From Parabacteroides sp. (GTDB taxonomy: Bacteria > Bacteroidota > Bacteroidia > Bacteroidales > Tannerellaceae): a stretch of 64,000 bases of DNA. Position numbers and translations under genes: made by a program. Positions 1-64,000 of this stretch are shown here, one piece after another. The notes beneath the pieces are model-generated. The model was not told the DNA's origin and ran no database searches. It was given only the letters and a program-made list of their open reading frames with translations. The stretch's first letter is position 1; each line of letters starts with the position of its first letter. The DNA lies in assembly GCA_017481945.1 (NCBI GenBank), contig JAFUOJ010000020.1:45456-109455 (forward strand). Direction: 5' to 3'.

Positions 1-1
1 G

Positions 2-2464
2 ATATTTACGGACGAGCTGGTCCGTGCCCGGAAAGAATATGACGCATTGATTAAGACCGGTCAGAAAGCCACCCCTGTGTGGAAGCAGATACTATCCTCC
101 TTGTTTTCCTGGCAAACGGCTATTACTACAGGTATCATGCTGCTTGTGATGTATGGGGATGAATTTGTGGAGTGGTGCAGCAACCTATTCAAAGGAGAAA
201 AACAACTCTCGGCCACCGAACGGGCACAGAGGGGGCTGACCGAGGCGATAAAGAAAAACGGTTATGGCATCGGCAATGAGATTGTAGCACTCAGAAAGTT
301 AAGCGATGAATGGTTGACATTGGGCGACAATATGGATGCCAAAAAGAAGTTCATTACGGATAATCAGACTGCGTTCGAGAAACTTGGGGTGGCCGTAACA
401 ACTACTGAGGAAGCAGAGAATCTGCTTGTGCGAAATACGCAAGCCTTTGTGGACTCGTTGACAAAGAGGGCAAGAGCCGCTGCAGGCATGAAACTTGCGG
501 CAGACGCTTATGAAGAAGCCTTAAAGAAGCAGGTGGAAGCGGATAAAATGTCGGACAAAGTTCAGAAACAGGATGTGATTGTAATGAACACTTCGGCCGG
601 GGCTGTCACGATGGGAACGGGGAAATTCTATGAAGTGGACAACGAAGAAAAGAAGCGTCTGAAAAAAGAAGTCGATGACTTGAATGCATTGGCTGAAAGC
701 TATATAAAGGTTTCGGAAGAGCTGGAGAAAAATGCAGAAAAAGGTCTTTCGGATGTAGGCATAAAAGAAAAAGAAGAAAAGCAGGACAAGAATGCCCAAA
801 AAGAAGCCGAGAAAGCAGCAGATAACCTTGAAAAGGCGAATGAAATGCTGCTTGCCATGAGAGAACAGAATACTCGGGCTGAAATCGGCCTCATGGAGGA
901 GGGAACAAAGAAGAAACTTGCCCAAATAGCATTGGACTATGATACCCGCAAGGCAGAAATAGCCCGTAGGGAAAAGGAACTTGCGGAATTGAACAAAAAA
1001 GCCGGTGGCGACGGAACACTGACCGAAGAACAACAGACGGAGATTGATGAAGCCAACCGCCTGAACGCGGAGAACCGCAAGCAGGAGGAGCTTGCCGTTT
1101 ACCGGGCTGAAACTGACGCCATGCGTGAGTTCCTGAAGGAATACGGCACCTACCAGCAGCAGAAACTTGCCATTGCGGAGGAATATGCCGAAAAGATAGG
1201 CAAGGCTGAAACCGAAGGTGAACGGATGATTCTGGCCAAGCAGCGTGACAAAGCTTTGGCCGGTATAGATATAAAGGCTGCCAAAGAACAGGTGGACTGG
1301 CAGAGTGTGTTCAGTGGTTTTGGCGGTGTGCTGCAGGAACAGATACAGCCTACCATTGAGAACCTGAAGCGGATAACCCGGTCGGAAGAGTTCAAGAATG
1401 CCCCTGTCCGGGACCAGCAGGAACTTTACAACATCATAGCGGAACTTGAACGCGACAACGCCAAGCTGGATTCGGAATCCTTCAAGAAGGTGGCCGACGA
1501 CCTGGAACTGTTCCGCAACAGCCTGAACCGTTACAATGAAGCGTTGGAACGGCGTGATGAAGCGGAAGAAAGGCTGAGCGTTGCCAAAGCTACCCTGAAA
1601 CAAGCCGAGGGGGACGGTGCCGATACATCGGAATTCCAGGCGGAGGTTGATGCCGCACAGGAAGCCTATGACCGTGCCAATGAAAGTGTGGAGACGTTCT
1701 CGGACATCCTGAATGAAAACAGCAAGGACTTGAACGAGTCAGCCACCCGTATAAGCAATTCCTTGAATGGTGTAGCCGGCGGACTTTCCAAACTGAAGTC
1801 CGGTTCCCTGCAGACTTCCTTTGAGGGACTGCAGGACTTGGGCGGTATCATCGGCGGAAAAGTGGGTGACGCACTGGCCAACATGGATCCGACGGGTATC
1901 ATCAGCGGTGTGCTCGGAATCGTGGACGTGCTGAAGGGTGGTGTCTCTTCCATTTTCGTGGATCTGCAGGATATGGTCTTCGGTGCCGTAGACGGAATAT
2001 TGAGTGACATATTCAGCGGGGACATTCTCGTGAAGACGTTGGAAAGTACCGTAAAGGGTGTCGGCGGTATCCTTGACACCGTGACGTTCGGCGGCTTCTC
2101 CTCCCTGTTCGGCAGCGGTGAAAGCGACAAGAATCTGGAAAGGGACATTGAATACCTGACCGCTTCCAACGACAACCTCCGGCAGTCCATAGACAATCTG
2201 GCAGACAAGATGGAAGATACAGCCGTTTCCGAGGCCTCCGGCGTGTATGAAAGACAAAAGGAGCTTCTGGAACAGCAGATGGCGAACACGCAGGAAATGA
2301 TGCAACGTTCCGGTGCGGCTTATAGCAACGGTTTTCTGGGTATCGGCGGTTCGCATTCGTCAAACCATAAGATAAACGAAGGAATGTCTTCCGCAGACTG
2401 GAAGCTCAGCAGTGAGGAAATGGCCAAGGTTGCCGATGAAGCCCGACCTCTATTCCAAGATTGA
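2..2464 (+). CDS. Phage tail tape-measure protein, 5'-truncated by the window and ended by a frameshift
   Basis: The frame is open from the first bases of the window, so the true start lies upstream. The visible part (about 820 residues) begins with a hydrophobic stretch (TAITTGIMLLVMYG), continues as long Lys/Glu/Ala-rich coiled coil, and ends in a Gly-rich hydrophobic region (for example VGGILDTVTFGGF). This is the usual architecture of a tape-measure protein, which sets tail length and helps DNA entry. The frame stops at 2464, but the next frame (see 2412-3149) continues the protein without a break in character: deleting one C from the CCC at 2442-2444 would read EADLYSKIE through the junction. 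The gene therefore appears split by a 1-nt insertion, a sequencing error, or a recoding site. Confidence 0.8.
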   Translation: MFTDELVRARKEYDALIKTGQKATPVWKQILSSLFSWQTAITTGIMLLVMYGDEFVEWCSNLFKGEKQLSATERAQRGLTEAIKKNGYGIGNEIVALRKLSDEWLTLGDNMDAKKKFITDNQTAFEKLGVAVTTTEEAENLLVRNTQAFVDSLTKRARAAAGMKLAADAYEEALKKQVEADKMSDKVQKQDVIVMNTSAGAVTMGTGKFYEVDNEEKKRLKKEVDDLNALAESYIKVSEELEKNAEKGLSDVGIKEKEEKQDKNAQKEAEKAADNLEKANEMLLAMREQNTRAEIGLMEEGTKKKLAQIALDYDTRKAEIARREKELAELNKKAGGDGTLTEEQQTEIDEANRLNAENRKQEELAVYRAETDAMREFLKEYGTYQQQKLAIAEEYAEKIGKAETEGERMILAKQRDKALAGIDIKAAKEQVDWQSVFSGFGGVLQEQIQPTIENLKRITRSEEFKNAPVRDQQELYNIIAELERDNAKLDSESFKKVADDLELFRNSLNRYNEALERRDEAEERLSVAKATLKQAEGDGADTSEFQAEVDAAQEAYDRANESVETFSDILNENSKDLNESATRISNSLNGVAGGLSKLKSGSLQTSFEGLQDLGGIIGGKVGDALANMDPTGIISGVLGIVDVLKGGVSSIFVDLQDMVFGAVDGILSDIFSGDILVKTLESTVKGVGGILDTVTFGGFSSLFGSGESDKNLERDIEYLTASNDNLRQSIDNLADKMEDTAVSEASGVYERQKELLEQQMANTQEMMQRSGAAYSNGFLGIGGSHSSNHKINEGMSSADWKLSSEEMAKVADEARPLFQD

Positions 2465-3149
2465 ATCGCTGGCCGATGACGGGCACAAGAACGCGGCCCA
2501 GTATATGGATGAATACATATCCTACTACAAGGAACTGGAGGAACTTCAGGAAGCCTACTATGAGAAGCTGACCGGCATGTCGTTTGACAGTGTGCGCAGC
2601 AGCTTCAAGAGTACCCTCCTTGACATGGAATCGGATGCTTCCACCTTTTCCGAGAATATCGGTGAAACGATGAAGGAGGGTATCATCGAGGGCTTGATGA
2701 GTGAGAAATATGATGCCTTGCTGAAAGAGTGGTACAGGAACTTCGCCGAATCCATGGAGGACGGCAGCATGTCCGAGGATGAGATAGAAGCCCTGCGTTC
2801 CCAGTATCAGGACATCGTGGATGACGCACTGGCCGACAGGGAGGCGCTTGTCAAGGCTTTGGGACTGGAGGGTACCGTTTCCGAAACGGGTACCACTCAG
2901 ACGGGGAAAGCCGGTGCTTTTACCACCATGACACAGGAACAGGGGACGAAGCTGGAAGGGCTGTTCACTTCCGGACAGATGCATTGGGCTTCCATAGATG
3001 ACCATGTGGAGGACGTGTCGGCAAAGATGGACATCGCTTCCGAGCACCTCCGCAAGATCGAGGAGAATACCGGTGATTGCAAGGATTCCCTTTCAGCGAT
3101 CAAGGAAGATATTAAGAAGATTATTCGTGACGGACTAAAGATGAAGTGA
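2412..3149 (+). CDS. C-terminal part of the tape-measure protein in the shifted frame
   Basis: This frame overlaps the end of the preceding tape-measure frame and runs to 3149, 2 bp before the next gene. From about residue 11 (DLYSKIESLADDGHK) the protein is acidic and helical and resembles the C-terminal end of Bacteroidales tape measures (YYKELEELQ.. then SFDSVRSSFKSTLLDM). The first ten codons read as noise (MRKWPRLPMK), so translation probably does not start at the ATG/GTG here unless it is re-initiated. I read it as the second half of one gene. Separate translation of a tail chaperone-like product is possible but less likely. Confidence 0.65.
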   Translation: MRKWPRLPMKPDLYSKIESLADDGHKNAAQYMDEYISYYKELEELQEAYYEKLTGMSFDSVRSSFKSTLLDMESDASTFSENIGETMKEGIIEGLMSEKYDALLKEWYRNFAESMEDGSMSEDEIEALRSQYQDIVDDALADREALVKALGLEGTVSETGTTQTGKAGAFTTMTQEQGTKLEGLFTSGQMHWASIDDHVEDVSAKMDIASEHLRKIEENTGDCKDSLSAIKEDIKKIIRDGLKMK

Positions 3150-3150
3150 T

Positions 3151-3615
3151 ATGGACAAGATATTAGGCGGACTGGTATTGATAAACGGTGTGGATATATG
3201 GACCGAATACGGTGCTTTCCTGACAGAAGAAAAGAAAGGCGGCCGTGAGAACCAGACATCCATACTCAAGCCGTCCAAAGTGAAGAAGCATACGGCGGTC
3301 GATATCCGGGAAGAGAACGGGAAGAAGTATTCGCAGAAGCTGGAGGTGGCCAATGACGAACGTGAGGTGACGCTTCACTTCGCCCTGTTTGCCGACACCC
3401 AAGCCGGCTGGCTGGAAAGATACCGGGCGTTTATCGCCTTCCTCAAGCAAGGGAATGACGGCTGGCTGGACGTGAACTTCACGGAACTGGGGCTTACCCT
3501 GCGGATGTTCTATGCGGACAGCACCAAGTTCGAGCCGCTTACCTACTTGTGGAAGGAAGGCAAACAGGCCAGCCGTTTCAAGGTCAAGTTTACGGAACCT
3601 GCCCCCATTATATAA
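3151..3615 (+). CDS. Small tail protein, distal-tail-like
   Basis: A protein of 154 residues whose gene starts 2 bp after the tape-measure stop and precedes the large tail/baseplate gene, the usual position of a distal tail (Dit) protein in siphoviruses. The N-terminus (LGGLVLINGVDIWTEYG) and the beta-rich body with many aromatic residues are compatible with a Dit-type ring protein connecting the tube to the baseplate. No diagnostic motif is visible, so the functional call rests on gene order and size. Confidence 0.55.
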   Translation: MDKILGGLVLINGVDIWTEYGAFLTEEKKGGRENQTSILKPSKVKKHTAVDIREENGKKYSQKLEVANDEREVTLHFALFADTQAGWLERYRAFIAFLKQGNDGWLDVNFTELGLTLRMFYADSTKFEPLTYLWKEGKQASRFKVKFTEPAPII

Positions 3616-3636
3616 CCATTAGAATGACATTGGAAT

Positions 3637-6600
3637 ATGCTTATAACTCTATATAACAGCAGCAAGGAAAAGAAAGCGGTCTTCGGTGTGAACGACAGCA
3701 GCTCCCAGGTGAAGGAAATCCATTCGGATAACGTCCTCAGCCTTTCCTTTACCCTGTATGAGCATATTGAACTTGACGTGAACGACTACGTGGACTTTGA
3801 GGGGGAACGCTACCGGATGACCGAACAGTACAAGCCGACGCAGAAGTCCATGCAGGAATGGGTGTATGACGTGAAGCTGTACGGTATCGAGAGCCTTATC
3901 AAGCGTTTCCTCGTGTTGAAGACCGTTGACGGCGAGAACGAGCCGGTCTTTTCCCTGACCGCCCCGGCACGCGACCATGTGGCCCTGATAGTGGAATGCA
4001 TCAACCTGGGCATGGGAACTACGGACTGGAAGGTCGGGGAAGTGGCCGACACCGGAAACATTACCATAGACTATGAAGGGACCTACTGCCATGAAGGGCT
4101 GAAGAAGGTGGCCGAAGCGGCCGGTACCGAATGGTGGTTTGACGGCATGACGGTGAACGTATGCCGTTGCGAACATGGCGGGGAACTGGCCCTCGGCTAC
4201 GGGAACGGTATCCTGTCCATTGAACGGGGAACCGCCGACAACGTGAAGTTCTATACCCGTCTGTTCCCGGTGGGAAGCAGCCGTAACATTGACCCGGCAC
4301 GTTATGGATACAGCCGTCTGCAACTGCCCGACGGAGCCAAGTATGTGGACGTGAATACGGACAAATACGGCATCATCCACCATTATGAGCAGGACGCCTT
4401 TTCACATATATATCCGAAACGTACCGGTACGGTAAGCAGTGTACGCAGTGAGGAGGTGACCGACGAGGACGGGAATCCGTTCACCGTCTATTACTTCCAG
4501 GATTCCGGACTGGACTTTGACCCCAACAGCTATGAGATAGCCGGGCTTGTCAAGCAGGTCACCTTCCAGAACGGGGAACTGAACGGCCGGGAGTTTGAAG
4601 TGAACTATGACAGCGAAACCAAGGAGTTTGAAATCATAACCGTCTGGCCCTACGATGACGGTACCCAACTGCCCGGGGGTGCGTTTGTCCCCGAAGCCGG
4701 GGATGAATACATCCTTTGGAATATCCGTATGCCGGACGAGTATTACCCCATAGCGGAGGCCGAATATCTGGCAGCCGTGAACGAGTATAATGCCGCCCAT
4801 GGCGTTGATGTATCCGTGTATAAATGCCCGACTGACCATGTATGGGTGGAGGATAACGGTGCGGAATTCTATCTCGGCAGAAGAATCCGTCTGGAAAGTG
4901 CCGAGTATTTTCCGGAAACGGGGTATCGCAGCAGCCGTATCACCAAGATGACACGGCGGGTGAACCTGCCTTCCTATGTGGAACTTGAGATAAGTGATGC
5001 CGTTTCCAAAAGCGGCATGGAAAACATCGAGGACAGCATTGACGAGGTAAGGAACATCGTACAGACTTCCAACGCCTCTTTCCCGGATGTGGTCCGTACT
5101 TGGGAAAGCACTCCGGCAAGCGACTATAACGTGTTCTCTTCCAAGCGTACCTTGAAAGAGATAGCGAACCGTGCCCTTTCCCGTCTGAATCCTGACGTTG
5201 CCCAGGGGTTGATACAGTTCCTTGACGGCATACAGACAGGAACCTATAAGGAAGGGGTTTCCGGTTCCCGTATCGATAAGGACGGCAATGCCGAGTTCGG
5301 GAAGATTATAACCCGTCTTCGTGCCATACTTGCGGAACTCCAGGTGAACGGTTCCGCCGAGTTCAGGGGGCAGCTCTCTTCTGAGGAGTTTGTTTCCGGA
5401 TTCCTGAACGGGAAAGGTTGGGCCATACTGAAGAAGGAAGTCCTCAATGCCCTCGGTGTTTCCGAAACGAAATATACCGGGGAGTTTGACGAGATAGTGG
5501 TGCGTGGAATGCTCCGCGTGTTTTCCCTTGTGGCCAGCCAGATGCTTGGGGAGAATGACAACCGTGTTTTTACCGGGATGATGGAGGTTGACCATTTCGA
5601 GGAAAGCAGCGGAAAGGTCTGGCTCCGCACTCAGGACGGCAAACTCTACAATCCTTTCCGCAAGGGCGACTATATCATGGTACAGCAGTACAACGGTATG
5701 CCTTCAGCGGAAAATGAATACTATATAACCAAGCACTATGAACTGATAGTAGAATCCGCCGGAATCGGTAATACCGATGACGGGGAGGACCGTCTGGATT
5801 GGATAACCTTTTCCGGTTTCCTCTCTGCAGACGGGAAACCGGCTTCAGAAACCATAGCTTCGGGTGATACCTTTACCCGTGTTGACAATGCGACCGACGC
5901 TGACCGCAAGGGTTTGATACAGATTATTACGGTCGGAACCGCCACTCCATATATGGATATCGTGTACGGCATGAAGACCGACCCGGACAATTCGTTGAAG
6001 GGCCGTATCGGTAACCTTCAAGGTGTCTACCACCACCTTTTCGGCTGGCTGGAAGGTTTCGGTGAACTTCTGATGAACCTGTATGCGGTCGGTGATTTCC
6101 GTCTCCGGCGTACCGGTGAGAGCCTTGACGCGAAGATTGAAATGCTGAAGGGGTTATTCTCCACTTCCTACCAGCGTGTGTCATACGATCTGACCGAAGA
6201 AGACAACTACCTGAAGAATGCGACCTTTTCCGAATCAATGGAAGGGTGGAGTACGCAAAATGACACGTCCGTGCTGATGAGCAACGGGGAGCCCCTTCTT
6301 GTCAACGGTGCGATATTGAACACGACGGGCAAGGTGGCTGCAATCGCGGAGTATGAAGGCCGTAACATGCTCCATATAAACGACAGCTATGTAAGCCAGG
6401 CCAATGCGGATATCCGTAAGCCGGGTACCCATAAGGAATATATCCAGGCAGAGGACGGTACGCTGACCGATGAGTATGTGGAGGTGGATGACACCCTTTT
6501 CCTTTCCGTCAAGTTCCTTGCGAAGACGGACGGCACGCTGACCATCGGAATGCAGGGTTCTTCCTCGGAAGACGGTTCGCTTCCGTTTGCCCAGGTTGCC

Positions 6601-8115
6601 GTGTCTTCCTCTACGGACTGGCAGATATTCCAATGGAGCGGCACCTGGGACGGTGTGGGAGATTTCCTCCTTCAATATACGGGTGAGATGTATGTCTCCC
6701 TTCTTTCGTTGACCGACAAGGCTCTTGATGACTTCAAGAAATCCGTATCCACCCGTATTGAACAGACGGACAGCAATATCCGGCTGTTGGGGACCAACGT
6801 GGACAATCTGAACGGAACGGTTACCGAACTTGGAATAGAGCTTGACGCGGCCGAAGAGGACATTTCCATCTATGCGGCCAAGACGGATGAAAATACGTCT
6901 TCCATTTCAGCCCTGAAGGTGGAGGTCTCCTCGATCAGCTCCACCGTTACCTCCGTACAGGGCGACCTTGCAGCGGCTGAAAAGACGGCTGCCGCTGCGG
7001 CACAGGCCGCCCATGACCGTGCCGACGAAGCCTACAGCGAAGCCTCCAGTGCCTGGTGGAAAGCCTACTATGCCCAGCAGGACGCTGACAGTGCCCAGTC
7101 CACCGCTGATGACGCCTACGCCCAATCAGTGGCGAATGCAACAGCGATAGAACAGAACGCAACAAGTATCAGTGCCATTGCCGGGCTTTTTGACAGCGAC
7201 GGGCATTTGCTGGAAGGCAGCGGTTGGGTTACTACTACCAACTATAATTCCCTCTATTCAAAGGTCTATTCGATGGACGGACAGCTGGCGGCAAAGGCCG
7301 AGCTGAGTACCAGTGTACAGTATGATCCGGATACCGGTCTTGTTACCAGTGACATCAAGCTGACTGCCGACAAGATAAGCATTGAAGGTATTACGACCAT
7401 CAACAATTCCTTCAGTGTGGATACGGACGGCACTACCCGTATTGCCGGATTCACCGTTTCCGGCAACGGGCTGGTCAATTCAGGGTTTGACAATGACGCT
7501 TATGTGATATTCCGTAATGATACCTACAAGACTTTTGCCGGCATTGGCGGCAATGTCCTTCCTGCATCTACGGGACTACGCGCTGTGGCAAGATTTGAAA
7601 ATCATGACACTACTGACCAATGGGGATTTGGTGCAAACTATGCGATGCTGGTTTCCGCTCAAGGAGGACGTGACAATGTGGCAATCGGTTTCAATGGCGG
7701 TAGCATATATGGTATGGCGATGAAGAATACAATCATCGGTACAGACATAACTTCGAAGACCCTTGAGAGGAGTGACTACAATGTCATAGCCATCAATACA
7801 AGCGATTGTACGCTGACACTCCCGACCATGCAACTGTATGATGACGGGCACGTCATCCGTATCAAGAGGCTGGGTAGTGGAGGGTTGAGTATCAAGATGG
7901 GGTATTGCTATACATGGAATGGAACCAGTTACCGCTATACAAGGCCTGTTCTGATTTACAACCAGAATTCCAAACTTACAGGAACAAACACATTATCATT
8001 CAGCAGTATCTGTGATGCTTTTGAATTGGTATGGTGCCGTGATATAAACTATACGGTGGACGGCACTCAGTATTACGGTGCCTGGGTGCAGTACAAACTG
8101 CCGAGAGACTGGTAA
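3637..8115 (+). CDS. Large tail/baseplate protein with fibre-like C-terminus
   Basis: A 1,492-residue protein. The first 400 or so residues are beta-rich (DYVDFEGERYRMTEQYKP and following) and sit where the tail-associated (Tal/gp44-like) hub protein is encoded, just after the Dit-like gene. The middle part contains carbohydrate-binding-like beta-sandwich sequence. Residues of about 1020-1180 form an Ala-rich coiled coil (EKTAAAAAQAAHDRADEAY), typical of a trimeric fibre shaft. The last 250 or so residues are Gly/Asn/Thr-rich beta structure (TTINNSFSVDTDGTTRIAGF), like tail-tip or fibre knobs. Likely a fused hub, spike and receptor-binding element. No protease or lysozyme active site was recognised. 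Confidence 0.65.
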   Translation: MLITLYNSSKEKKAVFGVNDSSSQVKEIHSDNVLSLSFTLYEHIELDVNDYVDFEGERYRMTEQYKPTQKSMQEWVYDVKLYGIESLIKRFLVLKTVDGENEPVFSLTAPARDHVALIVECINLGMGTTDWKVGEVADTGNITIDYEGTYCHEGLKKVAEAAGTEWWFDGMTVNVCRCEHGGELALGYGNGILSIERGTADNVKFYTRLFPVGSSRNIDPARYGYSRLQLPDGAKYVDVNTDKYGIIHHYEQDAFSHIYPKRTGTVSSVRSEEVTDEDGNPFTVYYFQDSGLDFDPNSYEIAGLVKQVTFQNGELNGREFEVNYDSETKEFEIITVWPYDDGTQLPGGAFVPEAGDEYILWNIRMPDEYYPIAEAEYLAAVNEYNAAHGVDVSVYKCPTDHVWVEDNGAEFYLGRRIRLESAEYFPETGYRSSRITKMTRRVNLPSYVELEISDAVSKSGMENIEDSIDEVRNIVQTSNASFPDVVRTWESTPASDYNVFSSKRTLKEIANRALSRLNPDVAQGLIQFLDGIQTGTYKEGVSGSRIDKDGNAEFGKIITRLRAILAELQVNGSAEFRGQLSSEEFVSGFLNGKGWAILKKEVLNALGVSETKYTGEFDEIVVRGMLRVFSLVASQMLGENDNRVFTGMMEVDHFEESSGKVWLRTQDGKLYNPFRKGDYIMVQQYNGMPSAENEYYITKHYELIVESAGIGNTDDGEDRLDWITFSGFLSADGKPASETIASGDTFTRVDNATDADRKGLIQIITVGTATPYMDIVYGMKTDPDNSLKGRIGNLQGVYHHLFGWLEGFGELLMNLYAVGDFRLRRTGESLDAKIEMLKGLFSTSYQRVSYDLTEEDNYLKNATFSESMEGWSTQNDTSVLMSNGEPLLVNGAILNTTGKVAAIAEYEGRNMLHINDSYVSQANADIRKPGTHKEYIQAEDGTLTDEYVEVDDTLFLSVKFLAKTDGTLTIGMQGSSSEDGSLPFAQVAVSSSTDWQIFQWSGTWDGVGDFLLQYTGEMYVSLLSLTDKALDDFKKSVSTRIEQTDSNIRLLGTNVDNLNGTVTELGIELDAAEEDISIYAAKTDENTSSISALKVEVSSISSTVTSVQGDLAAAEKTAAAAAQAAHDRADEAYSEASSAWWKAYYAQQDADSAQSTADDAYAQSVANATAIEQNATSISAIAGLFDSDGHLLEGSGWVTTTNYNSLYSKVYSMDGQLAAKAELSTSVQYDPDTGLVTSDIKLTADKISIEGITTINNSFSVDTDGTTRIAGFTVSGNGLVNSGFDNDAYVIFRNDTYKTFAGIGGNVLPASTGLRAVARFENHDTTDQWGFGANYAMLVSAQGGRDNVAIGFNGGSIYGMAMKNTIIGTDITSKTLERSDYNVIAINTSDCTLTLPTMQLYDDGHVIRIKRLGSGGLSIKMGYCYTWNGTSYRYTRPVLIYNQNSKLTGTNTLSFSSICDAFELVWCRDINYTVDGTQYYGAWVQYKLPRDW

Positions 8116-8142
8116 ATGTTGAACCATTAAATATATGACATT

Positions 8143-8463
8143 ATGAAAGTGAATTTCAAGAAAGAATTTGTGGATTGCTTCGGCAAGACGATTACGGAAA
8201 AGAAGAACGGTAAGGAAACAGCCCTCCAGATTTGGGAGAGCCTTGCCCGTAACCTGTTCAATCTCTCCATCCTTGGAGGTACTCCTATATCCCAGGATGA
8301 GAAATATACGGCCTACAGCCTGAGCATGCGCATTGCAGGCAATCCATCGGAGGTGGAAGTCAGTACAGAAGAGGCGAGCTTCCTGAAACGTGTATGTGCT
8401 GAACAACTTTCGGCCGGTGCATACGGTATTGTGGCCGATATAGTGGAAGGAAAAGAATGTTGA
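8143..8463 (+). CDS. Small prophage protein of unknown function
   Basis: A 106-residue protein in the tail operon, 27 bp after the large tail gene and overlapping the upstream reading of the next gene by a few bases. It is mixed alpha/beta with no signal peptide or membrane segment (starts MKVNFKKEFVDCFGK). Its position between two tail structural genes suggests a tail accessory or assembly protein. The family was not recognised. Confidence 0.6.
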   Translation: MKVNFKKEFVDCFGKTITEKKNGKETALQIWESLARNLFNLSILGGTPISQDEKYTAYSLSMRIAGNPSEVEVSTEEASFLKRVCAEQLSAGAYGIVADIVEGKEC

Positions 8464-8483
8464 ACCATAAAAACAGAAACAGT

Positions 8484-8762
8484 ATGAAAAAGAAATCATC
8501 GAATTCGTCGGTCAGTTATGACCCCGTTGTGTTGAGTGAGAATGCTTCAATCAACTTTACCCGTGTGAGCAACGCCAACGGTACCACCGTCTATGGAAAG
8601 ATAGTGAAGGACGGTGCCGAAGTCGGCAATGTGGCCTATGACAGCCGGGGCGGTTACATGAATACCAGCCTGAAGCCTTTTGCCGCACTTACTCAGGAAG
8701 AGGTGTCGGCTGTCTATGCGACCGTTCCGGGCTGTATCAATGAAATTCTTTCAGAAGAATAA
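8484..8762 (+). CDS. Small prophage protein, probable tail component
   Basis: A 92-residue protein from the ATG at 8484. An upstream in-frame ATG at 8457 overlaps the previous gene, and the MKKKSSNSS start is more natural. The body contains short beta-like repeats with Gly and Asn (NANGTTVYGKIVKDG). It lies 12 bp before the coiled-coil tail gene. Function unknown; a small structural or decoration protein is the simplest guess from context. Confidence 0.55.
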   Translation: MKKKSSNSSVSYDPVVLSENASINFTRVSNANGTTVYGKIVKDGAEVGNVAYDSRGGYMNTSLKPFAALTQEEVSAVYATVPGCINEILSEE

Positions 8763-8774
8763 ACGGACTGGATT

Positions 8775-9809
8775 ATGGGAGCTATACAGACCAGCCAACG
8801 TGAACTGGAGGCGTTCTATGCCCTCGCCCTTCCGGGTTTCCTTGAATACTTGAGGACACACGGTACGAGTGTCGGCAATGTAGAGCTTGCCACCACGCTG
8901 GAGGGGATAACCTCCCTTCCGGCACGTTATATGCTCGGTGGTGTTGAGAAGACGGTACTTGCCCCCCTTTCGCTTCTGACAAAGGAGGTTGACGCCCAGA
9001 TCATAGCGTGCATTGAAGCCACGACGGCTGCTAACAGTGCCGCTTCTGACGCCAATGCCGCAGCCAAGAAAGTTACTGATGCCATAACGGATATCAGTAC
9101 ACAGAAACAGGCGGCACTGGATGCCGCAGCCAGTGCGAACGCTGCCGCTACTGCTGCCACCAACGCCAGGGTAACATGTGAAAGTGTCACCCAAGCCTGT
9201 AAGGAGGCCACCGATTATTGTCAGACAAAGACCGCAGAATGTGTGGATGTCATAGCGTCGTGCCGTGCCGCCACCCAGGAATGTGTGAACGAAACGGCCA
9301 ACAGCAAGGTGGCCACAGCGGCCGCCAATACGGCTGCGGCCAAAGCCAACAGCGAGGCTTCCAACCTCTCTACGTTGAAGAACGCCTGCCAGGACGTTAC
9401 CACCCGTTGCGAAAGCACCAACCAGACCGCCGAGGAGAAGGTCGTTGAGATGGATACGCTGATGAAGAACTTTTCCGGCGAATCCCAGGCTTCCCCTGTC
9501 CGGATGGTGGTTGAAGCTCCGGCGGAAATCAGTACGTCCAACAAGGTCGCCCAGAAGATAGGTGTACAGCTTTATCCCGGTTACGTGATGAAGAATGTAC
9601 TCTACCGCAGAGAGGAGGGGGATTCCCTCCGCGCTGATCCTTCCGGTAACCTGAAGGTAACCGGTACCGGTACCAGCACTTTCTATGTAATCCCCACACA
9701 GAACACGGAGCTTTGGCAGGAAGTGAAGATAAATGTCCGTACCCCTCTGATCCGCCTGACGGGTGACGGCAAGATACGTTTGAACGGCGGTAGAATGCGA
9801 ATCGTATAA
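8775..9809 (+). CDS. Coiled-coil tail fibre/connector protein
   Basis: A 344-residue protein. Residues of about 75-225 are extremely Ala/Thr/Ser-rich with heptad spacing (AATTANSAASDANAAAKK and ANAAATAATNARVTCES), a long trimeric coiled coil. The last 90 residues (from about VVEAPAEIST) look like an Ig-like beta domain ending in a basic peptide (LNGGRMRIV). Such proteins usually join the baseplate to a receptor-binding tip. The next gene encodes the DGR-diversified tip candidate, so this protein may carry it. Several Cys residues in the coil (TCESVTQACKEATDYC) are unusual and might cross-link the trimer. Confidence 0.6.
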   Translation: MGAIQTSQRELEAFYALALPGFLEYLRTHGTSVGNVELATTLEGITSLPARYMLGGVEKTVLAPLSLLTKEVDAQIIACIEATTAANSAASDANAAAKKVTDAITDISTQKQAALDAAASANAAATAATNARVTCESVTQACKEATDYCQTKTAECVDVIASCRAATQECVNETANSKVATAAANTAAAKANSEASNLSTLKNACQDVTTRCESTNQTAEEKVVEMDTLMKNFSGESQASPVRMVVEAPAEISTSNKVAQKIGVQLYPGYVMKNVLYRREEGDSLRADPSGNLKVTGTGTSTFYVIPTQNTELWQEVKINVRTPLIRLTGDGKIRLNGGRMRIV

Positions 9810-9827
9810 CAATCAAAAACAGAAAAT

Positions 9828-11309
9828 ATGGCTTTTACAAGTGATGAAGAAACCAGACTGAGGACGATGCTCAGTGCCTTTGAATCCGGTCAGCAGATTG
9901 ACGATCTCGACCTTGCCACGAATGAAATCCAGGACAAGGAAATAGAGGTCTTTGACAAGACTACCGGTGCTTCCGGACGTATGGGTATCCGTGATGCGGT
10001 AAACATGGCCAATGCCCCATATTTTGCCCGTGTCTGGAACCTTGACAATTCAACCCCGACGGCTGCCACATGGGCAGGCAGCCTTGAATTCGGTCGTAAC
10101 CTTCCGGATGAACTCGGTCTCGGCTGTTATCTCGTGAAGAATGACCACAGCCGCAGGAAACTTGATCCGACCAACCATTACCGTTTTGCCAACGGTGAAA
10201 CCGCCAAACTGGACGGCAGTATGGGGCATTACCAATGGGGTTGGGGCAAGAAGTTCTACCTTGCGTTCTGGACGGTCGGCCGTCTTTTCTACAAGGCTGT
10301 GTCGCTTTCCCCTATACCGGGCCAATACAACTATTGCATTCCTGTTGGCAGTATGTCCGCTGCCGGTCATGCCTGTATGGAACGCAGTACGGGTACTTTG
10401 GTAAGCTATGTCAATGAAGACGCGGATTATCGCGGCGGCAATAACAATGCCGATTATGACGGCACTTACCGGACTTTCTGCGGCAAGGCTGTAACGGCCA
10501 TAGCCAATGAAACTGCCCGTGCTGCCGCCCGAAAGAACGGCACGGGCTGGCTTGGCGGTACCATGCGGCACGGTTTCGTCGTTGCGGTATTGTTTGAAAT
10601 TATTTTCGGTACCAGTAATGTACAGGCTGCCTATAACTCTTCCAAAGACAGTGACGGTTTGTATCAAGGTGGGCTTGGTACCGGTGTTACAACCTGGGAC
10701 TGGACTTCCTGGAGTAATTATAACGGAAATTACCCATTCCTTCCGACGAGTGCAGGTGTTGAGCTGGGTGATTCCTGCGGTATATCCAACTATGAAGTGC
10801 TTGGTGAGGACGGCAGCGTCGTCTATACCGCCCCCGTTCCGGTATTCTTCGGTTTGAAGAACATGCACGGCTATCTGTGGCGTCTTCAGGATGACGAGTT
10901 CGCGAAAATAAACGAGGATACTTCCGTAACCCATCTTGTCGCCCCGTCCATTTATGGAACTTGGACTTGTGGCGTTGAAACGGGTATGGTCGCTTATTCC
11001 ACTTCTCCGACTCAAACAAGCGGCAGCTATATCAAGAAGGTCAGTTATGACCATCTCGAACTGTTCCCGACAGAAGTCGGCGGTACGGCGAGTACCTGGC
11101 ATTGTGATATGTTCTGGAACAATTCCGGTCTTACTTCCGGCTTCCGTCTGGTGCTGCGTGGTTGTAGTGCGAACAACGGTTCCAATTCGGGCGTTTTCGA
11201 CGTCAATGTGAACAATGCTGTCTCGAATTCCAATGCGAACATCGGCTCGCCTCTCAACTTTGAAGACATTACAACGGGGGATGGGGCCTCGCCCCATGGC
11301 GGAACATGA
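9828..11309 (+). CDS. DGR target protein: lectin-like, variable C-terminus
   Basis: A 493-residue tail protein with a Trp/Gly/Asn-rich C-terminal half (ETGMVAYS, WHCDMFWNN, GFRLVLRGCSANNGS), the pattern of C-type-lectin-fold DGR targets in Bacteroidales. The final residues read NVNNAVSNSNANIGSPL, the Asn-rich signature that AAY codons of a template repeat give when translated. A perfect 7-bp hairpin lies just after the variable region, in the last codons of the gene (11281-11297). The reverse transcriptase gene follows 108 bp downstream. Role: receptor recognition at the tail tip, diversified by adenine-specific mutagenic homing. The variable region here still looks close to template, suggesting little or no recent diversification. 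Confidence 0.8.
   Translation: MAFTSDEETRLRTMLSAFESGQQIDDLDLATNEIQDKEIEVFDKTTGASGRMGIRDAVNMANAPYFARVWNLDNSTPTAATWAGSLEFGRNLPDELGLGCYLVKNDHSRRKLDPTNHYRFANGETAKLDGSMGHYQWGWGKKFYLAFWTVGRLFYKAVSLSPIPGQYNYCIPVGSMSAAGHACMERSTGTLVSYVNEDADYRGGNNNADYDGTYRTFCGKAVTAIANETARAAARKNGTGWLGGTMRHGFVVAVLFEIIFGTSNVQAAYNSSKDSDGLYQGGLGTGVTTWDWTSWSNYNGNYPFLPTSAGVELGDSCGISNYEVLGEDGSVVYTAPVPVFFGLKNMHGYLWRLQDDEFAKINEDTSVTHLVAPSIYGTWTCGVETGMVAYSTSPTQTSGSYIKKVSYDHLELFPTEVGGTASTWHCDMFWNNSGLTSGFRLVLRGCSANNGSNSGVFDVNVNNAVSNSNANIGSPLNFEDITTGDGASPHGGT
11096..11260 (+). repeat. Presumed DGR variable region (VR)
   Basis: The 3' end of the target gene coding for the Asn-rich lectin-like tail (SANNGSN..NVNNAVSN..ANIGS). It is bounded downstream by a GC-rich stretch (ggctcgcctctcaa) like the IMH element of known DGRs and then by a hairpin. 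Limits are approximate because no template repeat is present in the window for alignment. Many AAC/AAT codons are intact. Confidence 0.6.
11281..11297 (+). repeat. DGR target-recognition hairpin
   Basis: ATGGGGC-CTC-GCCCCAT: a perfect 7-bp stem with a 3-nt loop, 20 to 30 bp after the end of the presumed variable region and overlapping the last codons of the target gene. Known DGRs (for example Bordetella phage BPP-1) need a short hairpin or cruciform just downstream of the VR for retrohoming. Function here is by analogy. Confidence 0.65.
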
Positions 11310-11381
11310 ACTGGGGTGGAAGTACCGGTAGACCGGCCATGCCGGGCCGACGGTAACGAAACCACAAGAAAAGCAGACTTT

Positions 11382-11415
11382 GACACTGTTTTTAGACACT
11401 GAAAATTTGACACTG
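11382..11415 (+). repeat. Three direct repeats of GACACTG before the RT gene
   Basis: GACACTG occurs at 11382-11388, 11395-11401 and 11409-11415 (spacing 13 and 14 bp), each within a t(t/a)GACACTG context, ending 2 bp before the RT start codon. A regulator site, a translational element, or part of a DGR RNA are all possible. Nothing in the sequence decides between them. Confidence 0.5.
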
Positions 11416-11417
11416 TT

Positions 11418-12584
11418 ATGAAACGTAGAGGACACATTTCTCCGCTGATTGAGACAATGCGGAACTTTGAACTTGCCTATGACGGATTTTCCGAGGACAA
11501 ACGTTCCCGGAACTCCGTCCACGAGTTCGAGTCCGGTTTGTCTGCCAGGCTTGAATCGCTACTCCAAGCCTACGCCAATGAAACCTGGCATACTTCCCCC
11601 TATCGGAATGAGACCATCCATGAACGTAAGACAAGGGTCATCAGCAAGCTCCCCATTGCCGACCATGTAATCCAGTGGGCTGCCTGCCTTCATGTGGAAC
11701 CGCTTCTTTGCGATACCTTCATCCGACGGAGCTGTTCATGTGTCAAGGGACGTGGAACCCATGATTTTGTAGACCTGCTCAGGAAAGACATGCAGGACAA
11801 CAAGGGGACATATTACTATGTCCAGCTTGATGCACACCATTTCTTCCAGCAAATCCGGCATGACCTCAAGAAGCGGCGTGTCCGGACGAAGATAAAGGAT
11901 CCCAAGCTGCTCCGTTTCCTGGATGAGTTTATTGACAGCTATTATCAAGGCCTCCCTTTGGGTGTGAAGATTTCACAGATACTTGCCAATTTCTTCCTAG
12001 CCGGTTTTGACCATGAAGCCATTGCCCTGTTCCGTATCCGTGATGACAGGGACAAAATGGCCTATTGGTGCGACCGTTATGTAACGGACAGTTTCGTCAC
12101 TTGCCGGACAAGGGAACAGGCGGAGGAACTTTCCAAAGGTGTAGCCTACATGAAGGCCAAATTTGAACGTTATGTGAGCGAGGGATTGAGGCATTACAGC
12201 CGTTTTGCCGACAATATCGTCATCCAGCATGAGGACAAGACCTTCCTCCATATCGTTACCGAGATGGCAATCATGGTACTTGCCCGTGATTATTACATCG
12301 ATGTGAACAAGGACTGGAATGTACGCCCCGTCCATAACGGGGGTATTGATGTATGCGGTTATGTGTCCTATCATGACCACCGTCGGTTGCGTAAGCGTAA
12401 CAAGGTGGCTTTGTGCCGTCAAGTGGCCAAGTACAGGAAGAAAGGCCTTTCTCCGGAGGAAATCCGTTTGAAATGTGCCAGCCGTATCGGTTTTGCCACC
12501 CATGCGGATTGCAGGAACTTATTAAGGAAATTAGATATAAATATGGAAAAGAGACTTGGAACGGTAATAAGAACCGTAAAGTGA
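11418..12584 (+). CDS. DGR-type reverse transcriptase with altered catalytic box
   Basis: A 388-residue RT of the retron/DGR clade. Visible motifs: the conserved KGRGTHD (about 110-116), motif A with Asp138 in VQLDAHHFF, motif B as GLPLGVKISQ (178-187; DGR RTs typically have a GxP.GN/SQ form), motif C as RFADNIVI (262-269), and a thumb with GGIDVCGYVSY. Motif C should be YxDD: here the second Asp is Asn266 (codon AAT at 12213-12215, one G-to-A change from GAT). The segment between motif B and motif C is about 35 residues longer than usual. Its position after the VR-bearing gene supports DGR function. It could be an inactive relic, or a lineage where DN is tolerated. Confidence 0.8.
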   Translation: MKRRGHISPLIETMRNFELAYDGFSEDKRSRNSVHEFESGLSARLESLLQAYANETWHTSPYRNETIHERKTRVISKLPIADHVIQWAACLHVEPLLCDTFIRRSCSCVKGRGTHDFVDLLRKDMQDNKGTYYYVQLDAHHFFQQIRHDLKKRRVRTKIKDPKLLRFLDEFIDSYYQGLPLGVKISQILANFFLAGFDHEAIALFRIRDDRDKMAYWCDRYVTDSFVTCRTREQAEELSKGVAYMKAKFERYVSEGLRHYSRFADNIVIQHEDKTFLHIVTEMAIMVLARDYYIDVNKDWNVRPVHNGGIDVCGYVSYHDHRRLRKRNKVALCRQVAKYRKKGLSPEEIRLKCASRIGFATHADCRNLLRKLDINMEKRLGTVIRTVK

Positions 12585-13057
12585 ACATCCCTTTCAAGGG
12601 TATGCGTTTTGACCAGAAAAGGGCTTTCTCTGAAATCGTCTGCAAGGACGGGGAGGACGAAAGCAAGTACAAGATCCTTCTGATTGATTTTGCTGTGGAA
12701 GACAGCAAGGTCGAAAAGGAAGATGTCATAGTCGAGGTGCCGGACGGCAACGGCGGTACCCGCTCAGAACGGCAGACCCGTCCGAAGAAATGCCTTGTAA
12801 TCCGTTACAAGCGTATTCTGAAGACGGTCGTACAGACTTCCGTTGATGGCGAAGAAACGGAAATCTACGAGTTTGAAAAGGAGAAAGACAAGAACGGTAA
12901 TCTTACGGCCAGAGAGGCGGAGTATTACTCTTATACCGGAAGCACGGTCATGTTGGAACAAGCCGGTAATGACTTCATGAAGGAAGATTTGCCTTGTCCG
13001 ACCGTGATAACGGAATTTACGAACAAGTTAAACAAGAAATTCTATAAATTCACTTGA
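12581..13057 (+). CDS. Unknown prophage protein downstream of the RT
   Basis: I chose the GTG at 12581, which overlaps the RT stop codon (GTGA) and gives 158 residues starting VNIPFKGMRFDQKRAF. The in-frame ATG at 12413 lies deep inside the RT gene and its product there looks like noise; ATG 12602 is another option. The protein is highly charged (Lys/Glu-rich, KEKDKNGNLTAREAEYYSY), soluble, without signal peptide. It is not recognisable as the DGR accessory protein Avd, which is a shorter helical protein, but translational coupling to the RT makes a related role worth considering. Otherwise a tail accessory protein. Confidence 0.55.
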   Translation: MNIPFKGMRFDQKRAFSEIVCKDGEDESKYKILLIDFAVEDSKVEKEDVIVEVPDGNGGTRSERQTRPKKCLVIRYKRILKTVVQTSVDGEETEIYEFEKEKDKNGNLTAREAEYYSYTGSTVMLEQAGNDFMKEDLPCPTVITEFTNKLNKKFYKFT

Positions 13058-13058
13058 T

Positions 13059-13457
13059 ATGAACAAAGCGATTTATACAGAACCGAGAACATTTGAAAAG
13101 TACGATGACAAGCGTTACATGGTGTATTTGAACGAGGAGATTATCCCTGACTATGTACCGGAAGTAATGCAGTCGGAGCAAGTACCTGAGCCTATAACCG
13201 CCTATGCCTATACCGGTACGGAGGTTGACGGTGGTACGTTGGTAGAAACAACCTCGTCAGACCGTGATTCGCTGATAAACGGTATCATTCGAAGCCGTTA
13301 TACGCAATCAGAGGAGGACGCAATCAAGACACATCAGATAGAGTTGCTACGCAATTCCGGCATAGAGAAAGCCGCCGATTATGAAGCTGAGTGGATTGAA
13401 TTCAATGCAGTCCGTGAAATGGCAAAGTCAACAGTTGACGGCTGGTTGAACTTATGA
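13059..13457 (+). CDS. Small prophage protein of unknown function
   Basis: A 132-residue protein 1 bp after the previous gene, the last gene of the tail/DGR operon. It is acidic, with a Tyr/Pro-rich first half (MVYLNEEIIPDYVPEV) and a helical C-terminal half ending in WLNL. Size and place are reminiscent of tail-fibre assembly proteins, but no family was recognised. The stop is followed by a run of nine G (13469-13477) and a large inverted repeat. Confidence 0.5.
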   Translation: MNKAIYTEPRTFEKYDDKRYMVYLNEEIIPDYVPEVMQSEQVPEPITAYAYTGTEVDGGTLVETTSSDRDSLINGIIRSRYTQSEEDAIKTHQIELLRNSGIEKAADYEAEWIEFNAVREMAKSTVDGWLNL

Positions 13458-13483
13458 CAATCTCTTTCGGGGGGGGGAGGAAA

Positions 13484-13610
13484 TAAAAAAGCCCCCGGCC
13501 TGTTAATATAGACGCCAATCATTTATTAACAAAATAACCCAAGTAGTGCGCAACCGGGGGCGATGCCCTCTGTCACACTACTTGGGTTATTTTGTTCATA
13601 AATGATTGGC
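13484..13610 (-). ncRNA. Candidate minus-strand small RNA built on a 35-bp inverted repeat
   Basis: Arms at 13514-13548 and 13576-13610 are inverted copies (34 of 35 positions pair), separated by 27 nt. The loop contains CCGGGGGC (13554-13561), which is complementary to GCCCCCGG (13491-13498) outside the left arm, so a pseudoknot or an alternative terminator stem can form. Read on the minus strand, the outer GC element is followed by TTTTTTATTT (13490-13481), an intrinsic-terminator-like U-run, and a -7-like box TACTTTTG lies at 13622-13615. Together these define a possible RNA of about 125 nt. A bidirectional terminator or a recombination site are the alternatives. Confidence 0.4.
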
Positions 13611-13614
13611 AGTG

Positions 13615-13622
13615 CAAAAGTA
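13615..13622 (-). promoter_or_regulatory. Candidate -7 element (minus strand) for the hairpin RNA
   Basis: CAAAAGTA on the plus strand is TACTTTTG on the minus strand, matching TAnnTTTG. No good -33 TTTG is found at the expected spacing, so this is weak on its own. Confidence 0.3.
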
Positions 13623-13637
13623 ATAAAATGATTGGAT

Positions 13638-13880
13638 ATGACTGTATTTGAAATACTTAAATTTAACAGGGAACTGATAAATCGGCTTTGTAGGATAGGA
13701 TTCAAGCCGGAAGATTGCCGTTTTATAGACTTATATTCGGATTACGAACGGATGAAGAACGCTGGTGAGAAAGTAACCTATATCGTCAGCCATCTTTCTT
13801 CCAAGTATGGGATTAGCGAGCGCAAGGTCTATGATGTGAAAAAACGTTTTGAAAAGCACTGCACGACTGATGCAGTGTGA
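13638..13880 (+). CDS. Small helix-turn-helix protein
   Basis: 80 residues from the ATG at 13638; a TTG two codons upstream is the other option. The second half reads as a helix-turn-helix (VSHLSSKYGISERKVYDVKK), similar in layout to small phage regulators. It is soluble and basic at the C-terminus. It stands between the inverted-repeat element and the two modification genes and may control them. A Mor/C-like late activator would fit a Mu-like phage, but the protein is shorter than those. Confidence 0.6.
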   Translation: MTVFEILKFNRELINRLCRIGFKPEDCRFIDLYSDYERMKNAGEKVTYIVSHLSSKYGISERKVYDVKKRFEKHCTTDAV

Positions 13881-13946
13881 TTTGTGCCCATTTTTCTTCC
13901 AACGATTAGGGAGTACCTACCTTTGCCGGAGAAAAATGATTAGGCA

Positions 13947-14585
13947 ATGAACAAATATTATCAGATGTTAGAAAAGGTGCTCTCTTCAGGAAAGGTGCAG
14001 CACAACAAGAAGGGAAATATAAAGTACCTTCTGAACGAGCAACTTTCGCTTACTCCGGCTGACCTGCTCGATATTTTCGAGGGGCATAACATAGCCCGTA
14101 AGAAATTACGTAATGAATTGCAGTTGTTCATGCAGGGTGAACGCTGTGTGGAGAAGTACCGGGAGGCAGGTATCAACTGGTGGGATTATTGCGGGGCCAT
14201 TCTCGTGAATTCTTATCCCACCTATTTTGAGAAGCTCCCGCCGCTTATAGCGAAAATCAACAGGGAGAAACGAAACAGCAAGAACTATGTATTGTTTCTT
14301 GGCTCAACGGATGCAGAGAGTAACCAAGCCCCATGCTTGAGCCTTGTACAGTTCCAGATAGATGAAGATGAACTTGTCGTTTCTGCTTACCAACGCAGTT
14401 CCGATGCCAATCTCGGTCTACCGGCGGACATATATCATTTGTATCTCATGGCAAGGCAAATAGAACTTCCGTTGAAATCCATAACCCTGAATCTGGGTAA
14501 TGTGCATATCTATGAAAGCAATCTGGAAAAGACAGACAGTCTCCTTTCCGGTAATGATGATGTTAAATTTGAACTGAACGTATAA
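13947..14585 (+). CDS. Thymidylate-synthase-fold protein, predicted dCMP (hydroxy)methylase
   Basis: A 212-residue protein with the C-terminal core of thymidylate synthase: nucleophile Cys130 in QAPCLSLVQFQ, Arg150-Ser-Ser-Asp in YQRSSD exactly 20 residues later (as from C146 to R166 in E. coli ThyA), LGLP, and GNVHIY with His187 and Tyr189 (H207 and Y209 in ThyA). At the position of ThyA Asn177, which selects the uracil base, this protein has Asp161 (LPADI instead of LPFNI). Asp there is known to switch selectivity to dCMP and is found in T4 dCMP hydroxymethylase. It is shorter than ThyA (264), mainly at the N-terminus. The next gene, 1 bp away, is a DNA adenine methylase. Likely role: making a modified cytosine nucleotide for phage DNA (inference). 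Confidence 0.75.
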   Translation: MNKYYQMLEKVLSSGKVQHNKKGNIKYLLNEQLSLTPADLLDIFEGHNIARKKLRNELQLFMQGERCVEKYREAGINWWDYCGAILVNSYPTYFEKLPPLIAKINREKRNSKNYVLFLGSTDAESNQAPCLSLVQFQIDEDELVVSAYQRSSDANLGLPADIYHLYLMARQIELPLKSITLNLGNVHIYESNLEKTDSLLSGNDDVKFELNV

Positions 14586-14586
14586 G

Positions 14587-15444
14587 ATGAGAAAGCAGTA
14601 TTTATCGGCCCCCCTTCCTTTTGTAGGACAGAAACGCATGTTTGCGAAAGAGTTTATCAAGGTATTGGAACAATTCCCCGAAGATACCGTATTCGTGGAT
14701 TTGTTCGGTGGTTCCGGACTGTTGTCCCATATCACCAAATGCCAAAAACCGGGCGCAACGGTCATATATAATGACTTCGACAATTACCGGAAGCGTCTGG
14801 AAAATATACCGAACACCAATGCGTTATTGGCGGAACTCCGTGAGATTGTAAAAGATGTCCCGAGGCATAAACCAATTAAGGGGAATGTGAGGGAAAAGGT
14901 GTTTGAATGTATCAATAGGGCTGAAAAGAAATACGGTTATATTGATTTCATTACATTGTCTTCCTCCATTATGTTTTCAATGAAATACAAACTGAGTGTG
15001 GAGGAAATGCGTAAGGAAGCCCTTTATAACAACATTCGGACAACGGACTATCCGTTATGTCTGGATTATTTGGACGGGCTGGTCATTACTTCCTGTGATT
15101 ACAAGGAGTTGTTCCAACGATACAAGGATGTACCTAATGTGGTGTTTCTTGTCGATCCCCCTTATTTGAGTACAGAAGTCGGTACCTATAAGATGTATTG
15201 GCGAATGTCGGACTATTTGGATGTACTGACAATTTTGGTCGAAAAGGATTTTGTTTACTTCACGTCAAACAAGTCATCCATTTTGGAATTGTGTGAATGG
15301 ATTGGTCGGAACAAATCAATCGGCAATCCGTTTGAAGACTGCCGGAAAGTTGAGTTCAATGCCCACATGAACTACAATGCCAAATACACAGATATGATGC
15401 TGTATAAGAAACATGCGGAAACCTTCGGGAAAGAAGTTGCTTAG
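14587..15444 (+). CDS. D12-class DNA adenine methyltransferase
   Basis: A 285-residue N6-adenine methyltransferase of the Dam/D12 class. The N-terminal PLPFVGQKRMF corresponds to the usual PFxxxGGK motif, the SAM-binding motif I is FVDLFGGSGL (near residue 40), and the catalytic motif IV is LVDPPYL (near residue 192). It starts 1 bp after the thymidylate-synthase-like gene, so the two are probably co-translated. In phage Mu the right end carries the mom modification gene; a modification module at this end would be analogous. No cognate restriction enzyme is visible, so protection of phage DNA against host restriction is the likely purpose. Confidence 0.85.
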   Translation: MRKQYLSAPLPFVGQKRMFAKEFIKVLEQFPEDTVFVDLFGGSGLLSHITKCQKPGATVIYNDFDNYRKRLENIPNTNALLAELREIVKDVPRHKPIKGNVREKVFECINRAEKKYGYIDFITLSSSIMFSMKYKLSVEEMRKEALYNNIRTTDYPLCLDYLDGLVITSCDYKELFQRYKDVPNVVFLVDPPYLSTEVGTYKMYWRMSDYLDVLTILVEKDFVYFTSNKSSILELCEWIGRNKSIGNPFEDCRKVEFNAHMNYNAKYTDMMLYKKHAETFGKEVA

Positions 15445-15555
15445 GCTAAATAATAATATAGGAATATGGTTTTAATGGTATTCAAACGGTGTTATACTGC
15501 CACGTTATAAATGTCAGTAGTTTTATGATTTACCATAGAAAAAGCAATAAAGAAA

Positions 15556-15590
15556 TGTGCTGGGAATTATTACATTCCAGCACATTTTTA
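15556..15590 (+). terminator. Intrinsic terminator after the methylase gene
   Basis: TGTGCTGG (15556-15563) pairs with CCAGCACA (15577-15584), extended by AAT/ATT, followed by TTTTTATT. It would end the rightward prophage transcript close to the presumed prophage end. Confidence 0.75.
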
Positions 15591-15622
15591 TTATCTACTA
15601 AGGAGGGAATAACGTAACCTGA

Positions 15623-16213
15623 AGAACATTTCGTTTTTTGAAAAAAGTCAGTTCGTTTGAAAATGCTGTAACATTTCGTTTTGCGGATTATACAAGTAAA
15701 TCACCAAATGTTCAACGAATGAAGACAGAATTACAAAGACAAAAGGAACCTCGTTTGCAGGAAGGTCCTATCATTATGAGTATAGATACCAGTGCTTCGA
15801 TGAATGGAACTCCAGAAAAGATAGCTAAATCTATAATGATGCAAATTCTTCAAATGGCTAAACAAAAGCATAGAAAGTGCTTTTTGATTACCTATTCAGT
15901 TCGATCGCAAACGTTGGAAATCTCTAAGTCTGAACATTGGGAGGAAGTGAAATCTTTTGTGAAAAATGTTTTTACAGGTGGTACGGATGGCGAGTCTATG
16001 CTTGCAGATGTTTTAGAAGCTTTACAAACAGATAACTATTTGATGGCTGATGTTTTGGTTATTAGCGACTTTGAATTTGAAGAACCGATGAGCAATACTT
16101 TAAAGAGAATACAAGAGGAACAGAAAAAAGGAACTCGCTTTTATGGGCTGCAAATCGGAAACAGTTATAATGTCTATGAAAAGATTCTGAACAAGATTTG
16201 GGTTGTAAAATAG
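15623..16213 (+). pseudogene. 3' remnant of a viaA-like VWA-domain gene
   Basis: About 196 codons without a credible start codon (only TTG 15638). The product matches the C-terminal von Willebrand A domain of ViaA: MIDAS motif SIDTSASMNGTPE, then the conserved FTGGTDGES with the MIDAS Thr, and VLVISDFEFEEP with the MIDAS Asp. ViaA proteins are about 480 residues with an N-terminal helical domain and act with the AAA+ ATPase RavA. That domain and the partner gene are missing here, and phage sequence abuts directly. The prophage most likely inserted into the gene; the other part should lie beyond the left prophage end. Composition returns to AT-rich host style here. Confidence 0.75.
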
Positions 16214-16262
16214 TTTGGGATGATTGATTCTTAGGTAAAAGAATTTTTATGAGATTATAAAC

Positions 16263-16500
16263 TAAAAAAGCCTTTGAACAACTGCAAAATGGGTTTTAAG
16301 ACGCTAAAAAGGGCTTTGCGCCGTTGTAAGTTCATTTTTCGCCTCCTAAAAATGCCTTTGCAGTGGTGTAAGTTCTGATTTAGGGGTGTAAAAATGGCTT
16401 TGCACTACTGCAAAACGGTTTTTAGGGGGCTAAACCCCATTTTGCAGTACTGAATAGGTATTTTTAGCTTCTTAAAAATGAACTTGCAGCACTCTTAAGC
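16263..16500. repeat. Degenerate tandem array, period 42 bp, 5.7 units
   Basis: Units start at 16263, 16305, 16347, 16389, 16431 and 16473 (partial), each beginning TAAA. Consensus features: TAAAAATG-CTTTGCA in the first half and a TTTTTAG-like element near the end. Two dyads alternate within a unit (TTTTGCAG/CTGCAAAA and TTTTTAG/CTAAAAA). Units are diverged, but the 42-bp register is kept exactly. Every unit begins with TAA in one frame, so the array is not a coding repeat in that frame. It fills the 305-bp gap between the viaA remnant and the convergent barrel gene. Confidence 0.7.
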
Positions 16501-16518
16501 CTGTTTGATCAGTTTAAA

Positions 16519-17184
16519 TTACTTGAATAAAGGCATCAAATAGGAAATCTTTGCTGAAAAGACCTGGGAAGCAGATTTGGAAAAATAGTCTTCTTGACGG
16601 CTGTTGAAAATATCACCGAGTGCGTAGTAGTAACGTCCTTCCAAAAGGAAAGAACCGATTCCTGTACGGATTTCAATCCCCGGACCGCCACACAATCCCC
16701 AGTCAAATTTCTTCTCAATCGCCATGTCGTGCTGCGTGTTTTCTGTGTTGGGGCTGGCACCGTTGAGATTCTCATCTGTCTTTTCTCCAAGGGCATATCC
16801 GATTTTGGGGCCTAAGTTTATGAAGAATCGAAAGTTCTTATTACCAAAATAGATATGGGTCAGAATCGGGAGTTCGAGGTAATTAATTGTGCGGCTGTAC
16901 TTATACTCCGGTTGATCTTCAAACATTTCATTCCAACCCTGCTGTGCAAAGTTCAATTCGGCTTGCAGTCCTAAGTTTTTCTCTGTTACCCAGCGGAGAG
17001 TGACTCCTCCGGTGTATCCCAACTTCATTTTCTGCTGTACTTTGGTAGGGGAGAAGCTGACGGTAGAGAAAGTCGTACCGAAAGAGGCTCCGACCGAGAG
17101 TTCTTGTTGGAACTTTTTTTGTGCAACGGCACTTCCTAATGTCGTTGCACAGATTATGGCTGTAATTAAAACTTTCTTGATCAT
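16519..17184 (-). CDS. Outer-membrane beta-barrel protein (PorT-like family)
   Basis: A 221-residue protein with a Sec signal peptide (MIKKVLITAIICATTLGSAVAQ) and alternating beta-strands typical of the OMP_b-brl_2/PorT-type small barrels of Bacteroidetes (GGVTLRWVTEKNLGLQAELNF, INYLELPILTHIYF, FFINLGPKIGYAL, SFLLEGRYYYALGD). It ends in an aromatic residue-containing strand (LMPLFK). The start overlaps the stop of the upstream LysM gene by 4 bp, so they form an operon. Probably a structural or assembly-related outer-membrane protein. The specific role, including any link to type IX secretion, is not shown by the sequence. Confidence 0.75.
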   Translation of the reverse strand: MIKKVLITAIICATTLGSAVAQKKFQQELSVGASFGTTFSTVSFSPTKVQQKMKLGYTGGVTLRWVTEKNLGLQAELNFAQQGWNEMFEDQPEYKYSRTINYLELPILTHIYFGNKNFRFFINLGPKIGYALGEKTDENLNGASPNTENTQHDMAIEKKFDWGLCGGPGIEIRTGIGSFLLEGRYYYALGDIFNSRQEDYFSKSASQVFSAKISYLMPLFK

Positions 17185-18986
17185 TTCACTTCGCTACGGG
17201 TTACTTTAAAGTCACTCTGATAATGAACAATAAATATGTTTGTATTGATGAATCCACCCCAGTTGTTTACCCGATGGAAATCGAAGCCTGTTTGTAGACC
17301 TTGATAATTGATTCGATCCAGATTATTCTCGAAATTGACTCCATATTTGTTGATGGCGCCCAAAAAGAACATGCCGGTGTCAAAACCTAAAATGCCGTAT
17401 TTAGGATACGTGTTTGTCAATGTCTTGCTGTACCAATATTTATATTTATTGTAGAAGTCAGCTACCCCTTCAGATAAGTTGTCGGCGTAAAAATTACTGT
17501 AAATATAGGTGTTAAGCGTATAGAAATCGTCCAGGCATTCGCGGGTGTAGGTTTGCCATTCCGGATAGCCGAATAGCGTCAGAACAAACTCCGGTTTTGT
17601 CTCGACGATCGTGCGTAGCGGTGACTTAATGTTGTTCAATGCGTCCAAGGTCCCGGAAGTCGGTACGATTACGTTTCGTTTTTCCGCTGTCAAGAGTGCT
17701 TCCACGTCGGTAGTCAATGTCTCAGCATTGTAGCTTATTTCTTGGAATGGGATGTTACGCCCTTTCATCTCTTCTTTGAAAGCTTTGATGAAATCGGTCT
17801 TATCTTTACCGTCATTGATCTTCAAAAGAATGATGTTGTCTTCTGCGAATAGATCACATCCTGCTTGAGCCGCCTTGTCGTATAGATAGGAGTGCGGTGT
17901 GTTTACTTGATACACGTATGCATTCGACAGAACATCATCGTTTTTAGACGTGAAAGGAATTACATACTTGATGTTATGCTTTTGAGCGAAGTCTGCCACT
18001 GGTTTAATCTGGTTGTTTTGGACAGCCCCGATGATTAGATTCGCGTTTTTCAATGCGTCGTCTTTGAGAATCTCTTTCAGTTTGCTTGTTCCTTTTCCTG
18101 TATCATAGACGGAAAGGTCAATCGAGCAGCCTAAGCTACGTAAACTGTCTATGGCGATCAACATCCCTTCATAATATTCGATGAAACGTTGTGTCTCTGC
18201 CGACGGAGTGGTTTCATTTGTCATAAACGGAAGAAGCAGTGCGACTTTAATTTGATTTACGTATTTAATTCTTTTGTCTTCTGAAAGTAAAGCATTGACT
18301 TCTCTTTCAGATAAAGACGGTGTTGCTGTTTCAGTAATTATATTTTCTTCTGTCTGTACCGGAATCTTGATGACCATACCAGCTTTCACCCCATTCTTCA
18401 ATTGCGGGTTGCGTTTCAATAATTCATAGCTGGAAATATTAAATTTCCGGCAGATTCGATACATCGTTTCCTTTTTTTCAATCGTGTATTCAATCTCTTT
18501 CGTGACGCTTTGAGTCTTTGTTGTGGCTAAATCCTCTATTTGAGTTGCCGGAATACGGATGGTTTTACCGATTGTAAAAGTAGAAGTTGATAATCCCGGA
18601 TTCGCCTTAATAATTGCTGTTGCCGGAACAGAGTAACGAAGAGAGAGAGAGTAGAGAGTCTCTTTGGGTTGAATCGTATGGAATGTATAATTCCCGACAG
18701 GCTTTGTAGCAGTGTTACTTGCCTGATCCCTTTGCGGAATTTTGAGAGTTGATCCTGCTTTAATCCCTTTTTTGCTATCTGGATTTAGTCGATAAATATC
18801 TTCTGTCGTTACACCATACATGGTTGCGATGGCGTAAACCGTTTGTCCTCTTTCAATGGTGTGATAAAATACATTGTTTCCTTGTTCACTCGTTATAACT
18901 ACTTGAGATTTGTTGTTTTGAGCAGAGACAGCCAATCCCGTCAAGCTAAAAAAAAGTGTCAATGCGTATATACCGATCTTATTCAT
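17181..18986 (-). CDS. LysM-repeat lipid-free exported protein with periplasmic-binding-type domain
   Basis: A 601-residue protein with a signal peptide (MNKIGIYALTLFFSLTGLAVSAQ). Three LysM peptidoglycan-binding modules follow, at roughly residues 38-85 (YHTIERGQTVYAIATMYGV), 102-148 (FHTIQPKETLYSLSLRYSV) and 167-211 (YTIEKKETMYRICRKFNI). Residues of about 245-600 resemble a type I periplasmic-binding (ABC amino-acid-receptor-like) fold (VALLLPFMTNE, FIEYYEGMLIAIDSL, YGILGFDTGMFFL). It is transcribed with the barrel protein gene, with which it overlaps. A cell-wall-anchored sensor or scaffold is plausible. Confidence 0.75.
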   Translation of the reverse strand: MNKIGIYALTLFFSLTGLAVSAQNNKSQVVITSEQGNNVFYHTIERGQTVYAIATMYGVTTEDIYRLNPDSKKGIKAGSTLKIPQRDQASNTATKPVGNYTFHTIQPKETLYSLSLRYSVPATAIIKANPGLSTSTFTIGKTIRIPATQIEDLATTKTQSVTKEIEYTIEKKETMYRICRKFNISSYELLKRNPQLKNGVKAGMVIKIPVQTEENIITETATPSLSEREVNALLSEDKRIKYVNQIKVALLLPFMTNETTPSAETQRFIEYYEGMLIAIDSLRSLGCSIDLSVYDTGKGTSKLKEILKDDALKNANLIIGAVQNNQIKPVADFAQKHNIKYVIPFTSKNDDVLSNAYVYQVNTPHSYLYDKAAQAGCDLFAEDNIILLKINDGKDKTDFIKAFKEEMKGRNIPFQEISYNAETLTTDVEALLTAEKRNVIVPTSGTLDALNNIKSPLRTIVETKPEFVLTLFGYPEWQTYTRECLDDFYTLNTYIYSNFYADNLSEGVADFYNKYKYWYSKTLTNTYPKYGILGFDTGMFFLGAINKYGVNFENNLDRINYQGLQTGFDFHRVNNWGGFINTNIFIVHYQSDFKVTRSEVK

Positions 18987-19008
18987 TTGTTATTTTGAAT
19001 TTTAGCGA

Positions 19009-19016
19009 CAAAGATA
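19009..19016 (-). promoter_or_regulatory. Candidate -7 element for the LysM/barrel operon
   Basis: CAAAGATA on the plus strand is TATCTTTG on the minus strand, an exact TAnnTTTG match, 23 bp upstream of the start codon. A -33 TTTG is not evident. Confidence 0.5.
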
Positions 19017-19175
19017 GCACAATAAAATGAGAATGTTAGGTATTTAGCCTTGGCCTTGTTTAAAATAATTGAGGACGTGCCTCTATTTCATGGGACACGT
19101 CCTTGGAAAAACGGAAATTGTAAGAATAAATAGTTTGATTTAAATGACAATATATAGGAGTTATGTTCTTTCGTA

Positions 19176-20282
19176 TTAATTGTTCTTTTGAAAACTAATG
19201 ATAGCCCATGTGCTGGCTATAATCCCATAAAGACATAAAGGAACAAACTGTGTAATGAGTTGTGAGAATGTACTTCCTTTGAGATATATTTCGCGCATTG
19301 CTGTGATGATATAGCGTAAAGGATTTAATCGTGTGACCTCTTTTGCCCAATCCGGCATGGATGAAATGGGGGAGATTAGTCCGCTTGTCAGTATGAAAAT
19401 GACTATGAAAAAGAACATCACGATTGCTGCCTGACGCATATTTTCCGAATAGTTTGAGATTGTGAGTCCCAAAGAGGAGATCACGAATATATATATGACA
19501 TTAAAAAGAAAGACTAAAGGAATACTGCCAGCAGGAACTACTCCGTGAATTTTCCAAGCTAAAATCATGGAAAAAGCCACAATGAAAATACCTACTGACC
19601 AATAGGGAATCATTTTGGAGAGGATAAATTCAATGCGTCCTACTGGTGTCACATTAATTTGTTCAATAGTTCCTCGTTCTTTTTCACCAACGACATTGAG
19701 CGCAGGAAGGAATCCAACGAGAAGAACGAGTGTCATCGCTATCAATGCCGGAATCATGTAGGGCTTGTAATCAATTGTTGGATTAAAGAGATAACGTGGC
19801 TCTACTTTTACCGGACGTTTGACTGAAAGTCCTGCTTCGATATTCAATTCTTGTGCGTATTGCATGACGATCTGCGTAAGATAACTGTTGCCGAGCCCGC
19901 CTTTCATCCCGTTTACTGCATTGACTGTTACCATGACTTGTGCACCGCCTGTCCGATAGAGATTCTTTTCGAAATTATCTTCTATGGTGATGATGAAATC
20001 AATATCACCACGTTCCAAGAGGTCGTATGCCTCTTTATAGTTGTTACATGTCGCATAGAGATTGAAGAAACCAGAAGAGGAGAGCTTTTGTGTGAGGCGT
20101 GACGATAGTGTCGAATGGTCACAATCAATAACCGCCATGTTCAGATTCTTAACCTCCTGCGTAGCTACGCGTGGAACCATATTCATCATTGCGACAGGTA
20201 GAAGAATGAATATAATTGGCAACAGACGATTACGAAACATCTGCTTGTATTCCTTTACTAAAAGATATTTGAGTGCTTTCAT
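19176..20282 (-). CDS. ABC-2 type transporter permease (drug efflux)
   Basis: A 368-residue permease: one N-terminal membrane helix (LLPIIFILLPVAMMNMV), a periplasmic domain of about 150 residues, then five helices (ALIAMTLVLLVGFLP, FIVAFSMILAW, LVFLFNVIYIFVISSLGL, IVMFFFIVIFILTSGLISP, a C-terminal helix). This is the YhhJ/YbhR-type topology. It contains the ABC-2 signature area (GEKERGTIEQINVTP). Its start overlaps the stop of the upstream permease gene (TAATG), and it is the last gene of the six-gene tolC-like operon. Partner of the permease encoded at 20282-21421. Confidence 0.85.
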   Translation of the reverse strand: MKALKYLLVKEYKQMFRNRLLPIIFILLPVAMMNMVPRVATQEVKNLNMAVIDCDHSTLSSRLTQKLSSSGFFNLYATCNNYKEAYDLLERGDIDFIITIEDNFEKNLYRTGGAQVMVTVNAVNGMKGGLGNSYLTQIVMQYAQELNIEAGLSVKRPVKVEPRYLFNPTIDYKPYMIPALIAMTLVLLVGFLPALNVVGEKERGTIEQINVTPVGRIEFILSKMIPYWSVGIFIVAFSMILAWKIHGVVPAGSIPLVFLFNVIYIFVISSLGLTISNYSENMRQAAIVMFFFIVIFILTSGLISPISSMPDWAKEVTRLNPLRYIITAMREIYLKGSTFSQLITQFVPLCLYGIIASTWAIISFQKNN

Positions 20283-21421
20283 TATTCCAATCGTGTTTTA
20301 AAGAATTTCCAAGATAACAGAAGAAATATAATCCCTTCGATGACGAGTGCAATAATCTCTTTTGCTACATATTGCAATGCGACTCCCTCAATCATAATCT
20401 TGCGTGAGGCCGAGATAAACCATTTGGTGGGCACAATATTGCTGGCAATTTGTGCTGTTTCCGGCATACTTTCGACTGAAAAGACCATGCCGGATAGATA
20501 GATGGTCGGTACAATCAATAACAAAGAGATAAGCATGGCAGCCAACTGTGTATTTACACAAGTAGAGATAAGCAAGCCTAACATCAGAGATGTGAATATA
20601 TAGATACAGGAGACGAGAAGATAAGTGAATAAGCTTCCCATCATCGGCACATTCATAATGAAATTTGTGATACAAAGAATCGTTGCCAAATTGAAGAGTG
20701 AAATGACCATATAAGGAATCAATTTGGCCAGCACAATATCAATTGCCGGTAGAGGAGAGGCCAGAAGAATCTCCATAGTTCCCATTTCTCGCTCGCGGAC
20801 AATGGCGATAGAGGTCATCATGCAGCAAATAAGTAACATAATCATTCCAACTACACCCGGCACGAAGTTAACCTCTGAACGCTGCTGCGGATTAAATAGT
20901 AATCGGCTATTTACTTTAATATTCATGCCTGTTATACCTCCTTTCCCTCTAACTTGCGGTCGGGAAGAGGCCATCTGCTGTTGCAATTCCTTTTGAAAAC
21001 CGCTTACCACTTGTTGGGCATAAGCCACCCGTACACTTGCTTGGTTTGGTTCGCTACCGTCAGAAAGAATCTGAATGCTGGCGTCTTGGGAGTGCAGAAG
21101 ACGGCTGGCAAATTCCGGACCAAACACGACGACTAAATCAATCTCTCCTTTGCGGAAAAGATCAATCGCTTCTGCTTCCGTTTTTACTTCTCCTTTCGGA
21201 ATGAAATACTCATTAGTGGCCAAACGTTCAGTAATCTGTGTCGTGTAAACATCATGTGACTGATCAAGTACTGTTACACGAATATCTTTTACTTCGTTCT
21301 TAATGACATATCCCGGGAGCATGACCATAATCTGTGGCATGACCAACAGAATCAGTAATGAACGCGGGTCACGAAGTATATGTATAAATTCTTTTCGGAC
21401 GAAACTTAAGAACTGTTTCAT
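20282..21421 (-). CDS. ABC-2 type transporter permease (drug efflux)
   Basis: A 379-residue YbhS/YbhR-type permease with one N-terminal helix (LLILLVMPQIMVMLPGYV), a large periplasmic loop (about 40-175), then five helices (VVGMIMLLICCMMTSIAIV, YMVISLFNLATILCI, TYLLVSCIYIFTSLMLGLL, AAMLISLLLIVPTIYLSG, LVIEGIIFLLLSW). The coupling element REREMGTMEILLASPL is clear. With its overlapping partner it forms the heterodimeric channel driven by the two ATPases encoded upstream. Confidence 0.85.
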   Translation of the reverse strand: MKQFLSFVRKEFIHILRDPRSLLILLVMPQIMVMLPGYVIKNEVKDIRVTVLDQSHDVYTTQITERLATNEYFIPKGEVKTEAEAIDLFRKGEIDLVVVFGPEFASRLLHSQDASIQILSDGSEPNQASVRVAYAQQVVSGFQKELQQQMASSRPQVRGKGGITGMNIKVNSRLLFNPQQRSEVNFVPGVVGMIMLLICCMMTSIAIVREREMGTMEILLASPLPAIDIVLAKLIPYMVISLFNLATILCITNFIMNVPMMGSLFTYLLVSCIYIFTSLMLGLLISTCVNTQLAAMLISLLLIVPTIYLSGMVFSVESMPETAQIASNIVPTKWFISASRKIMIEGVALQYVAKEIIALVIEGIIFLLLSWKFFKTRLE

Positions 21422-21454
21422 ATTTATAAACTTTGAAGTTTTGAACTTTGAGAT

Positions 21455-22198
21455 TTAATCGCCTCTCTTGGCTGTGCGAGCCAGTGCATAGAACACGTCG
21501 TACATAGAATTTCCGTTGAACTGTCTCTTTAAATTCGCTGGTGAGTCGAGTGCTTCAATCTTCCCGTCCACCATGATGGAGACACGGTCACAATATTCTG
21601 CTTCATCCATATAATGTGTTGTAACAAAGACGGTGATTCCTCGATCTGCTGCTTGATAAATCAACTCCCAGAATTGACGACGTGTCACAGGATCGACACC
21701 TCCCGTCGGTTCGTCTAAGAACACAATACGCGGATCATGGAATATCGCCAGCGAGAAAGCCAGCTTCTGTTTCCATCCGAGTGGCAATGACTTCACCATT
21801 GTTTTACGTTCCGATTCAAATCCCAATTCAGTTAGAAGGTCTGTAATCTTCTCTTTCACCTTCTTGGGAGACATTCCATAGATCCCTCCGAAAAAGGTTA
21901 AATTCTCTTCTACAGTGAGATCGTCATAAAGAGCGAATTTCTGCGACATATAACCGATGTGGCGTTTCACCTGTTCATGTTGCGTAGCGACGTCGAATCC
22001 GGCCACACTTGCTTTACCGGCGCTCGGTTGAGAAAGACCACAAAGCATTCGCATAGCAGTCGTTTTGCCTGCGCCATTAGCTCCGAGGAAACCAAAGATT
22101 TCACCCTCATGCACTTCGAAGGTCACATGATCGGTTGCCACGAAGTCTCCAAATTGCTTGGTAAGTCCTTCGGCTTTGATAACTACTTTGTCTGTCAT
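21455..22198 (-). CDS. ABC transporter ATP-binding protein
   Basis: A 247-residue nucleotide-binding domain: Walker A GANGAGKTT (about residue 39), Walker B RIVFLDEPTGGVDP, H-loop VTTHYMDEAEYCD. The signature LSGGQ is changed to LPLGWKQ, a divergence known in some YbhF-type second ATPase domains. It acts with the ATPase encoded just upstream, 6 bp apart, as an asymmetric pair powering the two permeases. In many relatives the two ATPase domains are fused in one protein; here they are separate. Confidence 0.85.
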   Translation of the reverse strand: MTDKVVIKAEGLTKQFGDFVATDHVTFEVHEGEIFGFLGANGAGKTTAMRMLCGLSQPSAGKASVAGFDVATQHEQVKRHIGYMSQKFALYDDLTVEENLTFFGGIYGMSPKKVKEKITDLLTELGFESERKTMVKSLPLGWKQKLAFSLAIFHDPRIVFLDEPTGGVDPVTRRQFWELIYQAADRGITVFVTTHYMDEAEYCDRVSIMVDGKIEALDSPANLKRQFNGNSMYDVFYALARTAKRGD

Positions 22199-22204
22199 AG
22201 TTCT

Positions 22205-23119
22205 TTATTTTTGCAGATTCATAAAACAGTCCTCGATAGATGGCTCTACCTCGTTTATGAAAATATTCCGGTGTCCCATTATGGCCAGTTGTGCTTTTAA
22301 CGAATCGATTGTGAGCACTGTAGTATCGACAGTAGCATGATGATTTTCCCCGAAAGCAAAAGCTGTTTTTATACCGTTGATATTACGCAGGTCATTTAAT
22401 AACTTGTGCATTTGATTACTGCATACAGCCCAAAGTGTTTCAGTGTAGTTACTAATGATACTTTGTGGTGTATCAATTGTTAGAAAGCTTCCTGCTTGAA
22501 TCAGAGCAATGCGGTCACATTGTACTGCTTCATCCATATAAGGTGTGGAAACGATAATACTCAAATTAAAGTTCCTTTTTAGCCTTTGTAGCATATCCCA
22601 AAACTCTTTTCGGCTTACAGGGTCTACGCCTGTTGTCGGCTCGTCAAGAAATAAAACATGAGGAGCATGGATCAATGCACACGAAAGAGCCAGTTTTTGT
22701 TTCATACCGCCGGATAGTTTTCCTGCCCGCCGCGTTTTGAACGGCTCAATCTGCTTATAAATATCTTCAACCAAGTGATAGTTTTCTTCAATGGTTGTGT
22801 TGAAAACAGTTGCGAAGAAAGAAAGATTTTCTTCAACGGTCATATCTTGATAGAGCGAGAAACGACCTGGCATATAGCCGATGTGCTGACGAATGGTTTT
22901 GTATTCTTTCACCACATCGTGACCATCTACCTTTGCACTACCCGAATCAGCAAGAATCAAGGTTGTCAGGATACGGAAAAGCGAAGTTTTGCCTGCACCA
23001 TCGGGACCGATAAGACCAAAGATCTCTCCTGGCTCCACTTCGAAGCTCACTCCTTTTAGAGCCTGTGTCTTGCCTTTGTTATAACTCTTCTTGAGGTCTT
23101 TTACTGAAACGATACTCAT
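22205..23119 (-). CDS. ABC transporter ATP-binding protein
   Basis: A 304-residue ATPase: Walker A GPDGAGKTS (about 38-46), canonical signature KLSGGMKQKL, Walker B HVLFLDEPTTGVDP, switch region VSTPYMDEAVQCD. In this last motif Pro stands where His is usual (STPYMDEA versus TTHYMDEA), so the H-loop His is missing. Combined with the altered signature of the partner ATPase, the pair seems to have one normal and one degenerate ATP site, as in heterodimeric exporters. It is followed by the second ATPase gene after 6 bp. Confidence 0.85.
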   Translation of the reverse strand: MSIVSVKDLKKSYNKGKTQALKGVSFEVEPGEIFGLIGPDGAGKTSLFRILTTLILADSGSAKVDGHDVVKEYKTIRQHIGYMPGRFSLYQDMTVEENLSFFATVFNTTIEENYHLVEDIYKQIEPFKTRRAGKLSGGMKQKLALSCALIHAPHVLFLDEPTTGVDPVSRKEFWDMLQRLKRNFNLSIIVSTPYMDEAVQCDRIALIQAGSFLTIDTPQSIISNYTETLWAVCSNQMHKLLNDLRNINGIKTAFAFGENHHATVDTTVLTIDSLKAQLAIMGHRNIFINEVEPSIEDCFMNLQK

Positions 23120-23131
23120 ATTGGCTTAGCT

Positions 23132-24025
23132 TTAGAATTTTATGTCACCGTACATGCCTCGCTTAATGGTCTTGTCATTTTTGACTGTGATCTTAATGGC
23201 ATACACAAGGTTAGAACGTTCGGAACGAGTCTGAATCGTTTTTGGAGTAAACTCAGCTTCGTCACTGATCCAAGAGACTGTCCCTTCGAATTCTTTGCGA
23301 TCGCTTTCTCCCAAATCGGCATAGACTTTTACTTTCTGTCCAAGCGTAATGGTCGTTAGCTGGTCAGCACCAATGTAAGCCCGTAGTTTCATCTCTTTTA
23401 TGTTACCCACCTTAAATAAGGCACGTCCCGGAGTTGCATATTCTCCCTGTTCAGCGTATTTAGTCAGGATAGTTCCTTCTATCGGGCTGTTAATAATACA
23501 GTTTTTGATCTGGTCATCAATCTGCGCGATCTGTGCTAAAATACTTGAACTTTGTCCGCTCAAACTACTGTTGGAATTCCCGATCTGTTCGGCCGTTGCG
23601 GCAAGTTGTTTTTCTAAAACTCCCAATTGATAGTTTATGTCGTCCAATTGCTTTTGGGTTGCTGCGTTAGCCTTTACCAATGCTTCAAAACGGCGCTGCT
23701 CATTCGTTAGATTTTCGATCTGCTTCCGTTGTGAAGCCAACTGGCGGCTTTTGTTCAATCGCTTACTATCGGTTGCAGAGAGCGTCGCTACTAATTGTTG
23801 ACGCTTTAGTGATAACTGTGTTGTGTCGATATATCCTAATGGCTGATTAGCCGTGACTTCTAACCCTTCCTCTGCATTTAACTGCATGATTTCTCCGTTC
23901 CCTTTAGCTGAGACGATGACTTCTGTTGTCTCAAAGATACCCGAAGCGTCATAATCGCCTTTACCGTCTCCACAAGCACTGAACAAGACGGTCATTCCCA
24001 TAACTAATAACTTGAAACTCTTCAT
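23132..24025 (-). CDS. HlyD/MFP-family periplasmic adaptor lipoprotein
   Basis: A 297-residue adaptor with a lipoprotein signal (MKSFKLLVMGMTVLFSAC; Cys18). A biotinyl-lipoyl-like half (SAKGNGEIMQLNAEEGLEV) is followed by a long coiled-coil hairpin (LKRQQLVATLSATDSKRL through LGVLEKQLAATAEQIGNS), the second lipoyl half (IINSPIEGTILTKYAEQGE) and a beta-barrel domain (LGQKVKVYADLGES). It links the inner-membrane ABC-2 transporter to the TolC-like channel of the same operon. Confidence 0.85.
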   Translation of the reverse strand: MKSFKLLVMGMTVLFSACGDGKGDYDASGIFETTEVIVSAKGNGEIMQLNAEEGLEVTANQPLGYIDTTQLSLKRQQLVATLSATDSKRLNKSRQLASQRKQIENLTNEQRRFEALVKANAATQKQLDDINYQLGVLEKQLAATAEQIGNSNSSLSGQSSSILAQIAQIDDQIKNCIINSPIEGTILTKYAEQGEYATPGRALFKVGNIKEMKLRAYIGADQLTTITLGQKVKVYADLGESDRKEFEGTVSWISDEAEFTPKTIQTRSERSNLVYAIKITVKNDKTIKRGMYGDIKF

Positions 24026-24080
24026 ATCTTTTTGTTTTTATTTGATTTATCCAATTGTGTTGTTTAAGAATGCTAAGAAA

Positions 24081-25403
24081 TTATTGATTTACCGTGTGGC
24101 GCAATTCATAGATGTGCTTCAACATCTCGATCTCATGACTGGACTGATTGGTACGCGCTTGATTCTCGCGAGTAATCTCTTGCAAAAGATTGTTCACGTC
24201 AATCACGCCATGTTTCAATTTAGCCTCAGCAGCTTGGCGTACCGAAGTACGCAACTGGATGATTTCATCGTCTTCAGACATCATTTTTTTGTAACGCTCT
24301 ATCGCCTCTTGTTCCTGTGTAGATTGCAATTGATTATTGAAAAGGAACACTTCGCGTGCGTTCTCAATCTGATTTTGAGCCAGTACAAGTTTACGTTTGT
24401 CGTTCTTGTGTGTATACAATTTGCTGATGTTCCAACTGAGTCGTACACCGACGAGTCCATTCAGAGAGAAGTCGTGATTGAACATATCTTCGAACATATT
24501 GTAGCCCGGATAACCATAAAATCCCTGTGCGAATAAACTTAGGCGAGGACGTACTCCGCTATTCAACAGTCTACGCTGTGCTTCCGTCTGTTGTAACTGT
24601 GCGTCAAACATCTGTAATTCTGGGCGTAAGTTCTCCAAAGAAATCGGCAAGGTTGCGTTGGGTTTTAGTAACGTTGTATTCGCTGTTACCTGTTTACCTA
24701 TAAAGAGGGTTAGCATTTGTTGGAAACTTTGTCTCATTGAAGTTAGTTCCGTCAACTGTTGGTTCGTCTTTAGATATTCAGCACGTATTGCATTAACGTC
24801 TGCTTGCATAGCTGTCCCATTCTGTCGCATGGATTCTAACTTGTCACAATTAGATTGTAGCAAAGTTTGTAAATCTTGGTTCAGACGGATCTTATCTTCG
24901 ATCAAGAGAATACCGAAGTACAGATTGTTGATGCGCTCGCGAATATTGTACATATCGACGTCTGTCTGCTTCGTCTGTATTTCTCCTTGAGCCGTTACGT
25001 TTTCTTTTTGGGCTTTCAAGTTTCCACCGTCCCAAATGATCTGGTTTAGATCTAACGCGATCCGGTATTGATCTTTATCCAACCCTTTGACAGCGTATCC
25101 GTTTTGTGCCAACAGATTTGTTAGCAACTCAGGGAGAGTGGCTACATCCGACTGGTAAGTCGCCTGTCCACTAAACACAAGTTGAGGCAAATATCCGCGA
25201 TTGATGTTCTGGAGAGAGTACTCTGTTGTCTGCTGGATGAGGTTATACCTTTTTAATAAAGGATAGTTCTCCTGTGCCAGTTGCTGACATTCTTCTAATG
25301 TCAATTGGTCTCCAGCTACAGGAAGCTGTCTATTCGTTACCTGAGCCGCCCCAGTCAAGTAACTCAAGAGAGCGAGTACTAAAAGAATCGATTTCTGTTT
25401 CAT
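24081..25403 (-). CDS. TolC-family outer-membrane efflux protein
   Basis: A 440-residue channel protein with signal peptide (ending LLSYLTGAAQ) and two outer-membrane-efflux repeats of coiled-coil plus beta-strands: LTLEECQQLAQENYPLLKR near the start, YRIALDLNQIIWDGGNLKAQ, a second half from about residue 230, GLVGVRLSWNISKLYTHKNDKRK. First gene of the operon running to 19176. A divergent AraC-family gene 200 bp away is the obvious regulator candidate. Substrate unknown: bile salts, drugs or lipids are guesses. Confidence 0.85.
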   Translation of the reverse strand: MKQKSILLVLALLSYLTGAAQVTNRQLPVAGDQLTLEECQQLAQENYPLLKRYNLIQQTTEYSLQNINRGYLPQLVFSGQATYQSDVATLPELLTNLLAQNGYAVKGLDKDQYRIALDLNQIIWDGGNLKAQKENVTAQGEIQTKQTDVDMYNIRERINNLYFGILLIEDKIRLNQDLQTLLQSNCDKLESMRQNGTAMQADVNAIRAEYLKTNQQLTELTSMRQSFQQMLTLFIGKQVTANTTLLKPNATLPISLENLRPELQMFDAQLQQTEAQRRLLNSGVRPRLSLFAQGFYGYPGYNMFEDMFNHDFSLNGLVGVRLSWNISKLYTHKNDKRKLVLAQNQIENAREVFLFNNQLQSTQEQEAIERYKKMMSEDDEIIQLRTSVRQAAEAKLKHGVIDVNNLLQEITRENQARTNQSSHEIEMLKHIYELRHTVNQ

Positions 25404-25579
25404 TGTAAATTCCTTTTAATTATAATTCATTTGATACCATTGTCTGTAATCATTAGGAAGAGATCCCGTTTTAATTAGATATTGCAAAAGTCGGAATGTT
25501 AGTGTTGAGAAAAAATGGCAATATACTGTATTGATTGAGCAAAATCAAAGATTGGTTTATTTTGTTGTTGCTTTTAGAC

Positions 25580-25587
25580 TATCTTTG
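25580..25587 (+). promoter_or_regulatory. -7 element of the araC-family gene
   Basis: TATCTTTG, an exact TAnnTTTG match 19 bp before the ATG at 25607. It lies inside the longer open frame that begins at 25535, which argues that translation starts at 25607. Confidence 0.6.
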
Positions 25588-25606
25588 CTATAGAAATAAA
25601 ATAACA

Positions 25607-26443
25607 ATGGAGATGAAAGAAAATAGAGATTTATTGAGTGAAAATACTCTTTTAGAATATTGGAATAAAGGAGGTTTCTGTTTATGTGTAGAAGGAACAG
25701 CAGAAGTCTCAATCAATGAGCGATATCATCATGTAGAACGGGGAGTACTGTATGTTGTTAGTCCATTAGTCCAAATATACGATGTGCAACCCAGCTCCGA
25801 TTATCAAGTGATTACTATGATGGATAAATTAGATGTTTTCTATCCCGTTTTTCATTTGATTTGCGATATTAGTTTACCCTTGAGAATTCGGGAACAACCT
25901 TGTTTGAAATTAACAGAAGAAGAGATTCGATATGTGATGAAACAGAAAGAACGAATAGACAAGAAGCGTGCTTGTTGTGAACAAGCTACTTTACCAAAAG
26001 AACGAGTCTTACTTTCTCTTCAGGTACATTTGATTGAGCAAGAACTATTGCTTGAGATTGTAAATATATATTATAGCAAGCATAGTCATTCCGTTGAAGT
26101 GATAAACAAACGGGATCTTACCGCTTATAATTTCCTACTTTCTTTATACGCTCATTATCATCAGCAACGTTCTGTTTCCTTTTATGCTACCGAAGCTAAT
26201 CTTTCTACGGGACATTTTACTACAATTGTAAAAGAGGTAACAGGCCGAGTTCCTTCCGATTGGATTGCGACTATAACCATAATAAATGCAAAAATCTTAT
26301 TAGAGAAAAGTGATAAAAGCATTAAAGAAATAGCTGCTGAACTGAATTTCCCGGAACAGTTTACATTTCGTAAATACTTTAAGCAATATGTCGGAGTTCC
26401 CCCTACAGAGTATCGAACCATGAAACGAAATCAGAAGTTATAA
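25607..26443 (+). CDS. AraC-family transcriptional regulator
   Basis: 278 residues from ATG 25607 (the longer frame from 25535 would contain the promoter). The N-terminal half is a small cupin-like sensing domain (LCVEGTAEVSINERYHHVERG, SPLVQIYDVQ). The C-terminal 100 residues form the double HTH of AraC proteins (FYATEANLSTGHFTTIVKEV, then KSIKEIAAELNFPEQFTFRK, ending VGVPPTEYR). Divergently transcribed from the efflux operon with a 200-bp shared upstream region, so it probably controls that operon in response to an effector. The effector is unknown. Confidence 0.85.
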   Translation: MEMKENRDLLSENTLLEYWNKGGFCLCVEGTAEVSINERYHHVERGVLYVVSPLVQIYDVQPSSDYQVITMMDKLDVFYPVFHLICDISLPLRIREQPCLKLTEEEIRYVMKQKERIDKKRACCEQATLPKERVLLSLQVHLIEQELLLEIVNIYYSKHSHSVEVINKRDLTAYNFLLSLYAHYHQQRSVSFYATEANLSTGHFTTIVKEVTGRVPSDWIATITIINAKILLEKSDKSIKEIAAELNFPEQFTFRKYFKQYVGVPPTEYRTMKRNQKL

Positions 26444-26589
26444 AGAGAGTCTTTCTGTCTGTTTTTTGATTATGACAGATTTAAGCTGCGATATATTATT
26501 GAATATAGAGGGAATATACGTATCTCCCCTTTTTCGGGGGAAAGATACCCGTTGATAGATGGTGTCTATATACCGATAGGATTTGTCTG

Positions 26590-26621
26590 TTGGACAGTTG
26601 GTTACCTCTGTTGTATATTTG
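26590..26621 (+). promoter_or_regulatory. Promoter of the dps gene
   Basis: -7 box TATATTTG (26614-26621), with TTGG at 26590-26593 about 20 bp upstream as a weak -33. The transcript would have a 5' leader of about 40 nt before the ATG at 26667. Confidence 0.5.
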
Positions 26622-26666
26622 CAATACAGAAAAAGAAAGATGTCTAACAAATAAAAAAGTAAAATT

Positions 26667-27155
26667 ATGAAGACTTTGAATTATATCCATTTAGATGCAA
26701 ATGCAGTAGGTAACGTAGTAAACGCTTTACAACAGTTGTTGGCAGATCTACAAGTATTCTATACAAACCTTCGCGGGTTCCACTGGAACATTAAGGGACG
26801 TGGTTTCTTCATTCTCCATAGCAAATTCGAAGAACTATATGATGATATCGCTGAAAAGGTGGATGAAGTTGCAGAAAGAATCCTGACATTGGGCGGTGTT
26901 CCGGCTAATAACTACAGTGATTATTTGAAGGTGGCACAGGTGAAGGAGGTTTCCGGAGTGTCTTGTGGAGACGAAGCATTGGAAAATGTGCTCAATACCT
27001 ACAGTTTGCTAATCGCAAAAGAACGTGAAGTACTTGCTTTGGCTTCAAGTGCAGGTGATGAATCAACCGTAGCTTTGATGAGCGATTACTTGAAAGCACA
27101 GGAAAAGTTAGTATGGATGTTGGTAGCTTATTCTTCAAGCAACTGTAAAAACTAA
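26667..27155 (+). CDS. dps: Dps-family DNA-protecting ferritin
   Basis: A 162-residue protein of the Dps family. The ferroxidase-site residues are in NLRGFHWNIKG (His about 39) and FHSKFEELYDDIAEKVDEVAER-type helix with Asp and Glu (HSKFEELYDDIAEKVDE). It forms a dodecamer that oxidises and stores iron with hydrogen peroxide and protects DNA under oxidative stress. It stands alone between its own promoter and a bidirectional terminator. In Bacteroidetes dps is usually OxyR-controlled; no clear OxyR box was identified here. Confidence 0.9.
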   Translation: MKTLNYIHLDANAVGNVVNALQQLLADLQVFYTNLRGFHWNIKGRGFFILHSKFEELYDDIAEKVDEVAERILTLGGVPANNYSDYLKVAQVKEVSGVSCGDEALENVLNTYSLLIAKEREVLALASSAGDESTVALMSDYLKAQEKLVWMLVAYSSSNCKN

Positions 27156-27187
27156 TAAATATGTAAGTAAATTATCATTGCGTGTGG

Positions 27188-27221
27188 GAAAGGTGCTCTG
27201 TGAAGAGCGCCTTTCTTTTTT
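27188..27221. terminator. Terminator between convergent dps and recQ
   Basis: GAAAGGTGCTCT-GTGA-AGAGCGCCTTTC (one G-T pair) followed by TTTTTT. It serves dps and can act on the convergent recQ-like transcript. Confidence 0.8.
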
Positions 27222-27252
27222 GTATATCCTCTTTAGTGGGACTGCTTTTCTT

Positions 27253-29085
27253 TTATAACTCCTTTTTGGGGAGGCGGAGGACGAAACGGATAAGAGAGAC
27301 GAACACTTTACCGTATTTGTCAAGCTTTAACTGACCGACGCCTCGTATTTCACTGAACTCATCTAAAGTAATCGGCTTTTTGTCGACCATATCAGCCAGT
27401 GCAGCGTCAGAAAAAATGATGTAGGCAGGCGTCTGTTCCCGCTCGGCAAGCTGTTTTCGGAGCTGCTGGAGGGAGTCGAGCAAGGTTTCGTCGATAGAAT
27501 TCGATTGGATGGGACGAATCGGACGATATTTGTAACCTCCTTTCTTGGTGGGGAGGGCGAAGTCGTTGCTTTTTTGATAGACGGCAAGTTGGGCTTGTTG
27601 TTCGCCAAAAAGAACCTTACGACCTAAAGGAGTTACTTTTAGGTAGCCGGATGAGGCGTAATCAATTTCGATATAGCCTAATTGGATCATTTGATAGAGA
27701 TATTCTTTCCATTCTTTGTAGCTGAGATCTTTACCGACTCCATAGGTTTTCAGTTTGTCGTAACCCTTTTCAAGGAGCTCGCTTTGTTCAGAACCGCGTA
27801 GGATGTTGATAAGCATACGCATATTGGCCTGTTGTTCCGTACGGAAGATTCCACTCAGTGCCTTTTGTACTAAAATACTGCCATCGAAACGCTGGGGAGG
27901 ATTCTTGCAGACATCACAATTGCCACAATCCTGGTCGGTTTCCTCTCCGAAGTAGCTAAGTAGAATCCGGCGACGGCAGATGTCGGCCTCACAGTATCGG
28001 CGCATGCGATTTAGCTTCTGGAGGTTCACATCTTTCTGTCCACTTTCTTCTGCGAATCGGCGGTGGAGTAGGAGGTCACTAAGTGAATAGAAAAGGAGTG
28101 TGTCGCTTTTCATACCGTCTCGTCCAGCTCGTCCGATTTCCTGATAATAGTTCTCAATGCTTCCGGGCATGTTGTAATGGATTACCCAGCGTACGTTACT
28201 TTTGTCGATTCCCATACCGAAAGCGACGGTCGCACAGACTACGCGGATACGGTCATTGATGAAGTCGTCTTGTGACTTCGCTCGTTGGGCAGGGCTTAGT
28301 CCGGCGTGATAGGGAACAGCCCGTATGCTATATTCGGATAACTCTTCGGCAAGGGTTTCGGTGATGTTGCGACTGATACAATAGATAATACCGCTTTGAT
28401 GGCGGTGCTTATTGATGAAATGAACAATCGCGCCAATCTTATCTTTTTTGTTTAAACCTCTTCGAATAGTCAGGGAGAGGTTAGGACGGTCGAAAGAGGA
28501 GATAAAAATTTGCGGGTCCTGTAGTCGCAATTGATTGACAATATCGGTTCGCGTGATTTTGTCTGCGGTAGCCGTAAGAGCAATGATAGGGACCTTCGGA
28601 AAATATTCTTTCAGGACGGAAAGCTGCGTGTATTCCGGTCGGAAATCATGTCCCCACTGAGAGATACAATGTGCTTCGTCGATAGCAATCAAAGAAATAT
28701 CGATACGAGGTAGTAACCAGTGCAGTTCACTCATGATTCCTTCGGGAGAGATATATAATAATTTGATTTTACCCTGAATACAGAGTTGGCGCACCTGATG
28801 GCGTTCCTCTTCTGGCATGGCACTGTTGAGCGTTGTCGCAGGAATTCCGTTTGCAATCAAGTTCTCTACCTGGTCTTTCATTAATGCAATCAAAGGAGAG
28901 ACAACAATGGCTGTCCCTTGCATGTAAATTGCCGGAAGTTGAAAACAAATTGATTTGCCTCCACCGGTAGGCATAAGTACCAATGAATCTTTCTTCTGTA
29001 ATGTACGTTGTATGATTTCCGCTTGTAAAGGCCGAAAGGAGGTATATCCAAAAAAACGTTTAAGTAATAACTGTAATTCCTGCAT
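27253..29085 (-). CDS. recQ: ATP-dependent DNA helicase RecQ
   Basis: 610 residues from the ATG at 29085 (MQELQLLLKRFFGYTSFRP). A longer frame to 29127 would overlap the -7 box at 29125-29132. SF2 helicase motifs: MPTGGGKSICFQLP (I), DEAHCISQWGHDFRPEY (II plus the aromatic loop), TATADK (III), YHAGLSPAQRAK, ATVAFGMGIDKSNVRWV, QEIGRAGRDG (VI). The RQC zinc site is CRRRILLSYFGE..CGNCDVC. A C-terminal HRDC domain starts near LLDSLQQLRKQLAEREQ. Full-length RecQ with 3'-5' unwinding activity for recombination and fork repair. Confidence 0.93.
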   Translation of the reverse strand: MQELQLLLKRFFGYTSFRPLQAEIIQRTLQKKDSLVLMPTGGGKSICFQLPAIYMQGTAIVVSPLIALMKDQVENLIANGIPATTLNSAMPEEERHQVRQLCIQGKIKLLYISPEGIMSELHWLLPRIDISLIAIDEAHCISQWGHDFRPEYTQLSVLKEYFPKVPIIALTATADKITRTDIVNQLRLQDPQIFISSFDRPNLSLTIRRGLNKKDKIGAIVHFINKHRHQSGIIYCISRNITETLAEELSEYSIRAVPYHAGLSPAQRAKSQDDFINDRIRVVCATVAFGMGIDKSNVRWVIHYNMPGSIENYYQEIGRAGRDGMKSDTLLFYSLSDLLLHRRFAEESGQKDVNLQKLNRMRRYCEADICRRRILLSYFGEETDQDCGNCDVCKNPPQRFDGSILVQKALSGIFRTEQQANMRMLINILRGSEQSELLEKGYDKLKTYGVGKDLSYKEWKEYLYQMIQLGYIEIDYASSGYLKVTPLGRKVLFGEQQAQLAVYQKSNDFALPTKKGGYKYRPIRPIQSNSIDETLLDSLQQLRKQLAEREQTPAYIIFSDAALADMVDKKPITLDEFSEIRGVGQLKLDKYGKVFVSLIRFVLRLPKKEL

Positions 29086-29124
29086 ACAATCCAAGAAGGT
29101 AAATAGTGTGTTTGAAAAAGCACG

Positions 29125-29132
29125 CAAATATA
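29125..29132 (-). promoter_or_regulatory. -7 element of recQ
   Basis: CAAATATA on the plus strand is TATATTTG on the minus strand, an exact TAnnTTTG match 40 bp upstream of the chosen start. No clear -33 box. Confidence 0.5.
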
Positions 29133-29141
29133 AAAGTATTC

Positions 29142-29173
29142 TTTGGGAATATTCATGATTTATTATAAATTTG
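29142..29173 (+). promoter_or_regulatory. Strong Bacteroidetes promoter of the GH109-like gene
   Basis: TTTG at 29142-29145, 20-bp spacer, TAAATTTG at 29166-29173: both consensus elements at consensus spacing. The 5' leader to ATG 29208 is about 28 nt. Confidence 0.7.
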
Positions 29174-29207
29174 CCCCTCTAACATAAATAATAATTAAAA
29201 AAATAAG

Positions 29208-30614
29208 ATGGAAAACACTCGTCGTTCTTTTTTGAAGAAAGTGACAGCAGCCGGAATCGGAACTGCTGGTCTTGCGTTGAGTAATAACGCTGCTGCAACA
29301 ACAGTTGTAAATGAAGTAAGTGCTGAAAAGAAGAAAAAAACAGCTGGTAAAGATGACGGAAAGTTGCGTTTCGGTTTTATCGGGACTGGTTCACGTTGTC
29401 AAGAGCACATCAACAATGTTTTAGCAATTCCCGGAAATAAAATTGTGGCAATTTGTGATATTCAACAAGGTCCTTTGGAAAGCACTCTGAAGCATATCGC
29501 TAAATTCAATGTACCTGCTCCGAAAGTATATACAGGAGGTGAACGTGAATTTGAAAAAATGCTGAACAATGAAGAATTTGACTGCGTGATTATTGCCAGT
29601 CCGTGGGAATGGCACGTACCGATGTCTGTTGCAGCGATGAAAGCGGGTGTCCCTTATGTAGGTGTAGAAGTTTCTGCAGCAAATACGCTGGAAGAATGCT
29701 GGGACTTGGTAAATGTCTCAGAGACGACCGGAAGTCAGTTATGTATATTGGAAAATGTATGCTATCGTCGGGATTGTATGGCGGTATTGAATATTGTCCG
29801 TCAAGGATTGTTTGGTGAACTGCTGCATGCTACTTGCGGTTATGAACATGATTTGCGAGATGTGAAGTTTAATGATGGAAAACATTATACTTACCAAAAA
29901 GGTGGCGAGTTACGCATGGGTCCGACAGCTTATGCAGAAGCACAATGGCGTACGAACCATTCTATTCATCGTAATGGAGACGTATATCCTACGCACGGAG
30001 TAGGTCCGGTTGCAAACTGTTTAGATATTAACCGTGGTAACCGCTTTGTAGCCATGTCTGCAATGGCAACTCAGTCTCGTGGTCTTCATAAGTATATTAT
30101 TGATAATGGAGGTCCTAACCATCCATACGCAGATGTTCGATTTAATTTAGGAGACATTGTAACTTCTATGATTAAGTGTGCAAATGGTCAGACTGTGATT
30201 GTAACACATGATACCAACTCTCCTCGTCCTTATTCTTTGAATTTCCGTGTACAGGGAACACAGGGTATTTGGATGAATAATGGAAATTACATCCACGTAG
30301 AAGGTATTTCCAAGAATCATCATAAGGATCCGGCTGACGACTGGTTCAAGAAGTATGATCATAAGTTGTGGGCTACTTTGGAAGCACAAGCGAAAGAGGC
30401 TGGACATGGTGGTATGGATTACATTATGATGTATGACTTTATTGATGCGATAAAGAATAAGAAACCTGCTCCAATGGATTGCTATGACGCAGCTGCTTGG
30501 AGTGCAATCTCTGCTCTTTCAGAAATGTCTATCGCTCGTGGTGGTGCATTGGTTGATTTCCCTGATTTTACACGTGGAAAATGGATCAATCGTAAAGCAT
30601 CTTTTGCTTTGTAA
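29208..30614 (+). CDS. Gfo/Idh/MocA-fold glycosidase, GH109-like
   Basis: A 468-residue protein with a twin-arginine-type signal (TRRSFLKKVTAAGIGTAGLAL), then a Rossmann fold (LRFGFIGTGSRCQEH) binding NAD, and the dehydrogenase-type C-terminal domain. The segments GPTAYAEAQWRTNHSIHRNG, YPTHGVGPVANCLDINRGN and GGMDYIMMYDFIDAIKNKKP match the GH109 alpha-N-acetylgalactosaminidase pattern. Those enzymes use enzyme-bound NAD+ for an oxidation-elimination hydrolysis. Exported by Tat, presumably to trim mucin-type or blood-group-like glycans. A plain Gfo/Idh oxidoreductase is the alternative. Confidence 0.8.
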   Translation: MENTRRSFLKKVTAAGIGTAGLALSNNAAATTVVNEVSAEKKKKTAGKDDGKLRFGFIGTGSRCQEHINNVLAIPGNKIVAICDIQQGPLESTLKHIAKFNVPAPKVYTGGEREFEKMLNNEEFDCVIIASPWEWHVPMSVAAMKAGVPYVGVEVSAANTLEECWDLVNVSETTGSQLCILENVCYRRDCMAVLNIVRQGLFGELLHATCGYEHDLRDVKFNDGKHYTYQKGGELRMGPTAYAEAQWRTNHSIHRNGDVYPTHGVGPVANCLDINRGNRFVAMSAMATQSRGLHKYIIDNGGPNHPYADVRFNLGDIVTSMIKCANGQTVIVTHDTNSPRPYSLNFRVQGTQGIWMNNGNYIHVEGISKNHHKDPADDWFKKYDHKLWATLEAQAKEAGHGGMDYIMMYDFIDAIKNKKPAPMDCYDAAAWSAISALSEMSIARGGALVDFPDFTRGKWINRKASFAL

Positions 30615-30649
30615 GGCTATTTTTATCTGATTATTAGTCATAGATAGAA

Positions 30650-30683
30650 GGTCTCGGGTTCCCTGGAAATCCGGGACCTTTTT
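30650..30683 (+). terminator. Terminator after the GH109-like gene
   Basis: GGTCTCGG (30650-30657) pairs with CCGGGACC (30671-30678), one G-T pair, followed by TTTTT. Confidence 0.75.
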
Positions 30684-30701
30684 ATTGCAAACAGTTGCTT
30701 A

Positions 30702-30767
30702 GGGAATTTTATTTCTCTGGGCAGGGAAAAATTTTTTCTTGGGCAGGAAGTAAAAATTCCCTCAGCA
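30702..30767. repeat. Three degenerate 22-bp tandem units before the NlpC/P60 gene
   Basis: Units at 30702, 30724 and 30746, each beginning GGGAA/GGGAA/GGAAG and ending in GGGCA/GGGCA/CAGCA. The outer units also form an inverted pair (AGGGAATTTT with AAAAATTCCCT), so the whole can fold. It sits immediately upstream of the -7 box at 30782, where an operator would be. Confidence 0.55.
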
Positions 30768-30781
30768 TGACAAAATAATTC

Positions 30782-30789
30782 TATCTTTG
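30782..30789 (+). promoter_or_regulatory. -7 element of the NlpC/P60 gene
   Basis: TATCTTTG, exact TAnnTTTG match, only 9 bp before the ATG at 30799, so the transcript is nearly leaderless. The TTG at 30787, a formal upstream start, lies inside this box. Confidence 0.55.
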
Positions 30790-30798
30790 TACTTCATT

Positions 30799-31332
30799 AT
30801 GACTCGTAGGGATTTTATCACATTTTCTGTTTGTTTTTTTCTGATGTTCTTTACTGCTTGCGGAAGTAAAAAACAGCAAAAAATTGCACTGTCGGCAGAT
30901 TTCAAAGGTCCTAAAGAACTTTCTCGACTGTATGGCGTTCGTTTAACTCCGGACGATAATATCTTTTTATATAACGAGGGAGCAAAATGGTTAGGAGTGC
31001 CTCATCGGAGTGGCGGATTGACAAAAAAAGGTATTGACTGTTCTGGATTGGTTTCTACAATCTATCGAGAGATTTATGGCAAGCATTTGTCCCGTTCCTC
31101 TGCTGATATGTTGAAGTATGATTGTAAGAAAGTGGGACGGTCCAAATTACAGGAGGGTGATTTGGTTTTCTTCCGGACGGGTAATGGGAAAAGGAAAGTT
31201 CCGAATCATGTCGGTATTTATTTAAAGAATGGACGTTTTATTCATACAAGTACCTCGAAAGGAGTTATCGTGAGCTCGTTGAACGAGCCTTATTACGTGC
31301 GGACCTGGCTTACGGGGGGAAGAGTAAAGTAA
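30799..31332 (+). CDS. NlpC/P60 (C40) cell-wall hydrolase lipoprotein
   Basis: 177 residues from ATG 30799. Lipoprotein signal with FSVCFFLMFFTAC (Cys about 20). The catalytic domain shows the C40 triad context: KGIDCSGLVSTIYR (nucleophile Cys), NHVGIYLKNGRFIHTS (catalytic His and the later polar residue), and LSRSSADM. These peptidases cut peptide stems of peptidoglycan in the periplasm. The size matches the family. No operon partner; the next gene follows after 39 bp in the same direction and may be co-transcribed. Confidence 0.88.
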   Translation: MTRRDFITFSVCFFLMFFTACGSKKQQKIALSADFKGPKELSRLYGVRLTPDDNIFLYNEGAKWLGVPHRSGGLTKKGIDCSGLVSTIYREIYGKHLSRSSADMLKYDCKKVGRSKLQEGDLVFFRTGNGKRKVPNHVGIYLKNGRFIHTSTSKGVIVSSLNEPYYVRTWLTGGRVK

Positions 31333-31371
31333 AACGGGGGAGTATATTAATAACATTAAAATAATAAGTTC

Positions 31372-32466
31372 ATGAAAAGGTTTTTGATTTTGTTGTGCCT
31401 TGTAGGATTATTGGTTTCTTGTGGTACAGAAACTAAGAAAGAGCAGTTGCCGATTGTTATTGCTCATCGTGGTTGTTGGTTAGACGATGTTGTTCCTGAA
31501 AACAGCTTGGCTGCAGTTGGAATGGCAAAACGTTTTGGATATACAGGAATTGAGTGCGACGTGAAGTACACAGCTGACAGCGTCATGGTTATTCTGCATG
31601 ACGGAAAGTTGAACCGTACAGCTCGCTTGGCTAAAGATTATTCGGAATTGAAAGAACCTGTACATCTAAAGGATTTAACTTTTGAGGAGTTACGTCGTGA
31701 TTACGTTTTGGCCTCTGCTGATCCTGCTTTGCGTACACCGATTCCTACTTTGGAAGAGTTGTTGAACGAATGTAAGAAGCAGGGAGTACTTCCGATGTTG
31801 CACAGCGAAGTGTGGGAATCTTATGAGTTGGCGCAGAAAATGATGGGCGATAACTGGATTTGCTTCACCGTTCATGATTCATTGCTTCGTGAAGCTCGCA
31901 AAATTACCAACTGTCTGATTCTAATGGATCCGCATAAAGAAAAGAATCAGGATGTACAGTTCACTATGGAACGTCTGAGAAAGATTGGTGGCAAGTGCGG
32001 TGTCTCTTCTATGAATAGAAAATTATTGACTAAGGAATATTGTGACTCTTTGCGTGCAAACGGTTTTGAAATCCAGTCTTCTATTTTCCAAACACCTCAC
32101 GAAGTGCAGGCTGTCCGTAATGGGATAACTATTCTGTTGACGGATTTCAGTATGATGCCCAATGAATTAGTTGATGTGTATAAAAATGATCATTGGTCCA
32201 TAAAGAATAAATCTTTGAAAGCTGGAGAAGTAGCTGAAAATGTTTGGGCAAACCCGATAGAATACGGTGGTCTGACTGTAGAGGTTGAATTTGTAGGAAC
32301 TATTGAGGTTGTAATGAATGGAGAACGGACCTATACATTGACTCGTACGGAGCCCGGTAAGGACTATATCGGTTTACGTTTCTTGAATAAGGCTCCTTCT
32401 GTGAAGATTACAGCGAAGGAAGAAAGTAAATTGGTCGATGTAAATGCTACAGTTTATAAGTTTTAA
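31372..32466 (+). CDS. Glycerophosphodiester phosphodiesterase family lipoprotein
   Basis: A 364-residue lipoprotein (signal MKRFLILLCLVGLLVSC, Cys17). GDPD TIM-barrel motifs: IAHRGCW (catalytic His-Arg), PENSLAAV (with Glu), IECDVKYTADSVMVILHD (Glu-Asp pair and second His). The C-terminal 110 residues (from about NHWSIKNKS) look like an extra beta domain. Expected to hydrolyse glycerophosphodiesters in the periplasm; the outer-membrane-facing lipid anchor suggests scavenging from host lipids. Confidence 0.85.
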   Translation: MKRFLILLCLVGLLVSCGTETKKEQLPIVIAHRGCWLDDVVPENSLAAVGMAKRFGYTGIECDVKYTADSVMVILHDGKLNRTARLAKDYSELKEPVHLKDLTFEELRRDYVLASADPALRTPIPTLEELLNECKKQGVLPMLHSEVWESYELAQKMMGDNWICFTVHDSLLREARKITNCLILMDPHKEKNQDVQFTMERLRKIGGKCGVSSMNRKLLTKEYCDSLRANGFEIQSSIFQTPHEVQAVRNGITILLTDFSMMPNELVDVYKNDHWSIKNKSLKAGEVAENVWANPIEYGGLTVEVEFVGTIEVVMNGERTYTLTRTEPGKDYIGLRFLNKAPSVKITAKEESKLVDVNATVYKF

Positions 32467-32491
32467 GGCTATAATATTTTATTAAAATTCG

Positions 32492-32499
32492 TACATTTG
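32492..32499 (+). promoter_or_regulatory. -7 element of serS
   Basis: TACATTTG, matching TAnnTTTG, 36 bp before the ATG at 32536. Confidence 0.5.
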
Positions 32500-32535
32500 C
32501 CCCCCGATAGAAAGATCAATTAACATCGAAAAGGT

Positions 32536-33810
32536 ATGTTGACAATCAAATTAATTACAGAAGATACAGAACGTGTCATTCGCGGTCTGGAGAAAAAACA
32601 CTTTAAAGGTGCTGCTGAATGTATCGCTAAAGTGATCGAACTAAACGACAAAAGACGTAGTGCACAAAATCAATTAGATAAGAACTTGGCAGAGGTAAAC
32701 TCCACTTCCAAAACCATCGGTTTGTTGATGAAAGAGGGAAAGAAGGAGGAAGCTGAAGCTGCTAAGCAACGTGTGGCTGAAATCAAAGAGGCTAACAAGT
32801 CTATTCAGGCAGACATGGATCAGGCTACGGAAGATATGCAGAATTTACTGTATACCATCCCGAATGTTCCTTATGATGAAGTGCCCGAAGGCGCAACTGC
32901 CGAAGATAATCAGGTAGAAAAGATGGGTGGCATGGAAACAGAGCTACCGAAAGACGCTCTTCCTCACTGGGAATTGGCTAAGAAGTATGACCTGATTGAT
33001 TTTGACTTAGGAGTAAAAATCACAGGTGCTGGCTTCCCGGTTTACAAAGGAAAAGGGGCGCAATTGCAACGTGCCTTGATTAATTTCTTCTTGGATGAAG
33101 CTCGCAAGTCTGGCTACACTGAAATTATGCCGCCGACAGTTGTCAATGCCGCTTCCGGTTACGGAACAGGTCAGTTACCCGATAAAGAGGGACAGATGTA
33201 TCACTGCCAGTTGGATGATTTGTATTTAATCCCGACGGCTGAGGTTCCGGTGACTAATATCTACCGAGATGTCATCTTGGACGAAAAACAATTACCGATT
33301 AAGAATTGTGCCTACACACAATGTTTCCGTCGCGAAGCCGGTTCATACGGTAAGGACGTGCGTGGATTGAACCGCTTGCATGAGTTCTCTAAAATTGAAA
33401 TTGTCCGTATCGATAAGCCGGAACATTCAAAGCAGTCTCATAAAGAGATGTTGGAACACGTGGAAGGTCTTTTGCAGAAGTTGGAATTGCCGTATCGTAT
33501 CCTTCGCCTTTGTGGTGGCGACATGAGTTTTACCGCAGCCCTTTGTTTCGATTTCGAGGTCTATTCAGAAGCTCAGAAACGTTGGTTGGAAGTAAGCTCT
33601 GTTTCTAACTTCGATACTTATCAGGCAAACCGTTTGAAATGCCGCTATCGGGATGAAAACAAGAAGACACAATTGTGTCATACGTTGAACGGTAGTGCGT
33701 TGGCATTGCCACGTATCGTTGCCGCTCTGTTAGAGAACAATCAGACTCCGGAAGGTATTCGCATTCCGAAGGCTTTGGTTCCGTACACCGGTTTTGAAAT
33801 GATTGACTAA
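32536..33810 (+). CDS. serS: Seryl-tRNA synthetase
   Basis: A 424-residue class II synthetase. The N-terminal long coiled-coil arm (about 25-105) contacts the variable arm of tRNA-Ser. Catalytic core: motif 1 near GAQLQRALINFFLDEARKSG, TAEVPVTNIYRD, motif 2 FRREAGSYGKDVRGLNRLHEF, motif 3 LNGSALALPRIVAALLENNQ. Length is typical (420-430). No sign of damage. It is flanked downstream by a palindromic array (33842-34050). Confidence 0.95.
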   Translation: MLTIKLITEDTERVIRGLEKKHFKGAAECIAKVIELNDKRRSAQNQLDKNLAEVNSTSKTIGLLMKEGKKEEAEAAKQRVAEIKEANKSIQADMDQATEDMQNLLYTIPNVPYDEVPEGATAEDNQVEKMGGMETELPKDALPHWELAKKYDLIDFDLGVKITGAGFPVYKGKGAQLQRALINFFLDEARKSGYTEIMPPTVVNAASGYGTGQLPDKEGQMYHCQLDDLYLIPTAEVPVTNIYRDVILDEKQLPIKNCAYTQCFRREAGSYGKDVRGLNRLHEFSKIEIVRIDKPEHSKQSHKEMLEHVEGLLQKLELPYRILRLCGGDMSFTAALCFDFEVYSEAQKRWLEVSSVSNFDTYQANRLKCRYRDENKKTQLCHTLNGSALALPRIVAALLENNQTPEGIRIPKALVPYTGFEMID

Positions 33811-33841
33811 GAGAAAATCCTTTCGGCTTCCCGCAAATAAG

Positions 33842-34050
33842 TTCAGGAAGCTGGAACAGTTGAATCAAATACAAAAAACGTTTTCCAGCCTCTGGAAAAC
33901 GTTTTTTGGTTTATAAAAATGAAATCCAGCTCCCGGAAAAGATTTAAACGTTTTCAAAAACGTTTTCCAGGGGCTGGAATTTATTTTTCAGTTTTCAAAA
34001 ATAATTTCCAGCAGCTGGAAAAGACTTTTGAAAAGAGGTGGAATCAATAA
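33842..34050. repeat. Degenerate palindromic array, period 41 bp
   Basis: CCAG cores at 33885, 33926, 33967 and 34008 are exactly 41 bp apart; a weaker copy starts near 33843. Each core is the left half of a dyad TTTCCAG-nnn-CTGGAAA. AT-rich linkers carry a second dyad element (AAACGTTTT). It fills the gap between convergent serS and the DHOD-like gene. It may include a bidirectional terminator, but the strict spacing over four units goes beyond that. Confidence 0.7.
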
Positions 34051-34056
34051 ACGGGA

Positions 34057-35034
34057 TTACTCTCTCTTGGAGTAATACTTCATGAATTGCGAACGTTCGT
34101 ACAACGTCGGATTGGGAATATTTGCGTAGTTCAGCTTCCCTTTGAATTCTGAAATATTCTGGTAGTTCTGTTGGCTCATCCACTCTTCTAAACGGGTAAG
34201 CATTTGAGAGATTATCTCCTGACCCTGCTGGTAAACGGCACTGCAGATCTGTACAGCGTCAGCACCTGCCAATAAGCATTTTATAACGCTTTCCCAATCG
34301 TGTACACCGGTTGAAGTGGCAATGCTGATACCCGGAATTTTACCTGAAAGGATTGCCGTCCAGCGAAGCGTGTCGCTAAGGTCGGCGGGATTACTGAAAA
34401 TGTTGCTCGAAGTGACCTCCTGCTTGAAGATGTCAATATCCGGCTGGTAGAAGCGGTTGAAGAGAACCAGACCGTCTGCACCGTTCACGGTTAAGGTCTG
34501 CGCCAGGGCAGGAATGTTTCCCTGCATTTTGCTGGTCTTAATCATGACCGGGATGGATACGGTTTCTTTTACGCGACGAATGAGTTTGATATAACGTTCC
34601 TCTACGCTGTCCGCGTCAGCCGTCAAATCGGTTTCCAAGAAAAAAACGTTCAACTCTAAAGCGTCCGCTCCGGCTGCCTCGATTTGGCGAGCAAATTCAA
34701 TCCATGCGTCAGACTTGTAACAGTTGATACTGGCAATAATAGGAATGGTACAAACCTCTTTACTCTTTTCAATCAATTCCAGATATTGGTTGATTTGGTT
34801 TGTCTTCACATAACTATAGATGTAGTCTGCAGCTTCCGGGGAATCGGAGTTTTGCATTAACGAATCGCTTTGCAGTTCGATTTGTTCTTCAAAAAGTGAC
34901 TTTAGAACGATGGCACCTGCACCAGCTTCTTCTAATCTCTTGTTGTGTTCAGCCTTATTTGTAAGACCAGAACTTCCGATGATAATCGGGTTGCGAAGGG
35001 TAAGCCCCGCATACTTTGTTTCTACGTTTATCAT
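34057..35034 (-). CDS. Dihydroorotate-dehydrogenase-like flavin oxidoreductase
   Basis: A 325-residue TIM-barrel protein of the DHOD-like class: LRNPIIIGSSGLTNKAEH, SINCYKSDAWIEFARQIEAAGAD, ALELNVFFLETD, PVMIKTSK, LVLFNRFYQPDID, IATSTGVHDWESVIKCLLAGADAVQICSAVY. FMN phosphate binding is near STGVHDW. The usual catalytic Ser/Cys loop of true PyrD is not evident (SINCYKSD region). Annotated in many Bacteroidales as a dihydroorotate dehydrogenase-like protein without proven substrate. Single gene with its own upstream gap. Confidence 0.8.
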   Translation of the reverse strand: MINVETKYAGLTLRNPIIIGSSGLTNKAEHNKRLEEAGAGAIVLKSLFEEQIELQSDSLMQNSDSPEAADYIYSYVKTNQINQYLELIEKSKEVCTIPIIASINCYKSDAWIEFARQIEAAGADALELNVFFLETDLTADADSVEERYIKLIRRVKETVSIPVMIKTSKMQGNIPALAQTLTVNGADGLVLFNRFYQPDIDIFKQEVTSSNIFSNPADLSDTLRWTAILSGKIPGISIATSTGVHDWESVIKCLLAGADAVQICSAVYQQGQEIISQMLTRLEEWMSQQNYQNISEFKGKLNYANIPNPTLYERSQFMKYYSKRE

Positions 35035-35117
35035 GTTTGGGCTGTTTAGTTTATAACTGTTTCCACAAATATAGAAATTTACCCCACTCAGCAGTCCCTG
35101 CTTGTTCCTAAAAATAG

Positions 35118-35786
35118 TTAATATTTCCGCTCGCCAAAAATGCTTGTTCCGACACGAATCATGGTACTTCCTTCCTGTATTGCAATGGGATAATCGTCGC
35201 TCATCCCCATGGATAGTTCCTTGAAGTCTTCATCCTCTTTGAAGAGGCCGTTTTTCAGTTCGACGAAGAGCGAATGAAGCGTGCGGAACTCCTGCTGCAC
35301 GATGTGCATATCGCCAGTGAATGTCGCCATTCCCATCAATCCGCAAATGCGAATGTTCGGGAAGTCAGCCAATGAGATTTTTTGCAACAGCTCGCGACAT
35401 TCGTTGGGAGTGAAGCCGTGCTTTGCCTCTTCTTGTGCTACGTGAATTTCCAGAAGGAGACGAATCACGCGGTTGTTTTTTGCCGCCTGTTTGTTTACCT
35501 CTTGCAAGAGCTTGAGTGAGTCAATGCTATGAATCAGGTGGATGAATGGGGCGATGTCTTTTACTTTGTTGCTCTGTAGCGGACCGATGAAGTGCCATTC
35601 GATATCATTCGGCAGAGCTTTTTGTTTTACGGTCAGTTCTTGGGCACGGCTTTCCCCGAAGATACGTTGTCCGGCAGCATAGGCCTCTTGTAGGTCTTCG
35701 ATGGGATGAAACTTAGAGACGGCTACCAACGTGACTCCGGTTGGTAGCGATCTTCTAATTTTAGTTATGTTCTCTGTGATACTCAT
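35118..35786 (-). CDS. YggS-family PLP homeostasis protein
   Basis: A 222-residue alanine-racemase-fold protein. The PLP lysine is in TLVAVSKFHPIEDLQEAY; other hallmarks are GESRAQE, WHFIGPLQSNKV, HSIDSLKLLQEV and LSMGMSDDYPIAIQEGSTMIRVG. It keeps free pyridoxal phosphate balanced and has no known catalytic activity. The start overlaps the stop of the DUF4494 gene (ATGA), so the two form an operon. Confidence 0.92.
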   Translation of the reverse strand: MSITENITKIRRSLPTGVTLVAVSKFHPIEDLQEAYAAGQRIFGESRAQELTVKQKALPNDIEWHFIGPLQSNKVKDIAPFIHLIHSIDSLKLLQEVNKQAAKNNRVIRLLLEIHVAQEEAKHGFTPNECRELLQKISLADFPNIRICGLMGMATFTGDMHIVQQEFRTLHSLFVELKNGLFKEDEDFKELSMGMSDDYPIAIQEGSTMIRVGTSIFGERKY

Positions 35787-36289
35787 GCTTCTGTTGTTGC
35801 TGCTTGCTTTTTCTGTTCTGCGATCAGTTCTTCTTCTGATTTCTTCTCAGCAGGAATCCGGTTTGCGTCGAATGGGAAAACATCTATCAACTGCGTTTCA
35901 GTGACAGAAGCGATGGTGTAGTCTGCCAAAGTACCTTTCATACCCTCTTCCAAAACGTCGATAGCCTCTTTCAAAGTAGAAGCCTGTGCTAACATCTGTG
36001 CAGCAGTCTTTTTTTCTGCTCCGCTCTTCTCGTCTAACGTGATAAAGTAGACTTTGATTTTGTAGAAGCGGTCTCCATTCTCGTTGAAGAACAATTCAGA
36101 CAGGCGGGCACGCTTAATATCTGTTACGGTAAATTCACCTGAAATAAAAGGGTGAACTTCTTCAATAATACGAGCTTCTGCCTCTGTAAATGATAAGGCG
36201 TCAACCAAGTAAGGTTCTGTTACCTTTTTCTGCATTCCATTCTCCATGATTTTCTCATAGGAGATCTTACATTCAAACCAATTGTGCAT
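35783..36289 (-). CDS. DUF4494 family protein
   Basis: A 168-residue soluble protein matching the Bacteroidetes-specific DUF4494 family (starts MHNWFECKISYEK; EPYLVDALSFTEAEARIIEEV; FYKIKVYFITLDEK). Function unknown. Genes of this family are commonly linked to yggS, as here with a 4-bp overlap. The C-terminal 15 residues are Lys/Glu/Ala-rich and disordered-looking. Confidence 0.8.
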   Translation of the reverse strand: MHNWFECKISYEKIMENGMQKKVTEPYLVDALSFTEAEARIIEEVHPFISGEFTVTDIKRARLSELFFNENGDRFYKIKVYFITLDEKSGAEKKTAAQMLAQASTLKEAIDVLEEGMKGTLADYTIASVTETQLIDVFPFDANRIPAEKKSEEELIAEQKKQAATTEA

Positions 36290-36526
36290 TTCTATACGTT
36301 TTTAGATATCAATTATTCTTATAAAACTGCGCAAATATAGGGGCAATTCGGAAATAAAACAACCGGAAAAAGAGTTACTTTCTTAATTCTTGAATCGGAA
36401 CTGAACCTTTTGAGAGGGCGTGCGGTTATATAGGTGTAGTGTGTTTTTTCATGGTATTAGATTTTTAGATTAGTAATTAGGTTGTTCTGCTTGGTTCGTG
36501 AGGGATAGGGCAATGGGCTATTATAT

Positions 36527-36570
36527 AAGCGCCGGTATTGTTCGGTTGGTCCCGAGGAATACCGGCGCTT
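36527..36570. terminator. Hairpin between the DUF4494 and invertase genes
   Basis: AAGCGCCGGTATT (36527-36539) pairs with AATACCGGCGCTT (36558-36570), 13 bp perfect. T-rich on both sides, but the U-run is weak on each strand. It lies 24 bp after the stop of the minus-strand invertase gene. The rest of the 304-bp gap (36290-36593) shows no gene or clear repeat. Confidence 0.65.
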
Positions 36571-36593
36571 TTATGTGTGGGACTGGTTACCTC

Positions 36594-37217
36594 TTATCTG
36601 AAGTAACGCTCTTTCCTCCAATTGGGAAAGAATTCACTCAAGAAATCCCGAAGTGTCTGTCGGCTAACGCCTAATGCTTCTGAGATTTCATTCATGGAAA
36701 GACGGCTTTCAAGCATTGCCTGGATCAGCTTCTCTTTTCCAAGTAATTTCATTTGATGGATACATTTTCCTCGAGGACGTCCCAGTTTCTCTCCATCTTT
36801 TTTCTTGCGTGCAAGTGCTTCGCGGGTACGTTGCGAAATTAAATTGCGTTCGATCTCTGCACTCAGACCGAAAGCAAAAGCTAAAATCTTACTGTTAATA
36901 TTGTCACCTAATTCATACCGCTCTTTCACTGTCAGGACAATGATATTACGTTCCATACATAGGTGTAAAATACTCATCACCTGCATAAGATTACGTCCAA
37001 GTCTTGACAATTCAGTCGTAATGAGAGTGTCTCCTCTGCGGAGTTGTCTTAACAACCTGCCGAGCTGCCGTTCGTTGACGCAGGTTGTTCCACTGATCGT
37101 TTCTTCTACCCATTGTCCGATGTAGAAACCTTTTTCCTTTGAGAAATTTTCAATCTCGAAGCGTTGATTCTCTGTACTCTGTTTGTCGGTACTGATTCTT
37201 ACATAGCCGTAAATCAT
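36594..37217 (-). CDS. Serine recombinase, Mpi-like DNA invertase
   Basis: A 207-residue small serine recombinase. Catalytic region: MIYGYVRISTDKQS (Ser9), then LITTELSRLGRNLMQV (Arg cluster) and the long E-helix (LAFAFGLSAEIERNLISQRTREAL). The C-terminal HTH (MNEISEALGVSRQTLRDFL) binds the crossover site. It is close to the Mpi global promoter invertase of Bacteroides fragilis, which switches several capsule promoters. It stands alone, flanked by hairpins. No inverted-repeat pair attributable to it was found in this window. Confidence 0.85.
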   Translation of the reverse strand: MIYGYVRISTDKQSTENQRFEIENFSKEKGFYIGQWVEETISGTTCVNERQLGRLLRQLRRGDTLITTELSRLGRNLMQVMSILHLCMERNIIVLTVKERYELGDNINSKILAFAFGLSAEIERNLISQRTREALARKKKDGEKLGRPRGKCIHQMKLLGKEKLIQAMLESRLSMNEISEALGVSRQTLRDFLSEFFPNWRKERYFR

Positions 37218-37376
37218 AGTAGCAAAGTATTAAGTGAATAATGGATAATCTTCGGGACGCATAGCTTCGCTTGGGCCAGGTTGGGAGTTCTTCTCGTAAA
37301 GAATCGGCAGGTATCCCACTGACTTGAGCTTCTCTGTTTAAAAATTGTAGGTTGGTAACAGACCTACGTGAGAAAA

Positions 37377-37418
37377 AAACATCCGGCAGGAAAGAATGAG
37401 CTTTCCTGTCGGATGTTT
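37377..37418 (-). terminator. Terminator of the TonB-dependent receptor gene
   Basis: AAACATCCGGCAGGAAAG (37377-37394) pairs with CTTTCCTGTCGGATGTTT (37401-37418), 18 bp with one G-T pair and a 6-nt loop. On the minus strand it is followed by TTTTTTTCT. Confidence 0.85.
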
Positions 37419-37445
37419 AAAAATGAAACACGATTATGGATGAAA

Positions 37446-39854
37446 TTAAAAGTCCTTACCTTCAAATTGTGCTCCTGACGAGACGGCTCCGGAGTGCTCT
37501 TTGTGCCCAGCTGCATTAAATGTGTAACTGACAGAGAGCAGGATGTTGGGATATTTCGGGCGCACATGTGTCGTTGATGTCAGCGTCTGTGAAGTTCGGT
37601 AGTTGTTGTATTTGGCTGTGTGGAACAGGTCATGTACAACAAGCGAAGCAGACAGTTTGTTCTTAACCAATTGCTGACGTACTGCTAAATCGAAATAACA
37701 GTAGGCGTCTTCCCGTCCCTGTGTCAATACAGTGGGGCCAACTACATTGGCATCAAACTGCATACGGGTTGATGGACCTAAAATAAAGTTATTGATCATT
37801 GAAATGGAATAACTAGTATTCGAAGCATCGGAACAACCCTCGTAAGTACTGGTGAAATCATAATGGAAGAGACTTCCGTTTAACGTCAGATTCCACCAAC
37901 GGGTTGCTTTTACTCGAGCGCTTAGCTCAACACCTAACGTATGATCCTTTCCGGCATTAATCAGAGAGTCCAACGTTACTCCTGGTTCATAAGCCACACG
38001 GACACGGTCACGAACTCCGGTACGGTGACGGTAGAAGCCTGTGACGGAGAGAGTATGTTCTTCTGCGATGGTTTTGCGATAACCGATTTCTGCTGAGTGG
38101 ATATATTCCGGTTTGATGTCGGGGTTACCAATCATTTTGGTATAATAATCTTCATACGTGATGTAGGGTTCTAACTGCCAGATACCTGGTCGGTTGGTCC
38201 GATAGGAATACCCGACAGAGAAGACATTGCTTTTGGGTGCTTCATATGCGATATGAGCAGACGGAAAGAACTCTAAGTATTTGTTGTGACGACTGGCTCC
38301 TTCGATTTCGATAGACATTTTGTCGATGGTACGATCTGCCCTGACTCCGGCGTCGAAGGTTACAGGACCTAATTTATCATTCAGCATTAAGTAGGTAGAA
38401 TAGATTTGTCGGCGGTAGTAAAAAGGAGCATAGAGATCCTCTTGCCAATCAAAGTCCTGCTTGTCGCGGTCCCAATATTTGATGTTATAATCACCGACTT
38501 CACTATATGAGGTGTATTGAAAACCTAATTCTGCTTTTCCTCCTGGTCGATAGTTCAAAATGTAATTGGCGGTTCCATCGAAATCCCAATGGTATTCATC
38601 TTCGTAACCGCGTGTCCCTTCATAGCGTGTTCCGGATTGGTCGAACATATTACTTTCTGTATATTCCAGTGCATACCAGTCGTAACGTAAGCGGCCGGTA
38701 ACTGCAATTTTATCTCCACGTTCATTGAGTTTCCAAACGTAGTCGGTTGCAACTTGTGCTAACTGTTTTTCGTTGGAATAACGATCGTGACTGTCGTATA
38801 AATTGTCATTTAGAACTTGTTCTCCCTGCATGCGGTGTTCGTAATAGCTCATATCTCCACCTCTGGCATTTTTCATCATACCGGATTGAAATTCTAAAAG
38901 TAGATTATGACCGTTTTTTGTTAGCTCCCAACCGAGACGACCGATGTAAGAGGCTTTGTTACTATGGCGTGTACCGTCAGCGTCAGAAGTTGTGATGAAA
39001 TCATCTACAATGGTGGTTTTGGTCTGATCGAAATCACTTTTTCCTCGAATTTCCGAGCCAGCTCCTCCGATATACCAACGGTTGGCTCCTTTTTTGTAGC
39101 TGATTAAGACATCGGCATTCCAAGTGCCAATTGTACTACCTGAGACATTTACAGCGCCACTTACCCCTTCGTCATCATGCCGTTTGGTGATAATATTGAT
39201 GATACCAACATCTCCATCTGTTTTGTACCGAGCTGAAGGTGTTGTGATGATCTCTATATCCTCTATGTTCGAAGCTGCAATTTGTTCTAAAGCCTGTGTC
39301 CCCTCTAAAGGACTCTGTTTTCCGTCTATATAAACCAAAAATCCACTACTGCCTCTAAAGGACACCTCACCATCTGCATCAATGCGAATGGAAGGAGTAG
39401 AGTTTAACACATCAACAGCTGTTCCTCCTGAAGCAGAAAGAGAGGCGGATCCGCTGATACGTTGTCGGTCGAGTTTGTAAACAATCTTGCTTTTTTCTCC
39501 GGTGACAACAACTTCTTCCAATCCTGTTTCAACCATCGCCAAAGGAATTGTTCCTAAATCGATGGTATTCCCTTGTTGAAAGGATAGTAGTTCACTAACG
39601 TATGGTTGGTAACCGATGAGGAGGATAGAGAGGTGAAAATTCCCATTGCGAACATGATCAATTGTAAAGCCTCCCTCTTTAACAATGGTAGAAGTTATTG
39701 TGTTATTCTTATCATCAGTAACAACAACATCTGCAAACTCAATTGCCTTTCCTGATATAGCGTCTACGACACGACCCTTTATGGAAGGATTCGTCTGTCC
39801 CAATACCATCGTGGTATAAACAATGGTGAGAATAGTAAAAATTAAGCGTCTCAT
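37446..39854 (-). CDS. TonB-dependent-receptor-type outer-membrane barrel protein
   Basis: An 802-residue protein with signal peptide (ending TMVLGQ). An N-terminal carboxypeptidase-regulatory-like domain (SIKGRVVDAISGKAIEFADV) is followed by a plug (VLNSTPSIRIDADGEVSFRG, IDGKQSPLEG, NIEDIEIITTPSARY) and a large barrel (OMP_b-brl_3 type), with strands such as HNLLLEFQSGMM and KSNVFSVGYSYRTNRPG. Members transport or bind unknown ligands; no SusD partner gene is adjacent, so it is not a typical polysaccharide-utilisation pair. Single gene with its own promoter and terminator. Confidence 0.85.
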   Translation of the reverse strand: MRRLIFTILTIVYTTMVLGQTNPSIKGRVVDAISGKAIEFADVVVTDDKNNTITSTIVKEGGFTIDHVRNGNFHLSILLIGYQPYVSELLSFQQGNTIDLGTIPLAMVETGLEEVVVTGEKSKIVYKLDRQRISGSASLSASGGTAVDVLNSTPSIRIDADGEVSFRGSSGFLVYIDGKQSPLEGTQALEQIAASNIEDIEIITTPSARYKTDGDVGIINIITKRHDDEGVSGAVNVSGSTIGTWNADVLISYKKGANRWYIGGAGSEIRGKSDFDQTKTTIVDDFITTSDADGTRHSNKASYIGRLGWELTKNGHNLLLEFQSGMMKNARGGDMSYYEHRMQGEQVLNDNLYDSHDRYSNEKQLAQVATDYVWKLNERGDKIAVTGRLRYDWYALEYTESNMFDQSGTRYEGTRGYEDEYHWDFDGTANYILNYRPGGKAELGFQYTSYSEVGDYNIKYWDRDKQDFDWQEDLYAPFYYRRQIYSTYLMLNDKLGPVTFDAGVRADRTIDKMSIEIEGASRHNKYLEFFPSAHIAYEAPKSNVFSVGYSYRTNRPGIWQLEPYITYEDYYTKMIGNPDIKPEYIHSAEIGYRKTIAEEHTLSVTGFYRHRTGVRDRVRVAYEPGVTLDSLINAGKDHTLGVELSARVKATRWWNLTLNGSLFHYDFTSTYEGCSDASNTSYSISMINNFILGPSTRMQFDANVVGPTVLTQGREDAYCYFDLAVRQQLVKNKLSASLVVHDLFHTAKYNNYRTSQTLTSTTHVRPKYPNILLSVSYTFNAAGHKEHSGAVSSGAQFEGKDF

Positions 39855-39889
39855 ATTTTCAGGATATATAGATTTGTAGAATCGAAAGA

Positions 39890-39897
39890 CAAAGATA
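39890..39897 (-). promoter_or_regulatory. -7 element of the TonB-dependent receptor gene
   Basis: CAAAGATA on the plus strand is TATCTTTG on the minus strand, 36 bp upstream of the start codon. Confidence 0.5.
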
Positions 39898-40013
39898 AAA
39901 GAATTATTGAAAATCGGAAGCAGAATTATAGAAGAAGGTTTTTAATTAGAAGTACTTTTAGGAGAATAAGAGAAAGAAAAATAGTATCAGTTCAGTAATT
40001 AGATTATTTTTAA

Positions 40014-40021
40014 TACATTTG
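40014..40021 (+). promoter_or_regulatory. -7 element of the surface-sugar operon
   Basis: TACATTTG matches TAnnTTTG, 30 bp before the rfbA start at 40052. The -33 region is not consensus. Confidence 0.5.
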
Positions 40022-40051
40022 CCCAGTATTATATAATGTGTAAGTTAAAGT

Positions 40052-40936
40052 ATGAAAGGTATTGTTTTAGCCGGTGGCTCTGGTACACGCTTGTATCCTA
40101 TTACGAAAGGAGTTTCTAAGCAATTGCTTCCTATTTATGATAAACCAATGATATATTATCCAATATCTGTATTGATGCTGGCTGGTATACGTGAAATATT
40201 GATTATATCAACCCCTCAGGATCTTCCCGGATTTCGTCGTTTGTTAGGGAATGGTTCGGATTATGGAGTCCGTTTTGAGTATGCAGAACAGCCCTCGCCC
40301 GATGGATTGGCACAGGCCTTTTTGATTGGAGAGGAGTTTATTGGTGATGATTCAGCCTGTTTGGTATTGGGGGATAATATCTTTTATGGACAAAGCTTTA
40401 CTTCGATGTTGAAAGAGGCTGTACATATGGCTGAAAAAGAACAGAAGGCAACAGTTTTCGGTTACTATGTCAATGACCCAGAACGATATGGGGTAGCCGA
40501 ATTTGATGAGGAAGGAAATGTCTTAAGTATAGAGGAAAAACCTCAGAATCCGAAATCAAATTATGCAGTGGTAGGTCTGTATTTTTATCCCAATAAGGTG
40601 GTTAATATAGCCAAACAGATCAAACCTTCAGCACGTGGTGAGTTAGAAATAACTACCGTGAATCAAGAATTCCTAAAAGACGAGGAATTAAAAGTACAAT
40701 TATTAGGAAGAGGTTTTGCTTGGTTGGATACAGGTACGCATGACTCTCTTTCAGAGGCGTCCACGTTCGTGGAGGTAATAGAAAAACGGCAAGGTTTGAA
40801 AGTAGCCTGTCTGGAGGAAATAGCCTATCGTCGAGGCTGGATTGATACGGAGCGATTAAAAGAAATTGCTGTTCCAATGAGTAAGAATCAATATGGTCAA
40901 TATTTATTGAATTTAATAGATAGACAACATGAATAA
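40052..40936 (+). CDS. rfbA: Glucose-1-phosphate thymidylyltransferase
   Basis: A 294-residue nucleotidyltransferase making dTDP-glucose from dTTP and glucose-1-phosphate, the first step to dTDP-rhamnose. Signature: [19 protein letters not shown] at the N-terminus, [22 protein letters not shown]-like [31 protein letters not shown], and [11 protein letters not shown]. Length is standard. Its stop overlaps the start of the fucose synthase gene by 8 bp. rfbB, rfbC and rfbD are not in the window and must be elsewhere if rhamnose is made. Confidence 0.93.
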
Positions 40937-42002
40937 GGATAGTAAGATTTTTGTTGCAGGTCATCGTGGATTAGTCGGCTCGGCTATATTGAAGAATCTG
41001 AGACAAAAAGGATATACAAACTTTGTATTGCGTACGCATGCTGAGTTAGATTTAACAGACCAGCAAGCCGTAAATGCATTCTTTGAAACAGAGAAACCTG
41101 AATATGTCTTTTTATCTGCTGCCCATGTAGGTGGGATAATGGCAAACAGTCGTTATCGGGCTGATTTCATCTATTTGAATCTGATGATTCAGAATAATGT
41201 GATTCATGCTTCTTATATAAATAAGGTAAAGAAACTGCTGTTTTTGGGAAGTACCTGTATTTATCCGAGAGAAGCCCCGCAACCCATGCAGGAAGATTGT
41301 TTGTTGACATCTCCTCTTGAATATACGAATGAACCTTATGCAATTGCTAAGATTGCCGGTATCAAAATGTGTGAAAGCTATAACTTGCAGTATGGTACAA
41401 ATTATATAGCTGTCATGCCGACAAACTTGTATGGGCCTAATGATAATTTTAACTTGGAAACATCTCATGTCCTTCCTGCTATGATTCGTAAGATACATTT
41501 AGGTAAGTGTTTGTCTGAGGGGGATTGGATGACCATACGGAAAGATTTGAATGCTCGTCCGGTTGAAAACGTCTCAGGAGAGGCAACAGAACAGGAGATC
41601 TTGGCAATATTAGCTAAGTATGGTATATACGAAGGAAAGGTAGAACTATGGGGAACTGGCAAACCTTTAAGAGAATTCCTTTGGAGTGAAGAGATGGCAG
41701 ATGCCTCTGTCTATGTCATGGAAAAGGTTGATTTTAAAGATGTATGTCCTGCTACTGGAGATATTCGGAACACCCATATTAATATAGGAACAGGAAAAGA
41801 ACTTTCTATTCGAGAAGTGGCTCTTTTGATTCAAGAGAAGGTTGGTTTCTCTGGAGAGATTGTATTTAATACATCAAAACCGGATGGAACCATGCGGAAA
41901 CTGACAGATGTAACGAAGTTGCATGCTTTAGGCTGGCAACATACAATTGAGATAGAAGAGGGCGTAGAACGCCTTTATAATTGGTATTTACAGAATTTAT
42001 AG
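40929..42002 (+). CDS. fcl: GDP-L-fucose synthase
   Basis: A 357-residue NAD-dependent epimerase/reductase: [20 protein letters not shown] (dinucleotide site), [26 protein letters not shown] with Ser-Thr-Cys, [19 protein letters not shown] (YxxxK), [13 protein letters not shown], and the C-terminal [16 protein letters not shown]. It converts GDP-4-keto-6-deoxymannose to GDP-L-fucose. It is longer than E. coli WcaG (321) because of a linker around [17 protein letters not shown], as usual in Bacteroidetes. Overlaps rfbA by 8 bp and precedes gmd by 4 bp. Confidence 0.93.
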
Positions 42003-42006
42003 TTTT

Positions 42007-43158
42007 ATGAGTAAAGTAGCTTTAATTACGGGTATAACAGGACAGGATGGTGCCTATTTAGCTGAATATTTGATAAAGAAGGGATATATTGTACATGGAT
42101 TGAAACGTCGTTCCTCTATGTTCAATACAGACCGTATTGATCATTTATATCAAGACCCGCATGTCGAAAATCGTAATCTGATTTTGCATTATGGGGATTT
42201 GACTGATAGTTTGAATTTGACTCGTATCATAGGAGAGACACAGCCGGATGAAATTTATAATTTGGCTGCGATGAGCCATGTGAAGGTCAGCTTTGATACA
42301 CCTGAATATACTGCGAATGCAGATGGAATTGGAGTTTTACGTATATTAGAAGCTGTTCGTCTACTAAATTTAATACCTAAGACTCGTATATATCAGGCCT
42401 CTACTTCAGAGTTGTATGGTTTGGTTCAGGAGGTTCCTCAGAAAGAGACTACACCTTTCTATCCGCGAAGCCCGTATGCGGTAGCTAAATTATATGGTTA
42501 CTGGATTACGGTAAATTATCGGGAAGCGTATAAAATGCATGCTTCGAATGGTATCTTGTTTAATCATGAGTCTCCATTGAGAGGAGAGACCTTTGTTACT
42601 CGCAAAGTAACTCGTGCTGTTTCTCGCATCGCTTTAGGTATGCAGCAGAAGGTATATATGGGAAATCTTTCTGCTAAACGTGACTGGGGGCATGCGAAGG
42701 ATTATGTTCGAGCTATGCATGCTATTTTACAACAGGACGAACCTTCTGATTATGTGATTGCTACAGGGGTAACTACAACAATTCGTGATTTTCTGAAGAT
42801 GGCATTTGCTGAAATAGGGGTAGAGATTGTCTTTAAAGGTGAAAATGTTAATGAAGTTGCTCTATTAAACTCTATTGACGAAAAAGTGTTTATAGAAAGA
42901 GTAGGTGAGGTGTTTTTGGAGAACTTTAAAAAGCGAATTGGAGAAGAATTGGTAGGGGTTGATCCTCAGTACTTCCGTCCGACAGAGGTGGAATTATTGA
43001 TTGGTGACGCAACAAAAGCTCGCACCCGTTTAGGATGGGAACCAAAATATGATTTACCTGCATTAGTAAAAGATATGATGCAGAGTGATATTAAGTTGAT
43101 GAAGAAAGAATCCTACTTGAAAGAGGGCGGATATAAGGTCTTGAATTATTTTGAGTAA
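42007..43158 (+). CDS. gmd: GDP-mannose 4,6-dehydratase
   Basis: A 383-residue short-chain dehydratase: [18 protein letters not shown] (NADP site), [65 protein letters not shown] (catalytic YxxxK), [19 protein letters not shown], and [10 protein letters not shown]. It turns GDP-mannose into GDP-4-keto-6-deoxymannose for the fucose synthase encoded just upstream. GDP-fucose feeds capsule and glycoprotein fucosylation, important for gut colonisation by Bacteroidales. Confidence 0.95.
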
Positions 43159-43179
43159 GAACAACTTTTATTGTTTTTA

Positions 43180-43210
43180 TTTGTTATAATTAGAAAAAGA
43201 GTTAAATTTG
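43180..43210 (+). promoter_or_regulatory. Strong Bacteroidetes promoter of the OmpA-family gene
   Basis: TTTG at 43180-43183, 19-bp spacer, TAAATTTG at 43203-43210. Both elements and spacing are consensus, fitting an abundant outer-membrane protein. Leader of about 42 nt. Confidence 0.75.
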
Positions 43211-43259
43211 CACAGTATTTCATGTAAATAGCTATTGGTATTTGATTGTTTAATTAAAA

Positions 43260-44417
43260 ATGTTGATGAATATGAAGACTAAAGTATTACTTTTAGCTTT
43301 GTTGTCAGGTTTCATGTTCTCTGCGACTGCGCAGGAATTTAAACCGCAGGTTGGGTTTAGTAATGAAGCAGGTTATAAGACTAACTTCAAGAAGAACAAA
43401 GCTGGTGACAATTGGTTTATTTCTATTGCTGGAGGTGCAAGCGTATTGTTCGGTGATCAGAATAGTGAAGCTGATTTCAAAAACCGTTTAAACTTTGCTC
43501 CGCAATTATCTGCTGGTAAGTGGTTCAATCCATATTTGGCTATGCGTCTTCAGTTGAATGGCGGTGTATTGCATGGTTTTGTTGGTGATAACGCTCAGAT
43601 TATGCAGCATAATAAATATGCAGCTGCTCATTTAGATTTGTTATGGGATGTAACTAACTTCTGGGGACGTTATAATGAAAAGAGAGTGTTCCGTTTGATT
43701 CCTTGGGTCGGTCTTGGTTACGCACAGCGTTTCAAAACTACCGAATCTGCTGAATATTCAAGAACAGAATCTCCGACAGTTAACTTCGGTATCTTGACTG
43801 CTTTCCGTTTGAGCAAACGTGTCGATTTGAACGTAGAACTTCAGGGTTCTTTGTTGAATGAAGAATTCAACCGTGTTTCAATGAGTCACTTGTGTGATGG
43901 TATTGCTCAGTTGAGCGCAGGTTTGACCTTCAAATTGGGTAAGACTGATTTCGAAGTATTGGAACCGATGGATTACGCATTGTTGAACGACTTGAACGGC
44001 CAGATCAACAAACTACGTGCAGAAAACGAAGAGTTGAGCAAGCGTCCGGCTTCTTGTCCTGAATGCGAAGAGGTTGTAAACAATGTAGTAAACAACTATG
44101 TAGACAATGTAGTTTACTTCCGTTTGAACAGCTCTAAGATCGATAAGAATCAACAGATCAACATCTACAACACTGCAGAATTCATGAAGCAGACTAATTC
44201 TCCGATCAAGGTGATTGGTTATGCTGACAAGAAGACAGGTAAAGCTGATTACAATATGCAGTTGTCTGAAAAACGTGCTAGAGCCGTTGCTAAAGAATTG
44301 ATCGAAAAATATGGTATCTCTTCTAACCAGATCACTATTGAATGGAGAGGCTGTGAAGAACAACCATATAGCGAAAACAACTGGAACCGTGTTGTTATTA
44401 TGTCGGCTAATAAATAA
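43260..44417 (+). CDS. OmpA-family outer-membrane protein
   Basis: A 385-residue protein. Signal peptide ends FMFSATAQ (start may be any of the ATGs at 43260, 43266 or 43272). Residues of about 45-235 form an eight-stranded-type barrel with aromatic strand ends (FISIAGGASVLFGD, YLAMRLQLNGGVLHG). A linker with PASCPECEEVVNN (Cys pair) follows. The C-terminal OmpA/MotB peptidoglycan-binding domain includes YFRLNSSKIDKNQQINIYNTA, VIGYADKKTGKADYNMQLSEKRA and VAKELIEKYGI. Links the outer membrane to peptidoglycan. Own strong promoter and terminator. Confidence 0.9.
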   Translation: MLMNMKTKVLLLALLSGFMFSATAQEFKPQVGFSNEAGYKTNFKKNKAGDNWFISIAGGASVLFGDQNSEADFKNRLNFAPQLSAGKWFNPYLAMRLQLNGGVLHGFVGDNAQIMQHNKYAAAHLDLLWDVTNFWGRYNEKRVFRLIPWVGLGYAQRFKTTESAEYSRTESPTVNFGILTAFRLSKRVDLNVELQGSLLNEEFNRVSMSHLCDGIAQLSAGLTFKLGKTDFEVLEPMDYALLNDLNGQINKLRAENEELSKRPASCPECEEVVNNVVNNYVDNVVYFRLNSSKIDKNQQINIYNTAEFMKQTNSPIKVIGYADKKTGKADYNMQLSEKRARAVAKELIEKYGISSNQITIEWRGCEEQPYSENNWNRVVIMSANK

Positions 44418-44446
44418 TTGATTTTATTTAATTATAATCTATAAAG

Positions 44447-44475
44447 GGCTGCACAATTTTAGTGCAGCCTTTTTT
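44447..44475 (+). terminator. Terminator of the OmpA-family gene
   Basis: GGCTGCAC (44447-44454) pairs with GTGCAGCC (44462-44469), followed by TTTTTT. Confidence 0.85.
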
Positions 44476-44492
44476 ATGCCATAAATAATACT

Positions 44493-44500
44493 TACCTTTG
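44493..44500 (+). promoter_or_regulatory. -7 element of the sugar-phosphate transferase gene
   Basis: TACCTTTG matches TAnnTTTG. The formal GTG start at 44500 falls in this box, so the ATG at 44521 is the real start. Confidence 0.55.
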
Positions 44501-44520
44501 TGAGGTTTTTAAGTCTTATT

Positions 44521-45918
44521 ATGGAATTAAACAAGAAACATGGTTACCTCATTCAATGGTTGATTGGTATAGGAGATTTGGTTGTGCTGAATTTCCTATT
44601 CTTTTTGGTTTATCATCTATTGGATCCGTTTTATACATCTGCTATTGCTGGTAGCTTGCGTGAGGTCGTCTTATTATTAAACTTTTGTTATTTCTTTTCT
44701 CTATACTTTGTACCGTTTCGGTTGCACATGGCTATCGTTTTTATTGACAAGATTGTACAACGAGCCTTATTGTTAGTAACTGTTCTCTTCTCCCTTTTTG
44801 CCATCTGTTTGATATTTTTGAATATAGGGGATGCTTTAGCTACATTCTTAGTCGTTTATTATGGAATAAGTATTGTGTTCTTCTCTTTATGGCGTGTATT
44901 TGTACGTATGTCGTTGAAGATGTACCGCCGCCGGGGATATAATTTCAAACGAGTGATTATAGTCGGGGCCGGGAAGAATGGTATGGAGCTTTATAGAGTC
45001 TTGAATGATGACCTTGCCTATGGCTTTAATGTCTTAGGTTTCTTTGATGACAACTTAGCGTTGAAGTCGGTACTCCCGAACTATTTAGGCATGACCCATG
45101 AAGTGGAGAGCTATGCTTTGGCAAACGATGTGGATGAAATCTACTGTACATTGCCCAGCGCGAATGATGAAAAGATTGTCCGTATCCTGAATTTTGCCGA
45201 GAAGCACATGATTCGCTTCTACATTATACCGGAGTTCTATCGAAACCTGAAGAAGAGCTTGGTGATGGAGATGATAGAATCAGTTCCCCTCTTGACTGTT
45301 CGTCGTGAACCTTTACAGGCGCTCTATAATCGGGCTTTGAAACGAACCTTTGACATTATCTTCTCTCTATTAGTATTAGTCACTGTCTTTCCTATATTAT
45401 ATATAGTAATTGGAATCTTGATTAAGATGACCTCTCCCGGTCCTATTTTGTTCAAGCAGAGGCGAACCGGATTGTATGGGCAAGAATTTAAATGTTATAA
45501 GTTCCGGACGATGAAGGTCAATGCGGAAGCTGATTCTCTACAAGCCGTGAAAGACGATCCTCGTAAGACGAAGATCGGGGACTTCCTCCGCCGGACAAAC
45601 TTAGATGAATTCCCGCAGTTTATTAATGTCTTTGTGGGGAATATGTCTGTAGTCGGTCCCCGTCCTCACATGCTGAAGCATACGGAGCAATATTCTGCTT
45701 TAATTGACAAGTATATGGTACGTCACTTGGTGAAACCCGGAGTGACCGGTTGGGCACAGGTGACCGGCTATCGAGGCGAGACCAAGACATTGGAGCAGAT
45801 GGAAGGTCGTGTGAAACGAGATGTATGGTACATAGAGAACTGGTCCTTCTTTTTGGACTTGAAGATCATTGTTGTGACCGTTTTGAATATGTTTAAAGGC
45901 GAAAAGAACGCCTATTGA
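44521..45918 (+). CDS. Polyprenyl-phosphate sugar-phosphate transferase (WcaJ-like)
   Basis: 465 residues from ATG 44521. Four N-terminal membrane helices (LVVLNFLFFLVYHLL, VVLLLNFCYFFSLYF, ALLLVTVLFSLFAICLIF, TFLVVYYGISIVFFSLW), a Rossmann-like CoA-binding fold (FKRVIIVGAGKNGMELY), another helix (IIFSLLVLVTVFPILYIVIG), then the catalytic bacterial sugar transferase domain (GPILFKQRRTGLYGQEFKCY, FRTMKVNAEAD, LRRTNLDEFPQFINVFVGNM, SVVGPRPHML, KPGVTGWAQVTGYRGET). It starts capsule or exopolysaccharide repeats by transferring a sugar phosphate to undecaprenyl phosphate. Confidence 0.9.
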   Translation: MELNKKHGYLIQWLIGIGDLVVLNFLFFLVYHLLDPFYTSAIAGSLREVVLLLNFCYFFSLYFVPFRLHMAIVFIDKIVQRALLLVTVLFSLFAICLIFLNIGDALATFLVVYYGISIVFFSLWRVFVRMSLKMYRRRGYNFKRVIIVGAGKNGMELYRVLNDDLAYGFNVLGFFDDNLALKSVLPNYLGMTHEVESYALANDVDEIYCTLPSANDEKIVRILNFAEKHMIRFYIIPEFYRNLKKSLVMEMIESVPLLTVRREPLQALYNRALKRTFDIIFSLLVLVTVFPILYIVIGILIKMTSPGPILFKQRRTGLYGQEFKCYKFRTMKVNAEADSLQAVKDDPRKTKIGDFLRRTNLDEFPQFINVFVGNMSVVGPRPHMLKHTEQYSALIDKYMVRHLVKPGVTGWAQVTGYRGETKTLEQMEGRVKRDVWYIENWSFFLDLKIIVVTVLNMFKGEKNAY

Positions 45919-45973
45919 GGTAGATTTATGCACACTTTTTTGTAAAATGTGTAATAGTAATCTATTTTTATCT

Positions 45974-45981
45974 TATCTTTG
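45974..45981 (+). promoter_or_regulatory. -7 element of ruvX
   Basis: TATCTTTG, exact TAnnTTTG match, 7 bp before the ATG at 45989, so the mRNA is almost leaderless. The longer frame from 45947 would contain the promoter. Confidence 0.55.
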
Positions 45982-45988
45982 TCCCCCG

Positions 45989-46411
45989 ATGGGAAGAATT
46001 ATAGCAATAGATTATGGTCGGAAACGTACCGGGTTGGCTGTGACAGACCCTTTGCAGATGATTGCGAACGGACTGGCAACAGTACCCAGTTGCGACTTGA
46101 CAAAGTATCTCACCGATTATGTCTCTCGCGAGTCGGTAGACCGGATTGTTGTGGGACAACCGAAACAGATGAATAATGAGCCTTCGGAAAACATGAAATA
46201 TGTAGAAGCCTTCGTGACCCATTTGAAGCGAACACTCCCTCAGATTCCGGTGGAGTACTATGATGAACGGTTTACATCTGTTTTGGCACATAAAGCCATG
46301 TTGGACGGAGGACTTAAGAAGAAGAAGAGACAAGAGAAAGGCTTAGTCGATGAGATAAGTGCCGTGATTATTTTACAATCCTATTTAGAGAATAAAAAAT
46401 ATCAACTATAA
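45989..46411 (+). CDS. ruvX: RuvX/YqgF-type nuclease
   Basis: 140 residues from ATG 45989 ([20 protein letters not shown]). RNase H-like fold with the first catalytic Asp in [10 protein letters not shown], then [31 protein letters not shown] and [14 protein letters not shown] (final Asp). The family (RuvX) acts on 5' pre-16S rRNA processing and/or Holliday junctions. Followed after 4 bp by the deformylase gene, so the two are an operon. Confidence 0.9.
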
Positions 46412-46415
46412 AGTT

Positions 46416-46973
46416 ATGATTTTACCTGTATATTTATATGGACAACCGGTCTTGAGAAAAGAGGCTCAGACCGTTCCGGCAGACTATCCGGAACTGAAAC
46501 AGTTAGTTGCTAACATGTATGAGACAATGTATCATGCAGACGGTATCGGATTAGCAGCTCCTCAGGTCGGTTTGTCTCTACAACTTTTAGTAATTGACGC
46601 CAGTGTGATGGGAGATGACTTCCCGGAATGCAAGGACTTCAAACGTACTATGATCAATCCCGTTTTCTTGGAACGCAGCGAAGAGGAGGTCTCTATGGAA
46701 GAGGGCTGTCTTAGTCTTCCCGGTGTGCATGAGAAGGTCTCTCGTTCAGTGAAGATTCGTATCAAGTATCAAGATGAGGATTTTCAGGAACACGAAGAGG
46801 TGATTGACGGGTTTGCCGCTCGTGTCGTACAGCACGAATGCGAACATTTAGCAGGACACGTATTTATCGACAATATTTCAGGTATCCGCCGCCAACTGAA
46901 TAAAGGCAAGTTGAACAGCATTATAAAAGGAACAGCTCGTTGCTCTTATAAAGCGAAGGCGGTAGGAAAATAA
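46416..46973 (+). CDS. def: Peptide deformylase
   Basis: A 185-residue metalloprotease with all three motifs: [20 protein letters not shown] (metal Cys), and [14 protein letters not shown] (HExxH variant HECEH with catalytic Glu). It removes the formyl group from nascent proteins. Residue count and motifs are normal. Tightly linked to ruvX upstream, with the carboxyltransferase gene 11 bp downstream. Confidence 0.95.
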
Positions 46974-46984
46974 AACATAAGAAT

Positions 46985-48532
46985 ATGACAGATTTAAGTA
47001 AGAACATTCAGGCCCTCAGGGAAAAGAAAGCCGTTGTTGAAATGGGTGGCGGCGAGAAGGCTATCGAAAAGCAGATTGCGATGGGTAAATTGACTGCCCG
47101 TGATCGTATTCTATCCTTGTTGGACAAAAACTCTTTCCACGAATATGACCTGTTCGTAAAACATGACGGTCGTGATTTCGGTATGGACAAGAAAGATCTA
47201 CCAGGGGATGGTGTTGTGACAGGTACAGGTACTATTTTCGGAGCACCGGTTTGTATCTATGCACAGGACTTTACCGTAGCAGGTGGTTCATTAGGTTTGC
47301 AACATGCCCGCAAGATCACTAAGATCATGGACCATGCTTTGAAGATGAAATGTCCGATTATCGGTATCAATGACTCTGGTGGTGCACGTATTCAGGAAGG
47401 AGTAGGCGCATTAGCAGGATATGGAGAAATTTTCTATCGTAATACCATTGCTTCAGGAGTTATCCCTCAGATCTCTTTGATTTTGGGACCTTGTGCTGGT
47501 GGTGCTGTTTATTCTCCTGCTTTGACTGACTTTGTGTTCGTTGTAGAAAATATCTCTAAGATGTTTATCACTGGTCCGAACGTAATCAAGACTGTATTGG
47601 GTGAAGACATCTCTATGGAAGACTTGGGCGGTGCTCGTGTTCATGCTGAAACAACTGGTAACGCACACTTCTACGCATTGAGCGAACAGGAATGTTTTGA
47701 ACAGGTAAAACGTTTGATTACTTTCATTCCTTGGAATAACGAACACCGTGCAAAATCTTTCGAACCGAAAGAGCCTTGTACAAACTTGAATATCGAAAAC
47801 GTTGTTCCGGTAGATCCAAAGCAACCGTATGACGTACGTGACGTGATCAGATGTATTGCTGATGATTCAGATTTCTTGGAAATTCAGGAAATGTGGGCTG
47901 CAAACATCGTGATCGGTTTTGGTCGTATGGGTGGTGAGACAGTCGGCTTCGTAGCGAACCAACCGATGGTATTGGCTGGAGTATTGGATTGCGACAGTGC
48001 CGATAAGGCAGCTCGTTTCATCCGCTTCTGTGACTCTTTCAATATTCCTATCATCACTTTGGAAGATATGCCGGGCTATTTGCCGGGTGTAGACCAGGAA
48101 CACGCCGGAGTGATCCGCCACGGTGCAAAAGTGTTGTATGCATATTCTGAAGCAACTGTGCCAAAGATTACCGTAATCTTACGTAAGGCATACGGCGGAG
48201 GGTATATTGCTATGAACTCTCGTCACTTGGGAGCTGACTTCATGTTCGCTTGGCCGACAGCTGAAATCGCTGTAATGGGACCGGAAGGAGCTGCTAACAT
48301 CATCTTCCGTAAGGAGATTATGGAGGCAGAAGACCAAGACGCAATGCGTCAGGAAAAGGTAAAAGAGTACATCGAAAAGTTCGCCAACCCATACGTGGCT
48401 GCTTCTCGTGGTTTCATCGATTCAGTAATCGAACCGAAAGAAACACGTGCTCTATTGCTTCACGCTTTGAAACTTTCTGTATTGAAAGAAGAATACAGAC
48501 CTGCTAAGAAGCACGGTTTACCTCCGTTCTAA
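46985..48532 (+). CDS. Acyl-CoA carboxyltransferase (propionyl/methylmalonyl-CoA type)
   Basis: A 515-residue carboxyltransferase of the PccB/MmdA family: GKLTARDRILSLLDKNSFHE, INDSGGARIQEGVGALAGYG (acyl-CoA oxyanion hole region), LGPCAGGAVYSPALTDFVF, FCDSFNIPIITLEDMPGYLPG, AYGGGYIAMNSRHLGADF, MGPEGAANIIF. The biotin carrier follows 27 bp downstream. Without a biotin carboxylase or the sodium-pump beta subunit nearby, the choice between propionyl-CoA carboxylase and methylmalonyl-CoA decarboxylase alpha cannot be made. Both are central to propionate formation in this group. Confidence 0.88.
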   Translation: MTDLSKNIQALREKKAVVEMGGGEKAIEKQIAMGKLTARDRILSLLDKNSFHEYDLFVKHDGRDFGMDKKDLPGDGVVTGTGTIFGAPVCIYAQDFTVAGGSLGLQHARKITKIMDHALKMKCPIIGINDSGGARIQEGVGALAGYGEIFYRNTIASGVIPQISLILGPCAGGAVYSPALTDFVFVVENISKMFITGPNVIKTVLGEDISMEDLGGARVHAETTGNAHFYALSEQECFEQVKRLITFIPWNNEHRAKSFEPKEPCTNLNIENVVPVDPKQPYDVRDVIRCIADDSDFLEIQEMWAANIVIGFGRMGGETVGFVANQPMVLAGVLDCDSADKAARFIRFCDSFNIPIITLEDMPGYLPGVDQEHAGVIRHGAKVLYAYSEATVPKITVILRKAYGGGYIAMNSRHLGADFMFAWPTAEIAVMGPEGAANIIFRKEIMEAEDQDAMRQEKVKEYIEKFANPYVAASRGFIDSVIEPKETRALLLHALKLSVLKEEYRPAKKHGLPPF

Positions 48533-48559
48533 TTGCAACTGCTGTAAATACGTTTGAAT

Positions 48560-48886
48560 ATGGAAAAGAAAGAGAACGAATTAGTAGATTTTGTGGTAAC
48601 CGCCCGTAAGTATAAGACGACGCTTACTACAAAATATAAGAACCGTAAAGTATGGCAAAAGCCCTTCATCGGTGATGTGATTTCTCATCTTCCCGGAACC
48701 ATCGTGAAGTTGGAAGTACAACCCGGTCAGGAGGTGAAAGCAGGAGATCTTCTGTTGATCCATCAGGCGATGAAGATGTACAATCGTGTTGTTGCTCCTG
48801 TTAATGGAACAGTGGCAGAACTGAACGTAACGGAAGGAGAGCAGATACCGAAGGATCATTTGATGGTCAAGATTGAACCGAAGTAA
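48560..48886 (+). CDS. Biotin carboxyl carrier subunit
   Basis: 108 residues from ATG 48560 (a TTG two codons earlier is the formal start). The C-terminal biotinyl domain spans about residues 35-108: GDVISHLPGTIVKLEVQPG, DLLLIHQAMKMYNRVVAPVNG with the biotinylated Lys in AMKM, and LMVKIEP at the end. The N-terminal 34 residues probably dock to the carboxyltransferase encoded directly upstream. Followed by a strong terminator. Confidence 0.9.
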   Translation: MEKKENELVDFVVTARKYKTTLTTKYKNRKVWQKPFIGDVISHLPGTIVKLEVQPGQEVKAGDLLLIHQAMKMYNRVVAPVNGTVAELNVTEGEQIPKDHLMVKIEPK

Positions 48887-48911
48887 TAAAATTGTTCTTC
48901 TGATAATAAAG

Positions 48912-48953
48912 AAAAGCTTTCATTGGGATGTTAAACCCGATGAAAGCTTTTTG
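48912..48953 (+). terminator. Terminator after the biotin carrier gene
   Basis: AAAAGCTTTCATTGGG (48912-48927) pairs with CCCGATGAAAGCTTTT (48936-48951), then TGTGTTTT. The formal upstream start of the recombinase frame (48873) runs across this hairpin and is rejected. Confidence 0.85.
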
Positions 48954-49019
48954 TGTTTTAAGTTATTGTATATACTTGTATTTTGTTATTGTTCAACATA
49001 CATAAAAGACAACACGTAT

Positions 49020-49985
49020 ATGAAACGAGAACACAAAAGGAGAGAGACTCCCTTATCTCTTTGGGAGTACACCCAGCAGCGAGTCCGACTCAAGCAGCAG
49101 TTAGGGAAGGCCGGTACGGCAGAACTCTATCAAGTAACCGTCTGCCATTTCCTGAAATTTGTCGGGAACCCCCATTTCCCAATTCGGGAACTAAGCCGGA
49201 CATTGGTGACCGACTTTGTGACCTATCTGCAAAACAAGGGATTGGCGACCAATAGTATTAATACCTATCTGAGTAATTTGCGAGCTATCTACAACGCCGC
49301 TTACCAAGAGGAACTCCTGCACTACGCTCCCTATCCCTTTAAGCAGCTGAAGTTGCGTCGGGAGGTGACCGCGAAACGGGCAGTCCCTGTTGCAGACATT
49401 CAGAAGATGGCAACCCTCAAGTTGAGGAATAGCAAAGAGGAGCTGTCGCTCGATCTCTGCCTCTTCAGCTTTTTAGCCTGCGGAATGCCCTTTGTAGATA
49501 TGGCCTATCTGACTACCCGGAACATCCATAACAATGAATTGGTCTACCATCGGCACAAGACTGGTACACAGATTCGGTTGGAAATAACGACCGGCATGTG
49601 GCAACTCATTCGTAAGTATGCACCGACCGATGGGAAGCGTACCTACCTGTTTCCCATCCTGCCTGTGGAAAAGCCGACCTACCGGCAGTACAAAGCCTGT
49701 TTGGCTTCACATAATCGACGGCTGAAAGAGATCGGCAGTAAGTTACAGCTCTCTCAAAAGTTTACCTCCTATGTCCTGCGGCACAGTTGGGCATCTACCG
49801 CTTTACAGTGTAACGTTCCTGTGGCCGTAATCAGTCAGGCATTAGGGCATACCTCTGAAAAGACAACTCGTTGTTATTTGAGTGAACTGGACATCTCTGA
49901 ATTGGCGCAGGCTAACCGGAAGGTATCAGGCGTAATTAACTGTTTATTAGTCAAAAAGTGGAAGAGTAATAAACCTTATTTATGA
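49020..49985 (+). CDS. Tyrosine recombinase, probable DNA invertase
   Basis: 321 residues from ATG 49020. N-terminal SAM-like core-binding domain (LVTDFVTYLQNKGLATNSINTYLSNLRAI) and C-terminal catalytic domain: Lys180 in YHRHKTGTQ, Arg254-His255 in YVLRHSWAS, His277 in LGHTSEKTT and nucleophile Tyr286 in TRCYL. At the first catalytic Arg the protein has Cys154 (ACGMPFVDMAYL; codon TGC at 49479-49481, one transition from CGC). The stop codon lies inside the first copy of the CTTATTT-ATG-AAATAAG repeat. Close to the Bacteroidales Tsr-type invertases that flip adjacent promoters. The segment downstream is the obvious target. Cys154 raises doubt about activity. Confidence 0.85.
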   Translation: MKREHKRRETPLSLWEYTQQRVRLKQQLGKAGTAELYQVTVCHFLKFVGNPHFPIRELSRTLVTDFVTYLQNKGLATNSINTYLSNLRAIYNAAYQEELLHYAPYPFKQLKLRREVTAKRAVPVADIQKMATLKLRNSKEELSLDLCLFSFLACGMPFVDMAYLTTRNIHNNELVYHRHKTGTQIRLEITTGMWQLIRKYAPTDGKRTYLFPILPVEKPTYRQYKACLASHNRRLKEIGSKLQLSQKFTSYVLRHSWASTALQCNVPVAVISQALGHTSEKTTRCYLSELDISELAQANRKVSGVINCLLVKKWKSNKPYL

Positions 49986-49991
49986 AATAAG
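49975..49991 (+). repeat. Extra copy of the invertase core repeat at the recombinase stop
   Basis: CTTATTTATGAAATAAG, identical to the 17-bp core of the two 24-bp inverted repeats and a direct repeat of the copy at 49998-50014, 23 bp apart. It contains the recombinase TGA. Recombination using this copy would invert a slightly larger segment and leave the stop codon intact. Confidence 0.75.
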
Positions 49992-49996
49992 AAAAC

Positions 49997-50443
49997 ACTT
50001 ATTTATGAAATAAGGGAACTATGCTTATAATACGTTTGTTTTGATAGAGTTAACTATAAGAAACATAGTATATATAAAGAAAACATATCCTTATCCACCT
50101 GCAAAGAAAGTATAAAAATATTTAGGAATCAACTTTTTTTGTAATAAAATGAAGATGTTATCTAAAAAAGAGGACATCTCCCAGATAGGTTATTGTTTAA
50201 TTTTAAGAGTTTAGCATATTTATTCTTTAAATCTCTTGTTTTTAAACACACTTCGTCAACGTTTGTTCTCTCTTTAACATTCTATTGTAATTTATTGAGT
50301 TATTTTCTTCTTCTCCGTCCGAATGATAAAAAGTTTCCATACGTCCTATCAGGGATTTTTATGAGTAGATTTAAGTTAAATCTCCCTGATTTGCTTTTGT
50401 AGTTCTTTCAGAAATAGGCAGTTCCCTTATTTCATAAATAAGT
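49997..50443. repeat. Invertible segment bounded by perfect 24-bp inverted repeats
   Basis: The left repeat (49997-50020) is the exact reverse complement of the right repeat (50420-50443), with 399 bp between. Each repeat contains the quasi-palindrome CTTATTT-ATG-AAATAAG, a typical tyrosine-recombinase crossover core. The segment is AT-rich and holds no convincing gene. A -7-like TACGTTTG lies at 50031-50038 reading right, near the left repeat; after inversion it would read toward the recombinase. The recombinase gene ends at the left repeat and the HTH-repeat gene starts 25 bp after the right repeat. This is the layout of an ON/OFF promoter switch. Confidence 0.8.
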
Positions 50444-50467
50444 TTTACTCCCAAACATAACAATGAA

Positions 50468-51748
50468 ATGGGTAATAGGAGAGCTGAAAAACAAAAAAGA
50501 ACTACTGTACTAACTTCTAAATATGAGGAAGCTATTACTCTGTATGCGACTACGGATATGTCCAGCAAGCAAATTGCGGAACAGTGTCAGGTCAGTCTCT
50601 CCGCTTTTCGTATCTATTTGAGACGTCATTATCGTGATTTGGTATTGAAGCGTAATGGTCTCTCCCTTGACGGTATCGAACCCGAATCTGTGAAACTAAG
50701 AGAAAAAAGAGGGCAAACGAAGGCTGCTCATAAGAAGTATAAAGATGCCATTTTGGCCTGTGATGATGTCAACTATATCCAATATAATGTCTCTCAAATT
50801 GCTCATCTGTTCCATTTAGACGGTACAGCCTTAGGCAATCAGCTAAAACTCCACTATCCGGAAATTATCGAACGGCGTGAGAAACTTCGGAAACGTATGG
50901 GAATCCAAGACAACATCTCCCGCGGAGTACGCCAGGATTGTAAGGAAATCTATGCCCAAGCCATCGAACTGTTTCGCACGACACCCAAAAACCTGTTGCA
51001 GGTAGCTGAAGAGTGCAATGTCTCGGTAGGTGGGTTGAGCCAGCACCTTCGTTTTTACCATAAAGATATATGGAGGCAAAAGATTGGTGAACGGGAACAA
51101 GCGATAGGGCATCGCCGAAAAGGGGAGATGAATGGCTGTAGCCGGATTTGTGAACCGAAGCTTGAGACAAAAGAAAAATACAAAGAGGCTTTAGAGCTTT
51201 ATAGAAATACCTATTTGACTGTTTCTGAAATTCTCGATCGGACTGGAGTTTCTCCGGGTGGCTTCCGAAACTACCTCCGCCGTTGGAACCGAGACTTGAT
51301 GTTGGAACGCCGAGGGGGAACTCCGGCACAGCATGAGGATGGTTGTGGAACGGACTTGAGTCAGCAGAAACGCTTCCTCAAATCTACCGCCGGGAAATAT
51401 GCTGCTGCGATTGAAGATCTGAAAGTTAATCTCCGTCCGGTAACTCAAGTGGCGGCTCAGTTTGGGATTGATCCGGATATCTTTCGGTGTTACCTCTACA
51501 CCCATGAACCGGAAATTACGGCAAAGTTGGGACGTAAGAAGGCGGTAAACGGGCGGACAGTCTCTTGTCAGAGTGAAGCTAAATATGCAGAAGCAGTTCA
51601 TCTCTTCGAGACAACTACGGAGTCTTTGAAGAGTATTGCGCAACGCTTGGGTTTGGTCTACAACAGTTTGGGCGGATATGTCCGGCGAAGTACTCCGGAA
51701 TCGATACTGAAACACAAAGCGCTGTTAAAAGCAAAAGATATGAAATAA
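50468..51748 (+). CDS. Six-repeat helix-turn-helix protein, fimbrial regulator candidate
   Basis: A 426-residue basic protein built of six similar units of about 50 residues at 16-64, 88-138, 159-205, 235-283, 308-357 and 370-417. Each starts KYxxAIxLY, continues with a recogniser-like HTH (MSSKQIAEQCQVSLSAFRIY; TVSEILDRTGVSPGGFRNYL; SLKSIAQRLGLVYNSLGGYV) and ends LRRhxrDlxL. Linkers of 20-30 residues are charged. No catalytic or sensor domain. Such a string of HTHs suggests binding to an extended DNA site. It begins 25 bp after the invertible segment and 31 bp before the outer-membrane protein genes of the fimbrial cluster, so it is both a likely switched gene and a likely regulator of that cluster. 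Confidence 0.7.
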   Translation: MGNRRAEKQKRTTVLTSKYEEAITLYATTDMSSKQIAEQCQVSLSAFRIYLRRHYRDLVLKRNGLSLDGIEPESVKLREKRGQTKAAHKKYKDAILACDDVNYIQYNVSQIAHLFHLDGTALGNQLKLHYPEIIERREKLRKRMGIQDNISRGVRQDCKEIYAQAIELFRTTPKNLLQVAEECNVSVGGLSQHLRFYHKDIWRQKIGEREQAIGHRRKGEMNGCSRICEPKLETKEKYKEALELYRNTYLTVSEILDRTGVSPGGFRNYLRRWNRDLMLERRGGTPAQHEDGCGTDLSQQKRFLKSTAGKYAAAIEDLKVNLRPVTQVAAQFGIDPDIFRCYLYTHEPEITAKLGRKKAVNGRTVSCQSEAKYAEAVHLFETTTESLKSIAQRLGLVYNSLGGYVRRSTPESILKHKALLKAKDMK

Positions 51749-51779
51749 CAAAGAACAATAACTAACGAACTTAAAACAA

Positions 51780-52379
51780 ATGAGTATGATGAGAAAACTG
51801 ATTTTCATGATGTTCCTGTTTGTGGTTCCCCTGTCGTTCTATGGGCAGGAGAAACTGACCGAGTACAAGGGTTCGGTAGTCGGAATTAAGACGAACCTTC
51901 CGTACTGGGCAACGGTGACGTTTAATTTGGGGGCAGAATTCCGCTTGGCACGTCACTGGAGTTTGGATATCGAAGCCGGTCTGAATCCTTTCGATGGAAA
52001 GAATGACGACGGAAGCTACGATAAGGCATTGAAACACCTACGCCTTCATCCGGAATTGCGCTACTGGTTCTGTGAAACGTTTAACCGTCATTTTGTGGGG
52101 TTACACGTTCCTTACCTATTATATAATGTAGCGAACATTAAATGGTTGGGTACGGAAGATGAACGCCATGAAGGCTGGGGGACCGGTGTTGGTGTTAGCT
52201 ACGGATACTCTTGGTTGCTCTCAAAGCATTGGAACATCGAGGCCACTGTCGGGGTGGGTTATCTCTATTTAGAGTCTGACAAATACCCTTGTGCCAACTG
52301 CGGAAGAAAGCAGGAGACCATTAAGAAACACTACTTTGGCCCGACACAGGCAGCTATCAATCTGATTTATCAATTCTAA
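51780..52379 (+). CDS. DUF3575 outer-membrane protein
   Basis: A 199-residue exported barrel-like protein, signal peptide MSMMRKLIFMMFLFVVPLSFYGQ (either ATG at 51780 or 51786/51789 may start). The family signature is VVGIKTNLPYWATVTFNLGAE, WSLDIEAGLNPF, and LHPELRYWFCETFNRHFVGL. DUF3575 genes are routine members of Mfa/Fim-type fimbrial clusters in Bacteroidales, with unknown biochemical role, perhaps outer-membrane assembly. Followed directly by the DUF3868 gene. Confidence 0.85.
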   Translation: MSMMRKLIFMMFLFVVPLSFYGQEKLTEYKGSVVGIKTNLPYWATVTFNLGAEFRLARHWSLDIEAGLNPFDGKNDDGSYDKALKHLRLHPELRYWFCETFNRHFVGLHVPYLLYNVANIKWLGTEDERHEGWGTGVGVSYGYSWLLSKHWNIEATVGVGYLYLESDKYPCANCGRKQETIKKHYFGPTQAAINLIYQF

Positions 52380-52397
52380 ATGCTGGAGGAAACGAAG

Positions 52398-53849
52398 ATG
52401 AACTATACATTTACGAAACCTTTTGCACTTGCCTTCGCGCTACTTTGCGGAGGGATGGTGCAGGCCCAGACTTTGCAGGACGGACAGATCCTTGTCAAAG
52501 AAAAGTTAGTCGAACGTGCCGGAGATGAACTGGTGATCAATATGACCATCGACATCAGCCAGATTCAAGTACCTGCTAATCGTAGCGTTATCTGCACTCC
52601 GTTGATTGAACGAGGCGACAGCCTTTGTCCGCTACCGGCATTGGTAGTCAATGGACGTGAACGACACATTCAGTATGAACGTTCCGGACGCAACCCGGAG
52701 GAGAATAACGAGTTTGAAATACGTCGATATAATAAGAAAGAACAACAATTCAGCTACCATACCGCTATTCCTTACAGCTCTTGGATGGCGCGTTCCGAGG
52801 TCTCTTTGGTTACAGACCTTTGTGGTTGTGGTTGGGAAACTTTGCAGAACGACAAGTCCAACCTCTTTGCCATCAACTTGGTAAAGCCGGAACCGCTGAG
52901 ACCGGCATTGGCGTTTATCACTCCACCGGAAGAGTCCATCAAAGCTCGCACCAAAGAGGGGAGTGCTTTCTTAGACTTCCCGGTGAACAAGATTGTGATC
53001 TATCCGGAATATCGTAACAATACGTTGGAGTTAGCTAAGATTCGTGAAACCATCGAATCGGTTCGCAACGATGAATATGCCACCATTACGGAGGTGTATA
53101 TCAAAGGGTATGCCTCTCCCGAAGGTAGCTATAAGAACAACAGCTACTTAGCGGAAAATCGTGCGAAGGCATTGAGTAACTACGTGAAGGGACTCTACAA
53201 CTTTGCAGACGCTCGCTTCACCGTAGATTTTGAGCCGGAAGATTGGGCTGGATTGGAAAAACGGGTTTCGACCTCTGCTTTGGAGGATAAGGAGGAACTG
53301 TTGGCCATTATCCGTGCGGATGAACCAACTGACCTCGACCGAAAAGAGGCGAAGTTGAAGACGGTAAACGGCGGAGTGCCCTACCGTACTTTGCTGAATG
53401 AAATCTATCCTGCTTTGCGTCACTCTGATTATGCGGTGAAATACACCATCCGCAACTTTACGGTAGAGGAGGCAAAGCAGTTGATCTATACCGATCCGAA
53501 ACAGTTGAGCCTGAGCGAAATGTTCCAAGTCGCCCAGACGATGGATCCGGGTAGTGACGCATTCCGCGAAGTGTTTGAAATAGCCGTTCGTATGTATCCG
53601 GAGGATCCGGTGTCCAACCTCAATGCAGCGATGAATGCCATCTCGGTCAAACGTATCGATGCCGCTCGTCGCTACTTGACGAAAGTACCTGCCTGTCCGG
53701 AACGGGAGTTGGCAGAGGCTGACATCCTGATGTTGGAAGGCAAAACAGACGAAGCGAAAGCGAAGTTGGAAGCTTTGAAAGGAAATGCACAGGTGGCAAC
53801 ACAGGTGGAAGAGAATTTGAGACAATTGGCAACTTTGGTTGAGAATTGA
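52398..53849 (+). CDS. DUF3868/OmpA-like periplasmic protein of the fimbrial cluster
   Basis: 483 residues from ATG 52398 (signal MNYTFTKPFALAFALLCGGM...VQAQ; an ATG at 52380 is possible). N-terminal DUF3868-type beta domain to about 150. Residues of about 190-330 form an OmpA-like fold (VYIKGYASPEGSYKNNSYLA, ENRAKALSNYVKGL). The C-terminal part is a TPR-like helical region (EDPVSNLNAAMNAISVKRI, EADILMLEGKTDEAKAKLEAL). Likely binds peptidoglycan in the periplasm. Paired with the DUF3575 gene, as usual in such loci. Confidence 0.85.
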   Translation: MNYTFTKPFALAFALLCGGMVQAQTLQDGQILVKEKLVERAGDELVINMTIDISQIQVPANRSVICTPLIERGDSLCPLPALVVNGRERHIQYERSGRNPEENNEFEIRRYNKKEQQFSYHTAIPYSSWMARSEVSLVTDLCGCGWETLQNDKSNLFAINLVKPEPLRPALAFITPPEESIKARTKEGSAFLDFPVNKIVIYPEYRNNTLELAKIRETIESVRNDEYATITEVYIKGYASPEGSYKNNSYLAENRAKALSNYVKGLYNFADARFTVDFEPEDWAGLEKRVSTSALEDKEELLAIIRADEPTDLDRKEAKLKTVNGGVPYRTLLNEIYPALRHSDYAVKYTIRNFTVEEAKQLIYTDPKQLSLSEMFQVAQTMDPGSDAFREVFEIAVRMYPEDPVSNLNAAMNAISVKRIDAARRYLTKVPACPERELAEADILMLEGKTDEAKAKLEALKGNAQVATQVEENLRQLATLVEN

Positions 53850-54049
53850 TAAAAAAGAATAAAAAGAGAAGGTTTAAGTAGTACAGGGTCTATACAACGG
53901 GAAACGGGTTTGTTCCGGCTTACTGACAAAAAAACTAATAAAATCAACATAGTTAATGAAGTAAACTAAGAACAACTTGAAAAGCGAAAAAGAGCAAATA
54001 CGATATTTTTTTAATTATTATTTTGTTTTACAATTTAAATTTTAAAATT

Positions 54050-54514
54050 ATGTCTGTGAGATATAAGCTGGTTTCCCGTCAGGATTTTTCCAAGGGAGCC
54101 GAAAAGGGCAGTACTAAATTTTATGCACAAGCATTGTCAAACGGCAATGCCACTACGAATGAAATCTGTGAAAGTGTTTCAGAAGAAAGTGCATTAAGCA
54201 GTGGTGATGTGAAAAGCTTTTTAGACCGTATTGTTCGGAAGTTAGTCACTCATTTGCGTGAAGGTCGTAATGTCCAATTGGGAGAGTTAGGAAGTTTTCG
54301 TCTGGTCATTGCCAGTACAGGATCGGATTCTGAAAAAGGATTCAATGCTGCTACCATGATGAAAAGACCGAGGATTGTGTTTACTCCGGGTAAAATGTTG
54401 CAGGATATGCGTGACAGTGTTACGTACACCCGTGTAAAATTGAACTCAACGGAGGAGGATACAGCTTCAGGAGAGACGGATACAGACGAAGATGAAATGC
54501 CTGACGAATTGTAA
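54050..54514 (+). CDS. HU-like DNA-binding protein
   Basis: 154 residues from ATG 54050 (the formal start at 54023 is TTG). Residues of about 1-130 follow the Bacteroidetes HU-related fold: RYKLVSRQDFSKGAEKGSTKFY, SVSEESALSSGDVKSFLDRI, and the beta-arm with VQLGELGSFRLVI. The C-terminal tail is acidic (EEDTASGETDTDEDEMPDEL), unlike classical HU. Placed between the outer-membrane proteins and the fimbrillin; it may bend DNA at the switch or control the fimbrial promoter. Confidence 0.8.
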   Translation: MSVRYKLVSRQDFSKGAEKGSTKFYAQALSNGNATTNEICESVSEESALSSGDVKSFLDRIVRKLVTHLREGRNVQLGELGSFRLVIASTGSDSEKGFNAATMMKRPRIVFTPGKMLQDMRDSVTYTRVKLNSTEEDTASGETDTDEDEMPDEL

Positions 54515-54517
54515 GAT

Positions 54518-54655
54518 CAGGTCTACGTAGACCGGTTCGATGTACTCGCTGAGAGGCCGCTCCGACATCTCGGGCAGATGTCAGAAGAGATCTCGAGCAG
54601 ATCTCCACGGACATCTCGGGCAGATGTCGGAGGACCCTTCAGCGAGGAGTCGAAC
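54518..54655. repeat. Array of palindromic 23-bp units before the fimbrillin gene
   Basis: Units begin at 54518, 54541, 54564, 54587, 54610 and 54633. The three middle units are near-perfect hairpins: GACATCT-CGGGC-AGATGTC (54564-54582), GAGATCT-CGAGC-AGATCTC (54587-54605) and GACATCT-CGGGC-AGATGTC (54610-54628). The first contains the 14-bp palindrome GGTCTACGTAGACC (54520-54533). The sixth is GACCCTTCAGCGAGGAGTC. The outermost stretches also pair (ACTCGCTGA with TCAGCGAGGAGT), so a branched RNA fold is possible. Lies 3 bp after the HU-like stop and 58 bp before the fimbrillin ATG. Confidence 0.75.
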
Positions 54656-54713
54656 ACATTCAAGCAGAATTTTATAAACAACTTAATTATTAACTATTTA
54701 AAGTGACTGGAAT

Positions 54714-56771
54714 ATGAAAAAGAACAGGCTTTACACAATGATGGCTGCGGCTGTGTTACTAACCGCAAGCTGTTCTGACGACCTTGAAAAAGGAGGTAAT
54801 GGTGTGGATATACCGAGTACGAATGGAGACCGCGTCTATATGACGGTGAATATCTCGACTGCTTCTACCGGCTCTTCAACAAAAGCGAATGGAGAGGAAG
54901 GAGATGGTTATTTGGAAGAATTAACTGGTTCAAAAGAAGCTCATGTAGATGATTTGAATATTTTCTTAGTAGAATATACAAGTACAGATGTTACAGCTTA
55001 TGGTACAGACTATTTGAAGGCAACTAACGCTACTGCTTTTCAACAGAAGGAGATTGCAGGGTATGGATTTAAGAGTGGAATAAATCAAACTGCCAATGGG
55101 GGTACAGAGCCTAATCATGATAAGGTAACAGTGGCATTGTTAGAATCTGTTACTCCTACTGAAAAGCAGTATTTGGTGTATGCAATTGTGAATCATGGTT
55201 CAGCTATTACTACAATACCAGATGCTGACAATGACGGCAAAACAACTTTAGCTGATTTACTTGCTTATGATTATAATTCAGCGGTAGTTTCTGGTTCCGG
55301 AGCTATTGCAGATACAAATTATAGCAAATTTATCATGTCTACCCATAAAATGACAGGTCAGTCAGGTAGCTCTATCGTTTCAATATCTGAAGATAATAAG
55401 GATGAATCAAATCCTGCGGTAACAACGATTTATGTAGAACGTTTGGCTGCTCGTATTGACTTGAATGTAGCTGCTGGTTTACTAAACGATGATGGTTATA
55501 CTCCTACATCAACAACTGCAACTAATCAAGGATCTTTCAAATTGACTCGCTTTATCCCGATCAATCTTTATACAGGTTCAAGTTATATGTTTAAACAGGT
55601 AAGTCCGGTTGTTGACAGTTGGGATCAAGCTTTACCTGCTGCAAATACAGATTATGGAACTACTGATCCATATAAATATTTAGGAGATGAGGTGTGGAGT
55701 CCAACTTCAACTGTAGCTAATAAGACTGGTCAGTATAATTATGTATTGGATCCGAAAATAACTGATAAAGTAATAACTGATGGTACTCCTGCTATTACGA
55801 CTTATACAAATCAGTTCGTTTCTTCTTTTTCTCCAACTACAAATGCTTGGTATGCTGCATCTGTTCTATCAAGCAATACTTATACTGATGGTAGTACTAC
55901 TTTCACTCCGATTGTGTATACAAAAGAAAATACATTGGATCTTGAAAATCAGGTAAATGGTTATACAACAGGTATGATCTTTGAAGTTCAGTTTACACCG
56001 GGTGAAAACTTGACAGTTAGCCAATATAATGTTACTGATGATAAAGTAGATGTCGTAGATTATAGTTCTGATGACTATACTGGTAATGGTACATTCTTAA
56101 CTGCAGGTCATTTGACAAGTGATGGTTCTATCCAGAAAGTTCTTTATGCTGATGTTCAGACAATAGGTGCTTTGGCTTTTGATGGTTTAGGTACTGATAA
56201 AATGACAACACAAGTGTATAACGGTTTCATGGAGGGTTGGACTGATAATGTTACTTTTGATGATCTTGCTTCTTTGAAAACTATTGTTAATGGAATGAAG
56301 GAATCTAATTCTGTGGAATTAAAGTTTAAAGAGTATTTACAGGGTGTTCTTGCCACAGAAAATGCGACGTTTGCAACTATAAAAAGCAACTTAACTTGGT
56401 CTGCTTTTATAGAAAGTGAGAGTGGAAGCAGTCTATCATTGACAGGTGATGTAACCGATACATACATTGGTAGTTTATATGAAGATTGGGGTATTTCTTA
56501 TTACAAAGAAGGTAAGAGCTATTATAAATATTGGATCCGTCACGATACAAATGAGAATGTTAATGTGATGTCTGCTATGGAATTTGTGATTGTTCGTAAT
56601 AACGTTTATCAGTTGGTTGTAACTGGCGTTAGAGATTTGGGTGATCCACTTCCATACACTCCTGGTAAAGATTCTCCTGATAATCCAGATGAAAGTGAAG
56701 AGGTATTTATTGATGTTTATCTCTATGTAAAAAACTGGGTAAAACGTACGAACTCAGGCATCATTCTATAA
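54714..56771 (+). CDS. Mfa1-type major fimbrial subunit lipoprotein
   Basis: A 685-residue protein with lipoprotein signal MKKNRLYTMMAAAVLLTASC (Cys20). The mature part is Thr/Ser/Asp-rich beta structure, with hallmarks of the Mfa1/FimA superfamily: VYMTVNISTA, a helix-free N-domain (HVDDLNIFLVEY, KQYLVYAIVNHG), VERLAARIDLNVAAG, and a C-terminal strand DVYLYVKNWVKRT used for donor-strand polymerisation. Fimbrillins of this class are secreted as lipoproteins and trimmed by a protease at the surface before assembly. It is unusually long for an FimA (about 400) but similar to Mfa1 (about 560-680). First and probably most highly expressed structural gene of the cluster. Confidence 0.85.
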   Translation: MKKNRLYTMMAAAVLLTASCSDDLEKGGNGVDIPSTNGDRVYMTVNISTASTGSSTKANGEEGDGYLEELTGSKEAHVDDLNIFLVEYTSTDVTAYGTDYLKATNATAFQQKEIAGYGFKSGINQTANGGTEPNHDKVTVALLESVTPTEKQYLVYAIVNHGSAITTIPDADNDGKTTLADLLAYDYNSAVVSGSGAIADTNYSKFIMSTHKMTGQSGSSIVSISEDNKDESNPAVTTIYVERLAARIDLNVAAGLLNDDGYTPTSTTATNQGSFKLTRFIPINLYTGSSYMFKQVSPVVDSWDQALPAANTDYGTTDPYKYLGDEVWSPTSTVANKTGQYNYVLDPKITDKVITDGTPAITTYTNQFVSSFSPTTNAWYAASVLSSNTYTDGSTTFTPIVYTKENTLDLENQVNGYTTGMIFEVQFTPGENLTVSQYNVTDDKVDVVDYSSDDYTGNGTFLTAGHLTSDGSIQKVLYADVQTIGALAFDGLGTDKMTTQVYNGFMEGWTDNVTFDDLASLKTIVNGMKESNSVELKFKEYLQGVLATENATFATIKSNLTWSAFIESESGSSLSLTGDVTDTYIGSLYEDWGISYYKEGKSYYKYWIRHDTNENVNVMSAMEFVIVRNNVYQLVVTGVRDLGDPLPYTPGKDSPDNPDESEEVFIDVYLYVKNWVKRTNSGIIL

Positions 56772-56795
56772 TTATGCAATAATAGTTAAACACTC

Positions 56796-56831
56796 AAAGG
56801 GTTCGGGGGAAGAGAAATCTCCCGACCCTTT
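56796..56831 (+). terminator. Partial terminator/attenuator between fimbrillin and anchor gene
   Basis: AAAGGGTTCGGGGGA (56796-56810) pairs with TCTCCCGACCCTTT (56818-56831), with a bulge. The U-run is short, so read-through to the anchor gene is likely. This would give the excess of major subunit over anchor needed for a fimbria. Confidence 0.65.
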
Positions 56832-56869
56832 CATCCGCTACAGAAGTTTTATATTAAAAAGATAGAATT

Positions 56870-57973
56870 ATGAATCGTATATATCGTATATGTAAACAGT
56901 TCTTTGCTGTTGCCTCTCTGGTTGGATTGGCTTCCTGCGACTGGATACACGATGACTCGCTACCCCTTTGCGAGTATCGCCTGCATTTTAAATATGACTA
57001 CAACATGAAGTTTGCCGACGCTTTCCAGCATGAAGTAGATCAGGTGACGCTTTTTTTCTGTGACCAAGACGGAAACTTCTTGTATCAGCGGCAAATCCAA
57101 CAGTCGGAAATGGAGAATGGATCTATCTCCTTAGACCTTGAACCGGCTACTTACCAGTTGGTGACATGGGCAGGACTGAAAGCCTCCAGTTATGAACTAC
57201 CGCAACTGACTGCTGGCATATCAACCGTCGAAGATGTTAAGGTGCGTACTTTGCGCGAAGCGGATACTACACAACCCAATGAGTTAGACGCTTTATGGCA
57301 CAGTTTGGATACTCTTGTTGTGACCCGTGAGAAACCGGAAGATAAAATGATCAGTTTGGCAAAGAATACGAATAAGTTACGTGTTGTCTTGCAAAACGTG
57401 ACAGGCGAAGACATGGACGTGAATAACTTTACGTTCCAGATTGTGGCCGATAATGGCTATATGGATTATGACAACAGTTTGTTAGCCGATCCTACCATAA
57501 ATTACCTCCCGTATTATACGGAGAACGTAAACATTGCTGCCGACACTACGGCAGGAGCAACGGTCAGTTCTCAGTTTGTTGCTGTTGCTGAAATGAATAC
57601 CATGCGTCTGATGAATGGCAAGAACTATCGCTTGATTATTCGTCATGAAGGATGGGAAAAGGATGTATTGAATGTGAATTTGAACAACTATCTCCTTCTG
57701 ACCAAAATGGAAGGGCATAAAATATCAGCACAGGAGTATTTAGACCGTCAGGATGAATATTCGATTGTGTTTTTCTTGACCCCGGTTATCTGTCCAGATT
57801 GTCCCGATGTTCCGGACGAACCTGATGACCCGGTAAATCCTGATGAACCCGATGTCCCGGACGATCCAACCCCGGATGAACCGGAACCTGAAGACCCACA
57901 GATTGTAGGCTACGCTTGCTATAAGGTACAAGTGAAGGACTGGGTGATTCGTATCAATGAAGGTGAATTATAA
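56870..57973 (+). CDS. FimB/Mfa2-type fimbrial anchor lipoprotein
   Basis: A 367-residue lipoprotein (signal up to VGLASC, Cys24) of the FimB/Mfa2 family: LPLCEYRLHFKYDYNMKFAD, VDQVTLFFCDQDGNFLYQRQ, ATYQLVTWAGLK, KMISLAKNTNKLRVVLQN. A Pro/Asp/Glu-rich linker (CPDVPDEPDDPVNPDEPDV) precedes the last 25 residues, which form a C-terminal strand (CYKVQVKDWVIRIN). The family caps and anchors the fimbria to the outer membrane. It follows the major subunit gene, as in mfa1-mfa2. Confidence 0.85.
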   Translation: MNRIYRICKQFFAVASLVGLASCDWIHDDSLPLCEYRLHFKYDYNMKFADAFQHEVDQVTLFFCDQDGNFLYQRQIQQSEMENGSISLDLEPATYQLVTWAGLKASSYELPQLTAGISTVEDVKVRTLREADTTQPNELDALWHSLDTLVVTREKPEDKMISLAKNTNKLRVVLQNVTGEDMDVNNFTFQIVADNGYMDYDNSLLADPTINYLPYYTENVNIAADTTAGATVSSQFVAVAEMNTMRLMNGKNYRLIIRHEGWEKDVLNVNLNNYLLLTKMEGHKISAQEYLDRQDEYSIVFFLTPVICPDCPDVPDEPDDPVNPDEPDVPDDPTPDEPEPEDPQIVGYACYKVQVKDWVIRINEGEL

Positions 57974-58011
57974 ATGTAGTTTTAGTTTTAATTTGAGTAA
58001 AGAGGCCCTAT

Positions 58012-59586
58012 ATGATTCGATTCTATAATTCAATTAATCAAGTAGCAGCAGTGACCGCTGGGTTACTGCTCTGGTTGCTATTACCGGCTTGTAGCGACAA
58101 TAGCAGTGCCCCCGATCTGCCGGACGATTCCAAACTTTGTACGGTTACCATCTCTTTGCAAACTTCAAACAGTATGCATCCGGTAACGAAAGCAGAGGAT
58201 ACACCGAACTGGGTAGAGGAGGAGGCAGACTATGAACGTAATATTTCAAAGTGGTTAGTCGTCGCGTATGATGCCAATGGCGACTTAGCCGGTTACATGG
58301 CTGCCGGAAGTGGTGATACAGGGTTAGGAACGGATGACGATTCTAAAACGGCTGTTTCCCAAATGGAACTTCCTGTAGGTACGTATATATTCTATGCATT
58401 TGCGAATTTGGAGAGTTTGGAAAATGGTGGAGATTTGAAGAGTCGTATCATGACTGGTACATATAAAGCTGCGGATTTTGTGAATGGAGGAACTAACCAT
58501 GCGGTTCAGGTTGGAAATATTAATGAGAAGTTTAATGTAGCAACGGGTAAAAAGTTGATACCAATGAGTAGTTATGCTTATCCGATTACATTGTCTTCCA
58601 ATACGACATTGACGATACCATTGATCCGTATGATTGGAAAGGTACGGGTGACAATCTCAAATGAGTTGAACAATCAACCGGTGGAGATCTCAAATATGTT
58701 TATTGGGATGTTTCAAGAGAAAAGACCGATTTATCTGATTCCTTATATGTATGAGAATAAGAATTTCTTGGAATTTGATCCTACGATAGATGTGAGTAGG
58801 GCTCCCTCTTTCCCTGATCAGCAAACGACAGTAGCTGCTAATTTATCCTATTCTTTGATCACTGCAGATGAAACAAAGACAATAGCAGTAGGGAAGGAGA
58901 GTGCTCAAACGTTTACTACTTATGTAAATGAGTCTATGTTGACTTCGAGTACGAGTACTTCCGGAATGGCGATTACTTTGACGAGAGGTTCAGCGGGTGA
59001 GACTTATAAAACAACGACAAGCCATACAACTGACTTCGATTTTGTCCGCAGAAATGACCTGTTAGACATACCTATTTATATTACAGATATTGAGACTAAG
59101 TTAGAGTTTGTTTCACAACGTATACCAATCGGGGTATTCCCAAAGACGATTACTTTTGGAGGAAATGGTACGGGTATTCATGTTATAACACCCACCAGTT
59201 ATGTACATTCGGATGGGGGTGATTTGGCGATTCAATATACATTGACAAGCTCATCTTTGTCTTCTCCTGATACAAAATGGCAGATTCGGTATAAAAAAGA
59301 GGGTAGCTCATACGAGGCAGGAACTACCTATACTACTCTTGAGCTTATAGACAATGAGAACCAGTTACTGATTGATACAAATAATAACCAAGTGCTTTCA
59401 ACAGGTGAAATGACTATTGGGACTCAAGGAACTTTAAACGGCTCTTTCACCATTCGTACTCAGGAGTTGGCTAAGCGGTCCAGTGCTACGCTGAAGCTAA
59501 CCATAGTGGTGGAAGACAGTGAGAATACAAGTCGAGAAATACTGCTTCCCTATACAATTTATATCTGGAATCAGGCAAGCATTTAA
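58012..59586 (+). CDS. Fimbrillin-like lipoprotein, probable minor/tip component
   Basis: A 524-residue lipoprotein (signal ending LLLPAC, Cys27). Beta-rich mature part with Mfa-like traits: YERNISKWLVVAYDANGDL, LPVGTYIFYAFANLES, ITLSSNTTLTIPLIRMIGKV, and an Ig-like C-terminal half (FPKTITFGGNGTGIHV; ATLKLTIVVEDSEN). It ends IYIWNQASI, without the charged donor strand of the other subunits. Probably a fimbria-associated tip or accessory subunit encoded between the anchor and the very large surface protein. Confidence 0.7.
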   Translation: MIRFYNSINQVAAVTAGLLLWLLLPACSDNSSAPDLPDDSKLCTVTISLQTSNSMHPVTKAEDTPNWVEEEADYERNISKWLVVAYDANGDLAGYMAAGSGDTGLGTDDDSKTAVSQMELPVGTYIFYAFANLESLENGGDLKSRIMTGTYKAADFVNGGTNHAVQVGNINEKFNVATGKKLIPMSSYAYPITLSSNTTLTIPLIRMIGKVRVTISNELNNQPVEISNMFIGMFQEKRPIYLIPYMYENKNFLEFDPTIDVSRAPSFPDQQTTVAANLSYSLITADETKTIAVGKESAQTFTTYVNESMLTSSTSTSGMAITLTRGSAGETYKTTTSHTTDFDFVRRNDLLDIPIYITDIETKLEFVSQRIPIGVFPKTITFGGNGTGIHVITPTSYVHSDGGDLAIQYTLTSSSLSSPDTKWQIRYKKEGSSYEAGTTYTTLELIDNENQLLIDTNNNQVLSTGEMTIGTQGTLNGSFTIRTQELAKRSSATLKLTIVVEDSENTSREILLPYTIYIWNQASI

Positions 59587-59604
59587 AACGAAAGGAGATA
59601 ACTC

Positions 59605-62600
59605 ATGAAAACAGGATATATACTACATAAAACATTGGTACTAATCACTGCGCTATTGATTAGTGGTGGTGGAAGTGTCTGGGGACAACAAACTCCTCCT
59701 GATAAACTAAGTGAAGATGAATTATTGCAATTATTAAGAAATCATAGTGGCACTGATACTAAAGATTTTCTTAATAAGGTGGATAATGGTGATGTAATAT
59801 TTAGTTCACTGAGAGATGAGGATATAAGAGAAGAACCTTCTAGGTGGGTTTATGATGTTATATGGACTATTTCTGAAGATGAAAAGGAAATAACTTGGCC
59901 TACCCCTGTTTCTTCTTCAAATTCTAAAGATTACGATATCTCAATTACTAATCCTGTTATTTTAGGAAATACAGTAAGGGATATTTATACAACAAAAAAT
60001 GATACTAAAACAATTGTATTACAAAAAGAGGCTGGTGCGAATTTAGATGGATTCATTCGTTGGTATGTAACGACAGATCCTAATTCTTCTGCCGCAGTAA
60101 AGGAGACGATAGGTTTATCAAACTATAGTGGAAATAGTGTTTGGAAATTTAAAAATGGAATAGCCTGGTTAAGACCTACCAATGCCTCCTACAGAATATT
60201 TAAAGCTTGTGTAGTCTGTAATAAAGGTACATCAAATTGGGCTTTAGATAATACTTGGACGCGTTATGCAGATGCGGTAGATGCAATTCCTTCACATGGA
60301 ATTTCCTCGATAAAGTATACAGTGCCAACTAATGCAAGTGTTGGTTCTACCTATTATGTGGTTTGTGAGGCAAGTGCCAGCAATGAGGTTTCTTCTGACG
60401 TTACGAATAATACGGTAACAATTCCAAGAGTAGCAGTAAAGTACGTTTATCAAATCCATGTTATAGACGAGGCAAGAACAAACACAGAATTGTCTTTAGA
60501 AGAAAATAAATTACCAATTGATAATTTAGAAACATTTAAAGCAAATTTCTTGGAACATTATGAGATACATACACCGATAGAAACAGGTACTAATTATCGT
60601 TTGGCAGAACCGTTGGCAAACTATTATATTCCGAATGGAAATGGAGGTATTACTTCACCTACTTATGTACGTTGGAGAGCTTATGATAGTAATGGAGAGC
60701 GTGTTAATGGTAAATATGGTAATACCTATACTTCGGAAATATGTGAATCGGGAAAGAATATTGTGAAATATACTTTCCCTTATGAAGCGAAAGATACGGA
60801 ACAGCAATTAACCTATTATCTAACGGCTGAAGTGGGAACTTCTGAAAATGGAACTTTTTATCCGGTCTCTTTTCTAACGGTGTATTTGGAACCGTTCTCT
60901 ATGCCATTGACGGAGGAACAATTAAGTACGGTTAAAGATGGTGAAAGCTCGATTAATTATCAGTATCGCTTTGAAGATTACTTGACACAACATCATTTTG
61001 AAACAATAGATGTGATTAATTTTGATTTTGAGAAAGGTGGCGGAATTATATCCGGCTCATCAGTTACTTCGACCAACAACTATTCGACTCAATTAGTCGA
61101 TAATTTCAACTCTTATTATGCTTTTGCTGACTTAACGGATATTCCTTATCGAAGGGATAAACGTCTTTCAGTAGGACGAGGGGAGTTTGCGTTATATCGT
61201 ACTTTAAATTATCCGGGTATTTCAAAGCAGGGTGTTTATGTTAATGGTGGAATCTATAATGATTATTTTGCTGATTTTTATAATAATCGAATGGTAGACC
61301 GTTTATGGGAAAAGACAAAAGGTGATCAGTCTGGTTATTTTATGTATTTGGATGCAACAGACGAGGCGGGAGTAATAACTAAAGTAGATATTTCTCAATT
61401 ATGTCCGAATACCACATTATTGGTTACAGCTTGGATTTGTGATATGGCACATTCTACAGATGCAGAACATGCAGATGTTGGGTTTACGTTAAAGAAGAAA
61501 GGAAGTAATAATACAGAGGAAATTTTGTATAAGTTTTATTCCGGTATGGTCGAAAATAGTCCAGCGATAGGTAATAGTGGAGGTCAGGCAAATTGGCAGC
61601 AGATTTATTTCCGTTTTTCCATTCCGGGAGGAAGTACAGAGGATGAATATATCTTAGAAATCGCAAATAACACACCGAGCTCCAATGGTGCGGATTATGG
61701 TATAGATGATATAAGGATTTACAAATCAACACCGGATATCTCTGTTGAACGTCAAGACGCTTGCCACGCTTCAACATTGAATGTAAGTTCGGACTATGAG
61801 ACGTTGTTGCGTAATATGGGATGGAGTGAGAATCCGGATGTAGCGAATGGAACAGAAAAGGGGGGTGAAGCTAAATGGCGGTATGGTTTCGGTAATAATT
61901 CCTATATAGGAAATGTTCTATTTGGTTGTGTGGATAATTTTGGTGTGACTGATGATTGGGTTAAATTTAATGAAGCGAATGCTACTCAAATGCGTGTGGT
62001 TGTTCCAACGAATCTTTTATCGATGACAGATGTGGAGTTAGCAGCTTTCCCAAGTACACAAGATGAAGCTTTGACAGAGGAGATTCAGATGAATATTTTA
62101 GCGGTTAAAAATTATATTGACGCTGGTAATAGTGCTACTATAGGAGATATAAATCTTCAAACGTTGGCGAATCTTTATACTACTTCGGGAGTATCTGAAG
62201 ATGATATTACGGCTATTAAGACTGTAGGAAGTGAGAAAAATCTATTGTATGAAAGCAGTTTGAATGCAATGTATGGTCAGTTGAATATTCCTCGTATCTG
62301 TCATTCTTGGTATGAGTCAACTACCAAGACCCTCTATATGGCTGTCCTGAATGTAGAGGATACAGATTTGAAATATCAGGGAGAGGCTGTTGATGGTGGT
62401 TTTGCCGATGGAGAATATGAAGTTGTCCTATGGGCTGCCGGAGATACTCCACAACTGAATGATGCCTGTCTTTTGCACTCTCCATTTAAGGTGAAACCGT
62501 CTATCACGATCACAATTGAAACGGATGCAGCTGCCGAAGAAACAGTTTGTGCAGGGGAGATTCGTACATTTAAAGCTTATTTGTGGGCCTATGATAGTGA

Positions 62601-64000
62601 CGGAAATAAAAAAGAGTTTAGTGAGATTTATAAGACTGGTTTTACATTTGATTGGTTCTTAGGTAACTGGGATGAATATGAGGCGATTGTTACAAAGGAT
62701 ACATATTCTGATGGGAAAACATTGCAGGCTTTGATTAAGGCGTATCGTAAGTCAATGGGAACAACTTCTGAACCTTATTTGGAGGTTTTAAATGTGGAGG
62801 ATATTCAGAATAGTTCTTTTTATGAAGCTCATCAAGAAGATGCTAAATTGTTAATCAGTTTATTAGGTGATAAGACGACCGAACCGAAAGTGATTTCAGG
62901 GTCAACAGCTACCTTACGTTGGGTGACCTATTTGATCGCAATGCCTTATATACCGAATAGTACAGATGAATTAGGACAAACGTATGAGTTCTGTACAGAA
63001 ACACAAGGACTACAATTGTCTGGAGATTTAGATGTACCTAATCTGTCGGTTGGTTTCCCAAATGTAGATTATAATGTGGTAACATTGAATACGGTTCCTT
63101 TACGTTTGGGATTACGTCATATTTTGAATGGTATTGAATTGCCGAATGTCCCTATCCAAAATGCCGTTACGTATGGAAGTGAGGAAACAGCGTATTTGGG
63201 TGTTGTTGCGTCTGATAATAAAGTCTTCTTGCGACAAAACGGTAGTGTGTACACTCCGGTAGGAGAAGTGACGAAACTTTATGCAAAGACTAATAATAGT
63301 GATAGTTCTAAACCGAATGAACTGAGTATACAGTTTATGAAGGGATTAAGCGACGAAGAGAAAGCTAAGATTCCGGATTTGTTAAAGGAAGGGGAAATTT
63401 ACTCGTTGTATGTACCATTTGGTGAATACGATGACAGTGATAACTATATAGAAGGTTCTTGTATCGGTTATGCCGTCTTACAGATCAAGATTGTCCCTGA
63501 GTTCTTGACATGGCAGAAAGGCAGTGGAGACGTTTGGTATAACGATTCCAACTGGGAGCAATCAACGAAAGGAGAATTATATGTAGGTGGTAACTCTACG
63601 TCTACAGAGGATGCCAACGGTTCAGATAACGTAGCAAATGCTTTCGCTCCGTTGTACTTTACGAAGATTACTATTCCGGGAAGTCAGACGTTGGAGTTGG
63701 AGAATCCAGAAAAGAAAGAGGATGGACTTACTTTGAATATATCTACTGATTCAAACATCCAGTATGAGATGGCAGTCGATACAAACACAGTACAGAAAGG
63801 CTATAAGATCTCTCCATACTATATTAATAAGGTAAGTGAGATTTACTTTAAGCCGAATGCTCAGTTGAGACACCAGCAGTATTTGATATATAATACCGCC
63901 CGTGTGGACTTTGAAATGGCGAAAGACGCGAAGTATTGGATGGCTTCACCTTTACAGGATGTCTTTGCCGGTGATATGTATGCACCGAAAGGAACAGCCC
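59605..64000 (+). CDS. Very large exported surface protein of the fimbrial cluster, 3'-truncated by the window
   Basis: An ATG at 59605, 18 bp after the previous stop, opens a frame that runs to the window end (over 1,460 residues). Signal peptide MKTGYILHKTLVLITALLI..GGGSVWGQ. The mature protein is a string of Ig/PKD-like beta modules (YTVPTNASVGSTYYVVCEAS; VKYTFPYEAKDTEQQLTYYL; LEIANNTPSSNGADYGIDDI; DGEYEVVLWAAGDTPQ), with a later motif TWQKGSGDVWYNDSNWEQ often seen in giant Bacteroidetes surface proteins. Likely an adhesin displayed with or on the fimbria. Whether it ends in a type IX secretion sorting domain cannot be seen. Confidence 0.75.
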   Translation, partial: MKTGYILHKTLVLITALLISGGGSVWGQQTPPDKLSEDELLQLLRNHSGTDTKDFLNKVDNGDVIFSSLRDEDIREEPSRWVYDVIWTISEDEKEITWPTPVSSSNSKDYDISITNPVILGNTVRDIYTTKNDTKTIVLQKEAGANLDGFIRWYVTTDPNSSAAVKETIGLSNYSGNSVWKFKNGIAWLRPTNASYRIFKACVVCNKGTSNWALDNTWTRYADAVDAIPSHGISSIKYTVPTNASVGSTYYVVCEASASNEVSSDVTNNTVTIPRVAVKYVYQIHVIDEARTNTELSLEENKLPIDNLETFKANFLEHYEIHTPIETGTNYRLAEPLANYYIPNGNGGITSPTYVRWRAYDSNGERVNGKYGNTYTSEICESGKNIVKYTFPYEAKDTEQQLTYYLTAEVGTSENGTFYPVSFLTVYLEPFSMPLTEEQLSTVKDGESSINYQYRFEDYLTQHHFETIDVINFDFEKGGGIISGSSVTSTNNYSTQLVDNFNSYYAFADLTDIPYRRDKRLSVGRGEFALYRTLNYPGISKQGVYVNGGIYNDYFADFYNNRMVDRLWEKTKGDQSGYFMYLDATDEAGVITKVDISQLCPNTTLLVTAWICDMAHSTDAEHADVGFTLKKKGSNNTEEILYKFYSGMVENSPAIGNSGGQANWQQIYFRFSIPGGSTEDEYILEIANNTPSSNGADYGIDDIRIYKSTPDISVERQDACHASTLNVSSDYETLLRNMGWSENPDVANGTEKGGEAKWRYGFGNNSYIGNVLFGCVDNFGVTDDWVKFNEANATQMRVVVPTNLLSMTDVELAAFPSTQDEALTEEIQMNILAVKNYIDAGNSATIGDINLQTLANLYTTSGVSEDDITAIKTVGSEKNLLYESSLNAMYGQLNIPRICHSWYESTTKTLYMAVLNVEDTDLKYQGEAVDGGFADGEYEVVLWAAGDTPQLNDACLLHSPFKVKPSITITIETDAAAEETVCAGEIRTFKAYLWAYDSDGNKKEFSEIYKTGFTFDWFLGNWDEYEAIVTKDTYSDGKTLQALIKAYRKSMGTTSEPYLEVLNVEDIQNSSFYEAHQEDAKLLISLLGDKTTEPKVISGSTATLRWVTYLIAMPYIPNSTDELGQTYEFCTETQGLQLSGDLDVPNLSVGFPNVDYNVVTLNTVPLRLGLRHILNGIELPNVPIQNAVTYGSEETAYLGVVASDNKVFLRQNGSVYTPVGEVTKLYAKTNNSDSSKPNELSIQFMKGLSDEEKAKIPDLLKEGEIYSLYVPFGEYDDSDNYIEGSCIGYAVLQIKIVPEFLTWQKGSGDVWYNDSNWEQSTKGELYVGGNSTSTEDANGSDNVANAFAPLYFTKITIPGSQTLELENPEKKEDGLTLNISTDSNIQYEMAVDTNTVQKGYKISPYYINKVSEIYFKPNAQLRHQQYLIYNTARVDFEMAKDAKYWMASPLQDVFAGDMYAPKGTA

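Follow-up and report, generated by a model that had tools for sequence, protein, structure and literature searches.

The locus described here lies in a window of 64 kb, the whole stretch of DNA that was analysed, from a Parabacteroides genome. A recombinase gene is followed by a short gene-free segment between inverted repeats, and this in turn by a regulator gene and a set of pilus genes (Table 1). The labels first given to the recombinase, the helix-turn-helix (HTH) protein and the Mfa1/Mfa2 pair agree with Pfam and NCBIfam. Sequence matches identify the operon that follows the switch as one for type V (Mfa1/Mfa2) pili.

Table 1. Features of the window at and beyond the predicted switch
Feature	Position	Strand	Basis or remark
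Tyrosine recombinase, 321 aa, likely invertase	49020..49985	+	Pfam Phage_int_SAM_5, Phage_integrase
Extra crossover core A	49975..49991	+	exact 17-nt copy, overlaps recombinase stop codon
Left inverted repeat	49997..50020	+	core B = 49998-50014
Predicted invertible segment, no gene	50021..50419		opposite orientation at sister locus C11
Promoter-like block TTG-N20-TTTCTTTG	50102..50142	-	in longest stretch (41 nt) identical to C11 segment
Right inverted repeat	50420..50443	-	core C = 50426-50442
Regulator, six helix-turn-helix units, 426 aa	50468..51748	+	HTH Pfam matches; first gene of predicted switched operon
DUF3575 outer-membrane protein of pilus loci	51780..52379	+	Pfam PF12099, E 4.8e-69
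DUF3868 protein	52380..53849	+	Pfam PF12984, E 1.4e-12; weak OmpA match below its cut-off
HU-like DNA-binding protein (HU-HIG)	54050..54514	+	Pfam PF18291, E 3e-28
Mfa1-family major pilin	54714..56771	+	NCBIfam NF038041, 156.8 bits vs cut-off 130; Fimbrillin_C
Mfa2 anchor pilin	56870..57973	+	Pfam PF08842, E 9.1e-73
Possible further pilin or lipoprotein	58012..59586	+	no family match; homologue at equivalent C11 place
Very large protein, cut by contig end	59605..64000	+	open frame to window end; C11 homologue

The regulator is an unusual protein. Six three-helix units can be read from its AlphaFold2 model, whose confidence is moderate (mean pLDDT 61.7, pTM 0.25). Its sequence has no match among PDB sequences up to E 1, and a Foldseek search with the same moderate-confidence model gave none at E <=0.001. 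At other loci, the first slot after the switch is taken by an HU gene or by nothing.

A search for a tip pilin found no Pfam or NCBIfam family match in either of the last two genes of the window. A sister locus lies on contig C11 of the same genome; no counterpart of the HU-HIG gene was found there. The third pilus locus of the genome, on contig C3, has no recombinase, regulator or site of this type. In P. faecis JCM 18682 the order is the same as in the window (recombinase, sites, regulator, pilus operon). Since this is a named strain, the predictions made here are testable.

Sites on either side of the segment

The two 24-nt arms are exact reverse complements and enclose 399 nt, as the original prediction had stated. 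They form the longest perfect inverted repeat of the 64-kb window at arm distances of 60-1000 nt; when the 64 kb were dinucleotide-shuffled 100 times, arms reached 16 nt at most. The absence of genes between the repeats was confirmed, as was the two-fold symmetry of the core: the 17-nt sequence CTTATTTATGAAATAAG is symmetric apart from its central ATG.

Some details of the proposed layout need correction. The recombinase gene is adjacent to the left repeat but does not abut it, ending 11 nt before the 24-nt arm. The regulator gene begins with an ATG at 50468, which leaves 24 nt rather than 25 after the right arm. Finally, an inverted pair of sites is present, but the total of two is too low. 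There are three crossover cores, the third of which (core A) lies in direct orientation and contains the TGA stop codon of the recombinase gene.

Sites of the pattern CTTAT-N7-ATAAG, in which N7 varies among loci, recur at other loci in the genus. The exact core is present in 12 of 38 genus genomes, and a reversed control in none. Among 39 loci selected by their recombinase (window and sister locus included), 34 have sites flanking a segment on both sides; in three more the contig ends after the left site, and two have no site. The N7 centres of partner sites agree in all 34, compared with a mean of 8.1 and a maximum of 18 in 10,000 shuffles. Because strand exchange requires identical centres, this agreement within loci fits crossover sites. 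Tandem cores like those of the window occur in nine of the 37 site-bearing loci, the window included, and in relatives the extra site can lie on either side of the segment.

Segment orientation and the recombinase

Evidence for inversion is provided by the sister locus. It has identical 17-nt sites and collinear flanks, and the segment between them is reversed. The two segments are 67.6% identical over 411 columns when one is inverted, against 36.4% of 451 columns when it is not. Three further homologous pairs, oriented by their recombinase genes, are likewise inverted (L125/L126, L084/L138 and L076/L133), giving 4 of 28 pairs; the other 24 lie the same way round, 20 of them inside one group of seven loci (L135, L141, L143, L144, L147, L150 and L151). 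In the three pairs with comparable flanks (window/C11, L125/L126 and L084/L138), the inverted homology breaks at the repeats while the flanks stay collinear. In every case, the opposite orientations were seen on comparing loci or species rather than within one strain.

Palindromic cores that adjoin a gene for a DNA-binding protein could instead be binding sites of the regulator, or hairpins, rather than crossover sites. This is extremely unlikely. Many site-bearing loci have a first gene other than the regulator, the centres agree within loci and differ between them, and the inverted homology of the three pairs ends at the repeats. With both orientations among homologous loci, breaks at the repeats and matched centres, the promoter-switch layout of the original prediction is well supported at the level of sequence. 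The strain itself would be expected to invert the segment and to show phase variation of its fimbriae.

The four Pfam matches of the recombinase are all to tyrosine recombinase domains. There is no serine resolvase domain, so the protein is unlike an Mpi-type serine invertase. Its six NCBIfam matches, all to Xer or integrase models, fall far below cut-off. The core-binding domain occupies residues 14-108 of 321, with no arm-binding domain before it. Residues R178, K180, Y251, R254, H277 and Y286 do not vary among the 38 aligned proteins, that of the window included, and every one of these proteins lacks the first catalytic arginine. As judged from this alignment, the window recombinase belongs to a subfamily that lacks that arginine, and R178 may possibly stand in for it.

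A missing catalytic residue might also mean that the switch is dead, such that the inversion was ancestral, the recombinase no longer works in the species and the window locus is locked. The predominance of pairs that share an orientation would agree with this. However, the gap is common to all 38 proteins, some of which come from loci whose segments lie both ways round, and none of them departs from R178-x-K180. The window also has an uninterrupted reading frame and perfect repeats. A replacement by another arginine is reported for the CTnDOT integrase, according to an excerpt of PMC8138268. A dead switch is therefore improbable.

Two enzymes may serve the switch. The sister recombinase is 82% identical to that of the window, and the 17-nt cores are identical at the two loci, with no further exact copy in the assembly. 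It is thus conceivable, if doubtful, that the sister enzyme, or both, flip the window segment in trans and thereby couple the two loci into one system. On the other hand, each locus has its own adjacent recombinase, and in most of the genus loci examined, a set selected through the recombinase, there is likewise a single enzyme for a single switch. Other relatives of the recombinase in the genome (C14/C33, C40 and C42) have no adjacent pair of such sites. There are zero site matches for C14 and C33, and one single match each for C40 and C42, about 89 kb and 3.4 kb away.

A more elaborate multi-site system can also be imagined. Either recombinase would act on both loci, tandem sites would move a spacer cassette between the segment ends, and exchange at the right site would let switches trade their first gene (six-HTH, HU or none). 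The DNA-binding protein encoded there would feed back on recombination, so that when one pilus locus is ON the other tends to be OFF. Such a system is rather unlikely.

Promoter candidates and the direction of the proposed switch

The motif TAnnTTTG serves as a promoter motif, and the promoter-like block of the window has one mismatch to it; the TTTCTTTG of that block occupies 50109-50102 on the minus strand. The conserved 41-nt block faces the recombinase in the window and the regulator at the sister locus. Because this minus-strand block is the better promoter candidate, the window is probably in the OFF orientation and the sister locus ON, to judge from sequence conservation.

A strict search for TTG-N19..23-TAnnTTTG found the motif in 9 of 34 segments. 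Eight matches point toward the recombinase (shuffle mean 0.9, maximum 5), six of them from the same group of related loci, and one points downstream (shuffle mean 1.0). When one mismatch is allowed, matches toward the recombinase are found in 23 of the 34 segments (mean 11.0 and maximum 19 in 200 shuffles) and downstream ones in 10 (mean 11.9). Downstream-pointing matches thus show no excess over shuffles in the 34 segments. The window is in both one-mismatch lists, so that search alone does not pick its promoter.

A -7-like TACGTTTG at 50031 had been noted in the original prediction. The sequence is present, but it has no -33 element (no TTG or TTTG within 35 nt upstream) and is not conserved in the sister segment, and it is probably not the promoter. 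A sigma-70 scan of 48880-54100 found 8 sites, where shuffles gave 7.8; two lie inside the segment (50041-50069 on the plus strand and 50352-50323 on the minus strand).

A terminator scan of the same region gave 7 candidates against 4.5 in shuffles, with none inside the segment for the loops of up to 8 nt that the scan covers. By eye, an imperfect stem, TCAGGGA/TCCCTGA, can be seen at 50349-50389, preceding a T-rich run.

Alternatively, the segment may invert without carrying an operon promoter, and what it moves may be a terminator, or an antisense promoter with an effect on the recombinase. The conserved block does aim at the 3' end of the recombinase gene in the assembled orientation, eight of the nine strict motif matches also face the recombinase, and the imperfect stem would suit a terminator. 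Against this, a sizeable frame leading away from the switch starts within 420 nt of the right site in 33 of 33 loci having DNA beyond that site (plus strand examined), and the scan placed no terminator in the segment. There is little likelihood of this explanation.

The preferred reading, which is highly probable, is that the locus is a promoter inverton controlling the type V pilus operon. Strands would be exchanged at the palindromic CTTAT-N7-ATAAG sites by the tyrosine recombinase encoded next to the segment, or by its sister, so that about 0.4 kb is inverted. In the ON state, transcription from a segment promoter would cross the right site and continue into the genes for the six-HTH regulator, DUF3575, DUF3868, HU, Mfa1 and Mfa2. 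In the OFF state, presumably that of the assembled window, the promoter would face the recombinase. The six-HTH protein would be made mainly in the ON state. Its position suggests, as no more than a guess, that its own locus is the most likely target, where it may support a weak promoter or bias further inversion.

Relation to known switches

An example of a similar switch is fimS of E. coli, which is flipped by the tyrosine recombinases FimB and FimE, turning fimbriae ON or OFF. In that system the two recombinases differ in bias, and the repeats are short. The window segment, like fimS (314 bp in the excerpt of PMC5903667), is a few hundred bp long and would carry a promoter and be flipped by a tyrosine recombinase. 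The window fimbriae, however, are unrelated to those of E. coli.

The overlap of CTnDOT is 7 nt long, and the 7-nt centre of the window site resembles it. The IntCTnDOT integrases, like the window recombinase, do not have the first catalytic arginine where it is normally found (PMC8138268, in part). Unlike IntCTnDOT, the window recombinase has no arm-binding domain, its core-binding domain starting at residue 14, and it adjoins a putative inverton rather than an integrating element.

Closer relatives are the promoter invertons of Bacteroidales, which the consulted part of PMC11892184 links to tyrosine-type DNA invertases, for instance cluster 3b with inverton group 126. As seen or predicted in the window, that text describes invertible promoter-motif segments with flanking inverted repeats, genes for surface products nearby and a neighbouring tyrosine invertase that the segment promoter does not drive. 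The window differs from the invertons described there in that its protein is below the cut-off of every NCBIfam model matched, and in its palindromic N7-centred site, its third tandem core and its six-HTH first gene.

A phase-variable locus of gut Bacteroidales was later tied to type V pili, according to part of a review (PMC12632263). The window shares Mfa1/Mfa2-type pilus genes with the type V pilus loci covered in the portions consulted of that review and of a paper on the fim and mfa clusters of P. distasonis (PMC9409006). No mention of a six-HTH regulator was found in these portions of either source, nor the word "invertible" in the main text of the latter. Titles and abstract beginnings of the open-licence papers found by literature searches dealt with neither this site type nor moving tandem sites nor the six-HTH family.

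The kind of switch is therefore already known, and it is the spare crossover site and the six-HTH first target gene that set the window locus apart. Parabacteroides thereby gains a defined switch type, and proteins with five or six HTH units emerge as a narrow family linked to surface-structure loci. In the site code of the switch, the arms, which serve the enzyme, are conserved, and the 7-nt centre varies and should determine the pairing of sites; the code thus predicts which loci of one genome can recombine together.

The probable switch and its sister locus

The structure described in the original prediction is correct: perfectly reverse-complementary arms of 24 nt enclose 399 nt. These arms form the longest perfect inverted repeat in the window at arm distances of 60-1000, and the longest arm in 100 dinucleotide shuffles of the window is 16. 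The meaning given to this layout, a recombinase-driven promoter switch with phase-variable fimbriation, mostly stands as well, with promoter flipping in this strain still presumed. The switch belongs to a known type, as a new variant of it; we infer flipping in the window's strain, the promoter and the regulator's role.

Positions of the switch features in the window
Feature	Position	Remark
Recombinase gene	49020-49985	
Third 17-nt core (A)	49975-49991	direct orientation; includes recombinase stop codon
Left arm	49997-50020	contains core B, 49998-50014
Right arm	50420-50443	contains core C, 50426-50442
Regulator gene	start 50468	

An imperfect stem, TCAGGGA/TCCCTGA, was seen by eye at 50349-50389 before a T-rich run. 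As assembled, it may act as a terminator of rightward transcription; its loop is longer than those covered by the terminator scan.

The window (G000:C12:45456-109455) comes from a 2.79 Mb assembly of 45 contigs, 83% complete; among named loci, those closest to it belong to Parabacteroides. Six exact copies of the 17-nt core are present in the assembly: three in the window and three, identically arranged, at a sister locus on contig C11. There the recombinase is 82% and the regulator 76% identical to the window's, and the DUF3575, DUF3868, Mfa1 and Mfa2 genes follow in the same order; a counterpart of the window's HU gene was not found at C11. The two segments are 36.4% identical over 451 columns as they stand, and 67.6% over 411 columns once one copy is inverted. 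In BLAST alignments the flanks match on the same strand as far as the repeats, and the inside matches on the opposite one. Thus, one genome assembly holds two copies of the switch in opposite orientations.

The genome also has a third type V pilus locus (G000:C3:165802-175000, L181), with no recombinase, six-HTH regulator or CTTAT-N7-ATAAG-type site beside it. Homologous very large genes, each broken by a contig end, lie at 59605-64000 of the window and at L017:2-5416. Parts of these genes are 87% identical between the two loci, and this repeat may have caused the contig breaks. Contigs C14 and C33 (L018, L019) have 6 kb in common at 100% identity, reversed; an internal stop interrupts the third recombinase relative that lies in this stretch.

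Orientation of the segment in related loci

Recombinase relatives at E 1e-60 are found in 19 of 38 genus genomes. The best 36 of 56 places listed in other genomes were taken together with four regions picked by their core, giving 42 loci with the window and C11. The recombinase is present at E 1e-20 in 39 of these; L155, one of the three others, has a partial match. CTTAT-N7-ATAAG sites flank a segment on both sides in 34 of the 39, three have only the left site because of contig ends, and none was found in two.

Comparison of the 34 segments gave 28 similar pairs (E 1e-4). In four of them (window/C11, L125/L126, L076/L133 and L084/L138) the main match is inverted; in the other 24 it runs the same way, and 20 of these come from one group of seven loci. 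In L125 and L126, collinear flanks of 92-95% identity reach the repeats, between which the segment is inverted. The window/C11 and L084/L138 pairs are alike in this; L076/L133 gave no flank comparison. Several draft contigs end in or near the switch (for example G013:C53, G001:C79 and G032:C84), which fits a mixed population without proving one.

The Bacteroides promoter motif is TTTG/TAnnTTTG. The longest stretch identical between the window and C11 segments, 41 nt (window 50142-50102, minus strand), contains TTG-N20-TTTCTTTG, one mismatch from this motif. The block points towards the recombinase in the window and towards the regulator at C11. Strict TTG-N19..23-TAnnTTTG occurs in 9 of the 34 segments, towards the recombinase in eight (shuffle mean 0.9, maximum 5), six of them from the related group, and downstream in one (shuffle mean 1.0). 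When the -7 part may contain one mismatch, matches towards the recombinase appear in 23 segments (shuffle mean 11.0, maximum 19) and downstream ones in 10 (shuffle mean 11.9), the window having both. These counts favour the recombinase direction, so a promoter pointing that way appears to be the commoner assembled orientation in the loci examined. L125 and L126 carry the strict motif once per direction, as an inverted pair predicts. From block direction and motif counts, the window is read as OFF and C11 as ON, the state in which the promoter would face the regulator and pilus operon.

The recombinase and its sites

By Pfam, the recombinase has a SAM-like core-binding domain and a Phage_integrase domain. 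Across 38 aligned recombinases, including the window's and leaving out one truncated protein, R178, K180, Y251, R254, H277 and Y286 are invariant, and the motif G-M-P-F-V-D has another residue where the first arginine usually stands. The classification published in PMC8138268 describes a displaced first arginine in the CTnDOT integrase, where another arginine takes over, and a shifted arginine in the IntDes subgroup, with tyrosine instead of the first histidine. R178 may substitute for the first arginine in the window's subfamily.

Site centres were compared after a search by arms only, without the centre. In each of the 34 loci, the left and right 7-nt centres are reverse complements of each other; these loci are related and do not count as 34 independent events (L153 was selected by its core). 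Left sites have 12 forms of centre, or 9 with strand ignored. With the right centres dealt randomly, 10,000 trials averaged 8.1 matches and never exceeded 18. All 19 loci without the commonest centre match, against a random mean of 2.6 and maximum of 9. Such matching is the pattern demanded by tyrosine recombinase strand exchange.

The left centres of L150 and L151 are the reverse of the usual (TTCATAA, TTTATAA), and their segments are oriented as in relatives. In a wider set of relatives, at least two CTTAT-N7-ATAAG-type sites occur in 5 of 46 loci, all five from Parabacteroides. Some recombinase relatives from other genera are followed by another kind of palindrome (TCTCT...AGAGA); inverted repeats of this kind, their centres also varied, are seen in L030, L034, L039, L043 and L047 of other Bacteroidales.

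Of 37 site-bearing loci, 9 have an additional direct-orientation core beside one end, the window and C11 among them, and L125 has a tandem core at both ends. If the window's cores at 49975 and 50426 recombined, core B would end up on the right-hand side. Two G001 loci whose recombinase DNA is 96% identical have the same 50-nt core-spacer-core stretch: L091 carries it at the left end, L140 at the right end in reverse. Inversion using the outer core, then the inner one, would produce this transfer. The left core is single in Parabacteroides faecis L023 and doubled in L132, a relative 94% identical to it.

The regulator and the first-gene slot

The regulator (426 aa) has HTH matches in Pfam, and its AlphaFold2 model, from two sequences, has six three-helix units at a mean pLDDT of 61.7. 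Relatives occur in 5 of 38 Parabacteroides genomes, 5 of 123 family genomes and 2 of 198 order genomes (the window's own counted); among 395 phylum genomes, with few candidates scored per genome, only the window's own was found. They lie at pilus-type loci in the window, C11, L123, L124, L170, L174 and P. faecis L023, and broken in L175. Others lie among polysaccharide genes in L171, L172 and L173 (labelled by eye), with neighbours resembling polysaccharide-export and glycosyltransferase genes. A narrower pattern found no CTTAT-N7-ATAAG-type site in these three stretches, that of L171 starting 209 nt before the gene.

For the 33 loci with DNA past the right site, the first plus-strand frame of sizeable length was recorded. 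It is the regulator in 4, an HU-type gene (Pfam) in 6, DUF3575 in 10 and another gene in 13, OmpA-like, glycosyltransferase-like or lipoprotein-like by eye. The HU-type gene replaces the six-HTH gene directly after the switch in L129, L130, L131, L132, L136 and L138. L023 and L132 are 94% identical through recombinase and switch until 12 nt past the right core and then diverge, leading to a regulator in L023 and an HU-type gene in L132. The HU-type gene in the six-HTH slot suggests a switch design in which the first gene encodes a DNA-binding protein.
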